A DNA stretch of 64,000 bases from contig JAAFJM010000012.1 of NCBI GenBank assembly GCA_013298895.1, positions 1 through 64,000 on the forward strand, given 5' to 3'. This document shows positions 1 to 64,000 of the stretch, piece by piece (within the stretch, counting starts at the first letter, position 1; each line of letters starts with the position of its first letter). The notes under the pieces are model-generated. The model saw only the letters and a list, made by a program, of their open reading frames with translations. It was not told the origin of the DNA and did no database searches. A program made the translations under genes and the position numbers. This DNA comes from Bacteroidota bacterium (GTDB lineage Bacteria; Bacteroidota; Bacteroidia; UKL13-3).

Positions 1-328
1 CACAAGGCTATCATTTATTCCGTTTCCTTTTGGTTTTTTAATCCCCCTTGCAGAGAGAAGCATATAAATTATTTCATTATGCAAAATCATCCACGTATTT
101 CAGCAGGCAGCCAGTTAGGCATTTGTCCTTTTACTCCGCAGGTTCTCCATCAGCACTTGCAGCTTTCACCTTTTGCTTATCAGCGTTACATCCGCAGGTC
201 TCGGTTAGCCCATCAGCCAGTTTTTGGCATCAAGGTTTATCAGCTTCCTTGTGGTTGTTTCGTTTGGTGTTATCCATCAGGTGTTCGTGAGCTTTCAGCA
301 TTGCCCTTTTAGGGCTTTGCTATTGCTT
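1..328. other. Gene-poor accessory segment at window edge
   Basis: This stretch has no convincing intact gene. Its composition is richer in G and C than the neighbouring core genes. On the minus strand a reading frame from 90 to 1 is open to the window edge (start ATG at 88-90, about 30 codons) and could be the start of a gene running out of the window, but 30 codons are too few to judge. Plus-strand frames in 48-312 look like shadows. The degenerate minus-strand frame at 131-301 is listed separately. Confidence 0.4.
131..301 (-). pseudogene. Small ORF interrupted by an in-frame TGA
   Basis: Reading the minus strand from the ATG at 301-299 gives 23 codons, a TGA at 232-230, then 32 more codons in the same frame to a TAA at 133-131. 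The part after the TGA is cysteine-containing (C directly after the TGA, then a TCGC motif) and looks protein-like; the same frame even continues sensibly past the TAA for about 17 codons (KDKCLTGCLLKYVDDFA). An AAAAGG stretch lies just before the ATG. Most likely this is a decayed small gene; two separate microORFs or recoding at TGA are alternatives. I do not recognise the protein. Confidence 0.25.
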
Positions 329-363
329 TAAAACAAGAAGCCCCACCACAAGGGCAGGGCTTC
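329..363 (-). terminator. Rho-independent terminator after the 249-residue gene
   Basis: A 7-bp perfect stem, GAAGCCC at 337-343 paired with GGGCTTC at 357-363, is followed on the minus strand by TTGTTTT. It sits 26 bp downstream of the stop codon of the minus-strand gene ending at 390. Confidence 0.8.
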
Positions 364-389
364 TATTTAACCGATAAGAAAGAAAGCTA

Positions 390-1139
390 TTAGGCTAATT
401 CAACGATGTTTAACACGTTGTAAGCACCATTTTTTAACGAGTATTGAATACCGTTTACTTCTTGGAAAAATTCAATAGTTAAGAAATAAAGTTTTGTGCC
501 TGCACCTGCTGGAACACCGGCAGGAAGTAAATTGAATGGAGTGTTTGTGCCATCAATTACAATATTTTGCACAGGGCTGTATTCAATTGCACTTACGTTG
601 TTTACAAAATCCACATCAGCAAATGCAGATTTAAAACTAACGTGGGTTGCTCCAGTAGGGTAGTAAATATCATTGATAGGAGTGAATGCAGGGAAAGCAA
701 TATCACCAGTACCAGTGTTTACAGTGAAAGGAGCAAATACAACACTACCCAAAGTTGCACTATCATTGAAATCAAAGCCTTTCAATAAGGCTTGAGCCGT
801 TGGGTCCGCAATTCCGATACCTACATTCCTTTCACCTCTTGGAGAAGTAGCATCATAGTTTTTAATCTGCGTCATAATTTGCGTTAAACGACTTGTAACA
901 CGATTATCACTTGCGTTCATCATCAAATTACGAACTGCATTGCGGAGCAATTTTCCTGCACTTGCAGAGCTTCCAAACTCACTACCGTTTTCACGGGTAC
1001 GTTGGAAGTTAGGATCATTGGCTATTCTGTCACCAGATACACCACTTTTAGTTTTTACAAGATGTCCATCCTGTGTTTTGTAGAAGGTAAGATTATCTAA
1101 TGTTCCTTCTATTTTTAGTAAGCCTTTTAAACGTGCCAT
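390..1139 (-). CDS. Conserved Bacteroidota protein of unknown function, 249 aa
   Basis: This protein begins MARLKGLLKIEGTLDNLTFY and contains the block NDPNFQRTRENGSEFG followed by KLLRNAVRNLM and a second conserved block with RVTSRLTQIM. I recognise this as a family that recurs across Bacteroidota genomes with an unknown role; no catalytic motif or signal peptide is visible. The first half is basic and strongly conserved in character, the second half looks beta-rich. It starts 27 bp after the stop of the SNase-type nuclease gene, with no terminator between them, so the two are probably cotranscribed, and a strong terminator follows. A structural or particle-like role is only a guess. Confidence 0.75.
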   Translation of the reverse strand: MARLKGLLKIEGTLDNLTFYKTQDGHLVKTKSGVSGDRIANDPNFQRTRENGSEFGSSASAGKLLRNAVRNLMMNASDNRVTSRLTQIMTQIKNYDATSPRGERNVGIGIADPTAQALLKGFDFNDSATLGSVVFAPFTVNTGTGDIAFPAFTPINDIYYPTGATHVSFKSAFADVDFVNNVSAIEYSPVQNIVIDGTNTPFNLLPAGVPAGAGTKLYFLTIEFFQEVNGIQYSLKNGAYNVLNIVELA

Positions 1140-1166
1140 TTTTTTATTGTTTTAAATTGTTAATAA

Positions 1167-1679
1167 TTACTTTTTTGTTGTGATACAGCCTTTACAAAAT
1201 CTGTATCTACTTCTTGCATTGTACTTTCTGAATAGCCAGGGCGGACAAACTTTTTCAGCCCCACATTCCCAAAGTCCTTTTCTTTCCATTGATGCTTTCC
1301 GCATCAAATCTTCGAGCCTTGCATCAGTATCAAAATTGATGTAGTGCCAAGCCCAACCATTTGCAATAAGTATTTCATCCAGTCTTTGCCCATCCACATA
1401 TACCATTGCCAATTCTCTACCATAGACATCAGTTTTCAATACTTCAAACCTCACCACCTTACCAAGTATCAAGGCTTTTACATTGAGCCAAGAGTTAAAA
1501 CCCCAGTGTTGATTTAGTTCGGGAGCATCAACATTTAATAACCTTATTGTATGCTCCTTTGCAGTTGTTTTAAGAACGTATGTATCGCCATCCTTAACTT
1601 TCATCACCCTTGCTTCTTCTTGCGAAAAAGCGGCTGTAAAAGCCGTTAAAAACAAAACCGATACAATTATTTTCTTCAT
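1167..1679 (-). CDS. Secreted SNase-type thermonuclease family protein
   Basis: A signal peptide (KKIIVSVLFLTAFTAAFSQ) precedes an SNase-like domain. The family hallmarks are visible: VKDGDTYVL, the catalytic-type stretch IRLLNVDAPEL with its Arg and Glu, and DVYGRELAMVYVDGQRLDEILI with a third catalytic-type Arg, followed by NGWAWHY. The protein therefore likely cleaves DNA or RNA using calcium outside the cytoplasm. The C-terminus has a cysteine cluster (WECGAEKVCPPW and RFCKGC) beyond the usual nuclease core. The ATG at 1679 was chosen because a perfect promoter places transcription start only a few bases upstream; a GTG one codon earlier is possible. It leads an operon with the 249-residue protein. 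Confidence 0.88.
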   Translation of the reverse strand: MKKIIVSVLFLTAFTAAFSQEEARVMKVKDGDTYVLKTTAKEHTIRLLNVDAPELNQHWGFNSWLNVKALILGKVVRFEVLKTDVYGRELAMVYVDGQRLDEILIANGWAWHYINFDTDARLEDLMRKASMERKGLWECGAEKVCPPWLFRKYNARSRYRFCKGCITTKK

Positions 1680-1686
1680 CACGATA

Positions 1687-1718
1687 CAAAACTATAATGC
1701 TTTATAAGGCTCTACAAA
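1687..1718 (-). promoter_or_regulatory. Promoter of the SNase-type gene (Bacteroidota type)
   Basis: On the minus strand, TTTG (1718-1715) is followed after 20 nt by TAGTTTTG (1694-1687), a full match to the -33/-7 elements of the Bacteroidota housekeeping sigma factor. Transcription would start near 1681, so the mRNA has almost no leader. Confidence 0.7.
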
Positions 1719-1768
1719 TAACCACTTCCGACATTTCCGTTATTGCCACATTATTCCAACAAACACAC

Positions 1769-1799
1769 TTTTACCTCTCACAAAAAGTAATTATCTTTG
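1769..1799 (+). promoter_or_regulatory. Promoter of the 62-aa gene
   Basis: TATCTTTG at 1792-1799 fits the -7 consensus TAnnTTTG exactly. A T-rich TTTTA at 1769-1773, 18 nt upstream, is a weak -33. The leader to the ATG at 1855 would be about 50 nt. Confidence 0.5.
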
Positions 1800-1854
1800 C
1801 GACAGTTAATCTATACCTCAAGTATGGATGATGTATAAAAAGAGTATTAGTTAA

Positions 1855-2043
1855 ATGAATAGACTGTGTATTTATCCGAAAGACATTCAGATAATCACAG
1901 GCAAAAGCGACAGATATGGTAGATACCTTATTAAGAGGATTAAAGAGTACTTCAACAAGCAGCAACACCAAGTTGTTACCGTTGAAGAGTTCTGCCAGTA
2001 TATGGGCTTACAATTGGAAGCAGTTGTTAGTCAATTAAGATAG
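1855..2043 (+). CDS. Small conserved protein, 62 aa
   Basis: The start MNRLCIYPKDIQIITGKSDR, the central RRIKEY-like basic helix (LIKRIKEYFN) and the ending with VTVEEFCQYMGL resemble a family of small Bacteroidota proteins with the pattern IYPKDIQxxTG ... FxxxEFCxxxxL. It looks like two short helical segments, possibly a helix-turn-helix. Such genes are often found near mobile or accessory elements. It has its own promoter and is divergent from the SNase operon. Its function is unknown; DNA binding is inferred only from the basic helix pattern. Confidence 0.6.
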   Translation: MNRLCIYPKDIQIITGKSDRYGRYLIKRIKEYFNKQQHQVVTVEEFCQYMGLQLEAVVSQLR

Positions 2044-2099
2044 TGTAAAAACTTATCTTCGCCTTTTGCTTATGATAAGGACAAACACACTCTACACTA
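2041..2099 (+). other. Nested inverted repeats after the 62-aa gene
   Basis: TAGTGTA at 2041-2047 pairs with TACACTA at 2093-2099, and inside it CTTATC (2052-2057) pairs with GATAAG (2074-2079). No U-tract follows directly, so this is not a classic terminator. The rest of the gap to 2277 includes two direct copies of GTTGCCCA around 2155-2172 and no supported gene. Confidence 0.3.
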
Positions 2100-2277
2100 A
2101 ACAACATTTTTTCTTTTCTTTGTGCTGTACTTGCACTTGTTTTAGTGGGTTTTGTTGCCCAGTTGTTGCCCAAATAAATATGGAAACGCTGAAACCCTTT
2201 ACTCATAGGGCTTTACATTTTAGCTTAACAATTTGTATCGGAAAGTAATTTGATTATTGATAACACTGTTAAACTAT

Positions 2278-2799
2278 TTATCTATTCAGGTAAATAGTTC
2301 CTTTGAAAATAGTAGAACCAAGGCCCAAATCAAGTAAATAAAAATAGGTACCAACTGGAAGTTTATCACCACCAATAGTAATGCCGTATTGAGAGTGTCC
2401 GTTCCAATTATTGGTATACGGACTTTCTTCAAAAACTTTTTGTCCCCAACGGTTAAAAATTTCTATTTTATTATTTGGATAATTTTCAATTCCTCTGATC
2501 ACCAATAAATCATTTATTCCATCGTTGTTAGGAGAGAAACCTTCTGGAATAAAAAAATCGTTAGGATTTGGAACAATTGCAACCACACTTGGTTGATGAA
2601 ATCCTTGTGTAAAGTAATAATCAGCACTTACAAAAGTTTCAATCATTACCTCCCCTATGGTCCATTCCATACTACCATAAAGCGAAGTAGCGTATGTTCC
2701 AGCCGAACCAATTATTTCTCGTGCAAATGATTGTGCTTTTAATTGTTGGTTTATAAAAGAAACCAATAGAAAGCTAAGAAAGAAAAAAGTTTTTTTCAT
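2278..2799 (-). CDS. Secreted protein with T9SS type B (gliding-motility-associated) C-terminal domain
   Basis: A signal peptide (MKKTFFFLSFLLVSFINQQLKAQ) is followed by a short region of about 60 residues (TYATSLYGSMEWTIGEVMIETF) and then the C-terminal sorting domain: FIPEGFSPNNDGINDLLVIRG, IEIFNRWGQKVFE, NWNGHS, LPVGTYFYLLDL and KGTIYLNR. This is the type B signal used to export and anchor proteins through the type IX system, often to SprF-type partners. There is almost no cargo domain, so the protein is nearly a bare signal with a small beta-rich head. It lies 42 bp downstream of the collagen-like gene on the same strand and may be cotranscribed with it. Confidence 0.9.
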   Translation of the reverse strand: MKKTFFFLSFLLVSFINQQLKAQSFAREIIGSAGTYATSLYGSMEWTIGEVMIETFVSADYYFTQGFHQPSVVAIVPNPNDFFIPEGFSPNNDGINDLLVIRGIENYPNNKIEIFNRWGQKVFEESPYTNNWNGHSQYGITIGGDKLPVGTYFYLLDLGLGSTIFKGTIYLNR

Positions 2800-2841
2800 T
2801 TTGATTTTTTTACGTTCATCTAATTTTTAATAAAAATCAAG

Positions 2842-4908
2842 CTAATTAATCTTTTTGATTGTTATACTCTGAGTGTTGGCGTGTGTATTTGCTCCATTTG
2901 CAGGAGTAATGGTGAGTGCGGGTGTATTCCCTATTGGATTAATTACTGCCAATATAGAATTAATAGAAGTAGTTGTGATAAAAAAATTACCCATAATTGG
3001 GTGTCCGCCAGCAGTTGGATTCATATTTACCGCAACCGTTTCGGGTAAATCAACATTATTTAATTCAAGTTGTAATTGACCAGGCTCTGTAGTATTTACA
3101 TGAAAAATAATTTCATAAGTTCCAATGCTTGGCAATGTAAAACTAGTGTTATCTAAACGAGTAATTCCGATAGCAGGACCATTACGTGGAAAGTTAACTC
3201 TACCAGTTCCAACACTTGTTTTAACGGCCACTGTTGCAGCATAATCAGTTCCGATACTGTTTCCAGTTCCAGCAGTTAAGCCATAGAACATGGCAAATTG
3301 TAGGATTGTTCCGGTAGCTCCAATTAGTCCTTGAGCACCTGTTGCTCCTGAATCACCTATTAAACCTTGAATTCCATTTGTTCCATTTAATCCTGTAAAG
3401 CCAATTGAACCTTGCGAACCAGTTGCGCCTGAATCACCTTTTATACCTTGAATTCCAACAGCTCCGGTTAAACCTGTTAAGCCAATGGAACCTTGAGGAC
3501 CAGTTGAACCTGAATCACCTTTTACGCCTTGTATTCCTGTTAATCCAGTTAAACCTGTTAAGCCAATGGAACCTTGTAGACCAGTTGAACCTGAATCGCC
3601 TTTTAAACCTTGAATGCCATTTGCACCTGTTAAGCCTGTTATACCAATTGAACCTTGTGGACCAGTTGAACCTTGCAGACCAGTTGCGCCTGAATCTCCT
3701 TTTAAACCTTGAATTCCATTTGCGCCATTTAATCCTGTTAAGCCAATGGAACCTTGTGTACCAGTTGAGCCTGAATCACCTTTTACACCTTGAATTCCTG
3801 TTGCCCCAGTTAATCCAATTAAGCCAATGGAACCTTGCGGGCCAATTGCACCTGAATCTCCTTTTAAACCTTGTATTCCATTTGCTCCAGTTAAACCTGT
3901 TAAGCCGATGGAACCTTGAGGACCAATTGCACCTGAATCGCCTTTTAAACCTTGAATTCCATTTGTTCCATTTAATCCTGTAAAGCCAATTGAACCTTGC
4001 GAACCAGTTGCGCCTGAATCACCTTTTATACCTTGTATTCCTGTTGCTCCATTTAATCCTGTTAAGCCAATAGAACCTTGAGGACCTGTTATGCCTGAAT
4101 CGCCTTTTATACCTTGTATACCATTTGCTCCATTTAATCCTGTTAAGCCAATGGAACCTTGAGGACCTGTTATGCCTGAATCGCCTTTTATACCTTGTAT
4201 ACCTGTTACTCCAGTTAAACCTATTTGTCCAATTGAACCTTGTAGACCAGTTGAACCTGAATCACCTTTTATACCTTGTATTCCTGCAGCTCCAGTTAAA
4301 CCTGTTTGTCCAATGGAACCTTGTGGACCAGTTGAGCCTGAATCACCTTTTACACCTTGAATTCCGTTTGCTCCAGTTAAACCAATGACACCTTGAGGAC
4401 CAATCGAACCTGAATCTCCTTTTAAACCTTGAATTCCTGTTGTTCCAGTTAAACCAGTTAAGCCGATGGCCCCTTGTGGACCAGTTAAACCTGTAGGTCC
4501 AACAATTCCATTGCCACAATTAAGTGCATAAGGTACACTTAATAATTGCGATGCTCCCATTGCTATAAATCCACTGCCAAAATTGGCTTGTATTTCCATC
4601 CAATTTGTTCCAACAGCCCAAGAGATAGCTGAAAAAGTTCCGCTTTCTACAGTTCCATTTCCAATTTCAAGATTTATTAAACCAAACTGATTAGTGGTTA
4701 TATTGTGTGATTCTTGATATAATATTGGACCAGTAACAGCGTTTGCATGAATAATTGCCATTATCCGAATTGTAGCATTTGCCATTGGGATTCCATTGTT
4801 GGATCTAACTATAGATTGATATTTGAAAGCTTGTGGTGGTACTTGTGAAATTGCAAAATGACAGCAAATAATAAAAAGGATTGCTGTAAGAAGAATATTT
4901 TTTTTCAT
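2842..4908 (-). CDS. Secreted collagen-like repeat protein with BclA/C1q-like C-terminal head
   Basis: Residues 1-21 form a signal peptide. Residues 22-136 are a domain common in Bacteroidota (PPQAFKYQSIVRSNNG, TNQFGLINLEIG, ASQLLSVPYAL). Residues 137-534 are about 130 uninterrupted Gly-X-Y triplets that would form a collagen triple helix, rich in KGDSG. The last 154 residues are a beta-sandwich-like head (TRLDNTSFTLPSIGTYEIIF, GQLQLELN) resembling the trimerising BclA/TNF-C1q type. The likely product is a trimeric, rod-and-head surface fibre. No T9SS domain is present, but the downstream gene carries one. The triplets lack the hydroxyproline context of animals, and Thr and Ile are common at X and Y. 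Length will vary between strains because the DNA is tandemly repeated. Confidence 0.9.
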   Translation of the reverse strand: MKKNILLTAILFIICCHFAISQVPPQAFKYQSIVRSNNGIPMANATIRIMAIIHANAVTGPILYQESHNITTNQFGLINLEIGNGTVESGTFSAISWAVGTNWMEIQANFGSGFIAMGASQLLSVPYALNCGNGIVGPTGLTGPQGAIGLTGLTGTTGIQGLKGDSGSIGPQGVIGLTGANGIQGVKGDSGSTGPQGSIGQTGLTGAAGIQGIKGDSGSTGLQGSIGQIGLTGVTGIQGIKGDSGITGPQGSIGLTGLNGANGIQGIKGDSGITGPQGSIGLTGLNGATGIQGIKGDSGATGSQGSIGFTGLNGTNGIQGLKGDSGAIGPQGSIGLTGLTGANGIQGLKGDSGAIGPQGSIGLIGLTGATGIQGVKGDSGSTGTQGSIGLTGLNGANGIQGLKGDSGATGLQGSTGPQGSIGITGLTGANGIQGLKGDSGSTGLQGSIGLTGLTGLTGIQGVKGDSGSTGPQGSIGLTGLTGAVGIQGIKGDSGATGSQGSIGFTGLNGTNGIQGLIGDSGATGAQGLIGATGTILQFAMFYGLTAGTGNSIGTDYAATVAVKTSVGTGRVNFPRNGPAIGITRLDNTSFTLPSIGTYEIIFHVNTTEPGQLQLELNNVDLPETVAVNMNPTAGGHPIMGNFFITTTSINSILAVINPIGNTPALTITPANGANTHANTQSITIKKIN
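3307..4500 (-). repeat. 81-bp tandem repeats encoding 27-residue collagen units
   Basis: The collagen segment consists of roughly 14 imperfect units of 27 residues (9 triplets, 81 bp), each of the form TGPQGSIGLTGLTG then xxGIQGxKGDSG. One unit carries an extra partial insert (TGLQGSTGPQGSIG). Neighbouring units differ mainly at single residues, which suggests recent expansion by recombination or slippage. Confidence 0.9.
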
Positions 4909-5259
4909 TGTGATAGCATTTATTTCCTTGAGAGTAGGATGAAAACGGAAAAAGTTTTCTTGTCACAAAGGTGATTTAGTATTTCAAGTAATGTTTACAC
5001 TTCATTTCATAAGTGTTGTATAAATCACATAAAAAAAAATAACAAAAATTTCAAATTCAAAAAAATAATTCAAATGTTTGCTAACACCAACATTTACAAT
5101 ATATTTACTCATAAACCAACATATAAAAATTAAAAAAAAGTTGAATTTATTATTAACTTATAAATTGCAAAATGTTAATTTTTAAATAAATATCTTTCAT
5201 GAGTAAAATTAATAACTAAATTTGTACTCTTATTTACCAAACCTTAATACATCATTTTT
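4909..5259. promoter_or_regulatory. AT-rich divergent intergenic region
   Basis: This 351-bp stretch separates the collagen-like gene from the 122-aa gene. On the plus strand TAAATTTG at 5217-5224 is a perfect -7 element, with TTTC at 5194-5197 (19 nt upstream) as a possible -33, and gives a leader of about 30 nt to the ATG at 5260. On the minus strand CACCTTTG (4973-4966) is a one-mismatch -7 for the collagen-like gene. The rest is very AT-rich and holds no gene I can support. Confidence 0.5.
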
Positions 5260-5628
5260 ATGAGAGACGCTGGAGTTTATACGCAACTTTGGAAAAAATA
5301 TTTACCCGTTATTAGACTTTTATTAAAAAAAACAGTTGATAGCGATCAAAAACTTCAAATTTATAAGCACGAGTTTGTATCTACTGGAGCAAAAAACAAA
5401 TTGGGTTATATTTTTAACTTAGAAATTGTAAACGGTAAAGCTATTAACAAATCAAATACTTTGGCTTCTTCTTTTGACTTATTGAATGTTTTAAATGAAA
5501 ACGAGTTAACAGCAGAGTGGCTGAAAGGAAAAAATGTTAAAATTAGTGTAAATAAAGCATGCGAATTATCTTTACAACTAATAAATAAGACTGAAGAAGC
5601 ACAACAATTAGAAGTTGTCAACGCGTAA
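5260..5628 (+). CDS. Conserved hypothetical cytoplasmic protein, 122 aa
   Basis: The protein starts MRDAGVYTQLWKKYLPVIRLLLKK, has no signal peptide or membrane segment, and appears to be a small alpha+beta domain with an N-terminal amphipathic helix. I recall similar short proteins with an N-terminal LWxKYLPVIRxLLKK pattern in Bacteroidota, but no function is known. It stands alone, with its own promoter and a very strong terminator, so it is an independently expressed gene. Expression could be high, judging from the exact promoter element. Confidence 0.75.
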   Translation: MRDAGVYTQLWKKYLPVIRLLLKKTVDSDQKLQIYKHEFVSTGAKNKLGYIFNLEIVNGKAINKSNTLASSFDLLNVLNENELTAEWLKGKNVKISVNKACELSLQLINKTEEAQQLEVVNA

Positions 5629-5640
5629 TAAAAATAACTT

Positions 5641-5676
5641 AAAGGTGGTGTGCGAATAAAACTCCACCTTTTTTTT
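5641..5676 (+). terminator. Rho-independent terminator
   Basis: AAAGGTGG (5641-5648) pairs with CCACCTTT (5664-5671), followed by a T run to 5676. It lies 13 bp after the stop of the 122-aa gene. Confidence 0.92.
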
Positions 5677-5880
5677 GCTATTTACTATTCAAAATAAGCC
5701 TATTTATTTTATAAAAATTATAAGTTTAAATAAAGGCATCAATTTACTTTTTATTTAAATTTGTATTCGATTTAAAACTATAAATTTTTACTTTAGTTGT
5801 ATAAGAAATATATATTGGGTTAAACCAATATATTCAATATTTTTTTAACATATTTGCGATAATCAAAAAAACCACCGATT

Positions 5881-6303
5881 ATGATTCCAATAGTATTTTG
5901 TGTAGATGACGACAAAGTTGCTTTAATGATAAACAAACTAAACCTACAAAAAACTAAATTTTGTAAAGTAATTTTAACTGCAGAAAATGGAAAAGAAGCC
6001 TTAGATTATTTTGATACTCAAATGTTATTAAATGAAAATGAAAGAGTGCTTCCAGATTTAATCTTACTTGATTTAAATATGCCTATTGTTGACGGTTGGG
6101 AGTTTCTTGATTTTTTTTCTGAAAAATATCTTGAATTGCATAAAAAAATAAAAATAGCTTTGCTTTCTTCTAGTGTAAATCCTGATGATAAAATAAAGGC
6201 AGAATCAAATCCTTTTGTTTTTACTTTTATTGATAAAGCCTTGGGTATGGAAAATTTAAATCAATTAAAAGAACATCCAATACTTAAAGATTACTTTCAA
6301 TAA
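5881..6303 (+). CDS. Standalone response regulator receiver (CheY-like)
   Basis: A single receiver domain of 140 residues with the acidic pocket in FCVDDD (residues 7-11), the phosphoacceptor Asp in ILLDLNMP, the switch Ser in ALLSSS and the conserved Lys in FIDKAL. No output domain is present. Receivers of this type in Bacteroidota are usually relays for hybrid histidine kinases or act by binding partner proteins. No kinase gene is nearby. A near-consensus -7 element (CATATTTG, 5849-5856) precedes the gene. Its 3' end overlaps the convergent NFACT gene by 7 bp. Confidence 0.92.
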   Translation: MIPIVFCVDDDKVALMINKLNLQKTKFCKVILTAENGKEALDYFDTQMLLNENERVLPDLILLDLNMPIVDGWEFLDFFSEKYLELHKKIKIALLSSSVNPDDKIKAESNPFVFTFIDKALGMENLNQLKEHPILKDYFQ

Positions 6304-7715
6304 TCAATTTTGGGTGATACAAGTGTGATTTCTTCTTTTTCTACAAACACTTGTCCTGGTTCTGCCCCCTTTGGTTTTCGAACAAATTTTTTAGGTGTAT
6401 ATATTACAGGAACCATTGCACTCCCTTTTGACTTACTATAATAGGCAGCTACTTGGGCTGCAAAAATAATAACCTCGTTAGGAAATACTTTATTGTTTTG
6501 ATGTTTTATTATTACATGGCTACCGCTAACCCCTTTGGCATGTAACCACAAGTCGTTTTTATGAGCAACTTTTAAAGTTAATTCATCATTATTAGCAGCA
6601 CTTTTTCCTACCAATACTTTCCAGCCATTATGAAGAAACTCACGGTAAGTTTCGCGTTGTTCTTGTTTTCTTTTACTTTTTGTTTCTAGAAGTTCAAATT
6701 GCCTTAAATCTTTCATGTTTTCAGCAACCAGAACCGCAGCTAGTTTAGCTTCATTTAAAAGTATTTTTTCATTGGCTTGCTTAATTTTATTTGTTAAAAG
6801 CTGTTCTTCTTTTTTTTGATTTCGTGATTTTTTATAATAGTATTGGGCATTTTCTTGAGGATTTAAATTACTTTTTAGTTTTATGCTAACGGTATTAGTG
6901 TTATTGTAAAAATCATTTGTTAATAAACTTTCATCTCCTTTTTTCATTAAATGTAAATTAGCCATAATAATATGTCCTAATTCTTCATTTCTTGCATTTA
7001 TTTGCAAAAATTGTAATGCTTTACCAGCGTTTAAATAAATAGGTTTCCAACGCTTAAGTTCATTTTCAAATTGTTGTATTAGCTTTTCCTTTTTTTGGGT
7101 AAAAAAATACTTACCTAAGTATTGTTTTGTAAACTCATTATATGCATCAAAAATGGAAGGAAATTGTTTATTAGTTAAATTATTATCAGGTTCTATATTT
7201 AAAACAGGAAAATCTTTTTCGTTATAGTAAATATAAAAATTAGTTGATATTCTATAGTAATCATTTTCTTCTTCTTCTATAGTAAAATTATTCAGTAATA
7301 AATGTTTATCACTTTCTATTTGTGGTCGAAAAAGTTCTTTTAATTTATTACCTTCAAAAAAAAGTACATTGGCTAATGAACCATAAAGTTTAAAAATTAA
7401 GCTATAGTTTTTACTAAAAATAATTTGAAATGAGCGTTCATTTTTATGCAAAAAAACGGTTTGAAATTCAATATTTTTCAATTCTTCAAAAAGCAAATAA
7501 CTCGAACCTTTGCGCTCCAATGGAAAGTTGTAAAATTGTACAAAAAAAGTTCTTGCTTCAATAATTAACTTAATGCTCAACCATTCATCAATTTTATTAA
7601 AAACTAACACCAATTCATTTCTATTTAAGCTAAAGCCATCAAAAAAAACAAATCCTTGCAAATGTTTGCGCAAAGCCAATCCTAATTGTTGTATAAGTAT
7701 TTGATTATGGTGCAT
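6297..7715 (-). CDS. NFACT family protein (RqcH/fibronectin-binding A-like)
   Basis: The 472-residue protein has an N-terminal NFACT-N-like domain, a long charged coiled-coil middle (about residues 200-345, rich in K, E, N and Q) and a C-terminal NFACT-R domain with NDLWLHAKGVSGSHVIIKH and AAYYSKSKGSAMVPVIYTPKKFVRKPKGAEPGQV. Known homologs (RqcH, NEMF/Rqc2) bind obstructed large ribosomal subunits with tRNA and add alanine tails to stalled nascent chains. This one is somewhat shorter than the Firmicutes type. It faces the response regulator tail to tail. I am confident of the family, less so of ribosome quality-control activity in this organism. Confidence 0.88.
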   Translation of the reverse strand: MHHNQILIQQLGLALRKHLQGFVFFDGFSLNRNELVLVFNKIDEWLSIKLIIEARTFFVQFYNFPLERKGSSYLLFEELKNIEFQTVFLHKNERSFQIIFSKNYSLIFKLYGSLANVLFFEGNKLKELFRPQIESDKHLLLNNFTIEEEENDYYRISTNFYIYYNEKDFPVLNIEPDNNLTNKQFPSIFDAYNEFTKQYLGKYFFTQKKEKLIQQFENELKRWKPIYLNAGKALQFLQINARNEELGHIIMANLHLMKKGDESLLTNDFYNNTNTVSIKLKSNLNPQENAQYYYKKSRNQKKEEQLLTNKIKQANEKILLNEAKLAAVLVAENMKDLRQFELLETKSKRKQEQRETYREFLHNGWKVLVGKSAANNDELTLKVAHKNDLWLHAKGVSGSHVIIKHQNNKVFPNEVIIFAAQVAAYYSKSKGSAMVPVIYTPKKFVRKPKGAEPGQVFVEKEEITLVSPKIDY

Positions 7716-7739
7716 ATAAAGTTGTAGTTTTTAAATACA

Positions 7740-7790
7740 AAAAGGCATTTATTGCTTCAAACATAAGTTTATTTGCAATAAATGCCTTTT
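7740..7790 (-). terminator. Terminator of guaA
   Basis: A perfect 16-bp inverted repeat, AAAAGGCATTTATTGC at 7740-7755 and its complement at 7775-7790, ends with a T run in the minus direction. It lies 28 bp after the guaA stop, and its A/T-symmetric ends would work in both directions. Confidence 0.92.
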
Positions 7791-7817
7791 AATTATTGTG
7801 AATATAAATTCAACAAT

Positions 7818-9344
7818 TTATTCCCACTCAATGGTTGCAGGAGGTTTGCTACTAATATCGTAAACTACTCTATTTATACCCTTAACTTCATTTATGATTC
7901 TGTTTGATACCAAAGCTAGAAACTCGTGAGGTAGGTGGCAAAAATCGGCTGTCATACCATCAACTGAAGTTACTGCTCTTAAGCAAACTGCATTTTCATA
8001 AGTGCGCTCATCGCCCATAACTCCAACCGATTGAACAGGTAGGAAAATAACACCTGCTTGCCAAACGTTTTTATATTGGTCTTTAATTTTTAATTCACTA
8101 ATAAATATGTGATCTGCTTCTTGTAAAATGGCTACTTTTTCAGGTGTAATATCGCCCAAAATACGGATAGCTAAACCTGGACCTGGAAAAGGATGACGAT
8201 TTAAAATAACATCGGCAATACCTAATTCACGACCAACTTTACGCACTTCATCTTTAAACAAGGTACGTAATGGTTCTACTATTTTTAAATTCATTTTTTC
8301 AGGTAAACCTCCCACGTTGTGATGAGATTTAATGGTAGCCGAAGGACCTTTAACACTTACACTTTCTATCACATCAGGATAAATAGTTCCTTGTGCTAAC
8401 CATTTAACACCATCTATTTTTTTAGCTTCATCGTCAAAAACTTCAATAAATACTCTACCAATTGTTTTACGCTTTTGTTCAGGATCTGAAATACCTTTTA
8501 ATTCACTTAAAAATCTTTCTCCTGCATCAACTCCAATTACGTTTAAGCCCATTCCTTTATAGGCTTCAAGTACTTGTTCGTACTCGTTTTTGCGCAATAA
8601 ACCATTATTGATAAAAATACCTGTAAGATTATTTCCAATAGCATTTTTTAACAAAATGGCAGCCACACTGCTATCAACTCCACCACTTAAACCTAAAATT
8701 ACCTTATCGTCACCAATTTTTTCTTTAAGTTCTTTGGTAATATTTTCAATAAAATGAACAGGAGTCCAGTCTTGATTCATTTTAGCAACGTGTTTCACAA
8801 AGTTTTCTAACATTAAAGCACCTTCAGGACTATGTGTTACCTCAGGGTGAAACTGGATGGCATATGTAGGTTCGCCTTCAATTTTGTAGGCAGCTACTTT
8901 TACTGACTCTGTACTTGCTATTACTTTAAAATTGTCTGGAATAGTTTGAATAGTATCGCCATGGCTCATCCACACTTGCGAATTTGCACTAACACCTGTA
9001 AACAAAACATCATCAGCTATAAAACTTAAATTAGCACGACCATATTCTCTAATTTTTGACGGAACAACAAAACCTCCATTTTGATGAGCCATTAACTGAG
9101 CACCATAACAAACTCCTAAAATAGGCAATTTACCACGCCAAGCGCTTAAATCAATATTAGGTAAAAGACCATCGTTAACCGAAAAAGGACTTCCACTTAA
9201 AATAATAGCTTTAGTAGCTTCGTCAATAAGAGGTAAATGAGTGCAAGGGTGAATTTCGGAATACACATTCAATTCGCGTAACCTGCGGGCAATTAGCTGT
9301 GTGTACTGACTCCCAAAATCGATAATTAATATTTTTTGTTCCAT
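7818..9344 (-). CDS. guaA: GMP synthase (glutamine-hydrolysing)
   Basis: GuaA converts XMP to GMP with ATP and glutamine. The class I amidotransferase half shows [10 protein letters not shown] (nucleophile Cys) and the [10 protein letters not shown] His/Glu pair. The ATP-pyrophosphatase half has the P-loop [13 protein letters not shown], and the C-terminal dimerisation domain ends with the usual [20 protein letters not shown]. Length (508 residues) is normal. The ATG at 9344 was chosen over an upstream in-frame codon because a -7-like element at 9364-9357 puts the transcript start only a few bases ahead of it. It is monocistronic, between two strong hairpins. Confidence 0.97.
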
Positions 9345-9356
9345 GATTTTGGGGCA

Positions 9357-9364
9357 CAAAGATG
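9357..9364 (-). promoter_or_regulatory. Probable -7 element of guaA
   Basis: CATCTTTG on the minus strand (9364-9357) differs from TAnnTTTG only at its first base. The implied start site leaves a leader of only a few bases before the ATG at 9344. No clear -33 element is visible. Confidence 0.45.
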
Positions 9365-9427
9365 AACTTTTTATTTGAAGTTTTTAATTAATATGTATGA
9401 TTTTGTTCTTTTTATTTTAACTCAACA

Positions 9428-9460
9428 AAAAAGCCCAACTGAAATTCAATTGGGCTTTTT
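9428..9460 (-). terminator. Terminator downstream of pruA
   Basis: An 11-bp perfect stem, AAAAAGCCCAA (9428-9438) with TTGGGCTTTTT (9450-9460), lies between pruA and guaA and ends in a T run on either strand. Confidence 0.9.
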
Positions 9461-9492
9461 GTAAATATTAATTTGTTGATTGTAATTTATTA

Positions 9493-9512
9493 AGACGTTG
9501 CATGCAACGTCT
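9493..9512. repeat. 20-bp perfect palindrome (AGACG...CGTCT family)
   Basis: AGACGTTGCA followed by its exact complement forms a perfect 20-bp palindrome; the right flank reads CTACA. I recall near-identical palindromes dispersed in the genomes of Bacteroidota and Cyanobacteria. A related palindrome with the same ends lies inside valS at 33667-33696. Confidence 0.8.
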
Positions 9513-9533
9513 CTACAAAATCGTTATCTATAA

Positions 9534-9561
9534 ACTGACAACCGTCAACCAACAACTATTA
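9534..9561. repeat. Degenerate heptanucleotide tract reaching the pruA stop codon
   Basis: Four consecutive 7-mers, ACTGACA, ACCGTCA, ACCAACA and ACTATTA, follow one another without gaps. The last contains the pruA stop codon (TTA on this strand, 9559-9561). Short unit number makes this tentative. Confidence 0.4.
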
Positions 9562-11187
9562 CGCTTCTTTCATAAATTCATATTCGTATCTTTCTGGAGA
9601 TACAAATGTTTCTTTGATGGTACGTTGACTAACCCAACGCATTAAATTAATCATTGCACCTGCCTTATCGTTGGTTCCGCTTGCACGGGCACCACCAAAT
9701 GGCTGCTGACCAACTACTGCACCTGTTGGTTTATCGTTAATATAAAAATTACCTGCTGAATTACGTAATTTCCAAGTAGCTAAATCAATGGCATATCTAT
9801 CTTGCGCCAAAACAGCACCAGTTAAAGCATATTCACTGGTTGAATCAACTAATTCTAAATTTTCTTCAAATTTTTCGGCATCATACACATAAATAGTTAA
9901 TACTGGCCCAAATAACTCCTCACACATGGTAGTATATTTTGGATTGCTAGTAACTATAACTGTTGGGTCAATAAACCAACCTTTGCTTTTATCATAAGTT
10001 CCACCAGCAATAATCTCACAGCTTGCATCCTTTTTAGCTTCGTCAATGTATTTCGCCAATTTATCAAACGATTTTTCATCAATAACAGCGTTTACAAAAT
10101 TTCTAAAGTCTTCAACAGGGCCTACGTTAAAACTGGCAATATCTTTTACCATTTTTGCTTTCACCTCTGCCCACATATTACTTGGAATATAAGCACGGCT
10201 AGCTGCTGAACATTTTTGACCTTGGTACTCAAAAGCACCGCGTACCAAAGCAGTAACCACTGCATCTACATTGGCCGATTTATGCGCAACTATATAATCT
10301 TTACCACCAGTTTCACCAACTATTCTAGGGTAAGTTTTGTATTTATGAATATTGTTTCCAATTGTTTTCCAAATATCTTGAAACACACCTGTACTGCCAG
10401 TAAAGTGAATACCAGCAAAATCAGGATGATTGAATACTACCTCGGCAGCAACTGGACCGCTTGGGTAAATTAAGTTGATAACGCCATCAGGTACGCCAGC
10501 TAGTTTAAATACTTCCATTAAAACATTAGCCGAATAAACTTGTGTATTACTTGGTTTCCAAACAATTACATTGCCCATCATAGCTGCGCTAGTTGGTAAA
10601 TTACCAGCTATAGCCGTAAAGTTAAATGGAGTTAAAGCATATATAAAACCTTCTAACGGACGGTACTCTATTCTATTCCACATACCTTTACCCGATTGCG
10701 GTTGCTCGCTGTAAATTTGGCTCATAAAGTTTACGTTAAAACGCAAAAAATCAATGAATTCACAAGCTGAGTCAATTTCGGCTTGGTAGGCATTTTTACT
10801 TTGGCCTAACATGGTAGCAGCATTTAATTTAGCACGGAAAGGACCTGCTATTAAATCGGCTGCTTTTAAAAAAATGGCTGCACGTTGTTCCCAAGTTAAT
10901 GCTTCCCACTTTGGTTTAGCTGCTAAAGCTGCATTAATTGCATCTGTTACATGACTTGCATCGCTTACGTGAAACTGACCTAATAAATGTTGATGGTCGT
11001 GTGGTGGACGCATATCCATGGTTTTTCCGCTGCGAACTTCTTGACCACCAATATACATTGGCACATCAATAACCTTTGAGCGAGCTTCGGTTAAAGCATC
11101 TTTTAAATCTTTGCGCTCTTTGCTACCAGGAGCATAATTTAATACTGGTTCGTTTACAGGACTAGGTACTTTAAAAAATCCGTTCAT
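9559..11187 (-). CDS. pruA: L-glutamate gamma-semialdehyde dehydrogenase (1-pyrroline-5-carboxylate dehydrogenase)
   Basis: The enzyme oxidises glutamate semialdehyde to glutamate with NAD+, the second step of proline catabolism. The aldehyde dehydrogenase fold is clear: TPFNFTAIAGN, the cofactor-side VWKPSN, IHFTGSTGVF, the general base Glu in IVGETGGKD and the catalytic Cys in YQGQKCSAASRAY, then EELFGPVLTIYVY. The N-terminus (FKVPSPVNEPVLNYAPGSKERKDL) is typical of the ALDH4-type P5C dehydrogenases rather than of general aldehyde dehydrogenases. Length (542) is normal. No proline dehydrogenase gene lies in the window. It is monocistronic. Confidence 0.96.
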   Translation of the reverse strand: MNGFFKVPSPVNEPVLNYAPGSKERKDLKDALTEARSKVIDVPMYIGGQEVRSGKTMDMRPPHDHQHLLGQFHVSDASHVTDAINAALAAKPKWEALTWEQRAAIFLKAADLIAGPFRAKLNAATMLGQSKNAYQAEIDSACEFIDFLRFNVNFMSQIYSEQPQSGKGMWNRIEYRPLEGFIYALTPFNFTAIAGNLPTSAAMMGNVIVWKPSNTQVYSANVLMEVFKLAGVPDGVINLIYPSGPVAAEVVFNHPDFAGIHFTGSTGVFQDIWKTIGNNIHKYKTYPRIVGETGGKDYIVAHKSANVDAVVTALVRGAFEYQGQKCSAASRAYIPSNMWAEVKAKMVKDIASFNVGPVEDFRNFVNAVIDEKSFDKLAKYIDEAKKDASCEIIAGGTYDKSKGWFIDPTVIVTSNPKYTTMCEELFGPVLTIYVYDAEKFEENLELVDSTSEYALTGAVLAQDRYAIDLATWKLRNSAGNFYINDKPTGAVVGQQPFGGARASGTNDKAGAMINLMRWVSQRTIKETFVSPERYEYEFMKEA

Positions 11188-11250
11188 ATTTTATAATTAT
11201 TGTATTGTTTTATTGCTAAATTGTTTTTATTATTTTAAAAAAACGCGTGC

Positions 11251-11269
11251 GAAAATAATCGTTATTTTC
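11251..11269. promoter_or_regulatory. Inverted repeat in the pruA promoter region
   Basis: GAAAATAA TCG TTATTTTC is a perfect 8-bp inverted repeat 64 bp upstream of the pruA start. On the minus strand its right half forms TATTTTCG, similar to a -7 element, so a regulator bound here could overlap the promoter. No regulator is identifiable. Confidence 0.35.
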
Positions 11270-11348
11270 AATTATTAGTTATGATAGTAAGGTACTTAAA
11301 AATTCTTGATCATAACAAGCCAATAGAATTGAAATTGAAGAAATACTA

Positions 11349-11993
11349 TTAATTTTTAAAAATATAAACCAATTGTTTGGTTTCAAAAAAGTCTCCTTCG
11401 AAAAAGGAATTCAAATCAGCCGTTTGTACATTTAACTTAGCATTCAATCGTTTCAGGTCTTTAATTTCCTCTTTTAAATCACCACCTTTTAAAAGTAAAT
11501 AACCATTTAGTTTTGCGTTAAAACAGTTGTCATCAATGTAATCCTGTGTCCAACGATAAAGCGATTCCATGGGGGCCACTGCCCTACTTACTATAAAATG
11601 AAATTCTTCTTTCAAATTTTCAACACGGCCTACTACAAAATCAGTATTTTTTAACCCAATGGCATTTGAAATTTCTTCAGCTACTTTAATTTTTTTACCA
11701 ATTGAGTCGCATAAAGTAAATTCTGTATTAGGAAACATAATGGCCAACGGAATACCAGGAAATCCGCCACCTGTACCTATATCAAGCACTTTGGTACCAT
11801 TTTCAAATTGGACGTATTTAGCTATTGCTAAACTATGCAAAACATGCTTTTCATAAAGTGATTCAATATCTTTACGAGACACCACGTTAATCTTACTATT
11901 CCAATCTACATATAAATCATACAATTGCTTGAATTGGTTGATTTGTAACTCAGTTAAATCGGGGAAATATTTAGTTATAATTTCGAAGTTCAA
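11349..11993 (-). CDS. rsmG: 16S rRNA (guanine527-N7)-methyltransferase
   Basis: RsmG methylates G527 of 16S rRNA using S-adenosylmethionine. The SAM-binding loop VLDIGTGGGFPGIPLAI is unmistakable, preceded by the RsmG signature WNSKINVVSRKD..LYEKHVLHSLAI and followed by SRAVAPMESLYRW. Length (214 residues) is normal. The start appears to be TTG (11993-11991); no in-frame ATG exists near the expected N-terminus, and a TATTTTG stretch just upstream could be the -7 element. It stands alone, divergent from the ABC ATPase gene. Confidence 0.95.
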   Translation of the reverse strand: MNFEIITKYFPDLTELQINQFKQLYDLYVDWNSKINVVSRKDIESLYEKHVLHSLAIAKYVQFENGTKVLDIGTGGGFPGIPLAIMFPNTEFTLCDSIGKKIKVAEEISNAIGLKNTDFVVGRVENLKEEFHFIVSRAVAPMESLYRWTQDYIDDNCFNAKLNGYLLLKGGDLKEEIKDLKRLNAKLNVQTADLNSFFEGDFFETKQLVYIFKN

Positions 11994-12132
11994 ATTCTCT
12001 AATAATTTAGGGTTGCAAAATAGTTATTTAAATTGTTTCTGTTTAAAATAAAACCCAAAATATTCCACTTATAAAAATTACCAAACAAATTAACAATGGA
12101 ATGACTTTATTTGAAATTTAAAATTATAAAAC

Positions 12133-13011
12133 ATGTTAATTGAAGTAAGTAATTTAAATAAAAGCTACGCCAATCATCAAGCGCTTAAAAATGTGAGTAT
12201 AAATATTCCAAAGCAAAGTATTTTTGGACTACTAGGCCCAAATGGTGCTGGCAAAACGAGTTTAATACGAATTCTTACACAAATTACACAAGCCGATTCA
12301 GGTACTATCATTTTTGATGGAGAAAAACTACAAGAAAAACATATTTATCAAATAGGCTACTTACCTGAAGAAAGAGGCCTTTATAAAAAAATGCTCATAG
12401 GCGAACAGTTGCTTTATTTTGCAGAATTAAAAGGATTAAGTAAGGCAGATGCTAAAAAAAGAGTTAAATATTGGGTAGATAAGTTTGAAATAAAAGACTG
12501 GCTGAATAAAAAAGTAGAAGATTTATCAAAAGGAATGCAGCAAAAAGTGCAATTTATTGCCAGTATATTACACCATCCAAAGCTCATTATTTTAGACGAG
12601 CCTTTTAGTGGCTTTGACCCACAAAATGCACAATTACTTGTGGAAGAAATTCTTAAGCTTAGAGACGAAGGAAGTACAATTATTTTTTCAACTCACAGAA
12701 TGGATACCGTAGAAAAACTTTGTGACAATATAGCCATGATTAATAAAAGTGAAGTGGTTTTAAGTGGCAATAAGACTGCTATCAAACAAAGTTTTAGTTT
12801 AGACGAGTATAGCATTCAATTTAACGGAAACTTGGAGTCATCAAGCAATTATGAAATAATAAGTCAACATCAAAATGAGGCTATTATTAAGATAATTGGA
12901 TCTAAACAAAATACTATTCATTCATTAAATACCCAATTAGAACTGATTTCGTTTATGCCACAAATTGCTAGTATGGAAGATATTTTTATAAAAATGGTAA
13001 ATAAGGTTTAA
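12133..13011 (+). CDS. ABC transporter ATP-binding protein (ABC-2/NatA type)
   Basis: The nucleotide-binding domain has Walker A (GLLGPNGAGKTS), a Q-loop region, the signature as LSKGMQQKVQ, Walker B (LIILDEPFSGFDP) and the H-loop (STHRMD). After residue about 215 a C-terminal extension of the DUF4162 type follows. In Bacteroidota such subunits usually sit beside an ABC-2 permease with a long extracytoplasmic loop. Here no permease is adjacent; the matching kind of permease is at 48441-49766. The exported substrate is unknown. Confidence 0.9.
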   Translation: MLIEVSNLNKSYANHQALKNVSINIPKQSIFGLLGPNGAGKTSLIRILTQITQADSGTIIFDGEKLQEKHIYQIGYLPEERGLYKKMLIGEQLLYFAELKGLSKADAKKRVKYWVDKFEIKDWLNKKVEDLSKGMQQKVQFIASILHHPKLIILDEPFSGFDPQNAQLLVEEILKLRDEGSTIIFSTHRMDTVEKLCDNIAMINKSEVVLSGNKTAIKQSFSLDEYSIQFNGNLESSSNYEIISQHQNEAIIKIIGSKQNTIHSLNTQLELISFMPQIASMEDIFIKMVNKV

Positions 13012-13095
13012 AAGTATTTAGTAGTATTATTGTTTTATTATATTAATAAAAATTGTCATATACAAATTCCTCAATACTTAATAATTTTAAAAAAA

Positions 13096-14367
13096 TTACT
13101 TGAATCTATTATAATATGCACGTTCCAAATCCTCTTTATGCATAGGATGAGCCAATTTTATTAACTCAAAAGCGCGTTGCTCCAAGTTTTTTCCAAACAA
13201 ATTAACTGCGCCAAACTCCGTTACTACCCAATGTATATGCCCACGAGTAGTAACTACTCCTGCCCCATTTTTTAAAGTTGGTACTATTCTCGAAATTCCT
13301 TTTGATGTGATAGAAGGCAATGCAATAATTGGCTTTCCTCCTTTTGAAAGCGAAGCACCTCTTATAAAATCCATCTGCCCGCCTATGCCTGAATATTGAT
13401 AAGTTCCAATTGAATCAGCACAAACTTGCCCTGTAATATCAATTTCGATAGCGCTATTGATACAAGTAGCTTTATCATTTTTCCTGATAATATCTGTATC
13501 GTTCACATAATCGATATTTAAGCCATTTATTAAAGGATTATCGTTTACAAATTGATACAGCTTTTTGGTTCCTGCCATAAACGAAGTAACAATTCTACCT
13601 CGTTTTATATTTTTCATACTGTTATTAATAACACCACTTTCAATTAAAGGTAAAACACCATCCGAAAACATTTCGGTATGAATTCCTAAGTTTTTATGAT
13701 TGGTTAAATTGCGCAGCACCAAGTCAGGAATAGCGCCAATTCCTAATTGCAAAGTAGCTCCATCTTCAACCAAAGCAGCCACATTTTTGCCAATTTGTTC
13801 AGTAGCAGGTGTTACATCTTTACTGTAATCAACCTCAGGCAGTGCCTCATCGTGCCAAACCATTTTATCAATTTTACTCACATGAATAAATCCATTTCCA
13901 TGCACCCGTGGCATGTTAGGATTAACTTGAGCTATGATAACTTTAGCCGTATCTGTGGCCGCTTTTGCTATATCTACCGAAATTCCTAACGAACAAAATC
14001 CACTTGCATCAGGAGGAGAAACTTGCACAATAGCCACATCTAAAGGCAAATAATTTTCGTAAAACAAACGAGGAATTTCACTCAAAAAAATTGGTACGTA
14101 ATCGCCTTGAGTACTGTTTACTGCAGAACGTGTATTGGCCGAAACAAAAAGCGAATTGATATAAAAACTATCTTTATATTTATGATTACCAAAATCAATA
14201 TCTCCAAACGATGTGATGCTAACTAATTCAACTTTTTGTAACTCTTCATATCTTTCTAATAGTTTGTTTATCAAAAATATGGGTGTTGCTGCACTTCCAT
14301 GTAAAAAAACTCTATTACCTGACTTTATGATTGAAACGGCCTCTTCGGCACTTACATATTGTTGCAT
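13096..14367 (-). CDS. Acetyl-CoA hydrolase/4-hydroxybutyrate CoA-transferase family protein
   Basis: The 423-residue protein shows the family pattern: an N-terminal MQQYVSAEEAVSIIKSGNRVFLHGSAATP, the central LQLGIGAIPDLVLRNL followed by the active-site Glu in GIHTEMFSDG, and the C-terminal GGQMDFIRGA and ALPSITSKGISRIVP. These enzymes move CoA between acetyl-CoA and small carboxylic acids through a glutamyl-CoA thioester, or hydrolyse acetyl-CoA. The exact acyl substrate cannot be read from sequence. It is monocistronic and convergent with the ABC ATPase gene. Confidence 0.92.
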   Translation of the reverse strand: MQQYVSAEEAVSIIKSGNRVFLHGSAATPIFLINKLLERYEELQKVELVSITSFGDIDFGNHKYKDSFYINSLFVSANTRSAVNSTQGDYVPIFLSEIPRLFYENYLPLDVAIVQVSPPDASGFCSLGISVDIAKAATDTAKVIIAQVNPNMPRVHGNGFIHVSKIDKMVWHDEALPEVDYSKDVTPATEQIGKNVAALVEDGATLQLGIGAIPDLVLRNLTNHKNLGIHTEMFSDGVLPLIESGVINNSMKNIKRGRIVTSFMAGTKKLYQFVNDNPLINGLNIDYVNDTDIIRKNDKATCINSAIEIDITGQVCADSIGTYQYSGIGGQMDFIRGASLSKGGKPIIALPSITSKGISRIVPTLKNGAGVVTTRGHIHWVVTEFGAVNLFGKNLEQRAFELIKLAHPMHKEDLERAYYNRFK

Positions 14368-14540
14368 TGATTAAAAATAATATTTAAGCCGCGAAATTAA
14401 AGGCAATTCAAACCTAAATTGTATGATTTAAATACAAACTATTTAAAATAAAAAAGTAATTTTATAAGTTAAAACAATGGTTAAAGGTAGTTGAATCGGT
14501 AATATATAATTGTTAAATACGTAATTAATATAATTAAACA

Positions 14541-14571
14541 TTTTGTTATTGACTTAAAATGCCTACTTTTG
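14541..14571 (+). promoter_or_regulatory. Promoter of typA
   Basis: TTTTG at 14541-14545 is followed after 18 nt by TACTTTTG at 14564-14571, a perfect -7 element. The leader to the ATG at 14594 is about 15-17 nt. Confidence 0.75.
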
Positions 14572-14593
14572 CACCCTTTTAAAATAAGACATA

Positions 14594-16405
14594 ATGCAAA
14601 AAATCAGAAACATAGCTATTATTGCCCACGTAGATCACGGGAAAACTACATTGGTTGATAAAATTTTACACCAAACTCAACTTTTCCGCGAAAACCAAGA
14701 AAAAGGCGAATTAATACTAGATAATAACGATTTAGAGCGCGAACGTGGTATTACCATTTTAGCAAAAAACATTTCAGTACAGTACAAAGGTTACAAAATT
14801 AATATCATTGATACTCCTGGTCACGCGGATTTTGGTGGCGAGGTAGAGCGTGTATTAAACATGGCCGATGGTGTATTATTATTAGTAGATGCGTTTGAAG
14901 GCCCAATGCCTCAAACTCGTTTTGTGTTACAAAAAGCTTTAGCATTAGGTAAAAAACCTATTGTAGTTATTAACAAAGTAGATAAACCAAACTGCCGTCC
15001 AGATGAAATTCATGATGCAGTTTTTGATTTATTCTTTAACTTAGAAGCTAACGAAGAGCAATTAGATTTCCATACCATTTATGGTAGTTCAAAACAAGGT
15101 TGGATGGGTAGAGATTGGAAAAATCCTACCGAAGATTTCACTTCGTTGTTAGATGATATTATTTCAGAAATTCCTGAGCCTCATGTAGAAGAAGGAACTT
15201 TACAAATGCAAATTACTTCATTAGATTATTCTTCATTTACAGGAAGGATTGCTATTGGACGTATTTTACGCGGAAGTGTTAAAGTTAATCAACCTATTAG
15301 TTTAGTAAAACGCGATGGCAGCATTCAAAAATCAAGAGTAAAAGAACTTTACGTTTTTGAAGGTTTAGGTAAAATGAAAGTTGAAGAAGTTGGTGCTGGC
15401 GATATTTGTGCAATTATGGGTATTGAAGGTTTTGAAATTGGTGATACCGTTGCTGATTTTGAAAATCCTGAAGGCTTAACTCCAATTAATATTGACGAAC
15501 CAACCATGAACATGTTGTTCTGTATCAATAACTCACCTTTCTTTGGTAAAGAAGGTAAATTTGTTACCTCTCGCCATTTACGTGACCGTTTGTTCCGCGA
15601 ATTAGAGAAAAACTTAGCTTTAAGAGTAGAAGAAACTAACCAAGCTGATTCGTATTTAGTATTTGGTAGAGGTATTCTTCACTTATCGGTTTTAATTGAA
15701 ACCATGAGACGCGAAGGCTACGAATTACAAGTTGGTCAACCACAAGTAATTGTAAAAGAAATTGATGGTGTTAAATGTGAACCAATGGAGATTTTAACCG
15801 TTGATGTTCCATTAGAAGTATCAGGAAAAGTAATTGAATTGGTAAGCCAACGTAAAGGTGATATGATAATTATGGAACCTAAAGGCGATTTAACGCATTT
15901 AGAATTCGAAATTCCATCACGTGGTATTATCGGTTTGCGAAATAATGTATTAACAGCTACAGCTGGTGAAGCAATTATGGCTCATCGTTTCAAAGCTTTT
16001 GAACCTTGGAAAGGTCCTATACCTTCGCGTTTAGCTGGCGTAATGATTAGCGGTGAACAAGGAACTGCAATTGCTTATTCAATTGATAAATTACAAGATA
16101 GAGGTGATTTCTTTGTTGAAGCTGGTGATGAAATTTACATGGGTCAAATTATTGGCGAAAATAACCGTCATGACGATTTAGTAGTAAATATAACCAAAGA
16201 GAAAAAATTAACCAATATGCGTGCGTCTGGTAGCGATGATAAAACTAGAATTGCGCCAAAAATTAATTTTTCATTAGAAGAATGTATGGAATATATTCAA
16301 GGCGATGAGTATGTAGAAATTACTCCTAAATCATTACGTTTACGTAAAATTCATTTGAATGAATTAGATAGAAAACGTTTCAAACAATCAACTGGAATGC
16401 AATAA
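14594..16405 (+). CDS. typA: Ribosome-associated GTPase TypA/BipA
   Basis: This translational GTPase assists 50S subunit assembly and stress or cold adaptation. The G domain is complete: AHVDHGKTTL (G1), ERERGITILA (G2), DTPGHADFGGEV (G3), NKVDK (G4). EF-G-like domains II, III and V follow, with the BipA-specific C-terminal region (GLRNNVLTATAGEAIM, IGENNRHDDLVVNI). Length (603) is normal. It has its own promoter and terminator. Confidence 0.97.
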   Translation: MQKIRNIAIIAHVDHGKTTLVDKILHQTQLFRENQEKGELILDNNDLERERGITILAKNISVQYKGYKINIIDTPGHADFGGEVERVLNMADGVLLLVDAFEGPMPQTRFVLQKALALGKKPIVVINKVDKPNCRPDEIHDAVFDLFFNLEANEEQLDFHTIYGSSKQGWMGRDWKNPTEDFTSLLDDIISEIPEPHVEEGTLQMQITSLDYSSFTGRIAIGRILRGSVKVNQPISLVKRDGSIQKSRVKELYVFEGLGKMKVEEVGAGDICAIMGIEGFEIGDTVADFENPEGLTPINIDEPTMNMLFCINNSPFFGKEGKFVTSRHLRDRLFRELEKNLALRVEETNQADSYLVFGRGILHLSVLIETMRREGYELQVGQPQVIVKEIDGVKCEPMEILTVDVPLEVSGKVIELVSQRKGDMIIMEPKGDLTHLEFEIPSRGIIGLRNNVLTATAGEAIMAHRFKAFEPWKGPIPSRLAGVMISGEQGTAIAYSIDKLQDRGDFFVEAGDEIYMGQIIGENNRHDDLVVNITKEKKLTNMRASGSDDKTRIAPKINFSLEECMEYIQGDEYVEITPKSLRLRKIHLNELDRKRFKQSTGMQ

Positions 16406-16425
16406 ATATAACTTAAAAAATATCT

Positions 16426-16457
16426 AAAAGCCAAAGTATTTAAACTTTGGCTTTTTT
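16426..16457 (+). terminator. Terminator of typA
   Basis: AAAAGCCAAAGT (16426-16437) pairs with ACTTTGGCTTTT (16444-16455), followed by more T. It lies 20 bp after the stop codon. Confidence 0.92.
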
Positions 16458-16564
16458 AATGCTTAAAAAATTAATATTAAATCCATTTTAATAACCATTA
16501 GTTAACATTAAAAAAATGTTGGTCCATTTCCTTTGCTGTGTAATAAATATACAATATTATACAA

Positions 16565-19500
16565 ATGAAAGAAATGAAAAATTCTATTTTAAAAACTAAA
16601 AACTTGTCACGAACAAACGGCAAGAACAACATTTTTAAATACCTAAACCTTTTTGTTATGGTAATGATTCTTGGCGTGAATGGAGTTAAGGGGCAACAAA
16701 GTATTACAGTAAATACGGCAGTTACACAAGATTTCTCTTCAATGAGTTCAACTGCAACAGCAACTTTACCAACTGGTTTTAGAATTGGAACAGATTGGAG
16801 CTCAGGAACAACAGCAACTACACTAGCTTATGGAACTACAGGAACAGGTGCTGTTACTGGTTCATCATCTGGGGGATCAATTAATTGGGCAAATGGTGTT
16901 ACTGGTTCTTCAACTGATAGGTCATTAGGATTCCTAACTACTGGCTCTTTTACATCTCCAAGAAGCATTATATACGCCTTCACCAACAATACAGGTGCTA
17001 CGGTAACTTCAATTAATTTGTCATGGAACTATGAAAAATCAAGATCAGGTAGTAGAGCTTTTGATTGGACATTTTTTCATGGAAGCACCTCAACAGCAGC
17101 AACAGCAGCTACCTCAGGGAATCAATCTTATGCTGCTGATGCAAACAGTACTGTAATTTCTAATCCACCTCTAAGTACTTCCAAATCATTTACAATTTCA
17201 AGTTTATCTATTGCAAATGGAACGACATACTATCTAAGATGGACTTATACTGGAAATGCTGGTAGTACTAACGCACAAGGATTATCTATTGATGATTTCA
17301 GTATTACATTACCGTCATCTACAACTGCACCTCTAGCTCCAACCATGGGAACTATAACTTCCGGAAATCAACAATTATCTGTGGCATTTACTGCAGGTTC
17401 AGATGGTGGTGCTGCTATTACCAATTATGAATATTCAACTAACGGTGGTTCTTCATTTACTGCTTGCTCACCTGCACAAACAACAAGTCCAATAGTAATT
17501 ACTGGTTTAACCAATGGTACAAGTTATAATGTACAAATAAGAGCCGTAAATAGTGTAGGTTCTGGAACTGCTACATCTTCTACTGCTGCAACACCATATA
17601 CCAACCCAGCAGCTCCAACTATTAATTCAATTACTCCTGGAAACACTCAGTTATCAGTAGCATTTACTGCCGGAAATAACGGTGGATCAACCATTACAAA
17701 TTATAAATATTCAATAAATGGAGGTTCTTCATTTACCTCATGTTCTCCTGCACAAACTACTAGTCCAATAGTTATTACTGGTTTAACCAATGGAATTACA
17801 TACGATATACAAATACTTGCAGTAAACTTGGCTGGAGATGGAACAGCTTCTACAACAACATCAGCTACTCCAACGGCCCCTGTAACTCCTACTATTTCTG
17901 TTTCTGGTCCGTTAAGTGCATTAAGTACTACTTATGGTTCACCAAGTAGCACAACAAGCTTTATTGTATCAGGAGCAACTTTATCTGATGATATCTTAAT
18001 AACACCTCCAGCTGGTTATGAAATTTCAAAAACTAGCAATACTACTGGTTTTGCAGGTACTCAAACGTTAACCCAAATCGGAGGAGTTGTGAATTCTACC
18101 ACAATTTATGTTCGATTAGCAGCTACAACAGTAGTTGGAGCAAACTACAGTGGAGATATTATATTATCGAGTTCAGGAGTTAGTCCATCAGCAACTATTG
18201 CAACTTCCACAAGTAGTGTAAGTACAGCCACTTTAACCATAAGTGGATTAACTGGTGATAATAAAAACTATGATGGTGGAACTTCAGCTTCAGTTTCGGG
18301 TACAGCTAGTTTTGTAGGCTTACAAAATGGAGAGACTTTTTCAGTAGCAACAACTCCTACCTATTCATTTGCTTCAAAAAATATTGGAACAGGAATTACT
18401 ATTAACCAAAGTGTTCCTTTTGCAGCACCTAGTTCAAATTATACTGTAACACAACCAACATTAACTGCAAACATAGCTGCTATAAATTTAACAATTACTG
18501 GTGCAACAGTTACTTCAAAAAATTATGATAGATTAACAACTGCTGTAATAACTAGTGGTACATTAAATGGTATAATTGGCTCAGAAACAGTTAATGCTAC
18601 AACAGGAACATTTATTGATAAAAACGTGGGAACATCAAAAGCTGTTACGGTTTTATTATCTGGAGCAGATGCAGGAAATTATACCTTAACACAACCTAAT
18701 GTTACAGGTGATATAAATGCAATAGCCCTTACCATAACCAGTCCTGCTGTAACTTCAAAGGCCTTTGATGGAACTACTTTTGCTACCATTACCGGAACAT
18801 TATCTGGTATTATTTCACCTGATGTTGTTACTTTAGTAGGAACAGGTGTATTTGCTAGTTCAGCACAAGCAAATGGAATTTCAGTAACTTCTACCTCTAC
18901 TTTAGCAGGGGCAGATGCAGGAAATTACATTTTAACACAACCAACAGGATTAACAGGAAATATTACAGCAGCTGCACCAGCATTATTTGCATTTACAGCA
19001 GGTACAGCAGCTGTTACAAGTGGAACTCCTGCTAATTTAACAATTTCTAACTTGTCATCTGCCAATAATGGTGGAACCGTAACAATGATATCAAGTAGTA
19101 CCCCTTCAAGTGGTTATACTGGTGCATCTGGTACTAATAATGCAGGAGCAGCAGCCGTTTCTGGAGCTTTGAATACTGCAACATCAACATATTTTGAATT
19201 TACCTTAACCCCTACTTCAGGTTATTATGTAACACTTTCAAGTATTAGTTTTGGCTCACGTTGTACAGGAACAGGCCCAACTAACTTTGCTGTAAGAAGT
19301 AGTGCAGATGGCTATTCAACAAATGTAGCTACTGGAACACTGACAACTAATTCAACATGGGCATTATATAATCCAACTGTAACCTCAACTTCATCTTTAG
19401 GATCAGCGGCAATAACATTTAGAATTTATGGTTATTCAGGAACTGGTAATACTACAATAGTATGGAGAATTGATGATTTAAGTTTAGGATTAACCGTTAC

Positions 19501-21238
19501 CCAAATGGGTACTAACAATTGGTTAGGAACAAGCGATAATTTATGGAATAATGCAGCAAATTGGTCGGCAGGTGTTCCAAATGGATACAACAATATTCTT
19601 ATTTCAAGTAGTGATGTAGTTTTGAATACTAACCATACAATATACATTGGAACTAGCTTTACATTGTCTGGTACTTCTTCTTTAACTATTAATCCAACTA
19701 AAATATTAACTATTGCGGGAACAGCAGATTTTGGAGGAAAATTAGTAACTTTAAAATCAGATGATACTGGATCAGGTGCCATTGGACAAATATCTGGTAC
19801 CTTAAATAATGCAACAAATATTAATGTTGAAAGATACATACCTGCCTTTGGTTTTAAAAGATATAGATTCTTGTCTTCACCTGTTTCAACAACAGTTGCT
19901 GATTGGAGAAATGAAATATTTATTACTGGTGGAGGTGCTAGTACCGAATTTAGCCAAGTTGGTATCAACAATATCAAATCAAATGGATTAGATTGGACGT
20001 TAAGTGGCGCACCTTCTATGTTTGAATATTCGGAAAACCTAAATTCTGGTAACCTAAATTCAAGATGGGTGGCCATAACAAATGCTTCTAATTCATTAAT
20101 ACCAGGAAAAGGCTACAGAACTTATATAAGAGGAATTAGGAGTAATTCAGGGGTTCTTGATAATTCAGTAACTTCACAATCTGCTGTTACAATTACATCA
20201 GTAGGTACTTTAAATCAAGGTACATTCACCTTACCAACCACTTATAATGGCGCTGGAGATGATAATGGTTGGAATTTAATTGGAAACCCTTACCCATCAA
20301 CTATAGATTGGAGTTCAACAACAGGATGGACGAAAACAAACATTTCAAGTAATATTTATGTGTACAATCCTTCTTCAAATACTTATGGAAGTTATGACGG
20401 ATTAACTGGAACAAATGGCGTAACAAGATACATATCATCTGGACAAGGATTTTTTATAAGAACTACGGGTGCTTCTCCAATTTTAAGTTGTACGGAAAGT
20501 GTAAAATCTGTAAATACAGGAGCAGCGTTGTTTAAAACAGAAAATGCAAATACCCTAAGGATAAAGTTAGTTAAAGATATTAATAATTATGATGAAACTG
20601 TAATTCGTTTTTATGAAGGGAAAGAAAATGAATTTCGCGAAACAGATGATGTCAGAAAATTTATGAATTCAACATTAAACGTGTTCAGTACATTAGGGGA
20701 TAGTCAAAATTTAGCAGTAAACTACTTAAACCCCAATAGCTTAAAAAATTCAATTGTAAAATTAAGTGCCATAGCCAACGAATTAGGTAATTATCAACTT
20801 AATTTTTCTGGAATTAATTCGTTCTTATCAACACCATACATTACCCTAAAAGATAATTACCTAAACACTAAAATTGATTTAAAAGCTAAAGAAACTTATT
20901 CTTTTGATATAACTAATGATATTAACAGTAATAAAGATGGGCGTTTTGAAATTTCATTTACAGAAAATGTAAATTCTAATGTGGAAAATTCATCAGATGA
21001 AGTTTTTATAAATGTTTATCCTAATCCTGTTAACGATATTTTAAACATAAATATTGGTATTTCGGAAAAGAAAAATTATTCATTTACAATTTACAATGCC
21101 ACAGGTGTTGAAATTTTAAAAGGTAAATTGACAAAAAACAACAACCAAATAAATACTGAAAATTGGAATAGTGGAGTTTATATTATTAACATAAATAGTC
21201 AATTCGGAAACCCAAAAAGCATAAAGTTTATTAAATAA
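16565..21238 (+). CDS. Giant secreted multidomain adhesin-like protein with T9SS type A sorting domain
   Basis: The 1557-residue protein has a signal peptide after a basic N-terminus (LNLFVMVMILGVNGVKGQ). Visible modules: an N-terminal jelly-roll-like region to about 255; two fibronectin type III repeats (about 257-343 and 348-435); a TPTISVSG beta domain (about 440-555); three YDG-type repeats with KNYDGG, KNYDRL and KAFDGT (about 556-800); another jelly-roll-like region (803-975); and a region beginning NNWLGTSDNLWNNAANWSAGVPN. The final ~75 residues are the type A sorting domain (VYPNPVNDILNI ... YNATGVEIL ... GVYIININ ... KSIKFIK). Probably it is anchored on the cell surface and binds other cells or polymers. 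Residues are strongly skewed to Thr, Ser, Gly and Asn. Confidence 0.9.
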   Translation: MKEMKNSILKTKNLSRTNGKNNIFKYLNLFVMVMILGVNGVKGQQSITVNTAVTQDFSSMSSTATATLPTGFRIGTDWSSGTTATTLAYGTTGTGAVTGSSSGGSINWANGVTGSSTDRSLGFLTTGSFTSPRSIIYAFTNNTGATVTSINLSWNYEKSRSGSRAFDWTFFHGSTSTAATAATSGNQSYAADANSTVISNPPLSTSKSFTISSLSIANGTTYYLRWTYTGNAGSTNAQGLSIDDFSITLPSSTTAPLAPTMGTITSGNQQLSVAFTAGSDGGAAITNYEYSTNGGSSFTACSPAQTTSPIVITGLTNGTSYNVQIRAVNSVGSGTATSSTAATPYTNPAAPTINSITPGNTQLSVAFTAGNNGGSTITNYKYSINGGSSFTSCSPAQTTSPIVITGLTNGITYDIQILAVNLAGDGTASTTTSATPTAPVTPTISVSGPLSALSTTYGSPSSTTSFIVSGATLSDDILITPPAGYEISKTSNTTGFAGTQTLTQIGGVVNSTTIYVRLAATTVVGANYSGDIILSSSGVSPSATIATSTSSVSTATLTISGLTGDNKNYDGGTSASVSGTASFVGLQNGETFSVATTPTYSFASKNIGTGITINQSVPFAAPSSNYTVTQPTLTANIAAINLTITGATVTSKNYDRLTTAVITSGTLNGIIGSETVNATTGTFIDKNVGTSKAVTVLLSGADAGNYTLTQPNVTGDINAIALTITSPAVTSKAFDGTTFATITGTLSGIISPDVVTLVGTGVFASSAQANGISVTSTSTLAGADAGNYILTQPTGLTGNITAAAPALFAFTAGTAAVTSGTPANLTISNLSSANNGGTVTMISSSTPSSGYTGASGTNNAGAAAVSGALNTATSTYFEFTLTPTSGYYVTLSSISFGSRCTGTGPTNFAVRSSADGYSTNVATGTLTTNSTWALYNPTVTSTSSLGSAAITFRIYGYSGTGNTTIVWRIDDLSLGLTVTQMGTNNWLGTSDNLWNNAANWSAGVPNGYNNILISSSDVVLNTNHTIYIGTSFTLSGTSSLTINPTKILTIAGTADFGGKLVTLKSDDTGSGAIGQISGTLNNATNINVERYIPAFGFKRYRFLSSPVSTTVADWRNEIFITGGGASTEFSQVGINNIKSNGLDWTLSGAPSMFEYSENLNSGNLNSRWVAITNASNSLIPGKGYRTYIRGIRSNSGVLDNSVTSQSAVTITSVGTLNQGTFTLPTTYNGAGDDNGWNLIGNPYPSTIDWSSTTGWTKTNISSNIYVYNPSSNTYGSYDGLTGTNGVTRYISSGQGFFIRTTGASPILSCTESVKSVNTGAALFKTENANTLRIKLVKDINNYDETVIRFYEGKENEFRETDDVRKFMNSTLNVFSTLGDSQNLAVNYLNPNSLKNSIVKLSAIANELGNYQLNFSGINSFLSTPYITLKDNYLNTKIDLKAKETYSFDITNDINSNKDGRFEISFTENVNSNVENSSDEVFINVYPNPVNDILNINIGISEKKNYSFTIYNATGVEILKGKLTKNNNQINTENWNSGVYIININSQFGNPKSIKFIK
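17471..17800 (+). repeat. Near-identical FN3 repeat segments, 276-bp offset
   Basis: The stretches beginning at 17471 and 17747 (both CCTGCACAAA) match almost base for base for about 50 bp (encoding PAQTTSPIVITGLTNG), exactly 92 codons apart. The two FN3 domains are thus a recent in-frame duplication. Confidence 0.75.
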
Positions 21239-21249
21239 ATTAAAAATAT

Positions 21250-21275
21250 GCGGCTGTAAAATAATTTACAGCCGC
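21250..21275 (+). terminator. GC-rich hairpin between the adhesin and the small secreted protein
   Basis: GCGGCTGTAAA (21250-21260) and its exact complement (21265-21275) form an 11-bp stem with a 4-nt loop, 12 bp after the adhesin stop. It is followed by A rather than T, so it may protect an mRNA end or terminate weakly instead of being a classic terminator. Confidence 0.5.
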
Positions 21276-21294
21276 AAAAAAATCAAAATCCAAA

Positions 21295-21528
21295 ATGAAA
21301 AATAAAAATAGAATTTTAAGCACTTTAATCATATTATTTACAATGACATGTTCATTAAATATAAATGCTCAGCCAGGATCAACTACAACAAGTGGAGACC
21401 CTTTTGGAGATGAGCCTCAAGATGTTCCAATAAATCATAATGTATTATTATTAACAATTGCAGGTGCAATTTATGGACTAAAAATCAAAGCTTACAAATT
21501 AAAGCAAAACTCACACAAACTTGAATAA
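21295..21528 (+). CDS. Small secreted or membrane-anchored protein, 77 aa
   Basis: A signal peptide (NRILSTLIILFTMTCSLNINAQ) precedes a short acidic, Pro/Gly-rich linker (GDPFGDEPQDVPINHN), then one hydrophobic segment (VLLLTIAGAIYGLKI) and a basic tail (KAYKLKQN). The tripartite end, a P-I box, hydrophobic helix and basic tail, resembles the PID-CTERM type of short Bacteroidota protein-sorting signal, although the PID box reads PIN here. Its function is unknown. It follows the adhesin by 56 bp with a hairpin between. Confidence 0.65.
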   Translation: MKNKNRILSTLIILFTMTCSLNINAQPGSTTTSGDPFGDEPQDVPINHNVLLLTIAGAIYGLKIKAYKLKQNSHKLE

Positions 21529-21610
21529 TGAATTGTGTGTAAATTAGGAAGAAGAATTAAAAAAAAATATAAATAAATATATTTATATGTATATATTTAC
21601 TGCCATTATT

Positions 21611-22201
21611 ATGTTAGGCAATAGAGATATACTTTTTTTTACTAAGTTAAATAGGATAAAAGTTAAATCCGTATTTAAAGATTTAACTGTTTCAACAATA
21701 ATGCTTGGTTTATTAATGGCTTTTACTAAAATGGTAAAGTTTGTTACACTTTTTATACAAGAATTTAACTCAATTAGAGAGCAATTTTCGAATGAAAAAG
21801 AATCTATTGATAGGGGTTCAAGCTATTTAGTTAATACAATTAATGGTAAAAAGTGGGAGCACAATTATGAACTTAATAATACTGCAGAAAATCTTAGTAA
21901 TCAAATTCAAAGTAATCAGTTAATGTTCTTTATAATCCTAATTATTTCACTTTTAATTTTTGTAGCTTTATACTTTGCAATTGATTTTTTAATTGAATAT
22001 ACCAACAAATTTAAACCTTGGAGTATTGCATTATTACTCATTACATTTGTTTGTAGTGTATTTTACCTAGAAATAACGGATTTAAAAGAAACTGGAAATG
22101 GAATTTGCTTTATGTTTACTACCATGATAAGTATTATTGCTGGAATAATTCTAATTGGCTATACACTTATTTTTCCTAACTATAGGCATGTAGAAGAATA
22201 A
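21611..22201 (+). CDS. Four-helix membrane protein of unknown function, first tandem paralog
   Basis: I do not recognise the family. Four hydrophobic segments are visible: STIMLGLLMAFTKMVKFVT, MFFIILIISLLIFVALYFA, SIALLLITFVCSVFYLEI and FMFTTMISIIAGIILIGYT. A charged loop of about 60 residues lies between helices 1 and 2. Strong blocks shared with the next gene are VFKDLTV, NKFKPWSI and TDLKETGNGICFMFTT. The ATG at 21611 was chosen because it gives 196 residues, the same length as the paralog and with matching N-terminal spacing; an ATG at 21587 is also open. Codon use is as AT-rich as its neighbours. Confidence 0.75.
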   Translation: MLGNRDILFFTKLNRIKVKSVFKDLTVSTIMLGLLMAFTKMVKFVTLFIQEFNSIREQFSNEKESIDRGSSYLVNTINGKKWEHNYELNNTAENLSNQIQSNQLMFFIILIISLLIFVALYFAIDFLIEYTNKFKPWSIALLLITFVCSVFYLEITDLKETGNGICFMFTTMISIIAGIILIGYTLIFPNYRHVEE

Positions 22202-22265
22202 TCAAGTACAATTTAAAGTTAAATGTATTGCAAATGGTATTTTTTTTACTAGTTTTACCACAAAA

Positions 22266-22856
22266 ATGAACAACTTAAATTCCAATAGTGCCACTCATAG
22301 TGTTAAAACAACAACTAAATCTTTCTTTAAAGATCTTACTGTTGCTTCGCTTATGCTTGGTCTACTTATTGCTTTTAATAAATTAATAAAATTTACAACT
22401 TTATTTATTCAAGAGTTTTCTAAATTATTTTCAGATTTAAATGCTGAAAGAGATATTATTGAGAGAGGATCTAAATTCCTATCAACTAACAATACAAACA
22501 AAAATATTGTTGAACATAGCCATGATTTAAATATCAATGCCGAGTTTTTAAGTAGCCAAATAAGTAACAGTCAAATGCTCATTTTTGTGGTATTTTTTTT
22601 ATTTATAGTTGCTTTCATTTTGTTATACCTTGCTATTGATTACCTAATGGAATACATCAATAAATTCAAACCTTGGAGCATTATTTTATTATTGGTAACT
22701 TTTGTCAGTACAGTATTTTATATTGAATTAACAGATTTAAAAGAAACTGGTAATGGTATTTGTTTTATGTTCACTACTCTTATAAGTATTATTACAGGCA
22801 TCATTTTAGTTGGCTATACAATGATTTTTCCTAATTATGTTAAATCAGAACAATAA
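22266..22856 (+). CDS. Four-helix membrane protein of unknown function, second tandem paralog
   Basis: This 196-residue protein is collinear with the preceding one, sharing FFKDLTVASLMLGLL, KFTTLFIQEF, INKFKPWSI, ELTDLKETGNGICFMFTT and IFPNY. The four membrane helices are conserved, while the loop between helices 1 and 2 has diverged (DLNAERDIIERGSKFL here). The pair is a gene duplication and the products may form a heteromer. It lies 64 bp after its sibling and 68 bp before the periplasmic-binding-like gene. The near-invariant TDLKETGNGICFMFTT block suggests a functional core close to the membrane. Confidence 0.75.
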   Translation: MNNLNSNSATHSVKTTTKSFFKDLTVASLMLGLLIAFNKLIKFTTLFIQEFSKLFSDLNAERDIIERGSKFLSTNNTNKNIVEHSHDLNINAEFLSSQISNSQMLIFVVFFLFIVAFILLYLAIDYLMEYINKFKPWSIILLLVTFVSTVFYIELTDLKETGNGICFMFTTLISIITGIILVGYTMIFPNYVKSEQ

Positions 22857-22924
22857 ACTTTATACTTTTTAAAACAAGGTATACAATTACATTTTCTAAT
22901 TGATTTTTGTTTTATTTGCATTTG

Positions 22925-24049
22925 ATGAACAAAACCTTACTAATCATTTTATTTTTTATTTCAATAAAACTCATAGCACAAAGCAAAGATCCAATAAAAA
23001 TTGCTTTGCTTATGCCTTTTTGTGCTAAAAATATCAATCAAAATGCTAATCATAAAAATGCAGATTTGGGAACTGCATGCCGCGAATATTATCAAGGATT
23101 ACTGATAGCTGCGGATAGTTTAAAAAATGCAGGGAATAATATAGAAATTACTGTATTTGATACCGAAAGAGATACTGTAAAATTTAAAAAAATATTACAA
23201 AATGATGCGGTATTAAATGCTGATTTAATAATTGGACCAGTAGTAAAAGAAGGTCAAATTATGATGCAAAACTACAAAAACAAAAAAAACGCGTATCACC
23301 TTTCTCCCCTATTTACATTTACAAAAACAAAAATAAATGATGCTAAGTCTATTTCTGCTTATCCTGACTTGAATTATTATGCAGAATATTTGGTTAATTA
23401 TTTAAACAAAATAGATGCAGCCGGTAATTTAATTGTAGTATATGGAAAAGATGGATCAGACAGGATGCTATCAAACTATTTAAAGCAAATAGTTAAACCA
23501 GAAATGGATTTAAATTTAAAGCATGCAGATATTACCAAACCAAACGATGTGTTACTTCAATTTGATCGTATCAAAAATAATTATGTTTTTCTAGCTTGTG
23601 ATGATGAATCGCAAATCAATTCAATTTTAAAAACCATAGCCGATACTAATAATAATTTTAAGGAAACAACTTTTGGGTTAAGAAAAATAATTGATTTTAA
23701 AGATTTAAACTTTGAGGATTGGGAAGCAACAAACCTACATATCATTACCCCTATTTACATAAACTATAATGATAGTTTAACAAAAAAATTTATTACTACT
23801 TACCGTAATTATCATGAAACAGAACCTAACGAATATGCTTTTGTTGGTTATGATCAATTTATTATGACAGTAAGTAGTTATATTCAAACTAAGGGAACTT
23901 TTAGCAAACTAAATGAGCTAAAACCTTTTGATTTATTAGCTAACAAGTATTTACTAAAAGAAAAAACAGCCTTACCTGGTATTCAAAACTCGTTTTTACA
24001 TATACTAAAATATACACCACAAGGTATGAAGGAAGTAAGTTGGAGGTAA
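22925..24049 (+). CDS. Secreted type 1 periplasmic-binding-protein-like protein
   Basis: A signal peptide (NKTLLIILFFISIKLIAQ) is followed by KIALLMPFCAKN and then ADLIIGPVVKEGQIMMQNY, the pattern of the two-lobed fold seen in amino-acid-binding proteins and in LpoA-type factors. Bacteroidota commonly have such proteins fused to LysM domains; no LysM is seen here. No ABC permease is near, so transport is unlikely to be its role; sensing or a cell-wall role is an inference. The ATG at 22925 gives the better signal peptide than a codon 18 bp upstream. It ends flush against the convergent DUF4197 gene. Confidence 0.75.
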   Translation: MNKTLLIILFFISIKLIAQSKDPIKIALLMPFCAKNINQNANHKNADLGTACREYYQGLLIAADSLKNAGNNIEITVFDTERDTVKFKKILQNDAVLNADLIIGPVVKEGQIMMQNYKNKKNAYHLSPLFTFTKTKINDAKSISAYPDLNYYAEYLVNYLNKIDAAGNLIVVYGKDGSDRMLSNYLKQIVKPEMDLNLKHADITKPNDVLLQFDRIKNNYVFLACDDESQINSILKTIADTNNNFKETTFGLRKIIDFKDLNFEDWEATNLHIITPIYINYNDSLTKKFITTYRNYHETEPNEYAFVGYDQFIMTVSSYIQTKGTFSKLNELKPFDLLANKYLLKEKTALPGIQNSFLHILKYTPQGMKEVSWR

Positions 24050-24811
24050 TTATTTACCCCCAAAAACTCTTTTTAAAATATCTGTAACTTGGTGCAATGG
24101 ATCTTGACGAATTAATTTTTCTTGCTGTTCCAATTTAATAAACAAACCATCAAGGGCTTTTTGAGTAGTGTAAGTGGCTAATGAATTTTGTTTAATTTGA
24201 GGAAACAACATACCGTTTACTGAAGCTAAATTATACCCATCAATTAAATTTTTATATGCTGTTTCAGCTGAGTAACCAAGTACTAGCGGTTTGCTTAATG
24301 ATGTTCTTATTTTAGGAGCAAAGGCATCTGTAAGTTGTTGGTAGGTATTATTCTTTAAGAATACAGTAGCTGCATTTTGATTTCCTTTTAAAATATTAAA
24401 TCCATCCTGAATGCTCATATTGATTATGGCATTTACAAATATAGTTTTAGCTTGTGGGGCGGCATCTTCAGCAGCTTTGTTAATTGCTACAATGGCATCG
24501 TTTAATAATTTTTGACCACCAGGAATTTTAGCTAAATTAGTAACAATTGGTTGTGCTTCGGCAGGCAAAGCCAGTTTTATCAACTCATTACCTAAGTAAC
24601 CGTTTACCCTACTTAATGAAAACACTGAGCTATCAATTCCAACACTTAATGCGTTTTTTAAACCTTTAATAACCTCTTCATTGGTTAAAGGTAATTTTAA
24701 AGTACCCACATTACCCAAGCCTTGCTGTTTGGCTACTTCATTTAAAACATCACACGATGACATACTACTTACAGCCAAAAATGTACTAACATATATAATT
24801 AATTTCTTCAT
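24050..24811 (-). CDS. DUF4197 family lipoprotein
   Basis: The N-terminus MKKLIIYVSTFLAVSSMSSC has a lipobox with Cys at about residue 20, so the mature protein is probably lipid-anchored in the envelope. The rest matches the DUF4197 pattern: NEEVIKGLKNALSVGI, VNGYLGNELIKLALP, INKAAEDAAPQAKTIF, MSIQDGFNILKG and ATVFLKNNTY. It is helical and without enzymatic motif. The function of the family is unknown. The ATG at 24811 was chosen over an upstream frame start because it begins the signal sequence. Its stop abuts that of the convergent binding-protein gene. Confidence 0.88.
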   Translation of the reverse strand: MKKLIIYVSTFLAVSSMSSCDVLNEVAKQQGLGNVGTLKLPLTNEEVIKGLKNALSVGIDSSVFSLSRVNGYLGNELIKLALPAEAQPIVTNLAKIPGGQKLLNDAIVAINKAAEDAAPQAKTIFVNAIINMSIQDGFNILKGNQNAATVFLKNNTYQQLTDAFAPKIRTSLSKPLVLGYSAETAYKNLIDGYNLASVNGMLFPQIKQNSLATYTTQKALDGLFIKLEQQEKLIRQDPLHQVTDILKRVFGGK

Positions 24812-24908
24812 AGGCTGCAATTTTAGCATTTTATTTTTACAAATAATTGGAATTAAACACATCATTTATATATTGCACACTACAAAACAAAAAACAGAAT
24901 AATAAATT

Positions 24909-26798
24909 ATGAGTAAATCATCTACAGGACATCCAAAAGGTTTATACGTCCTCTTTGTTACCGAAATGTGGGAGCGTTTTAGCTACTATGGCATGAGAGC
25001 AATTTTTGTGCTCTTTATGGCCAAAGCATTATTGTTCGATAAATCATTAGGTTCACAAATTTATGGTAGTTATACCGGTTTAGTGTATTTAACACCACTA
25101 TTAGGGGGATACATGGCCGATAGGTATTGGGGTAATAGAAAATCAATTATTATTGGTGGTATTTTAATGGCTATTGGACAGTTTTTTATGTTCATAGCAG
25201 GAAGTTTTTACCAACAAGAATTCGCGCCAATGGTAATGTTTGTAGGTCTTGGATTCCTAATATTTGGTAATGGTTTTTTCAAACCAAATATTTCAACTAT
25301 GGTTGGTCAATTATATCCTGAAGGCGATAAAAGAGTAGATTCAGCATTTACTATTTTTTACATGGGAATTAATTTAGGGGCTTTTATTGCTCCATTATTA
25401 TGTGGCTTTTTGGGCGATACTGGTAATCCTGCTGACTTTAAATGGGGCTTTTTAGCTGCTTGTGTTGGTATGATAGTGAGTGTAATTTTATTTATAATGT
25501 TAAAAAACAAATACATTGTTACGCCAGAAGGTGTTCAAATTGGTGACAAGCCTAATGTGAGTAGAAATGTTATAGATACAAATGCTGAGAAAAAACCTTT
25601 TAACCCTAAGCAGTTATACATTTGGGGAGGTGCTTTTGTAGCACTATTTGTTTTATTTTTCAAGGTATTAGAACTTGATTTAATTGGAACATTTATTTTT
25701 GATTTAACCATTGTAGCTCCAGGATTTATAATATCTGATGATAGTTTAACTAAACAAGAAAAAGATAAAATTTGGGTAATTTATATTGCAGCATTCTTCG
25801 TAATTTTCTTTTGGGCAGCATTTGAACAAGCCGGTGCTTCATTAACATATTTTGCGGAAGAACAAACTGACCGTAATTTATTTGGAAGCATTGTTCCTGC
25901 TTCTTATTTTCAAAGTATCAATGCCGTTGCTATTGTAATTTTTGCGCCAATTTTTGTTTGGATTTGGGGTGGATTAGGCAAACGTAATTTAGAACCTGCA
26001 TCTCCTTTTAAACAAGCATTGGGTTTATTTTTATTAGCTATTGGCTATTTAGTAATTGCATTTGGTGTTAAAGGTATTGACCCTAGTACTAAAGTTTCAA
26101 TGGGATGGTTAGTGAGTTTATATACCATTCATACTTTTGGTGAACTTTGTTTATCGCCAATTGGTTTATCAATGGTAAATAAATTATCGCCTGCTCGCTT
26201 AGCATCATTATTAATGGGTGTTTGGTTTTTGTCAACTGCATCAGCAAATAAATTTGCTGGAACTTTAAGTTCATTATACCCTGAAGAAGTAAAAATTGAA
26301 AAATCAATTAGCAATGAAACCGAAATGGCTCAAATTGAAAAACTTTCGGCTTATATGATTGATACTACAGTTTGGAGCGCTGATCCTAAAGCAAACACTG
26401 CTTTACCTTTAGTTACCTTAAAAACTATAAAATCAACTGATAATAAAATGGATAGTATTGTTGCAATAGACAGTGCTGCTGCTACTGCTGAAATTAGCAA
26501 TTTCCATTTAAAACTAATCAAAATGGCTAATGGCAATTTTGATAGAGCTGTTTTATTTGACAACGGTAGTAAATTGATTACCCATGAAATTACTGAAAAA
26601 GTAGTTGATAAAGTACCTGTTAAAACTACCAAAGTTCAAGTTTGGAATTTAAAACCTGAAAAGCCATCATTTGTTGGTATTTCAATTAATAATTTATTCG
26701 ACTTCTTCATGGTGTTTGTATTCATGGCAGGAGCTTCTTCAATTATTTTATTCTTCTTAAGCAAACGCTTACTTAAAATGATGCACGGGGTGCAATAG
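24909..26798 (+). CDS. Proton-dependent oligopeptide (POT/PTR2) transporter
   Basis: A major-facilitator di- and tripeptide/proton symporter. The POT signature is present: EMWERFSYYGMRAIFVLFM (the ExxERFxYYG motif of helix 1), LGGYMADRYWGNRKSIIIGG and the FYMGINLGAFIAPLLCG block. About 170 residues separate the helix ending ...FAGTLSSLYPEE from the last helix (FFMVFVFMAGASSIILFFL); this hydrophilic insert is Thr/Lys-rich and lies outside the membrane core. Total length (629) exceeds that of the usual ~500 because of it. The gene is divergent from DUF4197 and ends in a strong terminator. Confidence 0.93.
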   Translation: MSKSSTGHPKGLYVLFVTEMWERFSYYGMRAIFVLFMAKALLFDKSLGSQIYGSYTGLVYLTPLLGGYMADRYWGNRKSIIIGGILMAIGQFFMFIAGSFYQQEFAPMVMFVGLGFLIFGNGFFKPNISTMVGQLYPEGDKRVDSAFTIFYMGINLGAFIAPLLCGFLGDTGNPADFKWGFLAACVGMIVSVILFIMLKNKYIVTPEGVQIGDKPNVSRNVIDTNAEKKPFNPKQLYIWGGAFVALFVLFFKVLELDLIGTFIFDLTIVAPGFIISDDSLTKQEKDKIWVIYIAAFFVIFFWAAFEQAGASLTYFAEEQTDRNLFGSIVPASYFQSINAVAIVIFAPIFVWIWGGLGKRNLEPASPFKQALGLFLLAIGYLVIAFGVKGIDPSTKVSMGWLVSLYTIHTFGELCLSPIGLSMVNKLSPARLASLLMGVWFLSTASANKFAGTLSSLYPEEVKIEKSISNETEMAQIEKLSAYMIDTTVWSADPKANTALPLVTLKTIKSTDNKMDSIVAIDSAAATAEISNFHLKLIKMANGNFDRAVLFDNGSKLITHEITEKVVDKVPVKTTKVQVWNLKPEKPSFVGISINNLFDFFMVFVFMAGASSIILFFLSKRLLKMMHGVQ

Positions 26799-26815
26799 AT
26801 AATTAACTAATAAAC

Positions 26816-26857
26816 AAAAAAGAGTTCAGTGAATTTAATTTTCCTGAACTCTTTTTT
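26816..26857. terminator. Bidirectional terminator between POT and SRPBCC genes
   Basis: A 14-bp perfect stem (AAAAAAGAGTTCAG at 26816-26829, its complement at 26844-26857) separates two convergent genes and has T runs on both strands. Confidence 0.93.
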
Positions 26858-26871
26858 GTTTATTTCAAATA

Positions 26872-27399
26872 TTAAATTTCTAAATTTTTTTTCAAATTAG
26901 TAAGATTTTCATTCATATCTTTTGTAAGCATTTTTGTAATTATGGGTACCATTATATTCATTGGAAATGGAGTTTTTGTATCAAAAACAGTAGTTATTTT
27001 TGTTTGATGATTTCCGATACTTTCAGTAAAATTATTTGCATAACTTATTCCCTTAAAAGGTTTTTCAAATCTAATTTCTACATTATAACCTACACCTTCA
27101 ATTATATCAACAATTTCCAGCTCCCCCACTCCCACGTTTTTATCTTTACTTACCCATGCCGCCTTAAATCCAACCTCTCCATCTTTTCCTGTGTAAGTCA
27201 TCATAACGTTAGGATCTGCCATTACCCATTTGCTATACTTTTCTTGATTTTTTAAAAATTTAATGTAATTAAATACTTCAAATTGTGGTTTATCAATTAT
27301 AATAGAAGCAGAGATAGAATATTCTTTTTTCATGAATGCCGCAGCTATCAAGATTAAAGCAATAATTCCTGTAAAAATAAAAAGTATAATCTGCAACAT
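26872..27399 (-). CDS. SRPBCC-fold protein with N-terminal membrane anchor
   Basis: One membrane helix (MLQIILFIFTGIIALILIAAAF) is followed by an SRPBCC/START-like domain: KEYSISASIIIDKPQFEVFNYIKFLKN is the classic polyketide-cyclase-like entry, with beta strands up to PFPMNIMVPIITKML. The start at 27399 is one base from the stop of the upstream DoxX-like gene, and longer in-frame extensions would overlap that gene. DoxX/SRPBCC pairs are frequent in Bacteroidota; the ligand is unknown. Confidence 0.85.
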   Translation of the reverse strand: MLQIILFIFTGIIALILIAAAFMKKEYSISASIIIDKPQFEVFNYIKFLKNQEKYSKWVMADPNVMMTYTGKDGEVGFKAAWVSKDKNVGVGELEIVDIIEGVGYNVEIRFEKPFKGISYANNFTESIGNHQTKITTVFDTKTPFPMNIMVPIITKMLTKDMNENLTNLKKNLEI

Positions 27400-27400
27400 A

Positions 27401-27769
27401 CTATTGAATATTTTGTAATTTATGGTATGTAATATATGATGCCACCAAGAATGCCATGGCAATAAATGGAAGAATGGCAATTCCTACCAATCCATCTACA
27501 GCAATAATACTTGCGGCCGCAAAAATAAAATCAAATCCAAAACCTGCATAAGACCATTCCTTTAATCTGCTTGGAACTTTTGGAATAATTAACAAAAGTG
27601 AGCCTATCACCTTAAAAATATTCAGAATTGGCCCAAAATATTCTGGATAACCTAAATGCCTCATACCTTCTTTTGCCATTTCTGTATGACCAGTTAGTGC
27701 AGGCATAACCCCTTGAAACAAAAACAGGAAGCCTGTTGTTGACCAAAAAATAATTTTCTCTTTTTTCAT
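27401..27769 (-). CDS. DoxX-like family membrane protein
   Basis: The 122-residue protein has four membrane helices and the DoxX-like pattern FLFQGVMPALTG, HLGYPEYFGPILNIFKVIGSLLLIIP, KEWSYAGFGFDFIFAAAS. The role of these proteins is poorly known, sometimes linked to redox or quinone chemistry. It is translationally tight to the SRPBCC gene, with a one-base gap. Confidence 0.88.
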   Translation of the reverse strand: MKKEKIIFWSTTGFLFLFQGVMPALTGHTEMAKEGMRHLGYPEYFGPILNIFKVIGSLLLIIPKVPSRLKEWSYAGFGFDFIFAAASIIAVDGLVGIAILPFIAMAFLVASYITYHKLQNIQ

Positions 27770-27813
27770 ATTTTGTTTAATTATAATTTTAAATGACTAA
27801 TACTTCTTTATAT

Positions 27814-27821
27814 CAAAAATA
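27814..27821 (-). promoter_or_regulatory. -7 element of the DoxX/SRPBCC operon
   Basis: TATTTTTG on the minus strand (27821-27814) is an exact TAnnTTTG match, 45 bp upstream of the DoxX-like ATG. No good -33 partner is visible. Confidence 0.5.
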
Positions 27822-28020
27822 AATTATTATTTCAAATTTAATAATACGCTTAAATATTTTATTGTCAGTTCCAATTATTGTTTGCCTCGAAATATAATAT
27901 ACAATTCAATTTTTCATTCAAAAAGGATAAACCAATTCAATTTATAAACTAGCTCAATATTGTTTCAAAGCTTTAATCTTTGATAAGGAATAAATTTTCT
28001 TGGGTATAATATTATTAGAG

Positions 28021-28845
28021 TTATTCGTACAATTTAAAAAGAATCGGAAGTGTAAAATAAACTCTAATTGGTTCTCCATCTTCTTTTCCAGGATTCCATT
28101 TAGGCATCTTCTTTAAACCATTTAAGGCACTCTGATTTAAAATGTCAGGAGTATTTGAAACAACAGTTGCATCTCCAATACTTCCATCATAATCAACATA
28201 AAAACGAACTATAACTTTGCCCTCAATTTTACTGTCCTTTGCAGCCTTTGGATATACTATATGATAACTTAATGATTTCATCATTTCCTCTTCTCCACCT
28301 CTAAATTCGGGTGCTATTTCAAAAGGAAAATAATTAGTATCGTTACCATCTTGAGAATAACACAATCCAATTTTAAACTCACCCTTCCTATAGACCTCAT
28401 TTCGTTTTATCATACCATTAGGATAATAAACCATAAAATTACCATGTATAGTATCATTCACATAATTTGTCTCCGTCCACAACTTATTCTTTTTATAAAC
28501 CTTCCAAATACCACTTTTACAATTTTTTTTGAATGAACCTTCCGAGTATATCTTTCCAAACTCATCATAATACTTAAAATACCCATCCCTAAAATCTTTT
28601 TCAATGGAACTATAAGTACCAGTCATTTGAAGTGTTTTGCTTAAATAATAATCCTTTACATTGAATTTCCCATTAATTTTAGTTATCAGTCTATAAAAAG
28701 TAATGCTATCTTTAACTTTTGTAACCTTCCAATTTTGATTGTAAAAAATGGTATCTAATTTTTGTTGAGCCACAAGGATGATAGGCATTGATAATAATAA
28801 GTAAACAATAATTGCTTTTGTTCTAAATTTATTTTTAACTACCAT
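28021..28845 (-). CDS. MORN-repeat protein with C-terminal TonB domain
   Basis: A signal anchor (AIIVYLLLSMPIILVAQ) precedes YwqK/MORN-type repeats (FRDGYFKYYDEFGKIYSEGSF, CKSGIWKVYKKNKLW, IHGNFMVYYPNGMIKRNEVY). The last 85 residues form a TonB C-terminal domain (YPKAAKDSKIEGKVIVRFYVDYDGSIGDATVVSNT ... LKKMPKWNPGKEDGEPIRVYFTLPILF). Combined MORN-TonB proteins are common in Bacteroidota, where the TonB domain contacts outer-membrane receptors or the wall. No ExbB/ExbD genes are near. It is monocistronic; the 251-bp gap downstream of it holds only a weak TCAAAG/CTTTGA hairpin. Confidence 0.88.
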   Translation of the reverse strand: MVVKNKFRTKAIIVYLLLSMPIILVAQQKLDTIFYNQNWKVTKVKDSITFYRLITKINGKFNVKDYYLSKTLQMTGTYSSIEKDFRDGYFKYYDEFGKIYSEGSFKKNCKSGIWKVYKKNKLWTETNYVNDTIHGNFMVYYPNGMIKRNEVYRKGEFKIGLCYSQDGNDTNYFPFEIAPEFRGGEEEMMKSLSYHIVYPKAAKDSKIEGKVIVRFYVDYDGSIGDATVVSNTPDILNQSALNGLKKMPKWNPGKEDGEPIRVYFTLPILFKLYE

Positions 28846-28868
28846 TTGGCTTCATTTTTTTGCATTGA

Positions 28869-28985
28869 AACGCCTTCCTTGTTTTATAAATTTCTTGATA
28901 CAATTATTATAACTTAAGCATTTTGATTTATTAAAGGGCCTCCACTAGTTCTACCATGTCATCATTTATGCTTGTTTGAATTGAT
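28869..28985 (-). pseudogene. Decayed fragment of the HtrA-like protease gene
   Basis: The intergenic sequence aligns with 29725-29831 inside the intact protease gene. Shared runs include TTTCTTGATACAATT (28891 and 29741), GCATTTTGATT, TTAAAGG and GTTTGAAT. It corresponds to the stretch around the catalytic Ser (GNSGGPL) through VSRKR, but frameshifts and several stops destroy the frame. It sits 11 bp upstream of the stop of the last gene in the protease operon. Confidence 0.8.
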
Positions 28986-28997
28986 TAAAAAAATTTA

Positions 28998-29666
28998 TTA
29001 ATAACCAAGCCCAACCCCAAATAATAAACCAAAACTATAGGTTAAGTTATTGTAATTAGGAGACATATTTATAGATATTCTACTATCTTTAGTTACCATT
29101 GGAATATTGTAGTCAGCACCAACATAAATATTAAAACCATGCCCTGAAGATGCTCCTAATTTTAAACCAAACGAATTGATATAATACTCGGAATAATAGG
29201 CTTCATTTATTCTTACTTTATCGTAATTATTTGAAATGTCACGATCGTTTTGATCATATATACCATTTACTCTCGAAAACAAACCCAAACTTGTTAGTTT
29301 GTAGTTTGATGAAATATAAGTACCTAAGGGCGACTCATCTAACTCATTGAAAAAGTACTTCGATTCTAACCCGTAGTATTTATAGTCATTAATAATAAAA
29401 TCATATCTTATCTTAACATTTCCATCCATTACAACATTACTTTTATAATTACCATTGTATACATCTTCGCCATTTATTAAATAACCAAAATTAGCTGCAA
29501 GTACTATTTTATTTAAAAAACTTTGTTGGTAACCCATTTGATAGTTTAAAACCATAGCATCATTAACCGATGTCTGGAAATTATATCCAATAAATAACCC
29601 TGCACTCGATTGTGCAAAACTGTTACTTACAATCAACAAAAAAAATACAATCAGTTTATTTCTCAT
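28998..29666 (-). CDS. Probable outer-membrane beta-barrel protein
   Basis: A signal peptide (NKLIVFFLLIVSNSFAQ) is followed by alternating hydrophobic and polar residues with frequent Tyr and Gly, ending in SFGLLFGVGLGY, an aromatic C-terminus typical of barrels. I do not recognise a specific family. Its start overlaps the end of the HtrA-like protease by 11 bp, so it is the last gene of that three-gene operon. It may be a substrate or partner of the protease. Confidence 0.7.
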   Translation of the reverse strand: MRNKLIVFFLLIVSNSFAQSSAGLFIGYNFQTSVNDAMVLNYQMGYQQSFLNKIVLAANFGYLINGEDVYNGNYKSNVVMDGNVKIRYDFIINDYKYYGLESKYFFNELDESPLGTYISSNYKLTSLGLFSRVNGIYDQNDRDISNNYDKVRINEAYYSEYYINSFGLKLGASSGHGFNIYVGADYNIPMVTKDSRISINMSPNYNNLTYSFGLLFGVGLGY

Positions 29667-31182
29667 TTTGAATAATTTTTAATTTTTCAATAGCATCGTT
29701 TATAGGTATAGCAAATGCAATTCCTTCTTTGTCATATCTTTTTCTTGATACAATTCCAATTACTTCTGCATTTTGATTAATTAAAGGCCCACCACTATTT
29801 CCTGCATTTACACTGGCATCAGTTTGAATGTAAATATGTTCTTCTAACTTGCGCTTACCACTTACAATTCCTTTCGAAACAGTTTGTCCGAATGATAATT
29901 CCACTGGAGTTCCTATAGCAATCACCTCTTCGCCAATTTCTATTTTTTCGGAGTTACCTAATGACAAAGCGGTTAAATCTTTGGCTTCTATTTTCAATAA
30001 TGCTAAATCGTATTCAGGATTAATTTTAACAACTTCAGCATTAAGGCTTAGTTTTTCATTGAGTTGTACCACCAAGTTTTGATTGTTTTCAATAACATGG
30101 TAGTTGGTAAGAATATAACCATCCGAAGAAATAATAAACCCACTTCCATGTCCTTCTTTGTGGGCAATTGTAACTACCGATTTTACCAATTGTTTAATTA
30201 CAGGGGTTAAACCATTACTTAATATTGGAGCCTTTATTTTATCAATATTCGTTAGTAATGTCTTTGATTCATTTTGTAAGTTTTTACTTTTTAGTGCCGA
30301 TACTTTTTCAAAAGTAATATCATCATTAAGTAAATTATACATTGATAAATTAATTAACGCATTTATAACTTTTCTTTTTTCGCTACTATTTACAATCAAT
30401 GATACCTTGTCGTCAAAAATTGCTATGGTATCTTTTTCATTTTGAATAAAAATCCAATCAATTGAAATTTGAGAAGCATAAGCATATTGCGAACGATGTT
30501 TTATTTCCTTTAAATATATTTCTTTAATAATTGGTAATAGAGTTATGTTTGAATAATTAATTCCATATGAGGATTTATTTTTATTTTCTCCACATCGCTG
30601 ACTTTCATACCTAGTACCTTCCATTTCACCACAAATATTTTCAGTATATTGACGGCTATCAATTGAATTTTTTTTGAAATAAATATCGGTTTTCATTTCT
30701 TTTCCAATCGTTTGTCCTTCTTTTACATTCCATAATACATTGTCAATATTAATTGCTACAGGCTTAGCATCCTTTTCTATAATTCGTTTTAAAGGAATCA
30801 TAATTGAATCAAATTCGTATTTTTCTAAAGCACCAGTTGTAACATCAACTATACATGGAATACACAACAACATTGCATCTAAAAAAAGGTATCCTTGGTT
30901 GGCTTGAATTACTTCAATTTTTCGTTGAGCAGTTAAATAGTTTTCCTTTTCGATTAATAAATTCAGATTCTTTTTCTTTTTCTGTTCATTTATCAATAAC
31001 GGAGTTTTACCAAATTCGTTTCTTCCATCACTGTTATAAACAGTTGCACCTTCTATATTAGAAGTAATATATACTCCTTTATTTATTTTTTTTCCTTCAA
31101 AAATAGTTGCACAATTGCTAAACAAAATGATAAATGAAAAAATGAAAATAGCTAGAATTTTGTTATTTACCATCACCGTCAT
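29656..31182 (-). CDS. Lipoprotein with C-terminal HtrA-like trypsin protease domain
   Basis: The N-terminus has a signal with a lipobox (FSFIILFSNC), then a PEGA-like domain (KGVYITSNIEGATVYNSDG). The last ~170 residues are a trypsin-like protease domain with all three catalytic residues: His in ILTNYHVIE, Asp in EYDLALLKI and Ser in NAGNSGGPLI. There is no PDZ domain, unlike DegP. The middle (about 180-320) has no recognisable family. The protein probably acts in the periplasm or outer membrane. The ATG at 31182 was chosen because it follows an AAGGAG by 9 nt; an ATG 9 bp later is also possible. The start overlaps the upstream gene by 20 bp, implying coupled translation. Confidence 0.85.
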   Translation of the reverse strand: MTVMVNNKILAIFIFSFIILFSNCATIFEGKKINKGVYITSNIEGATVYNSDGRNEFGKTPLLINEQKKKKNLNLLIEKENYLTAQRKIEVIQANQGYLFLDAMLLCIPCIVDVTTGALEKYEFDSIMIPLKRIIEKDAKPVAINIDNVLWNVKEGQTIGKEMKTDIYFKKNSIDSRQYTENICGEMEGTRYESQRCGENKNKSSYGINYSNITLLPIIKEIYLKEIKHRSQYAYASQISIDWIFIQNEKDTIAIFDDKVSLIVNSSEKRKVINALINLSMYNLLNDDITFEKVSALKSKNLQNESKTLLTNIDKIKAPILSNGLTPVIKQLVKSVVTIAHKEGHGSGFIISSDGYILTNYHVIENNQNLVVQLNEKLSLNAEVVKINPEYDLALLKIEAKDLTALSLGNSEKIEIGEEVIAIGTPVELSFGQTVSKGIVSGKRKLEEHIYIQTDASVNAGNSGGPLINQNAEVIGIVSRKRYDKEGIAFAIPINDAIEKLKIIQNEK

Positions 31183-32791
31183 TCTTGCTTTCTCCTTCAA
31201 AAGTTAAAAAACCGTATTGGTAATAACTTCCAAGTATTGATTTAACTAATATATTGTCACCTTCTAGTACAATGGTTTCTTTAGGAATAAAAATAGGGTC
31301 TTTTGATTTCAATTTTCTTTCTTTTCTACTTTTCATTACTATTTCGCGAGATAAGTTACCTTCATAATCAACTACTGCCATTGCTAATACAGCCTTATGT
31401 ATGTTTGTCATACTTTTAACATCAATTTTCAAACGATTTTTGCTTTTCTTTTTTGAATTTTTGTTAAAATTGTCTTCATTGTCGTAATATAAAAATATCA
31501 TTTTATCTTTTTCTACCGAAAGCAAATAAGACGAATAATAACCACCATCGTTTGTAGAATATTGTATTTTTGGTACAGTTACACTCCATCCAATTTTACC
31601 ATCTTTATCTATATTAAATAAAATTATATCATTATAATAATAATGGTATGTATAAGTTGTTGTGCTTGTATTGCCATTTCGAGTTGTAGTTGAAGTAACA
31701 TACATCACATAGTATTCAGCAACCATTACAAGTCCTCCATCATCTCTTCTTACTAATTGCCTAATATCATAATGGTTGGATATTTCTTTGTTTTTATCTA
31801 CTTTACTTTCTTTCAAGTGGTCCAAAAGAAAATCTCTTTCAAATTCTTTAGTGTTTTCAATTTCCACTGTTTTAGAAGCCATGTCAATTCTTTGATAAAA
31901 AACACCAGATAATGTTCCAGTATTTTTATTGGCATAAAATCCAGTTATCAAAAGCTTCTTGTTCTCGTTATCTATGGTGTAAGAAATATCACTGATGTAT
32001 TGACTCCCCAATGAAATGTCAAATTGCTCTAAACCATTTTTAGCCTTGTCATATAAAAAAATTACATAATTAAATTTTGGTTTACCTTTTTCAATATCCT
32101 TTTTGTTTAAATTGTTTTTTCCTAAAAGAACTACTTGCCCTTCGTTAGTAATTGAATAATTCGATATACTAAACTTTTTATCTTCTAAGTCAAATTCAAG
32201 TTCTTTCTCCCAAAGTTTCTTTAAATTGTTATCGTAAACTTTATAAGTTATAGACTCCTTTTTCTTTTTTTTATCTTCTGGATTATTAATGTATAGCATG
32301 ACTTTAGATTCATCCTCGGATCTAATAAAGTTAAATGCATTAGCATTTTTTTCTTTTTTTGAAGCTATTTCTTCAAACTCTTCCCATTCACTTTCTTCCG
32401 ATAAATCAGCATTAAATGTTTTCTTGTATATTTTATTTACATCTTTCTTCGAATTATATTTTGAAGCAAAAACATGGAGGTTATTATTTATAAAAAATCT
32501 ATCTCCAGTGAACTTTAGTTTCTCCTTACCCATTTTGTAGTAGTATTCTCTTGTAGAAACTAATTCGTGTTTCATATCATATTTGTTAATTGTTTTTTCC
32601 CAATTACCAAAAATCCACCAACCATGTTTTGCTGAACCCGTAGAATAATAACCATTTTTATTACCTCCAATTGAACCGAAATCTTGAGTGTTCTTACTTT
32701 CTTGGATCGGTCCCCATTTAAATTTTGGCCTTTGAGCAATTAGGGTGTTTACCGCAATCAATAATAAACAACTTAGTAAATGTTTTTTCAT
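31163..32791 (-). CDS. Secreted protein of unknown function, 542 aa
   Basis: A signal peptide (KKHLLSCLLLIAVNTLIAQ) precedes a Lys- and Asp/Glu-rich protein with repeated strand-like blocks (VYDNNLKKLWEKELEFDLEDKKF, YDKAKNGLEQFDI, NIDKDGKIGWSVTVPKI) that suggest a beta-propeller, but I cannot assign a family. The start at 32791 was preferred to an upstream ATG because a perfect -7 element (32816-32809) lies on that ATG. It is the first gene of the three-gene protease operon. Confidence 0.75.
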   Translation of the reverse strand: MKKHLLSCLLLIAVNTLIAQRPKFKWGPIQESKNTQDFGSIGGNKNGYYSTGSAKHGWWIFGNWEKTINKYDMKHELVSTREYYYKMGKEKLKFTGDRFFINNNLHVFASKYNSKKDVNKIYKKTFNADLSEESEWEEFEEIASKKEKNANAFNFIRSEDESKVMLYINNPEDKKKKKESITYKVYDNNLKKLWEKELEFDLEDKKFSISNYSITNEGQVVLLGKNNLNKKDIEKGKPKFNYVIFLYDKAKNGLEQFDISLGSQYISDISYTIDNENKKLLITGFYANKNTGTLSGVFYQRIDMASKTVEIENTKEFERDFLLDHLKESKVDKNKEISNHYDIRQLVRRDDGGLVMVAEYYVMYVTSTTTRNGNTSTTTYTYHYYYNDIILFNIDKDGKIGWSVTVPKIQYSTNDGGYYSSYLLSVEKDKMIFLYYDNEDNFNKNSKKKSKNRLKIDVKSMTNIHKAVLAMAVVDYEGNLSREIVMKSRKERKLKSKDPIFIPKETIVLEGDNILVKSILGSYYQYGFLTFEGESKNDGDGK

Positions 32792-32808
32792 GTATTTATC
32801 AAATTTTT

Positions 32809-32816
32809 CAAACATA
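32809..32816 (-). promoter_or_regulatory. -7 element of the protease operon
   Basis: TATGTTTG on the minus strand is an exact TAnnTTTG match. It overlaps the ATG of a longer reading frame, so the functional start must be the later ATG at 32791. Confidence 0.5.
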
Positions 32817-33140
32817 ATTAAATTTAATAATTTATAGCATTATTAAATTCAAACAAATATTGAACTGTTTTAAAATCAATTTTTATTTGAATATTATTGA
32901 TGATTCAATTTATTTTCTACAATTATTTTCATAACATAATCAATCACAAAGCTTAAAACCAATCATTTAACTTTATCAATTAGCATTATTTTTATGTCTT
33001 ATCATGCCTTTATTGGCTTCCTCAGACTGACCTAGTATTAAAATGTGGTGATACATAAATTTATTCAGAAAGGACAATAGATTGTTAACAAGGGTAGACT
33101 TTTTTTAAACTATTTTACAATACTCATCATAGATATAAAA
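32817..33140. other. Long intergenic gap, no gene found
   Basis: This gap between the protease operon and valS is mostly AT-rich. A slightly more balanced stretch at about 32994-33060 (TTATGTCTTATCATGCC ... CAGACTGACC) may be a remnant of coding DNA, but I could not identify it. No ORF of useful size or RNA signature is visible. Confidence 0.3.
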
Positions 33141-33188
33141 AAAACGGCAATAGATTTTGCTTCAAAACAAAATATCTATTGCCGTTTT
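33141..33188 (-). terminator. Terminator of valS
   Basis: AAAACGGCAATAGATTTTG (33141-33159) pairs with CAAAATATCTATTGCCGTTTT (33168-33188) with a 2-nt bulge and ends in T on the minus strand. Confidence 0.85.
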
Positions 33189-33230
33189 CCCAAAAGCTTT
33201 CGGGATTAGTCAATGGAAAAATAAACCTTT

Positions 33231-35921
33231 TTACAATCCCGCCAAACTTTGTTTCAAAACCTCAATTTTAGCCAAAGCATCATCTTTCTTTTGGCGTTCT
33301 TTTTCTACTAATTCGGGTTTTGCATTGGCTACAAACTTTTCGTTACTTAATTTTACATCTACACTTGCCATAAAGCCAACTAAGTACTCAATTTCTTTAT
33401 TTATTTTTTCAGCTTCAGCTACAGCATCTATTTCAATATTTAACTTAACAAAAACTTGATCGGTAGAAACTGATAATGAAACACAATTTGGGGCTTCTTC
33501 ATTGAATAATATACTCGAAACATTGGCCAATTTTTTAATTAAAAACTGGTAAGGTTCGTATAATTCAATTTGCGATGTTTTGATAACAATTTCAAATGCT
33601 TCCTTTGGACTGATACCTTTACTATTACGAAGCTCGCGTATTTTAGAAATAGTTTCAAATGTGTTTTGTAAAGACGTATAATTATACGTCTGTACAGTAG
33701 GATATGAAGCAATACAAATACTCTCTCCTCCTTTTCTTTCAGTTATTTCTTGCCAAATTTCCTCGGTAATAAACGGCATAAACGGATGTAAAACCAACAT
33801 CAATTTTTCGAAGAAAATTACGGTTTGGTCATACGTGCTTTGGTTCAATGCTTCACCATAAACTGGTTTTATCATTTCTAAATACCATGCACAGTAATCG
33901 TCCCAAATCAGTTTGTAAATCATCATTAAGGCTTCGCTTAATTTATAATCTTTACATTTTTCTTCTATTTCAGCCAAAGCCAAATTAAATCTAGCTTCAA
34001 ACCATTGTTCTGAAATTTTATTACTTGCCAATAAATCGGCTGCAAATTCAGTATCAAGTTTAATAGATAAACCTTTAACCAAACGGAATGCATTCCAAAT
34101 TTTATTCGCAAAATTACGTCCTTGTTCCACTTGGCTTTCGTCAAACAAAATATCATTGCCCGCAGGGCTACAAATAAGCATTCCCATACGAACACCATCA
34201 GCACCATATTGTGCAATTAAATCCAAAGGATCAGGCGAATTACCCAACGATTTACTCATTTTTCTGCGTTGTTTATCACGTACAATTCCGGTATAATAAA
34301 CGTTACTAAAAGGTTTTTGTCCCATCCATTCATAACCTGCCATAATCATTCTAGCAACCCAAAAAAACATAATTTCTGGTGCTGTAACTAAATCGTTAGT
34401 TGGGTAAAAATATTTAATATCTTCTTTGCCTTCTTCTTTAAAACCATCGAAAACACTGATTGGCCAAAGCCACGAACTGAACCAAGTGTCTAGTACATCT
34501 TCGTCTTGTTTTAAACTTTGAATGTTGGATGTTGGATGTTGAATTTTAAATTTCTCGATAGCTTCAACTTCAGTTTTAGCAACTACAAAATTTCCATCCT
34601 CGCTGTACCATGCAGGAATTTGTTGTCCCCACCAAAGCTGGCGACTGATACACCAATCTTTGATATTATCAATCCAATGCTTGTAAGTATTTTTCATGTT
34701 GGCAGGATGAAACTTAATTTCATCGTTCATTACCGCATCTAACACTTGAGGATTTTTAGCCAAAAACTTTTTCATATCAACCCACCACTGAAGCGTTAAA
34801 CGAGGTTCAATAACAGCCCCAGTTCTTTCACTTGTTCCAACTTGGTTTTTATATTCTTCTATTTTTTCAATAAATCCTGCTTCTTCTAAATCAATGGCAA
34901 TTTGCTTTCTAACTGCAAAACGATCTTTACCAATATAGCGTTCATCTTGCGCTTTTTCGTTTAAAAAACCTTCTTCCGTTAAAATATCAATTACTTCCAA
35001 GTTATATTTTTTACCTAATTCATAATCGTTCTTATCATGCGCTGGTGTAACTTTTAAACATCCTGTTCCAAAATCCATGGCCACATATTCATCAGCTATG
35101 ATTTCAATTTCACGATTGATAAATGGAACTAATGCTTTTTTGCCAATTAAATGCTTAAAACGTTCATCGTTTGGGTTTACACAAATGGCTGCGTCAGCTA
35201 AAATAGTTTCAGGACGAGTGGTTGCTATTACAACAAATGTTGAATGTTGAATGTTGGATGTTGGATGATTCGAATTTAGAATTTCTGATTTAGAATTTTC
35301 AGTTAAATGGTATTTTATATAATAAAGTTTACTGTTTACATCTTTAAAAATAACTTCTTCATCGCTTAGAGCTGTTTTGCCTAGCGGATCCCAGTTTACC
35401 ATTCTAAGTTCACGGTATATTAGGCCTTTGTTGTATAGGTCAATAAAAACATCAATAACGGCTTCACTTAAACTAGGTTCCATGGTAAATCGGGTTCTAT
35501 CCCAATCGCAACTCGCGCCTAATTTTTTTAATTGTTCTAAAATAATTCCACCATATTTTTCTTTCCATTCCCAAGCATATTTCAAGAAATCTTCTCTACT
35601 TAAATCCGATTTTTTGATACCACGCTCACGCAACATTTGAACTACTTTGGCTTCCGTGGCAATACTCGCATGATCGGTTCCAGGTACCCAGCATGCGTTT
35701 TTACCTTGCATTCTTGCCCTGCGAGTCAATACATCTTGAATAGTATTATTTAACATATGCCCCATGTGTAATACGCCCGTAACATTTGGCGGAGGAATTA
35801 CAATGCTATAAGGTTCACGTTCATCAGGTTTTGCATGAAAATATTTGTTGCTTAACCAGTAGCTATACCACTTATCTTCAATAGATTGTGGTGAATATGT
35901 TTTTGAAATTTCTTTTGTCAT
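33231..35921 (-). CDS. valS: Valine-tRNA ligase
   Basis: ValRS charges tRNA-Val. The class I signatures are present: the HIGH-like PNVTGVLHMGHMLN near the N-terminus and the KMSKS in RRKMSKSLGNSPDP, with the editing domain VVIATTRPETILADAAI and WFSSWLWP between them, and a C-terminal coiled coil (EAEKINKEIEYLV ... KIEVLKQSLAGL). Length (896) is near normal for Bacteroidota. Odd features: two insertions, ENSKSEILNSNHPTSNIQHST before VVIATTRPE and FKIQHPTSNIQS before KQDEDVLDTW, are encoded by heptanucleotide repeats, and a palindrome encodes VQTYNYTS near the C-terminal anticodon-binding region. These lie at loop positions, so the enzyme is probably active. Confidence 0.96.
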   Translation of the reverse strand: MTKEISKTYSPQSIEDKWYSYWLSNKYFHAKPDEREPYSIVIPPPNVTGVLHMGHMLNNTIQDVLTRRARMQGKNACWVPGTDHASIATEAKVVQMLRERGIKKSDLSREDFLKYAWEWKEKYGGIILEQLKKLGASCDWDRTRFTMEPSLSEAVIDVFIDLYNKGLIYRELRMVNWDPLGKTALSDEEVIFKDVNSKLYYIKYHLTENSKSEILNSNHPTSNIQHSTFVVIATTRPETILADAAICVNPNDERFKHLIGKKALVPFINREIEIIADEYVAMDFGTGCLKVTPAHDKNDYELGKKYNLEVIDILTEEGFLNEKAQDERYIGKDRFAVRKQIAIDLEEAGFIEKIEEYKNQVGTSERTGAVIEPRLTLQWWVDMKKFLAKNPQVLDAVMNDEIKFHPANMKNTYKHWIDNIKDWCISRQLWWGQQIPAWYSEDGNFVVAKTEVEAIEKFKIQHPTSNIQSLKQDEDVLDTWFSSWLWPISVFDGFKEEGKEDIKYFYPTNDLVTAPEIMFFWVARMIMAGYEWMGQKPFSNVYYTGIVRDKQRRKMSKSLGNSPDPLDLIAQYGADGVRMGMLICSPAGNDILFDESQVEQGRNFANKIWNAFRLVKGLSIKLDTEFAADLLASNKISEQWFEARFNLALAEIEEKCKDYKLSEALMMIYKLIWDDYCAWYLEMIKPVYGEALNQSTYDQTVIFFEKLMLVLHPFMPFITEEIWQEITERKGGESICIASYPTVQTYNYTSLQNTFETISKIRELRNSKGISPKEAFEIVIKTSQIELYEPYQFLIKKLANVSSILFNEEAPNCVSLSVSTDQVFVKLNIEIDAVAEAEKINKEIEYLVGFMASVDVKLSNEKFVANAKPELVEKERQKKDDALAKIEVLKQSLAGL
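33667..33696. repeat. 30-bp palindrome inside valS, AGACG...CGTCT family
   Basis: TGTAAAGACGTATAA and its near-complement (one mismatched pair, 33671/33692) form a 30-bp palindrome with a perfect 20-bp core (33672-33691). Ends AGACG/CGTCT and the TACA flank match the intergenic palindrome at 9493-9512. On the coding strand it is read as VQTYNYTSL. Confidence 0.7.
34516..34550. repeat. Heptanucleotide repeat tract inside valS (second site)
   Basis: Five consecutive 7-mers, CTTTGAA, TGTTGGA, TGTTGGA, TGTTGAA and TTTTAAA, encode FKIQHPTSNIQS on the minus strand. The core TGTTGGA units are the same as at 35238-35300. Confidence 0.85.
35238..35300. repeat. Heptanucleotide repeat tract inside valS, exactly nine units
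   Basis: Nine gapless 7-mers: TGTTGAA twice, TGTTGGA twice, TGATTCG, AATTTAG, AATTTCT, GATTTAG, AATTTTC. The 63 bp equal 21 codons, so the frame is kept; the encoded residues run from ENSKSEILN to NIQHST. Confidence 0.9.
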
Positions 35922-36043
35922 AAACTTTGGGAAGTTAAATATTGTAGAATAAAATAATGTAATTAATTACTGAAATGCACAATTTTTTCTGAACCACTCA
36001 GAACTATATACTAACAATCTTTTTACTACTTGTTAATTTTTTT

Positions 36044-36641
36044 TGAACCACATAGAAACATAGAAAACATAGATTTCATCTGTTTTATATTACTCATTTG
36101 ATTTTTTAGCCCAATAGAAACATTGATTACTTAGCATTATTATTTTTACAATTCAGGTAGGTTTCTGTAAATTTCATTTACAAAAGTTTTCTGACCTTCT
36201 TTAAATATGTTCAACACATTAAAGTTTAAAATCAAACCTTTGGGTGCTTTAAGCAATTTCATGTATGTTAATAATTGTGCTTCATGTATTGGTAAGACGG
36301 ATTCAATAGCTTTTAATTCAATCACAAAAATATCATCAATATATAAATCACAACGTAAACTTGTTTCAAGTTCAAAATCTTTATATTCAATTGGAATAAT
36401 TGCCTCTGTTTTAAAGGGAATTTTTCTTAAAGTTAACTCATGAATTAAACACTGATGATAAACACTTTCTAATAATCCAGGCCCTAAAACTTTATGTACT
36501 TCAATGGCTGCTCCTATAATTTCATAGGTTAAATCATCAAGATACTTTTTAGAATATTTTTCGTAAATCATTTTTAATAGATAATTACATAGGATAAAAA
36601 ACTGCAAAAAACTATGTGGTCTATGTTTCTATGTGGTTCAA
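36044..36641. mobile_element. Inverted-repeat-bounded unit carrying a GxxExxY gene
   Basis: The left arm (36044-36074) and right arm (36611-36641, inverted) are 31 bp long; the outer 22 bp, beginning TTGAACCACATAGAAACATA, are identical, and the rest differs at 3 positions. Between them lies only the GxxExxY gene. Partial extra copies are seen outside or just inside on the left (GAACCACTCAGAAC at 35991; CAATAGAAACATTGATT at 36112). No transposase is present. I recall such CACATAGAAACATAG repeats next to GxxExxY genes in Bacteroidota, from memory only. Confidence 0.6.
36146..36571 (-). CDS. GxxExxY protein (PD-(D/E)XK nuclease-like superfamily)
   Basis: The 141-residue protein has the name-giving motif GPGLLESVY (residues 30-38) after IIGAAIEVHKVL, then RCDLYIDDIFVIELKAIE, with Asp75 and the Glu85-x-Lys87 pair in nuclease-like positions, and HEAQLLTYMKLL (Gln99). 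The C-terminus GLILNFNV ... GQKTFVN is typical. The family is very common and is linked by sequence to PD-(D/E)XK enzymes, but its activity is unproven. The ATG at 36571 was chosen as it gives the standard family N-terminus. The gene lies inside a pair of 31-bp inverted repeats between valS and rplS, a place where one would expect no insert. Confidence 0.88.
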   Translation of the reverse strand: MIYEKYSKKYLDDLTYEIIGAAIEVHKVLGPGLLESVYHQCLIHELTLRKIPFKTEAIIPIEYKDFELETSLRCDLYIDDIFVIELKAIESVLPIHEAQLLTYMKLLKAPKGLILNFNVLNIFKEGQKTFVNEIYRNLPEL

Positions 36642-36691
36642 TTTTTTCTCTATAATTATATGATTTGAGTTTTTTATTGGATTTCATAATT

Positions 36692-36723
36692 AAAAAAAAC
36701 CCCAATCCATTGCTGAATCAGGG
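36692..36723 (-). terminator. Terminator of trmD-rplS
   Basis: On the minus strand a 9-bp stem (CCCTGATTC at 36723-36715 with GGATTGGGG at 36708-36700, including G-U pairs) is followed by a run of eight T (36699-36692). Confidence 0.85.
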
Positions 36724-36746
36724 CTTTCAATTTAACTATGAAAAAA

Positions 36747-37103
36747 CTAACCTCTTTTTTCTTTAATTTTGGCAGCTTTACCAGTTAAAGCGCGTAAGTA
36801 GAACAAACGAGCCCTGCGAACTTTTCCGCGGCTGACCACCTCTATTTTGTCAATATTTAAGCTGTATAAAGGGAAAATACGTTCAACACCAACGCCATTA
36901 GAAATTTTACGAACTGTAAAAGTTTCTGCTATGCTAGCATTTCTGCGTTGTAAACAAACGCCTTGATATTGCTGAATACGCTCTTTAGCGCCTTCTCTAA
37001 TTTTGTAATATACATTAATAGTGTCACCAGCTTTGAATGTAGGAAATGTTTTTCCTGTTGTAAATTCTGATTCAACTAATTTTATTGCTTCTGTAAAATT
37101 CAT
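36747..37103 (-). CDS. rplS: 50S ribosomal protein L19
   Basis: L19 lies at the interface between the large and small ribosomal subunits. The sequence matches closely: [91 protein letters not shown]. The ATG at 37103 yields 118 residues, as expected; the reading frame extends upstream without a sensible start. It follows trmD by 103 bp on the same strand, a conserved order. Confidence 0.97.
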
Positions 37104-37206
37104 AACTATAATGGTCAAAAAATTGGACTGCGAAAGTACGACTATTTTATATAATTCCAAATATTTTTTAAAAGATTTAATATTTTTTTTCTTGCTTTCT
37201 CAACTA

Positions 37207-37884
37207 TCAGTCTTTTAGTAAATTAGGTCTACGATGCTTGGTTCTTTCAATGGATTGCTCCATTTTCCATGCTTCAATTTTTGCTTGGTGTCCACTTAAT
37301 AATATTTCAGGCACTGTCCAACCTTTATACTCAAATGGCTTAGTGTAAACAGGAGGGCTTATTAAGTTATCTTGAAAAGAATCACTTAAGGCTGATTGTG
37401 CATCATTCAAAACACCAGGAATTAACCTTACAATTGCATCAATAACAACTGCAGCAGCTAGTTCACCTCCGGTTAATACATAATTACCGATAGAAATTTC
37501 TTTAGTAACCAAGTATTCTCTTACACGTTCATCAATCCCTTTGTAATGCCCACAAAGAATTATTATATTTTTCAAACTAGATAATTTATTAGCCATGGGT
37601 TGGCAGAATTCTTCCCCATCTGGACTCATGTAAATTATCTCATCATAAATTCTTTCCTTTTTAAGTTTTTCAATACAATTATCAATTGGCTCAATCATCA
37701 TTACCATGCCTGCTCCTCCTCCAAATGCATAATCATCAGCTTGTTTATGTTTTCCAAAACCAAAATCTCGCAAATTATGTAAGTGGATTTCAACCAAATT
37801 TCTTTGTTGAGCTCTTTTCATCATTGAGTGTTTAAATGATTCTTCAATTAGTGCTGGGTGTAAAGTAATTATATCAACGCGCAT
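37207..37884 (-). CDS. trmD: tRNA (guanine37-N1)-methyltransferase
   Basis: TrmD methylates G37 next to the anticodon, which prevents frameshifting. The knotted SPOUT fold is seen in [54 protein letters not shown] and the SAM-binding trefoil [29 protein letters not shown]. Length (225) is normal. Start at 37884 was chosen for the canonical MRVDI beginning. It is divergent from the 198-aa gene and upstream of rplS. Confidence 0.97.
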
Positions 37885-37937
37885 TGGCTGCAAATTAAAG
37901 ATGTTATTTTTCGCAAAAAAAATTTATTATCGCATTG

Positions 37938-38531
37938 ATGAAAAAAAATACACTACTAATATTTCTTTTAATTAATTCTACGTTGATTTTTGCTCAACGA
38001 GTTAAGTTGAAAAATACAATTAACTACAATGCTTTTGGAATGCAAGCATTACCCCACGACCAATTAATGGTTGGAGGAAATCACATATTTCATAAAAATT
38101 TAGGATTTGCCTTAAGTTATCGTTTTGGCATAAAAGATTTCTTATCTCCAAAACAAGATGGTACCCCTGGAAAACAAGAAGATTACCAATATGTTAAAGA
38201 TAATAATTTATTTACAGAAAAGTATAGTAAAACCTATTCTTTCTTCATTGTACCATCACTTGCAATAGCAATTCGCCCTAAATGGCCGATTTACGGTGGT
38301 GTAGGAATAACCAGAAAACGTATTTACAGGGAATATTCGGAAAAAGGAACTGGTGATAAATTTTGGATTGAGGACAAGCGAGAAGATGAAATATTACCTA
38401 CTTTTACTGTTGGAACATTTATTCCAATAACTGGCCGATTAATGTTAAATGTTGCTTATGATCATTTGCCTCAATCAGTATTTATAGGTTTTGCTATTAG
38501 AAGTTGGGACAGTTGGAATGAATTTAATTAA
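37938..38531 (+). CDS. Probable outer-membrane beta-barrel protein, 197 aa
   Basis: A signal peptide (KKNTLLIFLLINSTLIFAQ) is followed by a Gly- and aromatic-rich chain with strand patterns (LGFALSYRFGIKDF, SKTYSFFIVPSLAIAIRP, IYGGVGITRKRIYREY, TFTVGTFIPITGRLMLNVAYD, SVFIGFAIRSW). I do not recognise a named family. It is divergent from trmD, with only about 53 bp between the starts, and shares a bidirectional terminator with topA. Confidence 0.7.
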   Translation: MKKNTLLIFLLINSTLIFAQRVKLKNTINYNAFGMQALPHDQLMVGGNHIFHKNLGFALSYRFGIKDFLSPKQDGTPGKQEDYQYVKDNNLFTEKYSKTYSFFIVPSLAIAIRPKWPIYGGVGITRKRIYREYSEKGTGDKFWIEDKREDEILPTFTVGTFIPITGRLMLNVAYDHLPQSVFIGFAIRSWDSWNEFN

Positions 38532-38533
38532 AA

Positions 38534-38562
38534 AAAAGTGAGGTAGTTTAAGCCTCACTTTT
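38534..38562. terminator. Bidirectional terminator between the barrel protein gene and topA
   Basis: AAAAGTGAGG (38534-38543) pairs with CCTCACTTTT (38553-38562); both convergent genes end within 10 bp of it. Confidence 0.92.
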
Positions 38563-38568
38563 ATTAAG

Positions 38569-40959
38569 TTATTTTTTTGTAGTTTTTTTCACAACCTTCT
38601 TGGCAGCTTTTTTTGCTACTTTTTTTACTGCTACTTTTTTAACCACTTTTTTGTTAGCAGCAGCTTTACTGCTAACTACAGGTATTTTAACTAGTTTAAT
38701 GCATTCTTCAAAAGTCAAAGTATTTGCATCGCTACCTTTGGGTAACTTATAGTTATCTTTACCATAGGCCAAGTATGGCCCCCAACGTCCATTTAATAAT
38801 TTTAAATTTTCGTCTTCTGCAAATACTTTTATTAATTTATTTGCATCCTTTACACGCTTTTCTTCAATTAATTCAATTGCTCTTTCGGCAGTTATTGAAA
38901 ATACATCATCAGTTTTTGGAATGGTAGTAAAAACACTGTTGTGAACTATATATGGTCCAAACCTACCAATTGCAGCTTTCATGTCTTTATCTTCAAACTG
39001 ACCAATTACACGAGGCAATTTAAATAAATCCAAAGCTTCTTCTAGTGTAATTGTTTCTATCAATTGTCCACTTCGCAAACTAGCATAACGAGGCTTTTCA
39101 GCATTTTCGTCATCACTATTTTCACCTATTTGAGCATAAGGACCATATTTACCTACCTTAACACTTACAGGCTTTCCGCTTTCAGTATCCACTCCTATTA
39201 TTCTAACAGCATTTTGTCGTTCTGCATTTGCACTTGTTTCGGTAACTTCTTGATGAAAAGGAGTATAAAACTTCTGAATCATATTATTCCATACCAATTG
39301 TCCGCGTGCTATTTTATCAAATTCCTCTTCAACACTTGCTGTAAAACCATAATCCATAATGTTTTCAAAATGTTTAGCTAAAAAATCTGTAACTACCATT
39401 CCAATATCACTTGGAAATAGTTTTGATTTTTCGCTACCATATTTTTCTGATTTTACACTACGTGAAATATTATTATTTTCTAAAAAAAGAACAGTAAAAT
39501 TTCTTTCTTTACCCTCTCTATCTTCCTTTACTACATAACCACGTTTTTGAACAGTTCCAATAGTTGGAGCGTATGTACTTGGTCTTCCAATTCCTAATTC
39601 TTCTAATTTTTTTACTAAACTTGCTTCCGTATATCTTGGGGCAGGGCGGCTAAATCGTTCTGTAGCATCAATATTTATTAAGTTTAAATTCTCCCCTACT
39701 TTTAAAGGAGGAAGCATTTTACTATTTTCATCATCGCCCTCATCGTCTGTACTTTCTAAATATACTTTTAAAAATCCATCGAATTTCAAAACTTCACCTG
39801 TTGCGGTAAAGGTTTCATTCATGGTTGATATAGAAACCGTTGCAATGGTTCTTTCTATTTGAGCTTTGCTCATTTGCGAAGCAATAGAACGCTTCCAAAT
39901 TAAATCATATAAACGTTTTTCTTGTGCAGTGCCATCTATTTCAGTTTTCTCAAAATAGGTAGGACGAATTGCCTCGTGAGCCTCTTGTGCACTATCGCTT
40001 TTAGTAGTAAAATTTCTAGGATTTGAATATTTTGCACCATAACTATTTAAAATACTTTCCTTTGCATTTTGAATTGCGGTTTCACTTAAGTTCACAGAAT
40101 CGGTACGCATGTATGTAATGAAACCATGTTCATATAGCTTTTGTGCTACACTCATGGTCATGGTAACTCCATAACCTAGTTTTCTACTTGCTTCTTGTTG
40201 CAAAGTAGAAGTGGTAAAAGGAGCAGCAGGACTTTTTTCTGCTGGTTTAACTTCTAAATTTTTAATACTAAAAATGGCATTTTTACATTTTTCTAGAAAT
40301 GCCATTGCTTCAGCTTCTGTATCAAATCGTTTTGGCAGTTCGGCATCCATTTGTTTGCCACCAACATTAAATTTAGCAGTAATTTTAAAAGCAGAATTAG
40401 AATTAAAGTTATTGATTTCTCTTTCTCGTTCTACAATTAATTTAACAGCTACCGACTGAACCCTTCCTGCTGATAAACTTGGACGCACTTTTTTCCAAAG
40501 TACGGGACTCAACTCAAAGCCAACCAATCTATCTAGAACCCTACGGGCTTGTTGAGCGTCTACTAAATTTTTATCAATTAATCGTGGATTTTGAACAGCC
40601 TTTAAAATTGCTGGCTTGGTAATTTCATGGAATACAATACGTTTGGTCTTGTTTATATCTAAACCTAATACTTCGCTTAAATGCCAACTAATAGCTTCTC
40701 CCTCGCGGTCCTCATCGGATGCTAACCATACTGTTTCGGCAGCTTTTGATAATTTTTTCAATTCAGCTACAACAGCTTTTTTATCATCACTTACTTCGTA
40801 ATGAGGCAAAAAATTATTTTTAATATCTATAGCATCATCCCCCTTTGCTAAATCTCTTATATGGCCATAACAGCTTTTTACAGTATAATTTTCACCTAAA
40901 AACTTTTCAATGGTTTTGGCTTTAGCTGGTGATTCTACAATTACTAAGTTTTTACTCAT
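38569..40959 (-). CDS. topA: DNA topoisomerase I (type IA)
   Basis: TopA relaxes negative supercoils. The Toprim domain (KNLVIVESPAKAKTIEKFLG ... ASDEDREGEAISWHL), the catalytic Tyr in GFITYMRTDS and the RPSTYAPTIGTVQKRGYV block are clear. The usual tetracysteine zinc fingers are missing; instead there are C-terminal topoisomerase repeats (KVGKYGPYAQIG, RFGPYIVHN, RWGPYLAYGKDNYKLP). The last ~30 residues are a Lys/Ala/Val tail (KKVVKKVAVKKVAKKAAKK) that probably binds DNA non-specifically. Confidence 0.96.
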   Translation of the reverse strand: MSKNLVIVESPAKAKTIEKFLGENYTVKSCYGHIRDLAKGDDAIDIKNNFLPHYEVSDDKKAVVAELKKLSKAAETVWLASDEDREGEAISWHLSEVLGLDINKTKRIVFHEITKPAILKAVQNPRLIDKNLVDAQQARRVLDRLVGFELSPVLWKKVRPSLSAGRVQSVAVKLIVEREREINNFNSNSAFKITAKFNVGGKQMDAELPKRFDTEAEAMAFLEKCKNAIFSIKNLEVKPAEKSPAAPFTTSTLQQEASRKLGYGVTMTMSVAQKLYEHGFITYMRTDSVNLSETAIQNAKESILNSYGAKYSNPRNFTTKSDSAQEAHEAIRPTYFEKTEIDGTAQEKRLYDLIWKRSIASQMSKAQIERTIATVSISTMNETFTATGEVLKFDGFLKVYLESTDDEGDDENSKMLPPLKVGENLNLINIDATERFSRPAPRYTEASLVKKLEELGIGRPSTYAPTIGTVQKRGYVVKEDREGKERNFTVLFLENNNISRSVKSEKYGSEKSKLFPSDIGMVVTDFLAKHFENIMDYGFTASVEEEFDKIARGQLVWNNMIQKFYTPFHQEVTETSANAERQNAVRIIGVDTESGKPVSVKVGKYGPYAQIGENSDDENAEKPRYASLRSGQLIETITLEEALDLFKLPRVIGQFEDKDMKAAIGRFGPYIVHNSVFTTIPKTDDVFSITAERAIELIEEKRVKDANKLIKVFAEDENLKLLNGRWGPYLAYGKDNYKLPKGSDANTLTFEECIKLVKIPVVSSKAAANKKVVKKVAVKKVAKKAAKKVVKKTTKK

Positions 40960-41000
40960 TTTTATTTAATGATATTATATAATATATAACAAATCGGGTG

Positions 41001-41029
41001 CAAAATTGATTTTTTATTTTAAAATACAA
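41001..41029 (-). promoter_or_regulatory. Promoter of topA
   Basis: On the minus strand TTG (41029-41027) is followed after 18 nt by CAATTTTG (41008-41001), one mismatch from TAnnTTTG. The leader to the ATG at 40959 is about 35 nt. Confidence 0.5.
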
Positions 41030-41232
41030 GCATACGCTCAAAACCTTATTAACATTTGTTTAAATATTTTCTTCCCAAAATAGCTAATCAGGCCAATAAT
41101 TCGTTTCATTTTGGCACAAAAAACTAAACATAATAAAATCTAATACATTGATTATCAAATATATAAATTAAGGGCACGCAATTGGTAATACACTTTTAAA
41201 ATTTACTGAACAAAATTTTAAACTAAAAAATC

Positions 41233-41415
41233 ATGAAAACTACAATTGTATCAATCACAGCCATTATGGTATTTACCTTTTATGTTGCGTTAATAGCTAT
41301 CGCAATGATTATTGAAATTGGAATGCTAACTTATATTTTCTTTCCCGCTATTTTAAGAAAACTTAAATCGAATGAAATAATTTCTCAAAATAATCCCCAA
41401 TTGAGTTACAACTAA
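41233..41415 (+). CDS. Small membrane protein, 60 aa
   Basis: The product has a single long hydrophobic stretch (ITAIMVFTFYVALIAIAMIIEIGMLTYIFF) followed by a short basic tail (RKLKSNE). It may span the membrane once or as a hairpin. No family is recognised. It has a proper ATG, is preceded by about 270 bp of AT-rich non-coding DNA and overlaps the convergent small lipoprotein gene by 4 bp. Its existence as a gene is moderately likely, given its clean membrane profile. Confidence 0.5.
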   Translation: MKTTIVSITAIMVFTFYVALIAIAMIIEIGMLTYIFFPAILRKLKSNEIISQNNPQLSYN

Positions 41416-41606
41416 AAATTTTGTATTGAACGAGGAGCTTTAATCTTCTTTTTCTTAACAAGACCATTTTTGTCCAATTTTACTCTTCCATCAACTTGAG
41501 TAAAATCTGGACATTTTTTTTTGCTTTTACAACTAGTCATAAAAACACCGATTAGCATAATTGCTAAGATTCCTATTATTGATTTAAAATTATTACTGAT
41601 TTTCAT
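41412..41606 (-). CDS. Small lipoprotein, 64 aa
   Basis: The N-terminus KSIIGILAIMLIGVFMTSC has a lipobox with Cys followed by KSKKKC, and the mature part is short and basic (RVKLDKNGLVKKKKI). Similar tiny lipoproteins with a CKSKKKCP-type start occur in Bacteroidota. It starts 11 bp after the rnr stop, so it is probably cotranscribed with rnr. The function is unknown. Confidence 0.7.
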   Translation of the reverse strand: MKISNNFKSIIGILAIMLIGVFMTSCKSKKKCPDFTQVDGRVKLDKNGLVKKKKIKAPRSIQNF

Positions 41607-41616
41607 ATTCAAAAAA

Positions 41617-43839
41617 TTATCTTCTTCTTTTACGAGAACCGCTGTCCTTTTTATTTCCTCTTTCTTTCTCTTTTCTAAACCTATCTTGGTTTTTTCTAAT
41701 TGATTTAAACATGGCTGTACTTTCCATTTCTAAATCAATCTGACGTTTAACCATGTCAGCACCAGCCACTGTTACTCTTATAATATCGCCCAATTGATAT
41801 TTTTTTCGAGTAGAACGACCAATAATACATAAGTTTCTTTCATCAAATTCATAATAATCATCATGGATATTGGCCAGTTTAATTAAGCCTTCGCACTTAT
41901 ATTGAGTAATTTCAACATACATTCCCCAATCGGTTACTCCACTTATAATGCCATCAAAAGTTTGACCAACAAAATCTTTAATATATTCAACCTGTTTGTA
42001 CTTAATACTTGCACGCTCAGCATCGGCAGCTTTTTGTTCCATGCTCGATGATTGCTTGCACATCATTTCATATTCTTCTTGATTGGCACTTTTGCCACCA
42101 TTTAAATAATCGAACAATAAACGGTGCGCCATTAAATCAGGATATCTACGAATAGGTGAAGTAAAATGCGAATAATATTCGAAGGCCAATCCATAATGCC
42201 CTGATTTTTTGGTGCTGTAAATGGCTTTACTCATGGTTCTAATGGCTTGACTTTGCAATAGGTTTTGCTCAGGTTTACCTTCTACTTCTACCAATAAATT
42301 ATTCAATGATTTAGAAACTTTGTTAGGATTATCAAGCAATACTTTGTAACCAAACCTAGCCGCAAAAGTGCTAAATAACTTCAGCTTATCTTCATTTGGA
42401 CTTTCGTGTACACGATAAACGTAAGTAAATTTATTAGTGCCTTTACCCATTTTCGATACATATTCAGCCACTTTTTTGTTGGCTAAAAGCATAAATTCTT
42501 CTACCAATTTATGCGCATCTTTTCTCACCTTTACATAAATATCAATAGGCTTAAAGTTTTCATCCAACTTAAACTTTACCTCTTCGGTTTCAAAACTGAT
42601 AGCTCCTTTGCTAAACCTTTCATCGCGCATAATTTTAGCTAAATTGTTTAGCTTAATTATTTCATTGGCATAATCGCCTTCGCCCGTTTCAATCCGTTCC
42701 TGAGCTTCTTCGTATGTAAAACGTCTATCGCTGTAAATTACAGTTTTTCCAAACCATTCGTCTAATATTTCAGCCTTATTGTTTATTTTAAATACAGCCG
42801 AAAAAGTGAGTTTTTCTTCATGCGGACGCAATGAACACAAACCATTAGATAATTTTTCGGGCAACATCGGAATGGTTCTATCAACCAAATAAACAGATGT
42901 TCCGCGTGTTAACGCTTCATTATCTAATGCCGATTTTGGCGTTACGTAATGCGATACATCAGCAATATGAACACCAATTTCGTAAATACCATTTCCAAGT
43001 TCTTTGTATGAAATAGCATCATCAAAATCTTTGGCATCCAATGGATCAATGGTAAATGTTAATGTTTTTCTAAAATCCTTACGTTTTTTTATTTCGTCAG
43101 CACTTATTTTATCACTAAACTTTGCAGCTTCTTTTTCAACAGCTTCAGGAAATTTACTTGAAAAACCAAACTCAGCTACAATGGCATTCATTTCAGTATT
43201 GTGGTCGCCTGGCCTTCCTAATATTTCAATAACTTTACCACTTGGGCTGTCATCGTGAGGCATCCAATGGGTAAGTTCAACAATTACTTTATCGCCATCT
43301 TTAGCTTTGCCTAAATCATTTTTTTGAATAAAAATATCGGCATACATGCGCTTATCATCGGCCACTAAAAAACCGTAATTGCTGCTTACCTGAATAGTGC
43401 CTACAAATTGTGTTCTAGCTCTATTTATAATTTCAACAATCTCACCGGTTGGCCTATCGTTATTTTTAGCTGAAAGCAGTTGCACTTTAACCAAATCGCC
43501 ATGCAAAGCAGTGTTTAAATTTTCCTTTTGAACAAAAATATCTTTGCTATCATCGCCACGTTCCATATCGGTTGGCTTTACATAGGCAGCACCGCGTTGT
43601 GTTACATCTACTATTCCTTCTACAAAATTAGCTATAAACACAGCACCAAATTTACCCGGCTGTATTTCCTCTAACACCCCTGTTTTTACTAATTGTTTTA
43701 TGGCAAGAATGACTGCATTTTTTTCTTCTGAACTCACTAAATCAAGTTTAGCAGCTATTTGTTTATAATTTAAAAGTCTACGTTGGTTTTTAGCAAATAC
43801 TTGCTCCACCATGCGTTTAATTTTGGTTGATTGAGCCAT
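41617..43839 (-). CDS. rnr: Ribonuclease R
   Basis: A processive 3'-5' exoribonuclease able to degrade structured RNA. The order is: N-terminal helix-turn-helix (RRLLNYKQIAAKLDL), cold-shock domains (FVEGIVDVTQRGAAYV and GTIQVSSNYGFLVADD), catalytic RNB domain with the metal-binding Asp cluster in IDPLDAKDFDDAISY, and YAHFTSPIRRYPDLMAHR-like YSHFTSPIRRYPDLMAHR, then the S1 domain (FDGIISGVTDWGMYVEI) and a basic C-terminus (RKEKERGNKKDSGSRKRRR). Length 740 is normal. A YATATTG-type stretch lies just upstream as a possible promoter. Confidence 0.96.
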   Translation of the reverse strand: MAQSTKIKRMVEQVFAKNQRRLLNYKQIAAKLDLVSSEEKNAVILAIKQLVKTGVLEEIQPGKFGAVFIANFVEGIVDVTQRGAAYVKPTDMERGDDSKDIFVQKENLNTALHGDLVKVQLLSAKNNDRPTGEIVEIINRARTQFVGTIQVSSNYGFLVADDKRMYADIFIQKNDLGKAKDGDKVIVELTHWMPHDDSPSGKVIEILGRPGDHNTEMNAIVAEFGFSSKFPEAVEKEAAKFSDKISADEIKKRKDFRKTLTFTIDPLDAKDFDDAISYKELGNGIYEIGVHIADVSHYVTPKSALDNEALTRGTSVYLVDRTIPMLPEKLSNGLCSLRPHEEKLTFSAVFKINNKAEILDEWFGKTVIYSDRRFTYEEAQERIETGEGDYANEIIKLNNLAKIMRDERFSKGAISFETEEVKFKLDENFKPIDIYVKVRKDAHKLVEEFMLLANKKVAEYVSKMGKGTNKFTYVYRVHESPNEDKLKLFSTFAARFGYKVLLDNPNKVSKSLNNLLVEVEGKPEQNLLQSQAIRTMSKAIYSTKKSGHYGLAFEYYSHFTSPIRRYPDLMAHRLLFDYLNGGKSANQEEYEMMCKQSSSMEQKAADAERASIKYKQVEYIKDFVGQTFDGIISGVTDWGMYVEITQYKCEGLIKLANIHDDYYEFDERNLCIIGRSTRKKYQLGDIIRVTVAGADMVKRQIDLEMESTAMFKSIRKNQDRFRKEKERGNKKDSGSRKRRR

Positions 43840-44010
43840 TTTTATATTTAAAGATGCAATATAGGGTATTTATTTTAGTAAAATAAATTGTACAAAAATG
43901 GCCAATAAAATTAATTGAATAAAAAAAATTTAGATAACATAAAAAACATAAATTAAAATAATTGAGATAAAAATTCTATCCAACTTATTAATGAAAAAAT
44001 CCTATTTAAA

Positions 44011-44754
44011 CTAAAACTTAGGGCAAGTTAATTGATTATATTTTGAACTTAAATTATAAAACAAGGTAAAAGTATGATAAGTATATCCATTGTTAGGTAT
44101 TTCAGATCTAATTAATAAATTACCTGTAATTTTATTTGAGCCACTTAGCGTAAAAGTATTTTCTTGATATAAACTAAATTTATTGGATATTCGGAAGCCA
44201 ATGTTAAATCCAATCAATCCTGAAACTGTTGGAATTTGCTGCATAACTTTTAAGTTGGAAGATACTTTTAAATCACCTTTTCCTACACTACTAAATGGTT
44301 TTAAATCACCACTTTCAGGATTAACTGTAAAGAAAACTGATCTAAAATAAATAATTCCAGTTCCTAAAACTAAATTATAAGTAAATTTATCTTTTGATTT
44401 AAGGTCAATATTATTATTTAAACTGCGTTGATAAATCAGAGAAAACTCATCAATCTTTGCATTTAAAGCCAATCTATTATCTGATTTAAATGACCAAAGT
44501 TCAGTATTTAAAAATCTGACCCCTATTTCTTGTTTTTTATCAAAAGCAAAATAGGTTTGAAAATTATAACCCTTATTAATTTCACTTACACCAAAAGTAT
44601 TTAATTTAAAACTATAATCCATTTGTGTGCCCCAATAAATACTTGAACCTAAACCAATCCCAATTCTTACATTATTTAATGTTTGACTGGTTAAGTTAGT
44701 AGAAACATAAATTAAAAATAAAAGTAAATAATATTTTCTTTGGGGGTGAAACAT
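44011..44754 (-). CDS. Beta-barrel-like secreted protein, tandem paralog A
   Basis: A signal peptide (YYLLLFLIYVSTNLTSQ) and a chain rich in Tyr, Asn and Ser with strand patterns; it shares blocks with the upstream gene: SIYWGTQMDYSFKLNTFGVSE, NKGYNFQ, LNTELWSFKSDNRLALN, YQRSLNNN, PNNGYTYHT, and the same C-terminal CPKF. The ATG at 44754 was preferred because it starts a proper signal peptide. No known family. The Cys-Pro-Lys-Phe end, ending in Phe, is compatible with an outer-membrane barrel. The 257-bp region between rnr and this gene shows no gene. Confidence 0.7.
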   Translation of the reverse strand: MFHPQRKYYLLLFLIYVSTNLTSQTLNNVRIGIGLGSSIYWGTQMDYSFKLNTFGVSEINKGYNFQTYFAFDKKQEIGVRFLNTELWSFKSDNRLALNAKIDEFSLIYQRSLNNNIDLKSKDKFTYNLVLGTGIIYFRSVFFTVNPESGDLKPFSSVGKGDLKVSSNLKVMQQIPTVSGLIGFNIGFRISNKFSLYQENTFTLSGSNKITGNLLIRSEIPNNGYTYHTFTLFYNLSSKYNQLTCPKF

Positions 44755-44868
44755 TGCTTTAATTTTTGACAATGATAGCAATAAAAAAGTGCCTTTCAAA
44801 TAAAATATAAAAATAAACTATTGAAATAATTTTAACCACCAACTAAATAAAAAAAATAAACCTGAAAC

Positions 44869-45612
44869 TTAAAACTTAGGGCAAAATATCCTACCTTTTT
44901 GGTTACCCCAACTTAAATATAATGATAAAGCATGGTATGTAAAACCATTATTTGGTATTTTAGATTTTAAACTCAAATTACCTGTAAATCTGTTATCCAT
45001 GCTTAATGATAACGAATTTTCAACATAAAGTAAAAGTCTTGGGGCTAATTTAAAACCAAAATTTAAACCTATAATTCCTGAGATAGCCGGAACTTTATCT
45101 TTAATTAACAATGTTGAATTTGTTATTGGTTTATCGCCACCTCCAATACTGCTATAATATGTTAAGGTATTTGCTGAATTTATAGTGTAAAAAGCAGCTG
45201 AATAACTAAGAATACCTACTCCTGCAACTAAATTTATTGTTATTGGGCTATTATTAACTTGAATATTTTGATTTAAACTTCTTTGGTACATAAAAGCAAA
45301 TTCCGTAAATTGATTATTAAGTGCAAGTTGGTTATTCGATTTAAATGACCATAACTCTGAATTTAAAATCCTAATTCCAAATTCATTTTTATTATCAATT
45401 GCTTTGTATATTTGAAAATTATAACCATTGTTTAGTTCACTTTTTCCTAGTGTGTTAGTGGCTATTTTAGTATCCATTTGTGTGCCCCAATAAATACTTT
45501 TCCCTATTCCGCCACCAACTCTAACTCCATCAAAAGTTTGAGAAAAAGTACATATACTAAAAAGTATAAGCACTATAAAAATTAATATTTTTTTTATAAA
45601 ATGAAGCGACAT
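44869..45612 (-). CDS. Beta-barrel-like secreted protein, tandem paralog B
   Basis: This 247-residue protein is a collinear duplicate of the preceding one: SIYWGTQMDTKIATNTLGKSELNNGYNFQ, RILNSELWSFKSNNQLALNNQ, YQRSLNQN, GIIGLNFGFKL and PNNGFTYHALSLYLSW. Both start with a signal peptide and end in CPKF. They lie head to tail, 114 bp apart, and probably derive from one duplication. Function unknown; outer-membrane barrel inferred from composition and the C-terminal Phe. Confidence 0.7.
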   Translation of the reverse strand: MSLHFIKKILIFIVLILFSICTFSQTFDGVRVGGGIGKSIYWGTQMDTKIATNTLGKSELNNGYNFQIYKAIDNKNEFGIRILNSELWSFKSNNQLALNNQFTEFAFMYQRSLNQNIQVNNSPITINLVAGVGILSYSAAFYTINSANTLTYYSSIGGGDKPITNSTLLIKDKVPAISGIIGLNFGFKLAPRLLLYVENSLSLSMDNRFTGNLSLKSKIPNNGFTYHALSLYLSWGNQKGRIFCPKF

Positions 45613-45650
45613 TGAGATAAATTTAAATTTAACACGAATATATCAAAACA

Positions 45651-45684
45651 AAACCCCTTTTACAAATATTTGTAAAAGGGGTTT
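45651..45684 (-). terminator. Terminator of fabD
   Basis: A 16-bp perfect inverted repeat (AAACCCCTTTTACAAA at 45651-45666, complement at 45669-45684), 32 bp after the fabD stop. It is effectively bidirectional. Confidence 0.85.
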
Positions 45685-45715
45685 GAAACAGTATAATTAA
45701 CAATAATACTAAAAG

Positions 45716-46597
45716 TTATACACCTTGAGCAGCAGTATCTTTTGATATTTTCTTTACTAATCCTTGTAAAACTGTACCAGGGCCACATTCGTAAAAGTTA
45801 GTTGCACCATCATTTACCATAGCTAAAACCGATTGAGTCCACTTAACGGGTGCAGTTAATTGTGCTACCAAATTGGTTTTAATTTCTTCTACATTGCTAA
45901 CAGCTTTAGCTACATAATTTTGGTAAATGGGGCAAATTGGCTCGTTAAACTGTGTATTTAAAATGGCTTCAGCTAATTCTTGTCGAGCAGGTTCCATTAA
46001 AGGAGAGTGAAATGCACCACCTACTTGTAAAACCAATGCGCGTTTTGCTCCAGCAGCTTTTAATAATTCACAAGCTTTGTTAATTCCTCCAACCGAACCA
46101 GAAATTACTAATTGGCCAGGGCAATTATAATTTGCAGCTACCACTACATCATCAGTTATTGAAGCACAAATTTCTTCAACTTTAGCATCATCTAAACCTA
46201 AAACCGCAGCCATAGTTGATGGTTGCAATTCGCATGCTTTTTGCATGGCCATAGCTCTAGCATAAACCAAAAGCAAAGCATCGTCAAAATTTAATGTTTT
46301 ATTAGCTACCAATGCCGAAAACTCGCCTAAACTGTGACCTGCAACCATATCAGGTTTAAAGCTTTCGCCTAAACTTAACGCTTTAATTACTGAATGTAAA
46401 AAAACCGCTGGCTGAGTTACTTTGGTTTGTTTTAAATCTTCGTCAGTTCCGTTAAACATTATATCAGTAATACGGAAGCCTAAAATTTCGTTAGCTCTTT
46501 CAAACAAAGCTTTTGCTTCATCATTGTTATCATATAAATCTTTGCCCATGCCTACAAATTGAGCACCTTGGCCGGGGAATACGTATGCGTTTTTCAT
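45716..46597 (-). CDS. fabD: Malonyl CoA-acyl carrier protein transacylase
   Basis: FabD loads malonyl groups from CoA onto ACP for fatty-acid synthesis. The motif YVFPGQGAQFVGMG, the nucleophile Ser in AGHSLGEFSAL, the active Arg in YARAMAMQ and the His in GAFHSPLMEP are all visible. Length (293) is normal. No other fab genes are adjacent, so it stands apart from the usual fab cluster. Confidence 0.96.
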   Translation of the reverse strand: MKNAYVFPGQGAQFVGMGKDLYDNNDEAKALFERANEILGFRITDIMFNGTDEDLKQTKVTQPAVFLHSVIKALSLGESFKPDMVAGHSLGEFSALVANKTLNFDDALLLVYARAMAMQKACELQPSTMAAVLGLDDAKVEEICASITDDVVVAANYNCPGQLVISGSVGGINKACELLKAAGAKRALVLQVGGAFHSPLMEPARQELAEAILNTQFNEPICPIYQNYVAKAVSNVEEIKTNLVAQLTAPVKWTQSVLAMVNDGATNFYECGPGTVLQGLVKKISKDTAAQGV

Positions 46598-46622
46598 GTT
46601 ATAGTGGTTTTAAAGTAGAATA

Positions 46623-47048
46623 TTATTCTCCGTAATATTCTACGTAGTTATTTTCAGTTTCGGTAAGTTTTATGTAATGAAGCGCTCCTTTTCCAAGCTT
46701 TTCTTCTAAAATATTCCAAATTTCAACAATGATATTTTCAATTGAAGGAATAATTCCTTTCATAAAATCTACATCTTCGTTTAAATTTCTATGGTCAATT
46801 TTTTCAATAATTTCTTCTTTAACTATTTTTTTCAATTGCTTTAAATCTATTACCATACCAGTTTCCAAACCAGCAATTCCCTTAACGGTAACAAACAATT
46901 CAAAATTATGTCCATGGTAATATTTGTTAGAACACTTGCCAAAAAAATCTTCATTTTCTTGTGGTGTCCAATTAGGATTATACAATTTATGAGCAGCGTT
47001 AAAACGCTCTCTACGAGTAATATATACTATTTTCTGTTTATCAGCCAT
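46623..47048 (-). CDS. queD: 6-pyruvoyltetrahydropterin/6-carboxytetrahydropterin synthase family
   Basis: QueD makes 6-carboxytetrahydropterin, a precursor of the tRNA base queuosine. The three zinc-binding histidines are visible in FNAAH and YHGHNF, the catalytic Cys in GKCSNKYYHGHN, and the Asp-His in IDHRNLN. The length (141) suits QueD, though a role in a biopterin-like pathway cannot be excluded. Just 25 bp separate it from fabD downstream on the same strand. Confidence 0.9.
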   Translation of the reverse strand: MADKQKIVYITRRERFNAAHKLYNPNWTPQENEDFFGKCSNKYYHGHNFELFVTVKGIAGLETGMVIDLKQLKKIVKEEIIEKIDHRNLNEDVDFMKGIIPSIENIIVEIWNILEEKLGKGALHYIKLTETENNYVEYYGE

Positions 47049-47072
47049 TTAAACTTTTTTTAAAAAACTTGG

Positions 47073-47105
47073 CAAATATAGGTGTTATATATGTTGTTAA
47101 ACAAA
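47073..47105 (-). promoter_or_regulatory. Promoter of queD (and probably fabD)
   Basis: TTTG (47105-47102) followed after 21 nt by TATATTTG (47080-47073) on the minus strand, with a perfect -7 element. The leader to the queD ATG is about 20 nt. Confidence 0.7.
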
Positions 47106-47218
47106 TTTGTTGATTTTAAGATGAATTGATTAAGCAATTATCATATTGTTAGCTGAGTATTGTTCTAAAATTTTAAGTTTTAAGTGTAAATTAGTATTTT
47201 TATTGATTGGAATTATAT

Positions 47219-48433
47219 TTAAAACTCCATTTTTTTCAATGTTTTAGCTTTCAATTGAGCAATTATAACAATTATTAATGTGGCCGTTCCTCCAAAAACA
47301 ACTGAGGGTGCTATTCCTAATAAACGAGCAGCAACACCACTTTCAAAAGCGCCAATTTCATTTGAGCTTCCTATAAAAATTGTATTGATTGATGAAACAC
47401 GTCCGCGCATATTATCAGGCACAAAAATTTGCATAATGGCACCTCTTATAATTACACTTATACTATCAAAGGCACCACTTAAAAATAGTAATATTAAACT
47501 TATGTAAAAATTAGTACTTAAACCAAAACCAATCATACAGCCACCAAAAGCTGCTACCACTATTATTAAAGTTTGTCCAGGATGTTTAAAACTACCATAA
47601 AACGAAAACGCTATCATGGTTAAACTAGCACCTAGCGCAGGGGCCGCACGTAAATATCCTAAACCTGTGGCACCTACATTCAATATTTCATCGGCAAAAG
47701 CAGGCAACAAAGCTACTGCACCACCAAATAATACTGAAAATAAATCGAGTGATAAAGCTCCTAAAATAATTTTATTATTAAATACATATTTTATGCCTTC
47801 GGCTAAGTTTAACCAAATAGATTGTTGCTTCATTTCTACTTGATGCTTGGTAACTTTAATTAAACTTAAAAAAGTAAAAGCTATTGTAAACAATACCACA
47901 ATAACTAAAAAACTATTGGTAATACCAGCTAAATTATATAAAAACCCAGCACTTGCAGGCCCTGCAATTGAAGCAATTTGCCAAGTGGTGCTGTAAATAG
48001 TACTTCCTTTTACCAACTGCTCTTTACTTACCAACTGATTTAAAATTGACTGACCTGCAGGTGCATAAAATCCACGCCCCAAACCAATTAACATAATTAA
48101 TAAATATATGGCATTTACTTGCAATGCGGTAGGAAAGGAAACAGAGGTAACCACTAATAATCCAATAGCACCTAGCAACATGGCTAACATACTAAATTGC
48201 ATTATTTTTTTACGATTATGCTTATCAGCCACATGACCAGCAAACAATGCTATGCATATGGCAGGAACAGCCTCAGCTAAACCAATTAAACCTAATGCTA
48301 ATACATCGTTTGTTAGTTTATAAATATGCCACCCAATTACTACCGCTACTATTTGATAAGCAAGCGTTAAAAAAAATCTTGTGAAAATAAAATTTCTGTA
48401 ATTGCTTATTTGTAAAGGGTGTTTTTGTGTCAT
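47219..48433 (-). CDS. MFS transporter of the EntS/MFS_3 type
   Basis: The protein has 12 predicted hydrophobic segments, with the MFS loop AGHVADKHNRKKIMQFSML between helices 2 and 3 and GRGFYAPAGQSILNQLV in the N-terminal half, as in exporters of the EntS-like family. The substrate is not predictable. It starts 7 bp after the ABC permease stop and is likely in the same operon. The first residues MTQKHPLQISNYRNFIFTRF are typical. Confidence 0.9.
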   Translation of the reverse strand: MTQKHPLQISNYRNFIFTRFFLTLAYQIVAVVIGWHIYKLTNDVLALGLIGLAEAVPAICIALFAGHVADKHNRKKIMQFSMLAMLLGAIGLLVVTSVSFPTALQVNAIYLLIMLIGLGRGFYAPAGQSILNQLVSKEQLVKGSTIYSTTWQIASIAGPASAGFLYNLAGITNSFLVIVVLFTIAFTFLSLIKVTKHQVEMKQQSIWLNLAEGIKYVFNNKIILGALSLDLFSVLFGGAVALLPAFADEILNVGATGLGYLRAAPALGASLTMIAFSFYGSFKHPGQTLIIVVAAFGGCMIGFGLSTNFYISLILLFLSGAFDSISVIIRGAIMQIFVPDNMRGRVSSINTIFIGSSNEIGAFESGVAARLLGIAPSVVFGGTATLIIVIIAQLKAKTLKKMEF

Positions 48434-48440
48434 TTTAGAT

Positions 48441-49766
48441 TTAATTATTCATTTTTATCCACTTCCAAATTTCTTTATAAGTGGGTTTTTTACCAAAGGT
48501 TAAAATTCCTATGCGGTAAATTCGTGATGCCAACCATACGGTGAACATAAAACCACAAATCATTAAAGCCATGGAAAGTGCTAACTCCCAAGTAGGCACT
48601 CCAAAAGGTAGCCTAATCATCATTACAACTGGAGATGTAAACGGAATAATAGATAACCAAAATGCCGCAGCTCCATTTGGTGCATTTAAAACCAATCCTT
48701 GCGCCAATGCAATAGAAAATACCAATGGCATGGTTACTGGCAACATAAATTGTTGTGTATCGGTTTCATTATCAACAGCGCTACCAATGGCTGCAAATAA
48801 AGCTCCATAAAACAAATATCCTGTAATGAAATAAAACACAAATACGCCTATTAAATACGGATAATTAAATGACATCAATCCATCTAAAAAAGCATTCCCG
48901 CTTATAGCTTTGGCAGGCATGGTATTAGGCATATTAGCAGCCACATTAGCCATTTCTTGCACTTTATCACCCATTAATAAATTACTAACTATTGGCATAG
49001 CTAATAAAATTAATGTTACCCAAATTATAAATTGAAGTAAGCCAACACTTGCTATTCCTAATATTTTTCCCATCATTAACTGAAATGGCCTAACCGAGGA
49101 AATGATAATTTCTACAATGCGGTTCGTTTTTTCTTCAATAATACCTTTCATTACCATTACACCATATAAAAATATAAATAAATAGATAAGTAATGCACCG
49201 CCCATTCCCAATGCTGTTGCTGCTCCTGAGTTACTTTTTTCTTCTAACTCATTTTCTAAATTTAATTTTACAGTACTTAATTTTACTTTAGTTTCATTTA
49301 TTTTATCAATGATGCTTTGGTCTATTTTATAATTACTTAATTGTTCATTTTTAACATACTTTTCTATTTCATTTTCTATGTAATCAATTTGCGAAATACT
49401 TGGTTGATCAACCGCTAAAAACTTAATTCCAGTGGTATTATTTAAACCAAATGAATCTGGAATCTGTAATAAGGCATAATAGTTAGCGTTATTTTTTAAA
49501 AATTCAGCAGGTGAACTATTTGCTAATGTTCCATATTCAAAAGTAAATACTTTATTGTTGCTTAATTTATTGGCAATTAACCCACTATTATCATTTACGA
49601 ATACAGTTTTCACCTCCTCATTTCCTGGACCATTTACCGTAAAATAAATAGTAATACCATAAAATAATACAATTAATAATGGTGAAAGTATGGTCATAAT
49701 TAAGAAAGATTTTTTCTTAACTCGGGTTAAAAACTCACGTTTTAATATCAATAAAATTTTATTCAT
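48441..49766 (-). CDS. ABC-2 type transporter permease (NatB-like)
   Basis: An N-terminal helix (KSFLIMTILSPLLIVLFYGI) precedes an extracytoplasmic loop of about 140 residues, then five or so helices toward the C-terminus (YGVMVMKGIIEEKTNRIVEIIISSVRP is the hallmark before them). It matches the ABC-2 permeases with DUF-type large loop. No ATPase is adjacent; the NatA-type ATPase at 12133-13011 has the matching family type and is a plausible partner. It is the first gene of an operon with the MFS transporter. Confidence 0.9.
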   Translation of the reverse strand: MNKILLILKREFLTRVKKKSFLIMTILSPLLIVLFYGITIYFTVNGPGNEEVKTVFVNDNSGLIANKLSNNKVFTFEYGTLANSSPAEFLKNNANYYALLQIPDSFGLNNTTGIKFLAVDQPSISQIDYIENEIEKYVKNEQLSNYKIDQSIIDKINETKVKLSTVKLNLENELEEKSNSGAATALGMGGALLIYLFIFLYGVMVMKGIIEEKTNRIVEIIISSVRPFQLMMGKILGIASVGLLQFIIWVTLILLAMPIVSNLLMGDKVQEMANVAANMPNTMPAKAISGNAFLDGLMSFNYPYLIGVFVFYFITGYLFYGALFAAIGSAVDNETDTQQFMLPVTMPLVFSIALAQGLVLNAPNGAAAFWLSIIPFTSPVVMMIRLPFGVPTWELALSMALMICGFMFTVWLASRIYRIGILTFGKKPTYKEIWKWIKMNN

Positions 49767-49787
49767 TACAAATCGATTAATATGCTA

Positions 49788-49795
49788 CAAACATA
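49788..49795 (-). promoter_or_regulatory. -7 element of the ABC permease/MFS operon
   Basis: TATGTTTG on the minus strand (49795-49788) is an exact match to TAnnTTTG, 22 bp upstream of the permease ATG. No clear -33. Confidence 0.5.
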
Positions 49796-50029
49796 ATAAC
49801 ATGATGCTTAAAACTAACATTCAATTTTTACCGTTTGTAAAAAAAATAAAACGTAAAATAAGAAACATTGTTAAATAGTTTAAATTGCTAAAAATTAGTT
49901 TGTGTTGCTTAACAATGCAAAATAAACTTTTTGTTCGATATAATGTTCTTAATCAATCAAGGAAAAATAGGTTTTACTAAGATTTGAAAGAAAATTTACT
50001 AATAAACCATATTTTGTTATTTTTACAGC

Positions 50030-51079
50030 ATGGAAAATGAGGAGTCGAAACCGCAACGTAGAGCAAGATACAAAGGTACTTATCCTAAGTCGTTTAAGGA
50101 AAAGTATAAAGAATTGCAGCCCGAAAAATATGCTGATGACATTCAAAAAGTAATATTAAAAGGAAATACGCCTGCAGGAACACATCGCTCCATTTGTGTG
50201 AATGAAATAATGGATTTTTTAGCAATAACTCCTGGACAAGTTGGTATGGATGCTACACTTGGTTATGGTGGACATAGCCTAGAAATTTTAAAACAATTAA
50301 ACCATGAAGGTATACTTTATGCTACCGATGTAGATCCTTTTGAATTGCCTCGCACCAAGGAAAGATTGGCTTCGTTTGGTTTTGGCGAAACTGATTTACA
50401 AGTAAGAAAACTGAATTTTTCAAATATTGATTTAATAGCCATGGAGGCAGGTCCACTCAATTTTGTACTGGCCGATTTAGGGGTTTCCTCTATGCAAATT
50501 GATAATCCAGATAGAGGTTTTTCATTAAAAATTGAAGGACCATTGGATTTACGTTTAAATCCTAAAAGTGGGAAACCCGCTTCTGAATTGATAAAAACCT
50601 TAGACCAATACGAACTGGAAGAAATATTTATTGCCAATGCTGATGAACCTTATGCTGATTTAATAGCTGAAGCAATAGTAACTAGTTTAAAAAAGGGACG
50701 ACATATTGAAACTACTGCGCAATTAAAAGATATAATAAAAGAGACATTAGAATTTTTGCCTAAAAATGATAGGGTAGAAAAAACGAAAAAGGCTTGTCAA
50801 AGATGCTTTCAAGCATTGCGTATAGAAGTTAACGATGAATTTGGTGTGTTGGATAAATTTTTAGAAAAACTACCTGAGGCATTGGCTCCAGGCGGAAAAT
50901 TGGCTATCCTTTCTTTTCATTCAGGCGAGGATAGACGTGTAAAAAAAGCTTTCCAAGCATTTTATAGGCAAGGTATTTATAGTAGCGTGGCTCCAGAGCC
51001 AATTCGTCCATCTGCCCAAGAAATTTTTAGTAATCCTCGTGCTCGTTCAACCAAATTTCGCTGGGCTATTAAAGCATAA
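50030..51079 (+). CDS. rsmH: RsmH-family 16S rRNA (cytosine1402-N4)-methyltransferase, variant with N-terminal extension
   Basis: The SAM-binding and MraW signatures are present: GMDATLGYGGHSLEIL, YATDVDPFE, LADLGVSSMQIDNPDRGFSLKIEGPLDLRLNP, CFQALRIEVNDE, LAILSFHSGEDRRVKKAF. About 45 basic residues (RRARYKGTYPKSFKEKYKELQPEKYADDIQKV) precede the core, and the usual HVPVML entry is replaced by TPAGTHRSICVNEIMDFL. It is outside any division gene cluster, so it may be a second, paralogous RsmH. The target cytosine is inferred from the family. It is followed 29 bp later by the RluA accessory-domain gene. Confidence 0.85.
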   Translation: MENEESKPQRRARYKGTYPKSFKEKYKELQPEKYADDIQKVILKGNTPAGTHRSICVNEIMDFLAITPGQVGMDATLGYGGHSLEILKQLNHEGILYATDVDPFELPRTKERLASFGFGETDLQVRKLNFSNIDLIAMEAGPLNFVLADLGVSSMQIDNPDRGFSLKIEGPLDLRLNPKSGKPASELIKTLDQYELEEIFIANADEPYADLIAEAIVTSLKKGRHIETTAQLKDIIKETLEFLPKNDRVEKTKKACQRCFQALRIEVNDEFGVLDKFLEKLPEALAPGGKLAILSFHSGEDRRVKKAFQAFYRQGIYSSVAPEPIRPSAQEIFSNPRARSTKFRWAIKA

Positions 51080-51108
51080 TTTTTTCTATTTGTTATTTAT
51101 AAATTTGT

Positions 51109-51888
51109 TTGGATACCTCTCGTTTTATTCCTTTTGACAATCCAATATTGGATAGTGATATTCCTGAAAAGTTTGTGTTGATGCTGCATAATACTCCACA
51201 TAAATTATGCTTAATGGCCGCTAACCAGGTTCAGGATTATTTGTTAAAGCAAACCGATTGGGTGCATAATTTTGGACTGAATAATCATATAAACGGAAAT
51301 GTTATTGGTAAAATGTTTGGCGTATTAGTTGTAAAAAACCAACAAAACGAAATTGGTTTTTTAGCTGCCTTTTCAGGTAAATTAGCCAATACAAATGATC
51401 ATTCTTATTTTGTACCTCCAGTATTTGATAGTTTAGCTGAAAATAGTTTTTTAAACAAAGGAATGACTCAACTTTCAGCCATAATTGAGGAAATAAATGA
51501 ATTAGAAACTCAGCAACAAATTATTAACCTGCCCCAAATAAGTGCACTTAAAATTAAGCGAAAAGAACACTCTATCAAACTACAACACTTGCTATTTGAT
51601 AATTATATTTTTACCAATCAGCTTGCAAACAGCAAAAATACGCATGAAGTTTATAAAGATGCGCTGTATAAAAATCCGCCAGCAGGTGGTGGCGAATGTG
51701 CTACCCCCAAGTTATTACAATATGCTTTTAATAATAAAATGAAACCTTTGGCCGTAGCTGAATTTTGGTGGGGACATTCACCTAAATCTAACCATTGGAA
51801 GCACAAACAATATTATGCTTGTTGTAAAGAAAAATGTGAACCTATTTTAACCCACATGCTTATGGGTATTGAATTTGAATACAAATAG
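51109..51888 (+). CDS. Lone N-terminal accessory domain of RluA-type pseudouridine synthase
   Basis: Bacteroidota and related bacteria have RluA-family synthases with an N-terminal accessory domain of this type. All its signatures are here: FVLMLHNTPHKLCLMAANQVQDYL, GKMFGVLVV, FLAAFSGKL, FVPPVFD, and at the end PPAGGGECATPKLLQYAF, PLAVAEFWWGHSPKSNHWKHKQYYACCKEKCEPILTHML. In the usual fusion the catalytic domain with its conserved RLD motif follows. Here the ORF ends (EFEYK, TAG) and no catalytic domain follows in any frame before the next gene. The start is TTG (51109) with no nearby ATG. It may be a domain that acts separately, or a truncated gene. It is 29 bp downstream of rsmH, so the rRNA-modification context fits. 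Confidence 0.75.
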   Translation: MDTSRFIPFDNPILDSDIPEKFVLMLHNTPHKLCLMAANQVQDYLLKQTDWVHNFGLNNHINGNVIGKMFGVLVVKNQQNEIGFLAAFSGKLANTNDHSYFVPPVFDSLAENSFLNKGMTQLSAIIEEINELETQQQIINLPQISALKIKRKEHSIKLQHLLFDNYIFTNQLANSKNTHEVYKDALYKNPPAGGGECATPKLLQYAFNNKMKPLAVAEFWWGHSPKSNHWKHKQYYACCKEKCEPILTHMLMGIEFEYK

Positions 51889-51958
51889 CTTATTTTGCTA
51901 CAAATAATGATTTAAAATATGCAATCAGCGGAGCACTTTTTAAATAATATTATTCTAA

Positions 51959-51966
51959 TATATTTG
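51959..51966 (+). promoter_or_regulatory. -7 element of the PNGase F-like gene
   Basis: TATATTTG is an exact TAnnTTTG match, with a T-rich CTTTTT at about 51936-51941 as a weak -33. The leader is about 20 nt to the ATG at 51993. Confidence 0.55.
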
Positions 51967-51992
51967 ACAATTAAGAAATATTTGAATTTAAG

Positions 51993-54900
51993 ATGAAAAG
52001 AAATTTACTAGGTTTACTTTTATTGGTTTTTGTTATGCAGTTGAAGGCACAAATGGTTGGCGATACCATAAAAGTTAAAACATTTCATTATGGAAGTGCA
52101 ACTCGAGATACCTTTATTCAGTTTCCTTCTGGAGACTTAACTTACGAGAAAATAATTATGAAATACAATATGCGTTGTAAAAATGCATTGATTTCAAATA
52201 GTACTGATAGAAATTTAGGATGTGGAGAATGGGATTATAGCTGTAATACATATATAGTTGATTCTAATAAAGTTGAAGAAGTAACAGCTACTCAACCTAA
52301 TTATGTTATTGCTAATTTTACAGGAACTAATTTTAAATATACCACCAAAATTCCTTACGATTACTACAATTATACCCAACAAAAGGTTAGTGTAAATAAT
52401 ATTACAACTGATAATCAATATGAAGTGGCAACGGGTAATTTACCAATTGACTTTTTGTTAAAAGCCAATGAACGTTCAGGTAAGTCACAGATTTTATACC
52501 GTGCTTCGGAACTATTGATGGCTGGTTTAACTGCAGGTAATATTGATGGATTAACATTAAATGTAGGTAACAATGGAGGCAAAGCTAGTTTCTTAAAAAT
52601 TAAAATTAAAGGAACTCAAGCCAATTTCCTAAACTCAAAAACACCGACTTTAACTGGATTTACAGAAGTTTTGAATCAAGATTATGAGTTTATAAATGGT
52701 TTAAATACCATTAGGTTTAAAACACCATTTGTATGGGATGGAGTTCAAAATTTAATAATTGAATATTCTTATTCTAATACAGTTCCAAGCAATCCAATTC
52801 AGTTTATTGGAACAAGCGATTCATTAACGGTTGGTTTATATGCAAATAATAATTATGCATTAGATTTAATGAACCAAGGCTTGGTTAAATTGGATGCCTC
52901 TAATTTTGCTGAATTAAGTAAAGAATTAACAATATCTTTTTGGGCGTTTGGCAATGCTAGTTCCATGCCAGTTACTACTTCCATTTTATATGGATATGCC
53001 ACAAATTTAAACGAAAGACAATTAAACATTCATTTGCCACATTCTAGTAATAATGTGTATTTTGATTGTGGGTATGCAGCTGGAGGATATGATAGAATAA
53101 ATAAAATTGCTACTGCTGAAGAACAAGGCGGTAAATGGAATCACTGGACGTTTACAAAAAATGCCACAACTGGAAATATGAAGATATTTTTAAATGGCGC
53201 ATTGTGGTTTTCTGGAACAGGTAAAACCAAAGCCATTTCAATTTTGAATTTATTGTTAGGTAAAGATCAAGCCAATGGCAATAACTATAAAGGTAAAATT
53301 AACGAATTAGCAATATGGAAAAAAGAAATGCCAGACTCCTTAATTTTAGGTTGGATGAATAAGCCATTAAATTCTACTCATCCTTTATACAATCAGCTAT
53401 TATCCTATTATCCTTTTAATGAAGGAACAGGTTTAAATGTGGTTAATAAAATAACAAACAATAATTTAATAGGCGAAAATTTAAAATGGACTTACGATAG
53501 AGGTGAAAATTTAAATCGTACTTTTTTTGAAACTAATTTGAGACCTAGTATTCAGTTTTTAAGAAGCAATTACTCATTGTCGGTGCAAAATGTGGTAGTA
53601 AAAGATTCTATTGCAAAAAACACTGCTACCATTCAAAAATACAGAATTACATCGAAAGCGGGTATCTTCCCTTTAGCTAGCGATGTGGTAATACTTGATA
53701 CCACTTATACTAATTATTATGAAGCATCTAGTTCAAAAATATTTAATGGAGATAGCGGAACAGTTATAAGTAGTCTACCTATAGCTAGTGAAGGCGAATT
53801 TGTAATTTCAAATTTAAATTATATCAATAGATTTCCATTTTATAATGAAATCATGTCATTTGTTACTCCTTATGGTATTGGTTTAGATTTAGGAGTTAAT
53901 GGTAAAAACTGGTATTTTGATGTAAGTGATTTTGCTCCTTTGTTAAAGGGAAATAAGCGCATACTAATGACTTTGGGAGGGCAAAATCAAGAACAAAATG
54001 ATGTTGAGTTATGGTTCATTGTAGGTACCCCAGTTAGAAATGTATTGGAGTTTAATCAACTTTGGCAAGGAACCAACAGATTGGGAGCTGCAGTAATTGC
54101 TACCATTAACAATGATACTAAGTTTCCACCTATAAATGTTCCAATTTTAAATAATGGTAAATCATTTAAAATACGCTCATCAATAACTGGACATGGAGCA
54201 GAAGGTGAATTTGAAAGCAATGGAGGTCCTATTGATCACAAACTGAAAATTAACAATGTAGAAAAATTCAATTGGAGTATTTTACAAGAATGTGCCTCAA
54301 ATCCAGTATTTCCTCAAGGCGGAACTTGGATTTATGACAGACAAGGTTGGTGTCCGGGTGAAAGTTCATTACTAAAAGAACACAATATTACTTCAATGGT
54401 TTCTCCAGGTACTACTGTTAATTTTGACTATAATACTTCATATCCAAGTAACTCAAACGGGGAATATAAATACCAAGTAGCACACCAATTAGTTACCTAT
54501 GGCGAACCTAACTTTAATCTTGATGCGCGCATAATTGATGTTTTGAATCCAAGCGATAAAATTATCAATGCAAGAAATAATCCAGTATGTGCAATGCCTA
54601 ATATTGTAGTTCAAAATACTGGTTCTACCAATATTACGAAGCTCGAAATTAGTTATTGGATAAATAATGCTACTTCTAAGCAAAGTTATACTTGGATAGG
54701 CAACCTAAGCTTTTTAGATACAGCATCTATTTCTTTGCCAATTGGTACTTTATGGAACAATGGCTTGCAAGCAAAAGACAATAAATTTTATACTCAAATA
54801 TTAAAAGTAAATAATGTTGCTGATAATTACGTCAACAATAATTTGTATGAATCACCATTTAACAAACCAGAAGTAGTTACCAGTAATTTTATTATTGAGT

Positions 54901-55457
54901 TAAGAACAAATAATAAACCTTCGGAAAACTCATATAGCCTGCTTGATGAAAATGGTTTTTTAGTTGATTTTAAAGTTTTTGATAAACCAAATACCGTTTA
55001 TTCAACAACCTATAATTTAGGTGGATGTTATACTTTAGTAGTTAATGATGATGGACATGATGGTCTTTCTTTCTGGGCTAATTCTGCTCAAGGTACAGGT
55101 TATGTTAGAGTTAAAAAATCTACAGGAGCAGTAATTAAAACTTTGCAGCCTGATTTTGGAAGTGGTATTGCTTACGGATTTACCACCAATTGGACCTTAA
55201 ACAATGAAGAATATTCACTAGATAAAGTTATTAATTTGTATCCAAATCCGACCTCTGAAAAATTTATTTTGGAAGGTGAAGAGCTACAAAACTCCACTGT
55301 AAAGATTTATGATGTGATTGGTAAAAACTATACTCTACCAAATAGTTTTTATAAAAATACCATAGAGTTTAACAGTTCGTCTTTACCTAAAGGAGTTTAT
55401 TTTGTAGAGATAGTTAAAGGTGAATATAAAACTGTAAAATCACTTGTTATCCAATAA
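51993..55457 (+). CDS. Secreted PNGase F-like protein with LamG-type domain and T9SS type A sorting domain
   Basis: After a signal peptide (KRNLLGLLLLVFVMQLKAQ) the protein has an N-terminal region with FPSGDLTYEKIIMKYNMRC and GCGEWDYSC, resembling the start of peptide-N-glycosidase F. A laminin-G/concanavalin-like domain occupies about residues 270-460 (LTISFWAFGN, KWNHWTFTKN, MKIFLNGALW, INELAIWKKEM). From about 585 to 830 follow PNGase F-like beta domains with SSITGHGAEGEFES and FPQGGTWIYDRQGWCPG, which is the C-terminal PNGase F signature. The last ~80 residues are the sorting domain (NLYPNPTSEKFILEG ... KIYDVIGKNY ... GVYFVEIV). It may cleave N-glycans or a related amide from external glycoproteins; activity is inferred. 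Confidence 0.88.
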   Translation: MKRNLLGLLLLVFVMQLKAQMVGDTIKVKTFHYGSATRDTFIQFPSGDLTYEKIIMKYNMRCKNALISNSTDRNLGCGEWDYSCNTYIVDSNKVEEVTATQPNYVIANFTGTNFKYTTKIPYDYYNYTQQKVSVNNITTDNQYEVATGNLPIDFLLKANERSGKSQILYRASELLMAGLTAGNIDGLTLNVGNNGGKASFLKIKIKGTQANFLNSKTPTLTGFTEVLNQDYEFINGLNTIRFKTPFVWDGVQNLIIEYSYSNTVPSNPIQFIGTSDSLTVGLYANNNYALDLMNQGLVKLDASNFAELSKELTISFWAFGNASSMPVTTSILYGYATNLNERQLNIHLPHSSNNVYFDCGYAAGGYDRINKIATAEEQGGKWNHWTFTKNATTGNMKIFLNGALWFSGTGKTKAISILNLLLGKDQANGNNYKGKINELAIWKKEMPDSLILGWMNKPLNSTHPLYNQLLSYYPFNEGTGLNVVNKITNNNLIGENLKWTYDRGENLNRTFFETNLRPSIQFLRSNYSLSVQNVVVKDSIAKNTATIQKYRITSKAGIFPLASDVVILDTTYTNYYEASSSKIFNGDSGTVISSLPIASEGEFVISNLNYINRFPFYNEIMSFVTPYGIGLDLGVNGKNWYFDVSDFAPLLKGNKRILMTLGGQNQEQNDVELWFIVGTPVRNVLEFNQLWQGTNRLGAAVIATINNDTKFPPINVPILNNGKSFKIRSSITGHGAEGEFESNGGPIDHKLKINNVEKFNWSILQECASNPVFPQGGTWIYDRQGWCPGESSLLKEHNITSMVSPGTTVNFDYNTSYPSNSNGEYKYQVAHQLVTYGEPNFNLDARIIDVLNPSDKIINARNNPVCAMPNIVVQNTGSTNITKLEISYWINNATSKQSYTWIGNLSFLDTASISLPIGTLWNNGLQAKDNKFYTQILKVNNVADNYVNNNLYESPFNKPEVVTSNFIIELRTNNKPSENSYSLLDENGFLVDFKVFDKPNTVYSTTYNLGGCYTLVVNDDGHDGLSFWANSAQGTGYVRVKKSTGAVIKTLQPDFGSGIAYGFTTNWTLNNEEYSLDKVINLYPNPTSEKFILEGEELQNSTVKIYDVIGKNYTLPNSFYKNTIEFNSSSLPKGVYFVEIVKGEYKTVKSLVIQ

Positions 55458-55480
55458 ACAATGCCCATTGCGACATTTTT

Positions 55481-55515
55481 AAAAGGCTGTGAATAAAATT
55501 CATAGCCTTTTTTTT
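55481..55515 (+). terminator. Terminator of the PNGase F-like gene
   Basis: AAAAGGCTGTGAAT (55481-55494) pairs with ATTCATAGCCTTTT (55498-55511, one G-U pair), followed by more T. Confidence 0.92.
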
Positions 55516-55611
55516 GTTAATACTTTTGTTATCAACAGATTAAATCTAACAAAAATGTTCTATTTTATATAATTATTGCCTTATTTTGTAAATCCTTATA
55601 AGTTTATTATC

Positions 55612-56625
55612 ATGAAAATAATTCAATTAAAATTTATTTTAGAACAACTTACCTTTGATTTAATTGGAAAAGATTCCTACAGAGGTGTTACCTTAACTTA
55701 TGCTTGGTTAGCTAATCAATTCGGGCACATGGCTTTAGGATTTATTCCTACTGTTTTAATTTACCAAATTGTAAAGCAATATTCAAAATCTAATAATTTG
55801 AATATGATAATTGCTACTTGTGTTACCACATTTTGGTTTTCGTTTGAAATTTATAATGTGGTAAATCCAATTTTTTTTAAAAATACCCAAGCCTATAATT
55901 TTAAACCCGATTTGTACAATGTTATTTTTGATACCTTAACCGATATTTGTTTTTTTGCAATTGGGGCCTTTTTAGCAGGGTTAACTATTAGGTTAAATCA
56001 ATCTCTGATTATTGTAAATGCCCTACTTTTGCTAACTGTAATTTATCCTTCTTATTATTGGTACACCACAAAAATGTATCAGCAAGAGGCCAAATTTCCA
56101 TTTCAATTAAGACTTAGCCAATGGAAAACTAATCTTGATGAAAACAGTAAAACTGTGATAAATAATTTTGTAAATAACACTAATAAAGGACATCACTTAT
56201 TGGTGTTTGGAAATTACAAAAGTGGCAAAACTAGCTTAAGCGTAGCTATTGCTAACGAACAATCCATAAAACATAAAAAATCGCTTTATACCTCGGCTAC
56301 TAAATTTTATAATTTACTTTATGAACCAAATCCAACAGAAAATGATTTAAAAATAAATAACTTATGGGGATGGAGAAACACTGACTATTTGATCATTGAC
56401 GATATCAATCCAAGCATTAAAATAAACGGAGTGTATGTGGAGCCACACACTTTTTTTAATTTATTAAACAATAACCAATTTGGAAAAGAAAATTTAAATG
56501 CACTTCAAAATACCAATATCATTTGGGTGTTAGGTGAAAATAATAGTGATTGTTGCGATTGGGAACAATTACTTATTTCATTAGGTATACCAAAAGAAAA
56601 GATTTCTCAACTGATGTTATCGTAA
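55612..56625 (+). CDS. Membrane-anchored P-loop ATPase of unknown function
   Basis: The first 150 residues contain several hydrophobic helices (AWLANQFGHMALGFIPTVLIYQIV, MIIATCVTTFWFSFEIYNVV, LTDICFFAIGAFLAGLTIRL, SLIIVNALLLLTVIYPSYYW). The last ~180 residues form a P-loop ATPase with Walker A (VFGNYKSGKTSLSVAI) and Walker B (DYLIIDDINPS), and an ATSAxxFxxLL-like stretch (YTSATKFYNLLYEP) like that of DnaC/IstB-type AAA+ loaders. I know no such named fusion. The start at 55612 was chosen as the first ATG; a TTG 36 bp upstream is possible. It is monocistronic. A role in membrane-linked DNA or protein handling is only inference. Confidence 0.7.
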   Translation: MKIIQLKFILEQLTFDLIGKDSYRGVTLTYAWLANQFGHMALGFIPTVLIYQIVKQYSKSNNLNMIIATCVTTFWFSFEIYNVVNPIFFKNTQAYNFKPDLYNVIFDTLTDICFFAIGAFLAGLTIRLNQSLIIVNALLLLTVIYPSYYWYTTKMYQQEAKFPFQLRLSQWKTNLDENSKTVINNFVNNTNKGHHLLVFGNYKSGKTSLSVAIANEQSIKHKKSLYTSATKFYNLLYEPNPTENDLKINNLWGWRNTDYLIIDDINPSIKINGVYVEPHTFFNLLNNNQFGKENLNALQNTNIIWVLGENNSDCCDWEQLLISLGIPKEKISQLMLS

Positions 56626-56685
56626 ATCCAAAATAATTAAGCTATTTAGTAATTTATAAAAGACTCTCCTATTTGTTAGCCAAAC

Positions 56686-58143
56686 CTATTTTGTCTCTAC
56701 AAATAAACTTTCTTGTTTTTCAAAATCGTATAAGGTGGTTCTACGTAAACGATAGTAACTTAACCAATAATCCTTTAGAGTTCTATAATATTCATTTCTT
56801 GCCAAATCCTTTTCTGTTTGAGCAATATTTAAATTGGTATTATCTATTTTACCAATAAAATACCTATTCTTAGCCACTTCATAACGTTTTTGAGCTATGG
56901 TATCGGCTTTAGCACTTATACTAACACGTTGTTTTAATTGTTTGTACTGCATAACCAAAAAAACTACATCTTGCTCTAAATTTAAATATGCCAATTGTAA
57001 CTGTGCGTCTTTGGCTTTAAATTGGTATTTAGCTTCTTTATAATCATTTCTAAACCTTCCCCAATTCATTAAAGGTAAGTTTAAGCCTAAACTAACACGT
57101 TGTTGTTCTGCTGGATTTTTATAACTGTTTTCAAAATTACTTGCTGTTTGACTTAAACCATAAGTTGCATTTAATTCGGCATTGGGTAGCTGATTTAATC
57201 TGGCCCTTCTCAAGTTGGCTTCAATTTGTTTTTGTTCAATATTAATTTGAACAAAATCACTTCTACTTTTAACAGCATTACTCACTGCTTTTTCAATATC
57301 TGGCTCAAAAAATGGTAAATGGGTTTCAGGGTCTAAAACAAATTCAGCGTTTTTAGGTAAGCCCAAAATTATTCTTAATTGATTCATACTTTGGTAATAG
57401 TTTAATTTAGCTTGATCCAAACTATTTTGTGCATTCATCAACCGTAATTCCGTTTGTAATAAATCATCTTCACCAATCTTTCCAAGATTATAGCGTCCTT
57501 TAGCCATTCGTAGTAATGTATCATTTACACTTAAATTAAATTCGGCTAGTTTTAATTCAGCTTCTGCATTTACAGCATCAAAATAAGTTTGGGTAATTTG
57601 AATTGATAAATCTTCTGATCGCTCAGCATATAATCTTGAATTTTGTTTAAATCTTAATTTAGCTAATTGCCATTGGAATTTTAATTCATTAAACCTTAAC
57701 AAGGGTTGGCTTATGGATACTATTAAAGGAGATGCTTGCCAATTAGTTAAACCATTTTGCGATAGTAAATCAAATCTTGTTAAAGCTGAAGAAATAGAAA
57801 CTACGCCTCCTGTGGCCATCAAATTTTGCTGTAAGTTTATACTGCCAAACGACAAAGCTTGTGTTCTTTCCACAAACTTTATGGTACCATCAGGCTGCAT
57901 TACTTGACCCAAACTTCTATCTAATCCTGGTGCATTCACATAAGCATTAAATAGTGGCAACCTATTAGCCGATGAAGATTTATAATTTACTTGTGCTGCA
58001 TAAAACAAATTTAAATTTATACTTGCTTGTAAACTTTTGTCTTTAGCCATTTGTACAGCTTGAAGCAAACTTAATTTTACTTGAGCATTTGCACAAAGAG
58101 GTAATAATACTATTAAATAAACGCTAAACTTAAATTTGCTCAT
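56686..58143 (-). CDS. TolC-family outer membrane efflux protein
   Basis: A signal peptide (KFKFSVYLIVLLPLCANAQ) precedes two alpha-helical repeats typical of TolC/OEP (LSLLQAVQMAKDKSLQASINL, QITQTYFDAVNAEAELKLAEFNL, LLQTELRLMNAQNSLDQAKLNYYQSMNQLRIILGLP, then VGLNLPLMNWGRFRNDYKEAKY). It forms the outer-membrane channel of a tripartite pump or secretion system. No membrane-fusion or inner-membrane pump gene is in the window. Length (485) is in the usual range. Confidence 0.9.
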   Translation of the reverse strand: MSKFKFSVYLIVLLPLCANAQVKLSLLQAVQMAKDKSLQASINLNLFYAAQVNYKSSSANRLPLFNAYVNAPGLDRSLGQVMQPDGTIKFVERTQALSFGSINLQQNLMATGGVVSISSALTRFDLLSQNGLTNWQASPLIVSISQPLLRFNELKFQWQLAKLRFKQNSRLYAERSEDLSIQITQTYFDAVNAEAELKLAEFNLSVNDTLLRMAKGRYNLGKIGEDDLLQTELRLMNAQNSLDQAKLNYYQSMNQLRIILGLPKNAEFVLDPETHLPFFEPDIEKAVSNAVKSRSDFVQINIEQKQIEANLRRARLNQLPNAELNATYGLSQTASNFENSYKNPAEQQRVSLGLNLPLMNWGRFRNDYKEAKYQFKAKDAQLQLAYLNLEQDVVFLVMQYKQLKQRVSISAKADTIAQKRYEVAKNRYFIGKIDNTNLNIAQTEKDLARNEYYRTLKDYWLSYYRLRRTTLYDFEKQESLFVETK

Positions 58144-58348
58144 ATTTGTATTCCTGTTTTTTATTTGATAGTTAAATTCAATTATAACTGGCATAAATAA
58201 TTAACCTTAATAGTTGACTTCAAAGGTGAGCAATAAACAAAAACTTTTACTTAAAATGATTAAATAAAAAATTAATATGACAAACTAAATAAAAATTAAC
58301 AACATAAATATTATCAAAATATTACTCAAACTGAATGATTGGAATAAT

Positions 58349-58356
58349 TATATTTG
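58349..58356 (+). promoter_or_regulatory. -7 element of ybaB
   Basis: TATATTTG is an exact TAnnTTTG match, about 27 bp before the ATG at 58383. Confidence 0.55.
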
Positions 58357-58382
58357 TTGCAGTACCATAAAATTTTAAAAAT

Positions 58383-58682
58383 ATGTTTGGAAAATTAAAC
58401 GAAGCAAAACAAAAAGCTGATGAAATGAAACAAAAGCTTGAGGCTATAAGTGTAGAAGGAACTGCACAAGGTATAAGCATAGTAGCCAATGGCAATAAAA
58501 AAATAACTTCCATAAATATTGATTCAACATTATTAAAATCTGAAAATAAAGAACAAATAGAGGAACTACTTTTAATTGCCATAGAAAGAGCCATGGAGCA
58601 AGCTGAAAATATTGCTGCAGCCGAAATGCGCGCAATGATGGGCGGAATGCTACCTGGTTTAGGAAATTTATTTGGTAACTAA
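58383..58682 (+). CDS. ybaB: YbaB/EbfC nucleoid-associated protein
   Basis: The 99-residue protein has the YbaB pattern: MFGKLNEAKQKADEMKQKLEAISVEGTAQGISIVANGNKKITSINID, then a helical half (EQIEELLLIAIERAMEQAENIAAAEMRAMMGGMLPGLGNLFG). Homologs form tweezer-like dimers that bind DNA and are often next to recR and dnaX, which are not seen here. It is probably cotranscribed with the following gene. Confidence 0.93.
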   Translation: MFGKLNEAKQKADEMKQKLEAISVEGTAQGISIVANGNKKITSINIDSTLLKSENKEQIEELLLIAIERAMEQAENIAAAEMRAMMGGMLPGLGNLFGN

Positions 58683-58735
58683 TTATACCTGTTATCCGTT
58701 TCAAAAAGATATTAATAAAGAATAGATTCCAAAAT

Positions 58736-59473
58736 TTGCATCGCTTAAAATTCAATTATTTAGTTTTTATTTTTTTTGTTGGGCTATTAAATACTAAAGC
58801 CCAACAAACCAAGCTATATATAAAAGGCTTTGTGGTTGGAGCAGATACAACAGCCCCTATTCCATTAGCTAATATTCATAATATTACATCTCAAACACGC
58901 TATATTACAAACAGATATGGTGCCTTTGGAATTACGGTATCAATTACAGACACTATTGAGTTTTCAGTAATTGGATACAAAACCTACACTTTAATTTGTA
59001 AAGATTATACCAAGCAGGGCGATGTACCTATTATAGTTAAACTAAAACGCAACTATATAAAACTAAAGGAAGTTACTATTTCAAGTCAAAAACGAAAACA
59101 AGATAGCATGGCAAGAGCAGCTGCCAAACGATTGAGAACAGATCCTTTATTAAATAATTTTAGCACTTCAATTTCTATTTATAATGCTTCCCAAGGTGGA
59201 ATTTTAAGTAGTATTTTAGCTAGTGGAAATAAAAAAATTCAAGAATATGAACACTTGATGCGTTTAATTGAAATTTACCAAGAACAAAATCAAGTGAGTG
59301 AAAAATATAATGTTGAACTGGTAATGCGAACTACTCAACTCAATGAATTACAAGCAAAGGAATTAATGAAATACTGTGAAATTCCCAATTATTTTGTACT
59401 CAATTCCAATGAGTACGATATCATTTTAGCAATTAAGAATTGCTACAAAGAGTGGAAGAATATTAAACGTTGA
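58736..59473 (+). CDS. Carboxypeptidase-regulatory-like domain protein
   Basis: A signal peptide (KFNYLVFIFFVGLLNTKAQ) is followed by a beta-sandwich of the CarboxypepD_reg-like type (LYIKGFVVGADTTAPIPLANIHN, NRYGAFGITVSI, DTIEFSVIGYKTYTL, IIVKLKRNYIKLKEVTIS). A helical C-terminal half (SQKRKQDSMARAAAKRLR ... LMRLIEIYQEQNQVSEKYN) follows. The start is uncertain: TTG at 58736 (LHRLKF) has no ATG near; the frame remains open further upstream. The beta-sandwich resembles the N-terminal part of TonB-dependent receptors, but no barrel follows. Located 53 bp after ybaB. Confidence 0.78.
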   Translation: MHRLKFNYLVFIFFVGLLNTKAQQTKLYIKGFVVGADTTAPIPLANIHNITSQTRYITNRYGAFGITVSITDTIEFSVIGYKTYTLICKDYTKQGDVPIIVKLKRNYIKLKEVTISSQKRKQDSMARAAAKRLRTDPLLNNFSTSISIYNASQGGILSSILASGNKKIQEYEHLMRLIEIYQEQNQVSEKYNVELVMRTTQLNELQAKELMKYCEIPNYFVLNSNEYDIILAIKNCYKEWKNIKR

Positions 59474-59480
59474 TAAGAAT

Positions 59481-61133
59481 TTACTTTTTATCTATTTGCT
59501 TAATTAATACTGTATTTGCTGTTTTTATTTTTAAAATATAAAGCCCTTTTTTTAGTTTAAAGGTTTTATTCAAACAAAACCTGTTTACATTTAATTCTAC
59601 TCTTTCTGTTTGCTTTATCAATGATTTTCCATCCATTGAAGTAATTAAAATTTGGATTTTTTGCTTTGCATTAGAATGAATACAAACATGAAAATTTTTA
59701 TCCTCCAGTTCAGTTACATCAATAATTGTATCTTGTTTATAATTTTCTAGTAATTGATAAGTTAATAAAAAATTGGGTGTTCCATATCCAATGTATTTAT
59801 TGGGATTATTATAATTATTTGAACCTAGGGCAATCATTTGTTTGATATTAAAATTACTTACATTAGGAAAAGCTTGCATTAAACACGCCACACCACCTGC
59901 TATTATTGGAGTAGCGTATGAAGTACCATTTCCTTTAACTATTTTAGCATCTTTCGATACAAAATCTACCAATTCTCCAATGGTCACTATTTGCGGTCGG
60001 AACTTATTTCGTTTTGAAATACCTATTGAACTAAAAATAGAATTCTTATAAAAAAAATTACAAGAGCCAACTGACAAAACACTATCAGCATCAGCAGGTG
60101 TGGTAATGGTTTCCCAAATTTTATTTCCTTCATTACCGGCACTTACTATTACTAAAATTCCATTTTTAGAGGCAAGATTAACCACTTTAGCAATAGTGGT
60201 TTTATCACCTGAAAACTCTTTAACTTTATGGTTAAATAATTTATCGTCAAACTCAGAATAACCCAATGATGATATGATGATGGAAACACCGATACTATCT
60301 GCAACTTCAGCTGCTTTAGCCCAATTGTATTCTTCAATAGGATATTCAAAATTTGAATTTTCAGTACTAAATAAATAATAATTAGAATTGGGAGCAGTAC
60401 CTACAAATTTATAGGGAACACTGGCTGCCATTATACTTAATACATTTAGTCCATGGTCATCAGTTTCGCCTGCCAACTCATTTTCATCTTCACCATTTAA
60501 ATTATACGTTCCTTTAATTTTATTACTGTTAAAATAGTTTACTTTATTGAAATTATTGAATCCTGCATCAAATACAGCAATGTTAATATCATTACCTTTA
60601 AAGTTTAATTCATGGAGTTTATCAATATTATTGAATAAAATTTGATCGGTAGCTTTGCCATAATACAAATTGGAATCAATTATTTCTTTATTATCAAACC
60701 TTTGCTCTAAGGCATTTATCCTTTCATTCAAATCAATCGGTTTGTCTTTGACAACTGAATTTTCTATACCAATTTGTTTGATTTCATTAACAAAGTCAAA
60801 TTTTGAAATATTTTTTATGATTTCATCATCAGCCTTCACTACCAAGCCATTTAACCAATTAAGTTGGTATTGGTATGAAATAATAAATGGTGAAACTAAC
60901 TTGATATAAGCTGTATCTACAGGTAAATCATTAAAATTTAAGGGTGGCAGGTTTAGTTTAAGCCTACGTTTAATACTTGCCTTAGTTAGGTAGTTTATTG
61001 GATTGAGTTTCGAAAAATTGGAGGTGTCTTTTTTATTAAATGAAATAAAGTAATATTTATTTTGTGCTTCTGCAGTAACAACACTACAAACCAAAATAAT
61101 ACACAGAAAAAAATTTCTAGTAATGTTCTTCAA
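59481..61133 (-). CDS. Subtilisin-like serine protease (S8) with possible C-terminal secretion domain
   Basis: A signal peptide (ITRNFFLCIILVCSVVTAEAQ) precedes a propeptide-like region with FISFNKKDTSNFSKLNP, then the S8 domain with catalytic Asp in NIAVFDAGFNNF, His in DDHGLNVLSIMA and Ser in GNGTSYATPIIAGGVACLMQAFPN. The last ~80 residues (FHVCIHSNAKQKIQILITSMDGKSLIKQ ... KKGLYILKIKTANTVLIKQ) are like a type A sorting domain, so it is probably exported through T9SS. The start codon is TTG at 61133, 10 bp after the stop of the MBL hydrolase gene, so it ends the uppP operon. Confidence 0.88.
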   Translation of the reverse strand: MKNITRNFFLCIILVCSVVTAEAQNKYYFISFNKKDTSNFSKLNPINYLTKASIKRRLKLNLPPLNFNDLPVDTAYIKLVSPFIISYQYQLNWLNGLVVKADDEIIKNISKFDFVNEIKQIGIENSVVKDKPIDLNERINALEQRFDNKEIIDSNLYYGKATDQILFNNIDKLHELNFKGNDINIAVFDAGFNNFNKVNYFNSNKIKGTYNLNGEDENELAGETDDHGLNVLSIMAASVPYKFVGTAPNSNYYLFSTENSNFEYPIEEYNWAKAAEVADSIGVSIIISSLGYSEFDDKLFNHKVKEFSGDKTTIAKVVNLASKNGILVIVSAGNEGNKIWETITTPADADSVLSVGSCNFFYKNSIFSSIGISKRNKFRPQIVTIGELVDFVSKDAKIVKGNGTSYATPIIAGGVACLMQAFPNVSNFNIKQMIALGSNNYNNPNKYIGYGTPNFLLTYQLLENYKQDTIIDVTELEDKNFHVCIHSNAKQKIQILITSMDGKSLIKQTERVELNVNRFCLNKTFKLKKGLYILKIKTANTVLIKQIDKK

Positions 61134-61143
61134 GGTAAATGTT

Positions 61144-61914
61144 TTAAAAATTATCTAGTTCTAGCTCTAATCCGTCATAAGCTAATTGAATATTGGATGG
61201 CAGTTCTGAATTTACATCATCATGTAACCCTAATTGATGACTGATATGGGTAAAATAAGCTTGCTTAGGTTTTAATTCAATGCATAATTCAATGGCTTCA
61301 GCTAATGTAAAATGTGATATATGACTTTCGCGCCTCAATGCATTTAATACCAAAACATCACAGCCTTTTATTTTTTCTTTAACATCATCGTCAATTTTGT
61401 TTGCATCAGTTATGTAAACAAAATTATCAATCTTAAAACCTAAAACTGGCATTTTATGATGCCATACCCTTAAAGGCATTATGGTTTTACCTAATAATTC
61501 GAAAGCCATTTCAGAAATAATGTGCATTTCCATTTCGGGTACACCGGGATATTTGGGTTCTTCAAAAGCATAATAAAACTCTTTCCTGATGGCTTTATCC
61601 ACTTGCTTTTCGCAGTAAATATCTATGGGTTTTTTCATGATAAAATTAAATGCTCTTATATCATCTAAACCCGCTAAATGGTCACGGTGAGCATGAGTAT
61701 ACAAAATTGCGTCACAAGATGATATGCCGCAAGTAAGCATTTGTTGCCTAAAATCTGGCCCAGTATCTACTACAATATTTTTATCCTTGTACTGAATAAG
61801 AATTGACGAACGTAAACGTTTATCTTTGGGGTTGGTAGATGCACAAACTTGACACTTACAAGCTATAATAGGTACTCCTTGCGAGGTGCCTGTGCCAAGA
61901 AAAGTAACTTTCAT
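61144..61914 (-). CDS. MBL-fold metallo-hydrolase (PhnP-like)
   Basis: The metallo-beta-lactamase fold has GTGTSQGVPIIACKCQVCASTNPKDKRLRSSILIQYKDKNIVVDTGPDFRQQML and the metal motif TLHAHRDH-like ILYTHAHRDHLAGLDDIRAF, then a late His in YFTHISHQLG. A CxCxxC-type zinc site (CKCQVC) near the N-terminus is a feature of the PhnP/phosphodiesterase-type subfamily. The gene starts 3 bp after the uppP stop. It probably cleaves a phosphodiester; the substrate is unknown. Confidence 0.9.
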   Translation of the reverse strand: MKVTFLGTGTSQGVPIIACKCQVCASTNPKDKRLRSSILIQYKDKNIVVDTGPDFRQQMLTCGISSCDAILYTHAHRDHLAGLDDIRAFNFIMKKPIDIYCEKQVDKAIRKEFYYAFEEPKYPGVPEMEMHIISEMAFELLGKTIMPLRVWHHKMPVLGFKIDNFVYITDANKIDDDVKEKIKGCDVLVLNALRRESHISHFTLAEAIELCIELKPKQAYFTHISHQLGLHDDVNSELPSNIQLAYDGLELELDNF

Positions 61915-61917
61915 TTT

Positions 61918-62718
61918 TTACACAATACTTAATGACATATCAGAACCCAAAAGTAATAGGATAATGCCACCTACAATAATTCTGTACCAACCAAAAAGCC
62001 TAAAACCGTGTTTATTTAAAAAAGTGATAAAACCTTTAATAGCTACCATAGCTACCACAAAAGCAACGAAATTACCAATTGCTAGTAAAAAAATTCTATC
62101 ATTGTCAAAAAACTCTAAACCTTTGTCTTTATAAATATCTAAAACCTTTTTCGCTGTAGCACCAAACATGGTAGGAACTGCTAAAAAAAACGAATATTCA
62201 GCAGCAGCTTTGCGAGTTAATTTTTGTTGCAAACCTCCAATAATAGTTGCAGCACTTCTTGATACACCCGGAATCATAGCTATACATTGGTATAATCCTA
62301 TAATAAATGCATTTTGATTGTTAACTTCAGTTTTTAAATGCTCATCGTCTTCTTTAAAAAATCTATCAATAAATAGCAATAACATACCACCTAACAATAA
62401 CATTACTGCCACTGTACCTGGACTTTCTAAAAGTTCATCAATTTTATCGCTAAACAAAATCCCTAACACAGCAGCAGGAATAAATGAAATTAATAGTTTT
62501 AAGTAAAAATCGACCGATTTGAAAAAACGTTTGAAATACAAAACAACTACAGCCAAAATAGCTCCAAGTTGAATATTAATGGTGAAAAATTTAACAAAAT
62601 CATTTGGTTCAATACCTAAAATAGATGTTGTTAAAATCATGTGTCCAGTACTAGAAACCGGTAAATATTCGGTTAAACCTTCCACTATGGCAATAATTAT
62701 TGCTTGTAAAATCGTCAT
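61918..62718 (-). CDS. uppP: Undecaprenyl-diphosphatase (UppP/BacA)
   Basis: The enzyme dephosphorylates undecaprenyl diphosphate to recycle the lipid carrier for wall synthesis; it also gives bacitracin resistance. Family motifs are GLTEYLPVSSTGHMIL and the PGVSRSAATI loop, with about eight hydrophobic segments. Length (266) is normal. It lies after DUF3098 and ftsX on the same strand; this order is familiar in Bacteroidota. Confidence 0.95.
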   Translation of the reverse strand: MTILQAIIIAIVEGLTEYLPVSSTGHMILTTSILGIEPNDFVKFFTINIQLGAILAVVVLYFKRFFKSVDFYLKLLISFIPAAVLGILFSDKIDELLESPGTVAVMLLLGGMLLLFIDRFFKEDDEHLKTEVNNQNAFIIGLYQCIAMIPGVSRSAATIIGGLQQKLTRKAAAEYSFFLAVPTMFGATAKKVLDIYKDKGLEFFDNDRIFLLAIGNFVAFVVAMVAIKGFITFLNKHGFRLFGWYRIIVGGIILLLLGSDMSLSIV

Positions 62719-62812
62719 GTTAACTGCTTGTAAATATTATAATTACACCTTACGAAAGGTGTAATATTATTTTTATAAAAAAAAGTAATAAAAGCTTTTT
62801 TTGAGAAATTAA

Positions 62813-63067
62813 TTAATCCTTTTTCGATTTCATTATTGCAAAGATTTCAATAATAAAACCTGATAAAATCAATATTGGTGCAACAGTAACTTTGGTAGCA
62901 TCTTCCAATATATTTTCTTTTCCAGCCATTAAAGTAAAACCTAAAATAATTACCAAAACACCTGCTAGCATTAATATGTAATTTTCTTTTCCAAAAATAA
63001 AATCTTCAGTTGGTGCTTGGCTTGCTTTTTCAGCAGTTTTTTTTGCGTTTGAAATTTTTTCGCTCAT
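62813..63067 (-). CDS. DUF3098 family membrane protein
   Basis: This 84-residue protein has a soluble N-terminus (SEKISNAKKTAEKASQAPTEDFIFGKENY) and two membrane helices (ILMLAGVLVIILGFTLMAG and VTVAPILILSGFIIEIFAIM), the DUF3098 pattern. The family typically lies between ftsX and uppP in Bacteroidota, as here. The function is unknown, probably accessory to envelope or division functions. Confidence 0.88.
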   Translation of the reverse strand: MSEKISNAKKTAEKASQAPTEDFIFGKENYILMLAGVLVIILGFTLMAGKENILEDATKVTVAPILILSGFIIEIFAIMKSKKD

Positions 63068-63119
63068 CGTTATCTTCTAATAAATTTTATCAATATTAAA
63101 TATTTTTTATCAAAAATAC

Positions 63120-63992
63120 CTAGTATAAATCTTCAATTTTTGTTTTTAAGTATTTATTAGTACTAAACCAGCTGCTTACCATACTAACAATTATGCCCGC
63201 AAGTATAAGAATTACAAACAAAACCGTAAAACTTTGGGTGTTATATAAATATTGTATTTGTGGAAAATAAGTAGGTAAAATATTTAGTACCATTAGTAAT
63301 AATGCCACTGCTAAAACGCCACCATATAAACCATTAAAAAAACTTCTGCTAATAAAAGGTTTTATAATAAACCAATGAGTTGCCCCTACTAATTGCATAC
63401 TTTTTATGGAAAACCTGCGTGCATATAAATTTAAACGTATGTTACTATTTATCAAAACCATAGCAATAACTATAAAAATAGCTGCCAAAGCCACTAAGAT
63501 AAAACTTAGTGAACCTAGATTGGTTCCAACATTTCCAAAAATAATTTCATTGTATTTTACTTCGGCTACTTTGGGCATTAATTGCAAAACATTTTTAAAA
63601 TTTTGCATGCTTTCGCTGTTAACACTTTCGGCTTTTAAAGTAACTTCAATTGAAGCTGGCAAAGGATTATAACCTGCAAATTCCACTATGTCCTGTCCCA
63701 TTTCTTTAGAAAGTTCCATAGCAGCAACATCCTTGCTAATAAATTTGGTTTCTTTAACAGAAGGCATTTTTTTAATCGCAGCCAAATTTGCATCTGTCTC
63801 CGTTTGATTGATATCATCTGCCAAGTAAACGTTTACCAAAACATTTTCTTTAATGATGGTATTAAGTTGCGATGATTGAATATAAATTAATCCAAACAAA
63901 CCTAACATAAGCAGCACCATGGCTATGCTAACTATTGACGATAAGTAAGATATGCGTTTTCTGCGGTTAACTTTTTTTAGTTGAGTATCCAA
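63120..63992 (-). CDS. ftsX: Cell division protein FtsX
   Basis: FtsX with FtsE forms an ABC-like complex that activates wall hydrolases at the division site. The N-terminus (RRKRISYLSSIVSIAMVLLMLGLFGLI) is the first helix; the extracytoplasmic loop follows (VNVYLADDINQTETDANLAAIKKMPSVKETKFISKDVAAMELSKEMG), then three helices with SMQLVGATHWFIIKPF, a typical MacB/FtsX stretch. Start at 63992 would be TTG, and the frame is still open at the window edge, so the true start may lie outside. FtsE is not in the window. Confidence 0.9.
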   Translation of the reverse strand: MDTQLKKVNRRKRISYLSSIVSIAMVLLMLGLFGLIYIQSSQLNTIIKENVLVNVYLADDINQTETDANLAAIKKMPSVKETKFISKDVAAMELSKEMGQDIVEFAGYNPLPASIEVTLKAESVNSESMQNFKNVLQLMPKVAEVKYNEIIFGNVGTNLGSLSFILVALAAIFIVIAMVLINSNIRLNLYARRFSIKSMQLVGATHWFIIKPFISRSFFNGLYGGVLAVALLLMVLNILPTYFPQIQYLYNTQSFTVLFVILILAGIIVSMVSSWFSTNKYLKTKIEDLY

Positions 63993-64000
63993 TTTTAGTA

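Follow-up and report, generated by a model that had tools for sequence, protein, structure and literature searches.

The stretch of DNA analyzed here, referred to as the window (64,000 nucleotides from a Bacteroidota bacterium, assembly GCA_013298895.1, contig JAAFJM010000012.1, positions 1 to 64,000), carries a tandem pair of genes for four-helix membrane proteins, the stable partners of which are the upstream gene for a type IX secretion system (T9SS) cargo protein and a PID-CTERM microprotein gene, and not the periplasmic-binding-protein-like (PBP-like) gene that follows. The direct observations are the order of the genes and its reappearance in distant relatives, the co-divergence of the genes as a block and a strict co-occurrence of PID-CTERM proteins with exosortases in a sample of the phylum. 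The reading that is favoured, with somewhat more confidence than doubt, is that the pair are dedicated inner-membrane accessories of a cassette consisting of a giant T9SS cargo protein, a PID-CTERM microprotein and the four-helix protein. An earlier sequence-only reading of this DNA had placed the system at 21611–24049; these coordinates are correct, but the cassette starts upstream of 21611, at 16565. The genomes compared are denoted G000 (that of the window), G001 and so on, with C for contigs and L for loci. The features are as follows.

16565..21238, + strand: giant secreted protein of 1557 aa with a signal-peptide region, Fn3 and YDG repeats and a C-terminal T9SS type A sorting domain (TIGR04183, PF18962, PF18657, PF00041)
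21249..21276, + strand: inverted repeat with a stem of 12 between the stop codon of the giant gene and the microprotein, read from the sequence (G006 has a stem of 11 in the same place)
21295..21528, + strand: PID-CTERM-like microprotein (P0004) of 77 aa, assigned by position and by similarity to PID-CTERM proteins of G006, G009, G003 and G004
21611..22201, + strand: four-helix membrane protein, copy 1, 196 aa (BLASTP, hydropathy, alignment)
22266..22856, + strand: four-helix membrane protein, copy 2, 196 aa (BLASTP, hydropathy, alignment, structure model)
22925..24049 (from ATG), + strand: type I periplasmic-binding-fold protein of 374 aa (Foldseek), judged not to be part of the cassette

The two membrane proteins are indeed paralogs of equal length, as had been noted from the sequence, with 105 of 183 aligned positions identical (57%, BLASTP E 2e-77); no further copies were found in the G000 assembly, and copy 1 has an alternative start at 21587 that would extend it to 204 aa. 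The nearly invariant core that had been described holds within the window, where the block TDLKETGNGICFMFTT is the same letter for letter in both copies, whereas across seven homologues from the genus the alignment reduces it to D-L...G-N...F-x-F-T. Hydropathy indicates four membrane segments in each copy, the first two of which are separated by a single loop of about 47 residues, and an AlphaFold model of copy 2, of mediocre confidence (mean pLDDT 63.8), agrees in showing four long helices with the longer loop after the first. This model has no match among solved PDB folds (best E 2.5), and scans with Pfam and NCBIfam models gave sub-threshold matches only, with no match of the pair to a known transporter or membrane-protein family. 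Identification as exosortases was rejected, since no TIGR04178 or related exosortase model matches and the alignments show no conserved C/R/H set.

The giant protein upstream is assigned to the T9SS type A cargo by TIGR04183, which matches residues 1484–1557 (E 4e-11, 42.7 bits against a cut-off of 23), and by PF18962 (50.1 against a cut-off of 27); T9SS genes are abundant in the same genome, which is of the Bacteroidota type. The microprotein gene at 21295–21528, not listed in the sequence-only reading, encodes what reads as a signal peptide, about 20 residues up to the motif, a hydrophobic helix and a basic tail. Its motif is a degenerate PIN rather than PID, the D having been lost, and the protein has no match in NCBIfam, including NF046080, the PID-CTERM cut-off of which it does not reach. 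A tiny gene of 59–73 aa occupies the same slot between a T9SS type A cargo gene and the membrane gene in G006, G009, G003 and G004; with NF046080 the proteins from G009 and G003 score above the cut-off, that from G004 reaches 24.3 against 26 and that from G006 18.6. Two PID-CTERM genes with an intact motif are found elsewhere in G000, exactly at contig ends (the end of G000:C45, 230115–230186, and the start of G000:C17, 3–71), as is also seen in G006 (C7 and C18); tails of PID-CTERM/T9SS genes that are nearly identical to each other may interrupt assembly at such places. Inverted repeats between the cargo stop codon and the PID-CTERM start, often of the ACCATAG type, also occur in the genus loci L037, L038, L047 and L055; in a raw count, stems of at least 8 are present in 18 of 53 intergenic regions, and a hairpin is not claimed as a general feature of this junction.

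The neighbourhood of PID-CTERM genes was counted at the level of the phylum in 95 distinct open reading frames chosen by motif pattern from the loci examined. The same-strand upstream neighbour ends in a T9SS type A domain in 72 of 81 cases (48 of 53 and 24 of 28), counts that are not independent because the PID-CTERM loci are related to each other; the P values obtained for this neighbourhood and for the co-occurrence with exosortases are too favourable for that reason. The sample leaves out the looser relatives, namely the window and G006 copies, L094, L125 and L126; the last three, which precede an exosortase gene and on inspection have no T9SS gene directly upstream, would lower the count. 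Six of the 95 have no upstream gene on the contig, and one shared upstream gene, in L112, was counted once. An opposite-strand upstream frame was present in nine cases, two of which (L041 and L065) were reassigned from a spurious frame to the T9SS frame; if the remaining seven (L044, L076, L084, L091, L136, L161 and L173) are taken as misses, the count becomes 72 of 88. As a control, a downstream gene was available for 92 of the 95; with 13 C-termini lying outside the locus, 78 distinct proteins were scanned. Judged by the 25 commonest families listed, at most two of them have a T9SS tail, which is therefore an upper bound, and four are exosortases. Genomes of the genus contain from 75 to at least 150 T9SS tails, which, if each genome is taken to have about 3000 genes, puts chance adjacency near 5%. 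The piece between the signal peptide and the PID motif is mostly 11–21 residues long (median 13, n = 88, using a simple A-Q type cleavage rule for the signal peptide) and is often acidic.

The order of cargo, PID-CTERM and four-helix genes is found in the window, in G006, G009, G003 and G004, and also in G059, G065, G069 and G024 of another genus, where a four-helix gene of 180–203 aa takes the same slot of PID-CTERM loci. Pairwise identity of these proteins with the window copy is only 17–19%; a profile comparison (hhalign E 6.5e-6 over 158 columns, probability 84.9) provides moderate evidence, from profiles of seven and four sequences, that the two sets are homologous. Profile searching extended the family to G018, G080 and G011, and in G060 and G068 the corresponding slot holds broken genes. 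In total, members that are intact or cut by a contig end are present in 12 of 64 family genomes (E below 1e-37, by a profile built from 11 of these same genomes), and the two with broken genes bring the number to 14; weak matches in G014, G017, G030, G031 and G085 were not counted. A scan of genome contigs yielded no loci beyond the four genus loci already found, and none of the confident matches in the 64 family genomes was seen outside a T9SS locus. By model match, a T9SS type A cargo gene adjoins the four-helix gene, directly or across the PID-CTERM gene, in 13 of the 14 genomes, and in the remaining one, G080, the contig ends inside the four-helix gene.

These loci also bear on the possibility, which deserves to be taken seriously although we would not expect it to prevail, that the four-helix proteins act only for T9SS cargo, perhaps regulating it at the inner membrane or partnering it in an immunity-like way, while the PID-CTERM gene, too, travels with cargo genes but as a separate passenger. 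Such an arrangement would agree with G011 and G018, where the four-helix gene lies beside a T9SS cargo gene with no PID-CTERM gene, so that the four-helix gene does not depend on the microprotein, and with the phylum as a whole, where PID-CTERM genes trail cargo genes without a four-helix gene, which most PID-CTERM loci lack. However, in 11 of the 14 four-helix loci, the degenerate window copy included, the gene immediately upstream is a PID-CTERM gene. In L052:1654-2169 (G009:C2), cargo and PID-CTERM genes are followed by another membrane protein, 171 aa long, which has no convincing alignment to the four-helix family.

Comparison with G006 revealed a mosaic pattern of divergence. Nucleotide identity is 92–97% in most bins of the middle part of the cargo gene (85–86% in two bins) and 90–97% from the PBP-like gene onward (83% in one bin), whereas a block of low identity begins within the cargo gene at about 19600 and ends with copy 2 at about 22900, with values of 77–84% in the cargo part and 57–85% after it; the lowest bin, at 57%, covers the microprotein, and the divergence ends just before the PBP-like gene. 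Most of the block is at 67–85%, compared with 93–97% for the majority of flanking bins. The dS values are 2.7 for the microprotein and 1.4 and 1.8 for the two membrane genes, against 0.43 for the whole cargo gene and 0.14–0.44 for the other genes compared. The simplest reading of the low identity together with the raised dS is that a joint move or a joint divergence affected the C-terminal part of the cargo along with the microprotein and the two membrane genes, and the elevation common to the microprotein and the membrane genes argues further against service to the cargo alone. At its N-terminal end (window 16400–17300), the giant gene has 45–72% nucleotide identity to G006 and is as divergent as in the C-terminal block; the gene is thus itself a mosaic, its two ends divergent and its middle 85–97% identical.

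Mosaicism and fast divergence, together with the lack of a fit to any known family, would also be expected if the pair were a small transporter or a holin-like protein hitchhiking with recombination at giant adhesin genes in variable surface loci. This is considered unlikely, since the place beside a T9SS cargo gene has been kept over three genera at less than 20% identity and since dN/dS across the microprotein and both membrane genes is 0.10–0.12, which argues for a constrained function of the membrane genes.

The earlier suggestion of an undescribed envelope module is retained for the paralog pair, while its grouping with the PBP-like gene was rejected. The PBP-like protein has a type I binding fold according to Foldseek (E 2.5e-9 to 4q6b and E 1.1e-8 to LpoA, 3ckm; model pLDDT 63), with only a sub-threshold Peripla_BP_6 match in Pfam (E 0.11) and nothing informative from a phmmer search of PDB sequences; it resembles the LpoA C-domain and LivK-like type I binding proteins in fold, but its gene lies outside the cassette. 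An ABC-type ATPase-like gene is present at 12133–13011, 9.9 kb upstream. Among ten genomes of the genus, the PBP-like gene occurs in nine, being missing from G002 (an assembly that is 88% complete), and the four-helix family in five, yet the two adjoin on the same strand only in G000 and its very close relative G006, the PBP-like proteins of which are 95% identical; the proposed trio fails on this ground. The membrane gene and the PBP-like gene are on different contigs in G003, G004 and G009, the PBP-like gene occurs without the pair in G001, G005, G007 and G008, and its neighbours elsewhere in the genus vary (a hexapeptide transferase, a Vut_1 transporter, LptF/G, a T9SS protein and an ABC exporter). 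A sensing module of the pair and the PBP-like protein, as first suggested, is already largely refuted and highly improbable, as the two adjoin on one strand in G000 and G006 but never in the other genomes carrying either gene, and nucleotide identity to G006 jumps from about 76% to 95% at the boundary of copy 2 with the PBP-like gene. A small protein without a Pfam match at window 5260–5628 is 93% identical to one in G003 (L026:7802-8215), where it lies beside the PBP-like gene.

Returning to the reading of the pair as accessories of the cassette, the PID-CTERM proteins connect it to exosortases. All 57 genomes with PID-CTERM among 395 genomes of the phylum carry an exosortase, against 84 of the 338 without PID-CTERM; PID-CTERM is nevertheless no universal answer to the question of substrates, because these 84 of the 141 exosortase genomes must have others. 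Within the family, an XrtX/XrtF-like gene is present in 32 of 36 genomes with PID-CTERM and in 12 of 26 without it. The four exceptions at the threshold of the XrtX model are G002, G066 and G080, which are assemblies of about 210–480 contigs, and G014, which is 96% complete. These exceptions weigh against the favoured reading, as do the loss of the D and the missing NCBIfam score of the window microprotein, the four-helix genes of G011 and G018 that have no PID-CTERM gene, and the many PID-CTERM loci that lack a four-helix gene. The genome of the window has a single XrtX/XrtF-like exosortase (G000:C11:5957-6472), whose motifs EGCNG, NIIRLY and LFHTY presumably contain the catalytic Cys, Arg and His.

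For the molecular action of the four-helix pair, we infer the following scheme. The giant protein would be exported by Sec and then by the T9SS, while the microprotein, also exported by Sec, would stay anchored in the inner membrane through a C-terminal helix. The single exosortase of the genome may then cut the microprotein near the PID motif and thereby free or transfer a short, mostly acidic peptide of about 11–20 residues. The four-helix protein might hold the microprotein or the cargo sorting domain at the inner membrane and could confer pairing specificity on each cassette; it would act as a dimer, or in this genome possibly as a heteromer formed by copies 1 and 2.

The cassette microprotein resembles the known system of PID-CTERM (NF046080) and exosortase X/XrtF (NF046081, TIGR04128) in position and architecture. 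In L082, L083 and L085, and likewise in L161, an XrtX-like exosortase gene comes directly after the PID-CTERM gene, whereas in the cassette the next gene encodes the unnamed four-helix protein; a T9SS cargo gene is located just upstream of the PID-CTERM/exosortase genes in L085 and, weakly, in L082. The giant bears the sorting domain of T9SS type A cargo (TIGR04183), with the difference that cargo genes are here coupled to PID-CTERM microproteins. The four-helix proteins recall membrane proteins associated with XrtF/XrtX, such as Fjoh_1449 beside xrtF, in that a small protein accompanies an exosortase-type sorting locus; however, they match no such model, and the XrtF-like locus of G000 has a separate companion protein, elsewhere from the pair.

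According to PMC10936215, surface colonization by Flavobacterium johnsoniae requires Fjoh_1449 and xrtF as well as T9SS genes, being reduced in both xrtF and T9SS mutants, and the same paper calls the substrates of Flavobacterium XrtF an open question. No mention of a link between PID-CTERM/exosortase and T9SS cargo was found in searches of open-licence PMC papers. The cassette context points to a connection between these two Bacteroidota protein-export pathways: PID-CTERM microproteins beside T9SS cargo genes are concrete candidate substrates for XrtF-related exosortases, their adjacency makes the connection of the two pathways testable, and the four-helix family is an additional unnamed component with a defined gene context. 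A bolder version, offered tentatively and on balance doubtful, is that in Bacteroidota a single route of surface display has the exosortase as one half and type IX secretion as the other; each giant T9SS cargo of the set would be paired with its own PID-CTERM microprotein, the short exosortase-released peptide of which would anchor, tag or escort the cargo, with the four-helix proteins as inner-membrane matchmakers.

Tandem PID-CTERM genes were also encountered. In L112 (G073:C19) there are three, with a T9SS tail fragment of 93 aa between two of them, an arrangement that looks like a decayed duplication of a cargo/PID-CTERM unit.

Follow-up and report, generated by a model that had tools for sequence, protein, structure and literature searches.

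A Lipocone-like membrane domain joined to an initiator-type AAA+ domain in a family of Bacteroidota proteins

Lipocone domains belong to a superfamily, defined in 2025, whose members are proposed to act on phosphate-linked lipid head groups and are predicted to be head-group transferases or phosphoesterases (PMC12419801). Their proposed active site comprises a histidine in helix H2, a glutamate in H3, an aspartate in H4 and a glycine near the end of H4, and the outer leaflet has been proposed as the target of the integral membrane forms (PMC12419801). One of the families, Wok, is partly covered by the Pfam model DUF2238 and counts VanZ among its relatives in the superfamily, and some Wok members have been suggested to be cardiolipin synthases (PMC12419801). 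The cpCone clade, to which the phosphatidylserine synthases PTDSS1/2 belong, is marked by a polar residue six positions before the H2 histidine and by a second glutamate three positions after the first in H3 (PMC12419801).

The AAA+ ATPases DnaC, DnaI, IstB and DnaA share Walker A and Walker B motifs. In DnaC, ATPase activity needs each of Walker A, Walker B, sensor 1, the arginine finger and sensor 2 (PMC8213410), and the sites of IstB, the IS21 helper, use the arginine finger of a neighbouring subunit together with a sensor 2 arginine (PMC11208146). Here we describe a family of proteins that combine a Lipocone-like membrane half, as judged by profile comparison, with an AAA+ domain of this kind. 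Both parts are of known kinds; their combination makes a new variant.

The fusion gene and its relatives

The gene lies in a 64,000-nucleotide stretch of contig JAAFJM010000012.1 from a Bacteroidota bacterium (hereafter the window). It is read without stops over 337 codons, and the opposite strand across the same interval contains many stops. The start is assigned to the ATG at 55612; an extension that begins with TTG at 55576 is absent from more distant relatives. Because a hairpin and T-run precede the gene and the gene on its 3′ side is on the other strand, it is likely to form a single transcription unit, with a transcript separate from that of the upstream gene (Table 1). The Bacteroidota −33/−7 promoter pattern was not found upstream of the fusion gene, and its frequency in the window is no higher than expected by chance.

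Table 1. Positions in the window of the fusion gene, its parts and the preceding hairpin
Feature	Position	Strand	Basis
Terminator-like hairpin and T-run, between upstream gene and fusion gene	55481..55512	+	Read from sequence
Whole gene, 337-aa putative Wok-like Lipocone/DnaC-IstB-type AAA+ fusion	55612..56625	+	Open reading frame; start backed by relatives
Invariant N-terminal segment, predicted cytosolic, residues 12–36 (Q-x3-DLIGKDSxRGxxLxYxxLANQ)	55645..55719	+	Invariant positions in 15 and 39 sequences
Membrane helix 1, residues about 28–54, taken as Lipocone H2	55693..55773	+	AlphaFold2 helix; aligns with DUF2238 GHFxxGFxP
Predicted active-site His39, in helix 1	55726-55728	+	39/39
Membrane helix 2, residues about 63–88, taken as H3	55798..55875	+	AlphaFold2
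Glu79, in helix 2	55846-55848	+	39/39
Asn82, in helix 2	55855-55857	+	39/39
Membrane helix 3, residues about 101–126, taken as H4 (D107-T108-x-x-D111, G118)	55912..55989	+	AlphaFold2; D107, D111 and G118 39/39; aligns with DUF2238 WDTQSDMLxAxxGA
Membrane helix 4, residues about 130–157, candidate displaced H1 (cpCone-like order)	55999..56082	+	AlphaFold2 helix; hydropathy peak
Juxtamembrane linker, residues 149–171 (W150, K154, Q158, P163, Q165, R167, L168 and Q170 invariant)	56056..56124	+	39/39
DnaC/IstB/DnaA-type AAA+ domain, residues 173–337	56128..56622	+	Sequence models and fold matches
Walker A, GNYKSGKT, residues 200–207	56209..56232	+	G205 and K206 39/39; T/S207
Walker B, YLIIDD, residues 259–264	56386..56403	+	D263 and D264 39/39
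Sensor 1 strand NIIWVLG, non-canonical in having no polar sensor residue (invariant W305 and G308)	56515..56535	+	

Full-length relatives, 39 distinct proteins in all, occur in Bacteroidota (Pedobacter and others) and keep the same domain order. Conservation was scored on a 15-sequence alignment and then on the 39 distinct proteins; in the 15-sequence set, 31% of positions in the N-terminal half are invariant, against 12% in the C-terminal half, so that conservation is stronger in the membrane half. Its invariant positions cluster in four blocks, QxxxDLIGKDSxRG...LANQxGH, FExxN, NxxxDTxxDxxxFxxG and WxxxKxxxQxxxxPxQxRLxQ. Maintenance of the two-part frame in so many distinct proteins, with this degree of invariance, argues that it is not a chance open reading frame.

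Close homologues are encoded in the genus and family of the window's genome and in many Pedobacter genomes. The distribution is patchy, with the full-length protein present in only 6 of 395 genomes of the class and the gene in 26 of 147 genomes of one genus (that of G324), and the tree is orderly, the window's lineage forming one supported group. About 240 further genomes gave family-profile matches in DnaA-sized frames that cover the ATPase part only; these were not counted as family members. Strong N-domain matches lacking the ATPase were not found in the 395 genomes, and no family match was returned from phage, plasmid and viral collections, viral contigs included.

The initial annotation knew of no named family with this architecture, which still holds for the resources searched: no Pfam or NCBIfam model spans the membrane–AAA+ fusion, a literature search returned no description of it, and the main text of the Lipocone survey mentions no fusion of a Lipocone with AAA, IstB, DnaA, DnaC, P-loop or NTPase domains (PMC12419801).

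The membrane half resembles DUF2238/Wok

Four hydrophobic helices had been read from the sequence ahead of the P-loop module, and all four appear in the AlphaFold2 model, with pLDDT of about 80–97 in their cores. The Pfam model DUF2238 (PF09997) matches the window protein weakly (E 0.0022; 18.3 bits, under the cut-off of 26.4), and weak matches were found in 6 of 15 family members (E up to 1). Profile–profile comparison of the N-terminal half with DUF2238 gave 94.5% and an E value of 8e-8. When the 39-sequence profile was run against 1,326 open reading frames, DUF2238 proteins came out on top (best E 3e-6), except for one unrelated kinase. The N-domain profile, run against 395 genomes of the phylum, gave strong matches in two family members and nine weak matches, comprising eight frames of 180–222 residues for DUF2238-like membrane proteins (this identity having been confirmed with Pfam for two of the eight) and one histidine kinase. 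DUF2238 itself occurred only in E. coli among 14 control genomes. The N-terminal membrane region of a histidine kinase (locus L070 of G449) scores about 19–20 bits with the N-domain profile and lacks the DUF2238 residue pattern; this match is probably due to chance.

In the alignment, H39 corresponds to the histidine of the DUF2238 GHF motif, and D107-T108-D111...G118 corresponds to DTQSD...G. The register of E79/N82 against the DUF2238 ExxE motif is uncertain by one helical turn, and the motif reads ExxN here. The residues proposed for the Lipocone active site are all found, namely His in H2, Glu in H3 (with the one-turn uncertainty), Asp in H4 and Gly near the end of H4. Like DUF2238/Wok, the family consists of membrane proteins with a GHxxxGFxP block, an ExxE/N helix and a DTxxDxxxxxxGA block in the same order. 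Unlike Wok, it has neither the two-helix N-terminal extension nor an H1 before H2, the first membrane helix already carrying the histidine; it also has an extra helix after H4, an AAA+ domain and a pocket predicted to face the cytosol. The helix after H4 is seen in the AlphaFold2 model and may be a displaced H1, which would resemble the circularly permuted order of the cpCone clade, but both cpCone marks are absent, the position six before the H2 histidine being L33 and that of the second H3 glutamate N82.

The initial annotation had also pointed to VanZ-like families. This hint held in so far as DUF2238/Wok, to which the domain comes closest, is related to VanZ (PMC12419801), and failed for VanZ itself: PF04892 has no match in the window protein, the family profile gives VanZ proteins no more than background scores, and membership of VanZ was rejected on these grounds. 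The resemblance to VanZ Lipocones that are fused to cytosolic signalling domains lies in the arrangement, a Lipocone and a signalling-type domain in one chain, and the main text of PMC12419801 describes no such fusion to AAA+. A Foldseek search of the PDB with the N-domain model returned no match below E 1 and so lends the cone fold no structural support. On these sequence comparisons, the membrane half is best placed in a divergent Lipocone-like family near Wok that is a member of neither Wok nor the cpCone clade.

Since the number of helices is even, the ATP-binding half must be cytosolic and basic residues lie mostly in the N-terminal segment and loop 2, both termini of the protein are predicted to be cytosolic. 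Lys and Arg residues together number about 4.7 in the N-terminal segment and 3.9 in loop 2, against 1.5 in loop 1 and 0.3 in loop 3, although loop 1 is short and its Lys/Arg density equals that of the inside loops, which weakens the positive-inside comparison there. H39, E79, D107 and D111 would then lie at cytosolic helix ends, beside the invariant segments of the N terminus and the juxtamembrane linker. A cytosolic ATPase should therefore place the polar pocket on the cytosolic side, the reverse of what has been proposed for membrane Lipocones, and the predicted target leaflet is the inner one, as against the outer leaflet proposed for the integral membrane forms (PMC12419801).

The AAA+ half has lost the usual catalytic arginines

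The C-terminal half had been described as an IstB/DnaC-like P-loop ATPase, with KSGKTS and LIIDDIN as its motifs. Both are present, at residues 203–208 and 260–266, and the assignment is borne out by matches to NCBIfam PRK06835 (2e-8), IS21 IstB (1.1e-5), a PHROG DnaC-like loader (2.7e-10) and Pfam Bac_DnaA (4.1e-5, over the gathering score). Foldseek with the AlphaFold2 model gave IstB 8q4d (2.6e-4), IstB 8q3w, DnaI 2w58 and DnaC 3ec2 as the best PDB matches, with DnaA also at the top. The Walker A pattern GxxxxGK[TS] and the DD of Walker B are invariant in the 39 sequences, and the order of strands and helices is that of IstB, the DnaC/DnaI loaders and the DnaA AAA+ domain. Walker motifs and fold matches alike place the domain in the initiator clade of AAA+ proteins.

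Unlike IstB, DnaC, DnaI and DnaA, the family has no conserved arginine finger, sensor 2 or polar sensor 1. Across the 39 sequences, Arg does not exceed a frequency of 31% in any column after Walker B, and sensor 1 reads (V/I)(L/M/I)G throughout, with the Gly invariant. The box VII arginine of the relatives' IstB (...MDR/LDR...) and DnaA (LLSRF), which served as controls, has no conserved counterpart in the fusion family. A further difference from IstB, DnaC and DnaI is that the helicase- or transposase-binding N domain is missing and the membrane domain stands in its place. These residue patterns point away from a standard loader ring; the AAA+ half is predicted either to bind ATP as a switch or to be an ATPase that borrows the missing residues from elsewhere.

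Gene neighbours and possible function

In the window, the gene is surrounded by genes for RsmH, a secreted N-glycanase-like protein, an OEP efflux protein and YbaB; these neighbours differ in relatives, and a functional link to them was dropped. The secreted protein (51993-55457, + strand) has 1,154 residues, with a Laminin_G_3 domain, a PNGase F C-terminal domain and a Por secretion tail; it is present in the closest relative (L017) and missing between the same genes in L018. Beside rsmH lies a frame of 258–259 codons (51109-51888, + strand) that has no Pfam match and is conserved in the genus; it resembles the extension found at the N terminus of some Bacteroidota RluA-type pseudouridine synthases, the catalytic domain being absent. 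At eight other loci (L090-L095, L097 and L099), inspection by eye placed the fusion gene among genes for a GH13-like secreted protein, an MFS transporter and glgC/glgA-like proteins; this neighbourhood was set aside as functional evidence, being confined to that set of loci.

A more widespread association is with PAS regulators. In Pedobacter and several other branches, the fusion gene converges on a gene for a 245-aa PAS-LuxR regulator, the two ends lying a few bases apart, and this tail-to-tail pairing spans deep branches while the remaining flanking genes vary. Among the 147 genomes of the genus mentioned above, PAS-LuxR is found in 21 of the 26 that have the fusion gene and in 16 of the 121 that do not (Fisher p 3e-11, uncorrected for shared ancestry); in five genomes (G810, G820, G849, G851 and G863) the two genes co-occur on different contigs. 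PAS-LuxR is missing from the window's own lineage and is therefore not obligatory. In the most diverged branch (L108 of G024 and L109 of G011), a PAS-HATPase gene begins 14–25 nt beyond the end of the fusion gene on the same strand, which suggests an operon. The common thread of these contexts is PAS signalling, not DNA processing. The neighbours in other genomes, housekeeping genes or PAS regulators, give no support to the role in DNA uptake, defence or phage biology that had been suggested at first.

The reading we favour, tentatively, is a cytosol-facing enzyme or sensor for lipid head groups that is switched by ATP and feeds transcriptional control. The N-terminal four-helix domain would be a divergent Wok/DUF2238-like Lipocone whose His/Glu/Asp/Asp pocket opens to the cytosol and binds, and probably modifies, inner-leaflet phospholipids or polyprenyl phosphates at their head groups. 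The invariant juxtamembrane linker would hold the DnaC/IstB-type ATP-binding domain against the membrane domain. Since it lacks the arginine finger, sensor 2 and polar sensor 1, the AAA+ domain would not form a self-activating ring motor but would act as a switch that depends on ATP. Membrane or nucleotide state would be passed to, or controlled by, PAS regulators, PAS-LuxR in many relatives and the PAS-HATPase kinase in one lineage. Topology, catalysis, substrate and the direction of signalling are all predicted in this scheme. A more specific form of it, in which inner-leaflet head-group chemistry by an inverted Lipocone enzyme is gated by the DnaA/IstB-like ATP switch, activated in cis or in trans by juxtamembrane basic residues that replace the arginine finger, and coupled to PAS-LuxR, is speculative and on balance unlikely.

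The evidence from PAS regulators would also fit a membrane receptor without catalysis, in which the Lipocone-like domain does no more than bind a ligand, from the lipids or the envelope, and the AAA+ domain signals this binding to partners in the cytosol, for instance these regulators. The PAS-LuxR linkage and co-occurrence, the closely spaced PAS-HATPase gene and the VanZ Lipocones reported in sensor positions (PMC12419801) all speak for it, but every predicted catalytic position is invariant, which exceeds the needs of a mere binding site, and we regard a pure receptor as rather unlikely. The fold and profile matches to DnaC, DnaI, IstB and DnaA had led the initial annotation to a membrane-tethered AAA+ loader, which would load or remodel a DNA-bound partner at the membrane. 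In its simple form, such a helicase loader is improbable, because no Arg is conserved after Walker B and sensor 1 is no longer polar; the fusion protein also has no helicase-binding domain, no DNA-processing gene is consistently nearby, and the N-terminal half is the more conserved one. Still less probable is defence or abortive infection, with the ATPase sensing infection and the Lipocone domain attacking lipids. The patchy distribution, the presence of Lipocones in predicted antiviral systems (PMC12419801) and weak PADLOC matches (for example, mad8 at 2.5e-5) would agree with it, but those matches are partial and to generic P-loops, no significant model covered most of the protein, and defence-island context was not found. 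Housekeeping neighbours, the lack of homologues in the mobile-element collections searched, and a single-copy gene that is conserved rather than diversified also count against it. Weak matches to many P-loop families could even be taken to indicate a P-loop kinase or ABC-type transporter component instead of AAA+, a reading to which we give hardly any credence given that the best sequence and fold matches are consistently to initiator-clade AAA+ proteins.

The family offers a natural case of an initiator-type AAA+ domain without an arginine finger and a case of a Lipocone pocket that is expected to face the cytosol. The unification of Lipocone domains dates only from 2025, and the activities of most of their families are untested; here, the domain is paired with an ATP switch, to which many relatives add a specific transcription regulator, and this makes substrate and regulation testable in culturable Pedobacter. 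Gene regulation may be coupled to the state of the inner membrane through the fusion protein, which, if the scheme of an inverted, cytosol-facing Lipocone enzyme that is ATP-gated and coupled to PAS-LuxR is true, would be a new kind of membrane-lipid signalling protein.
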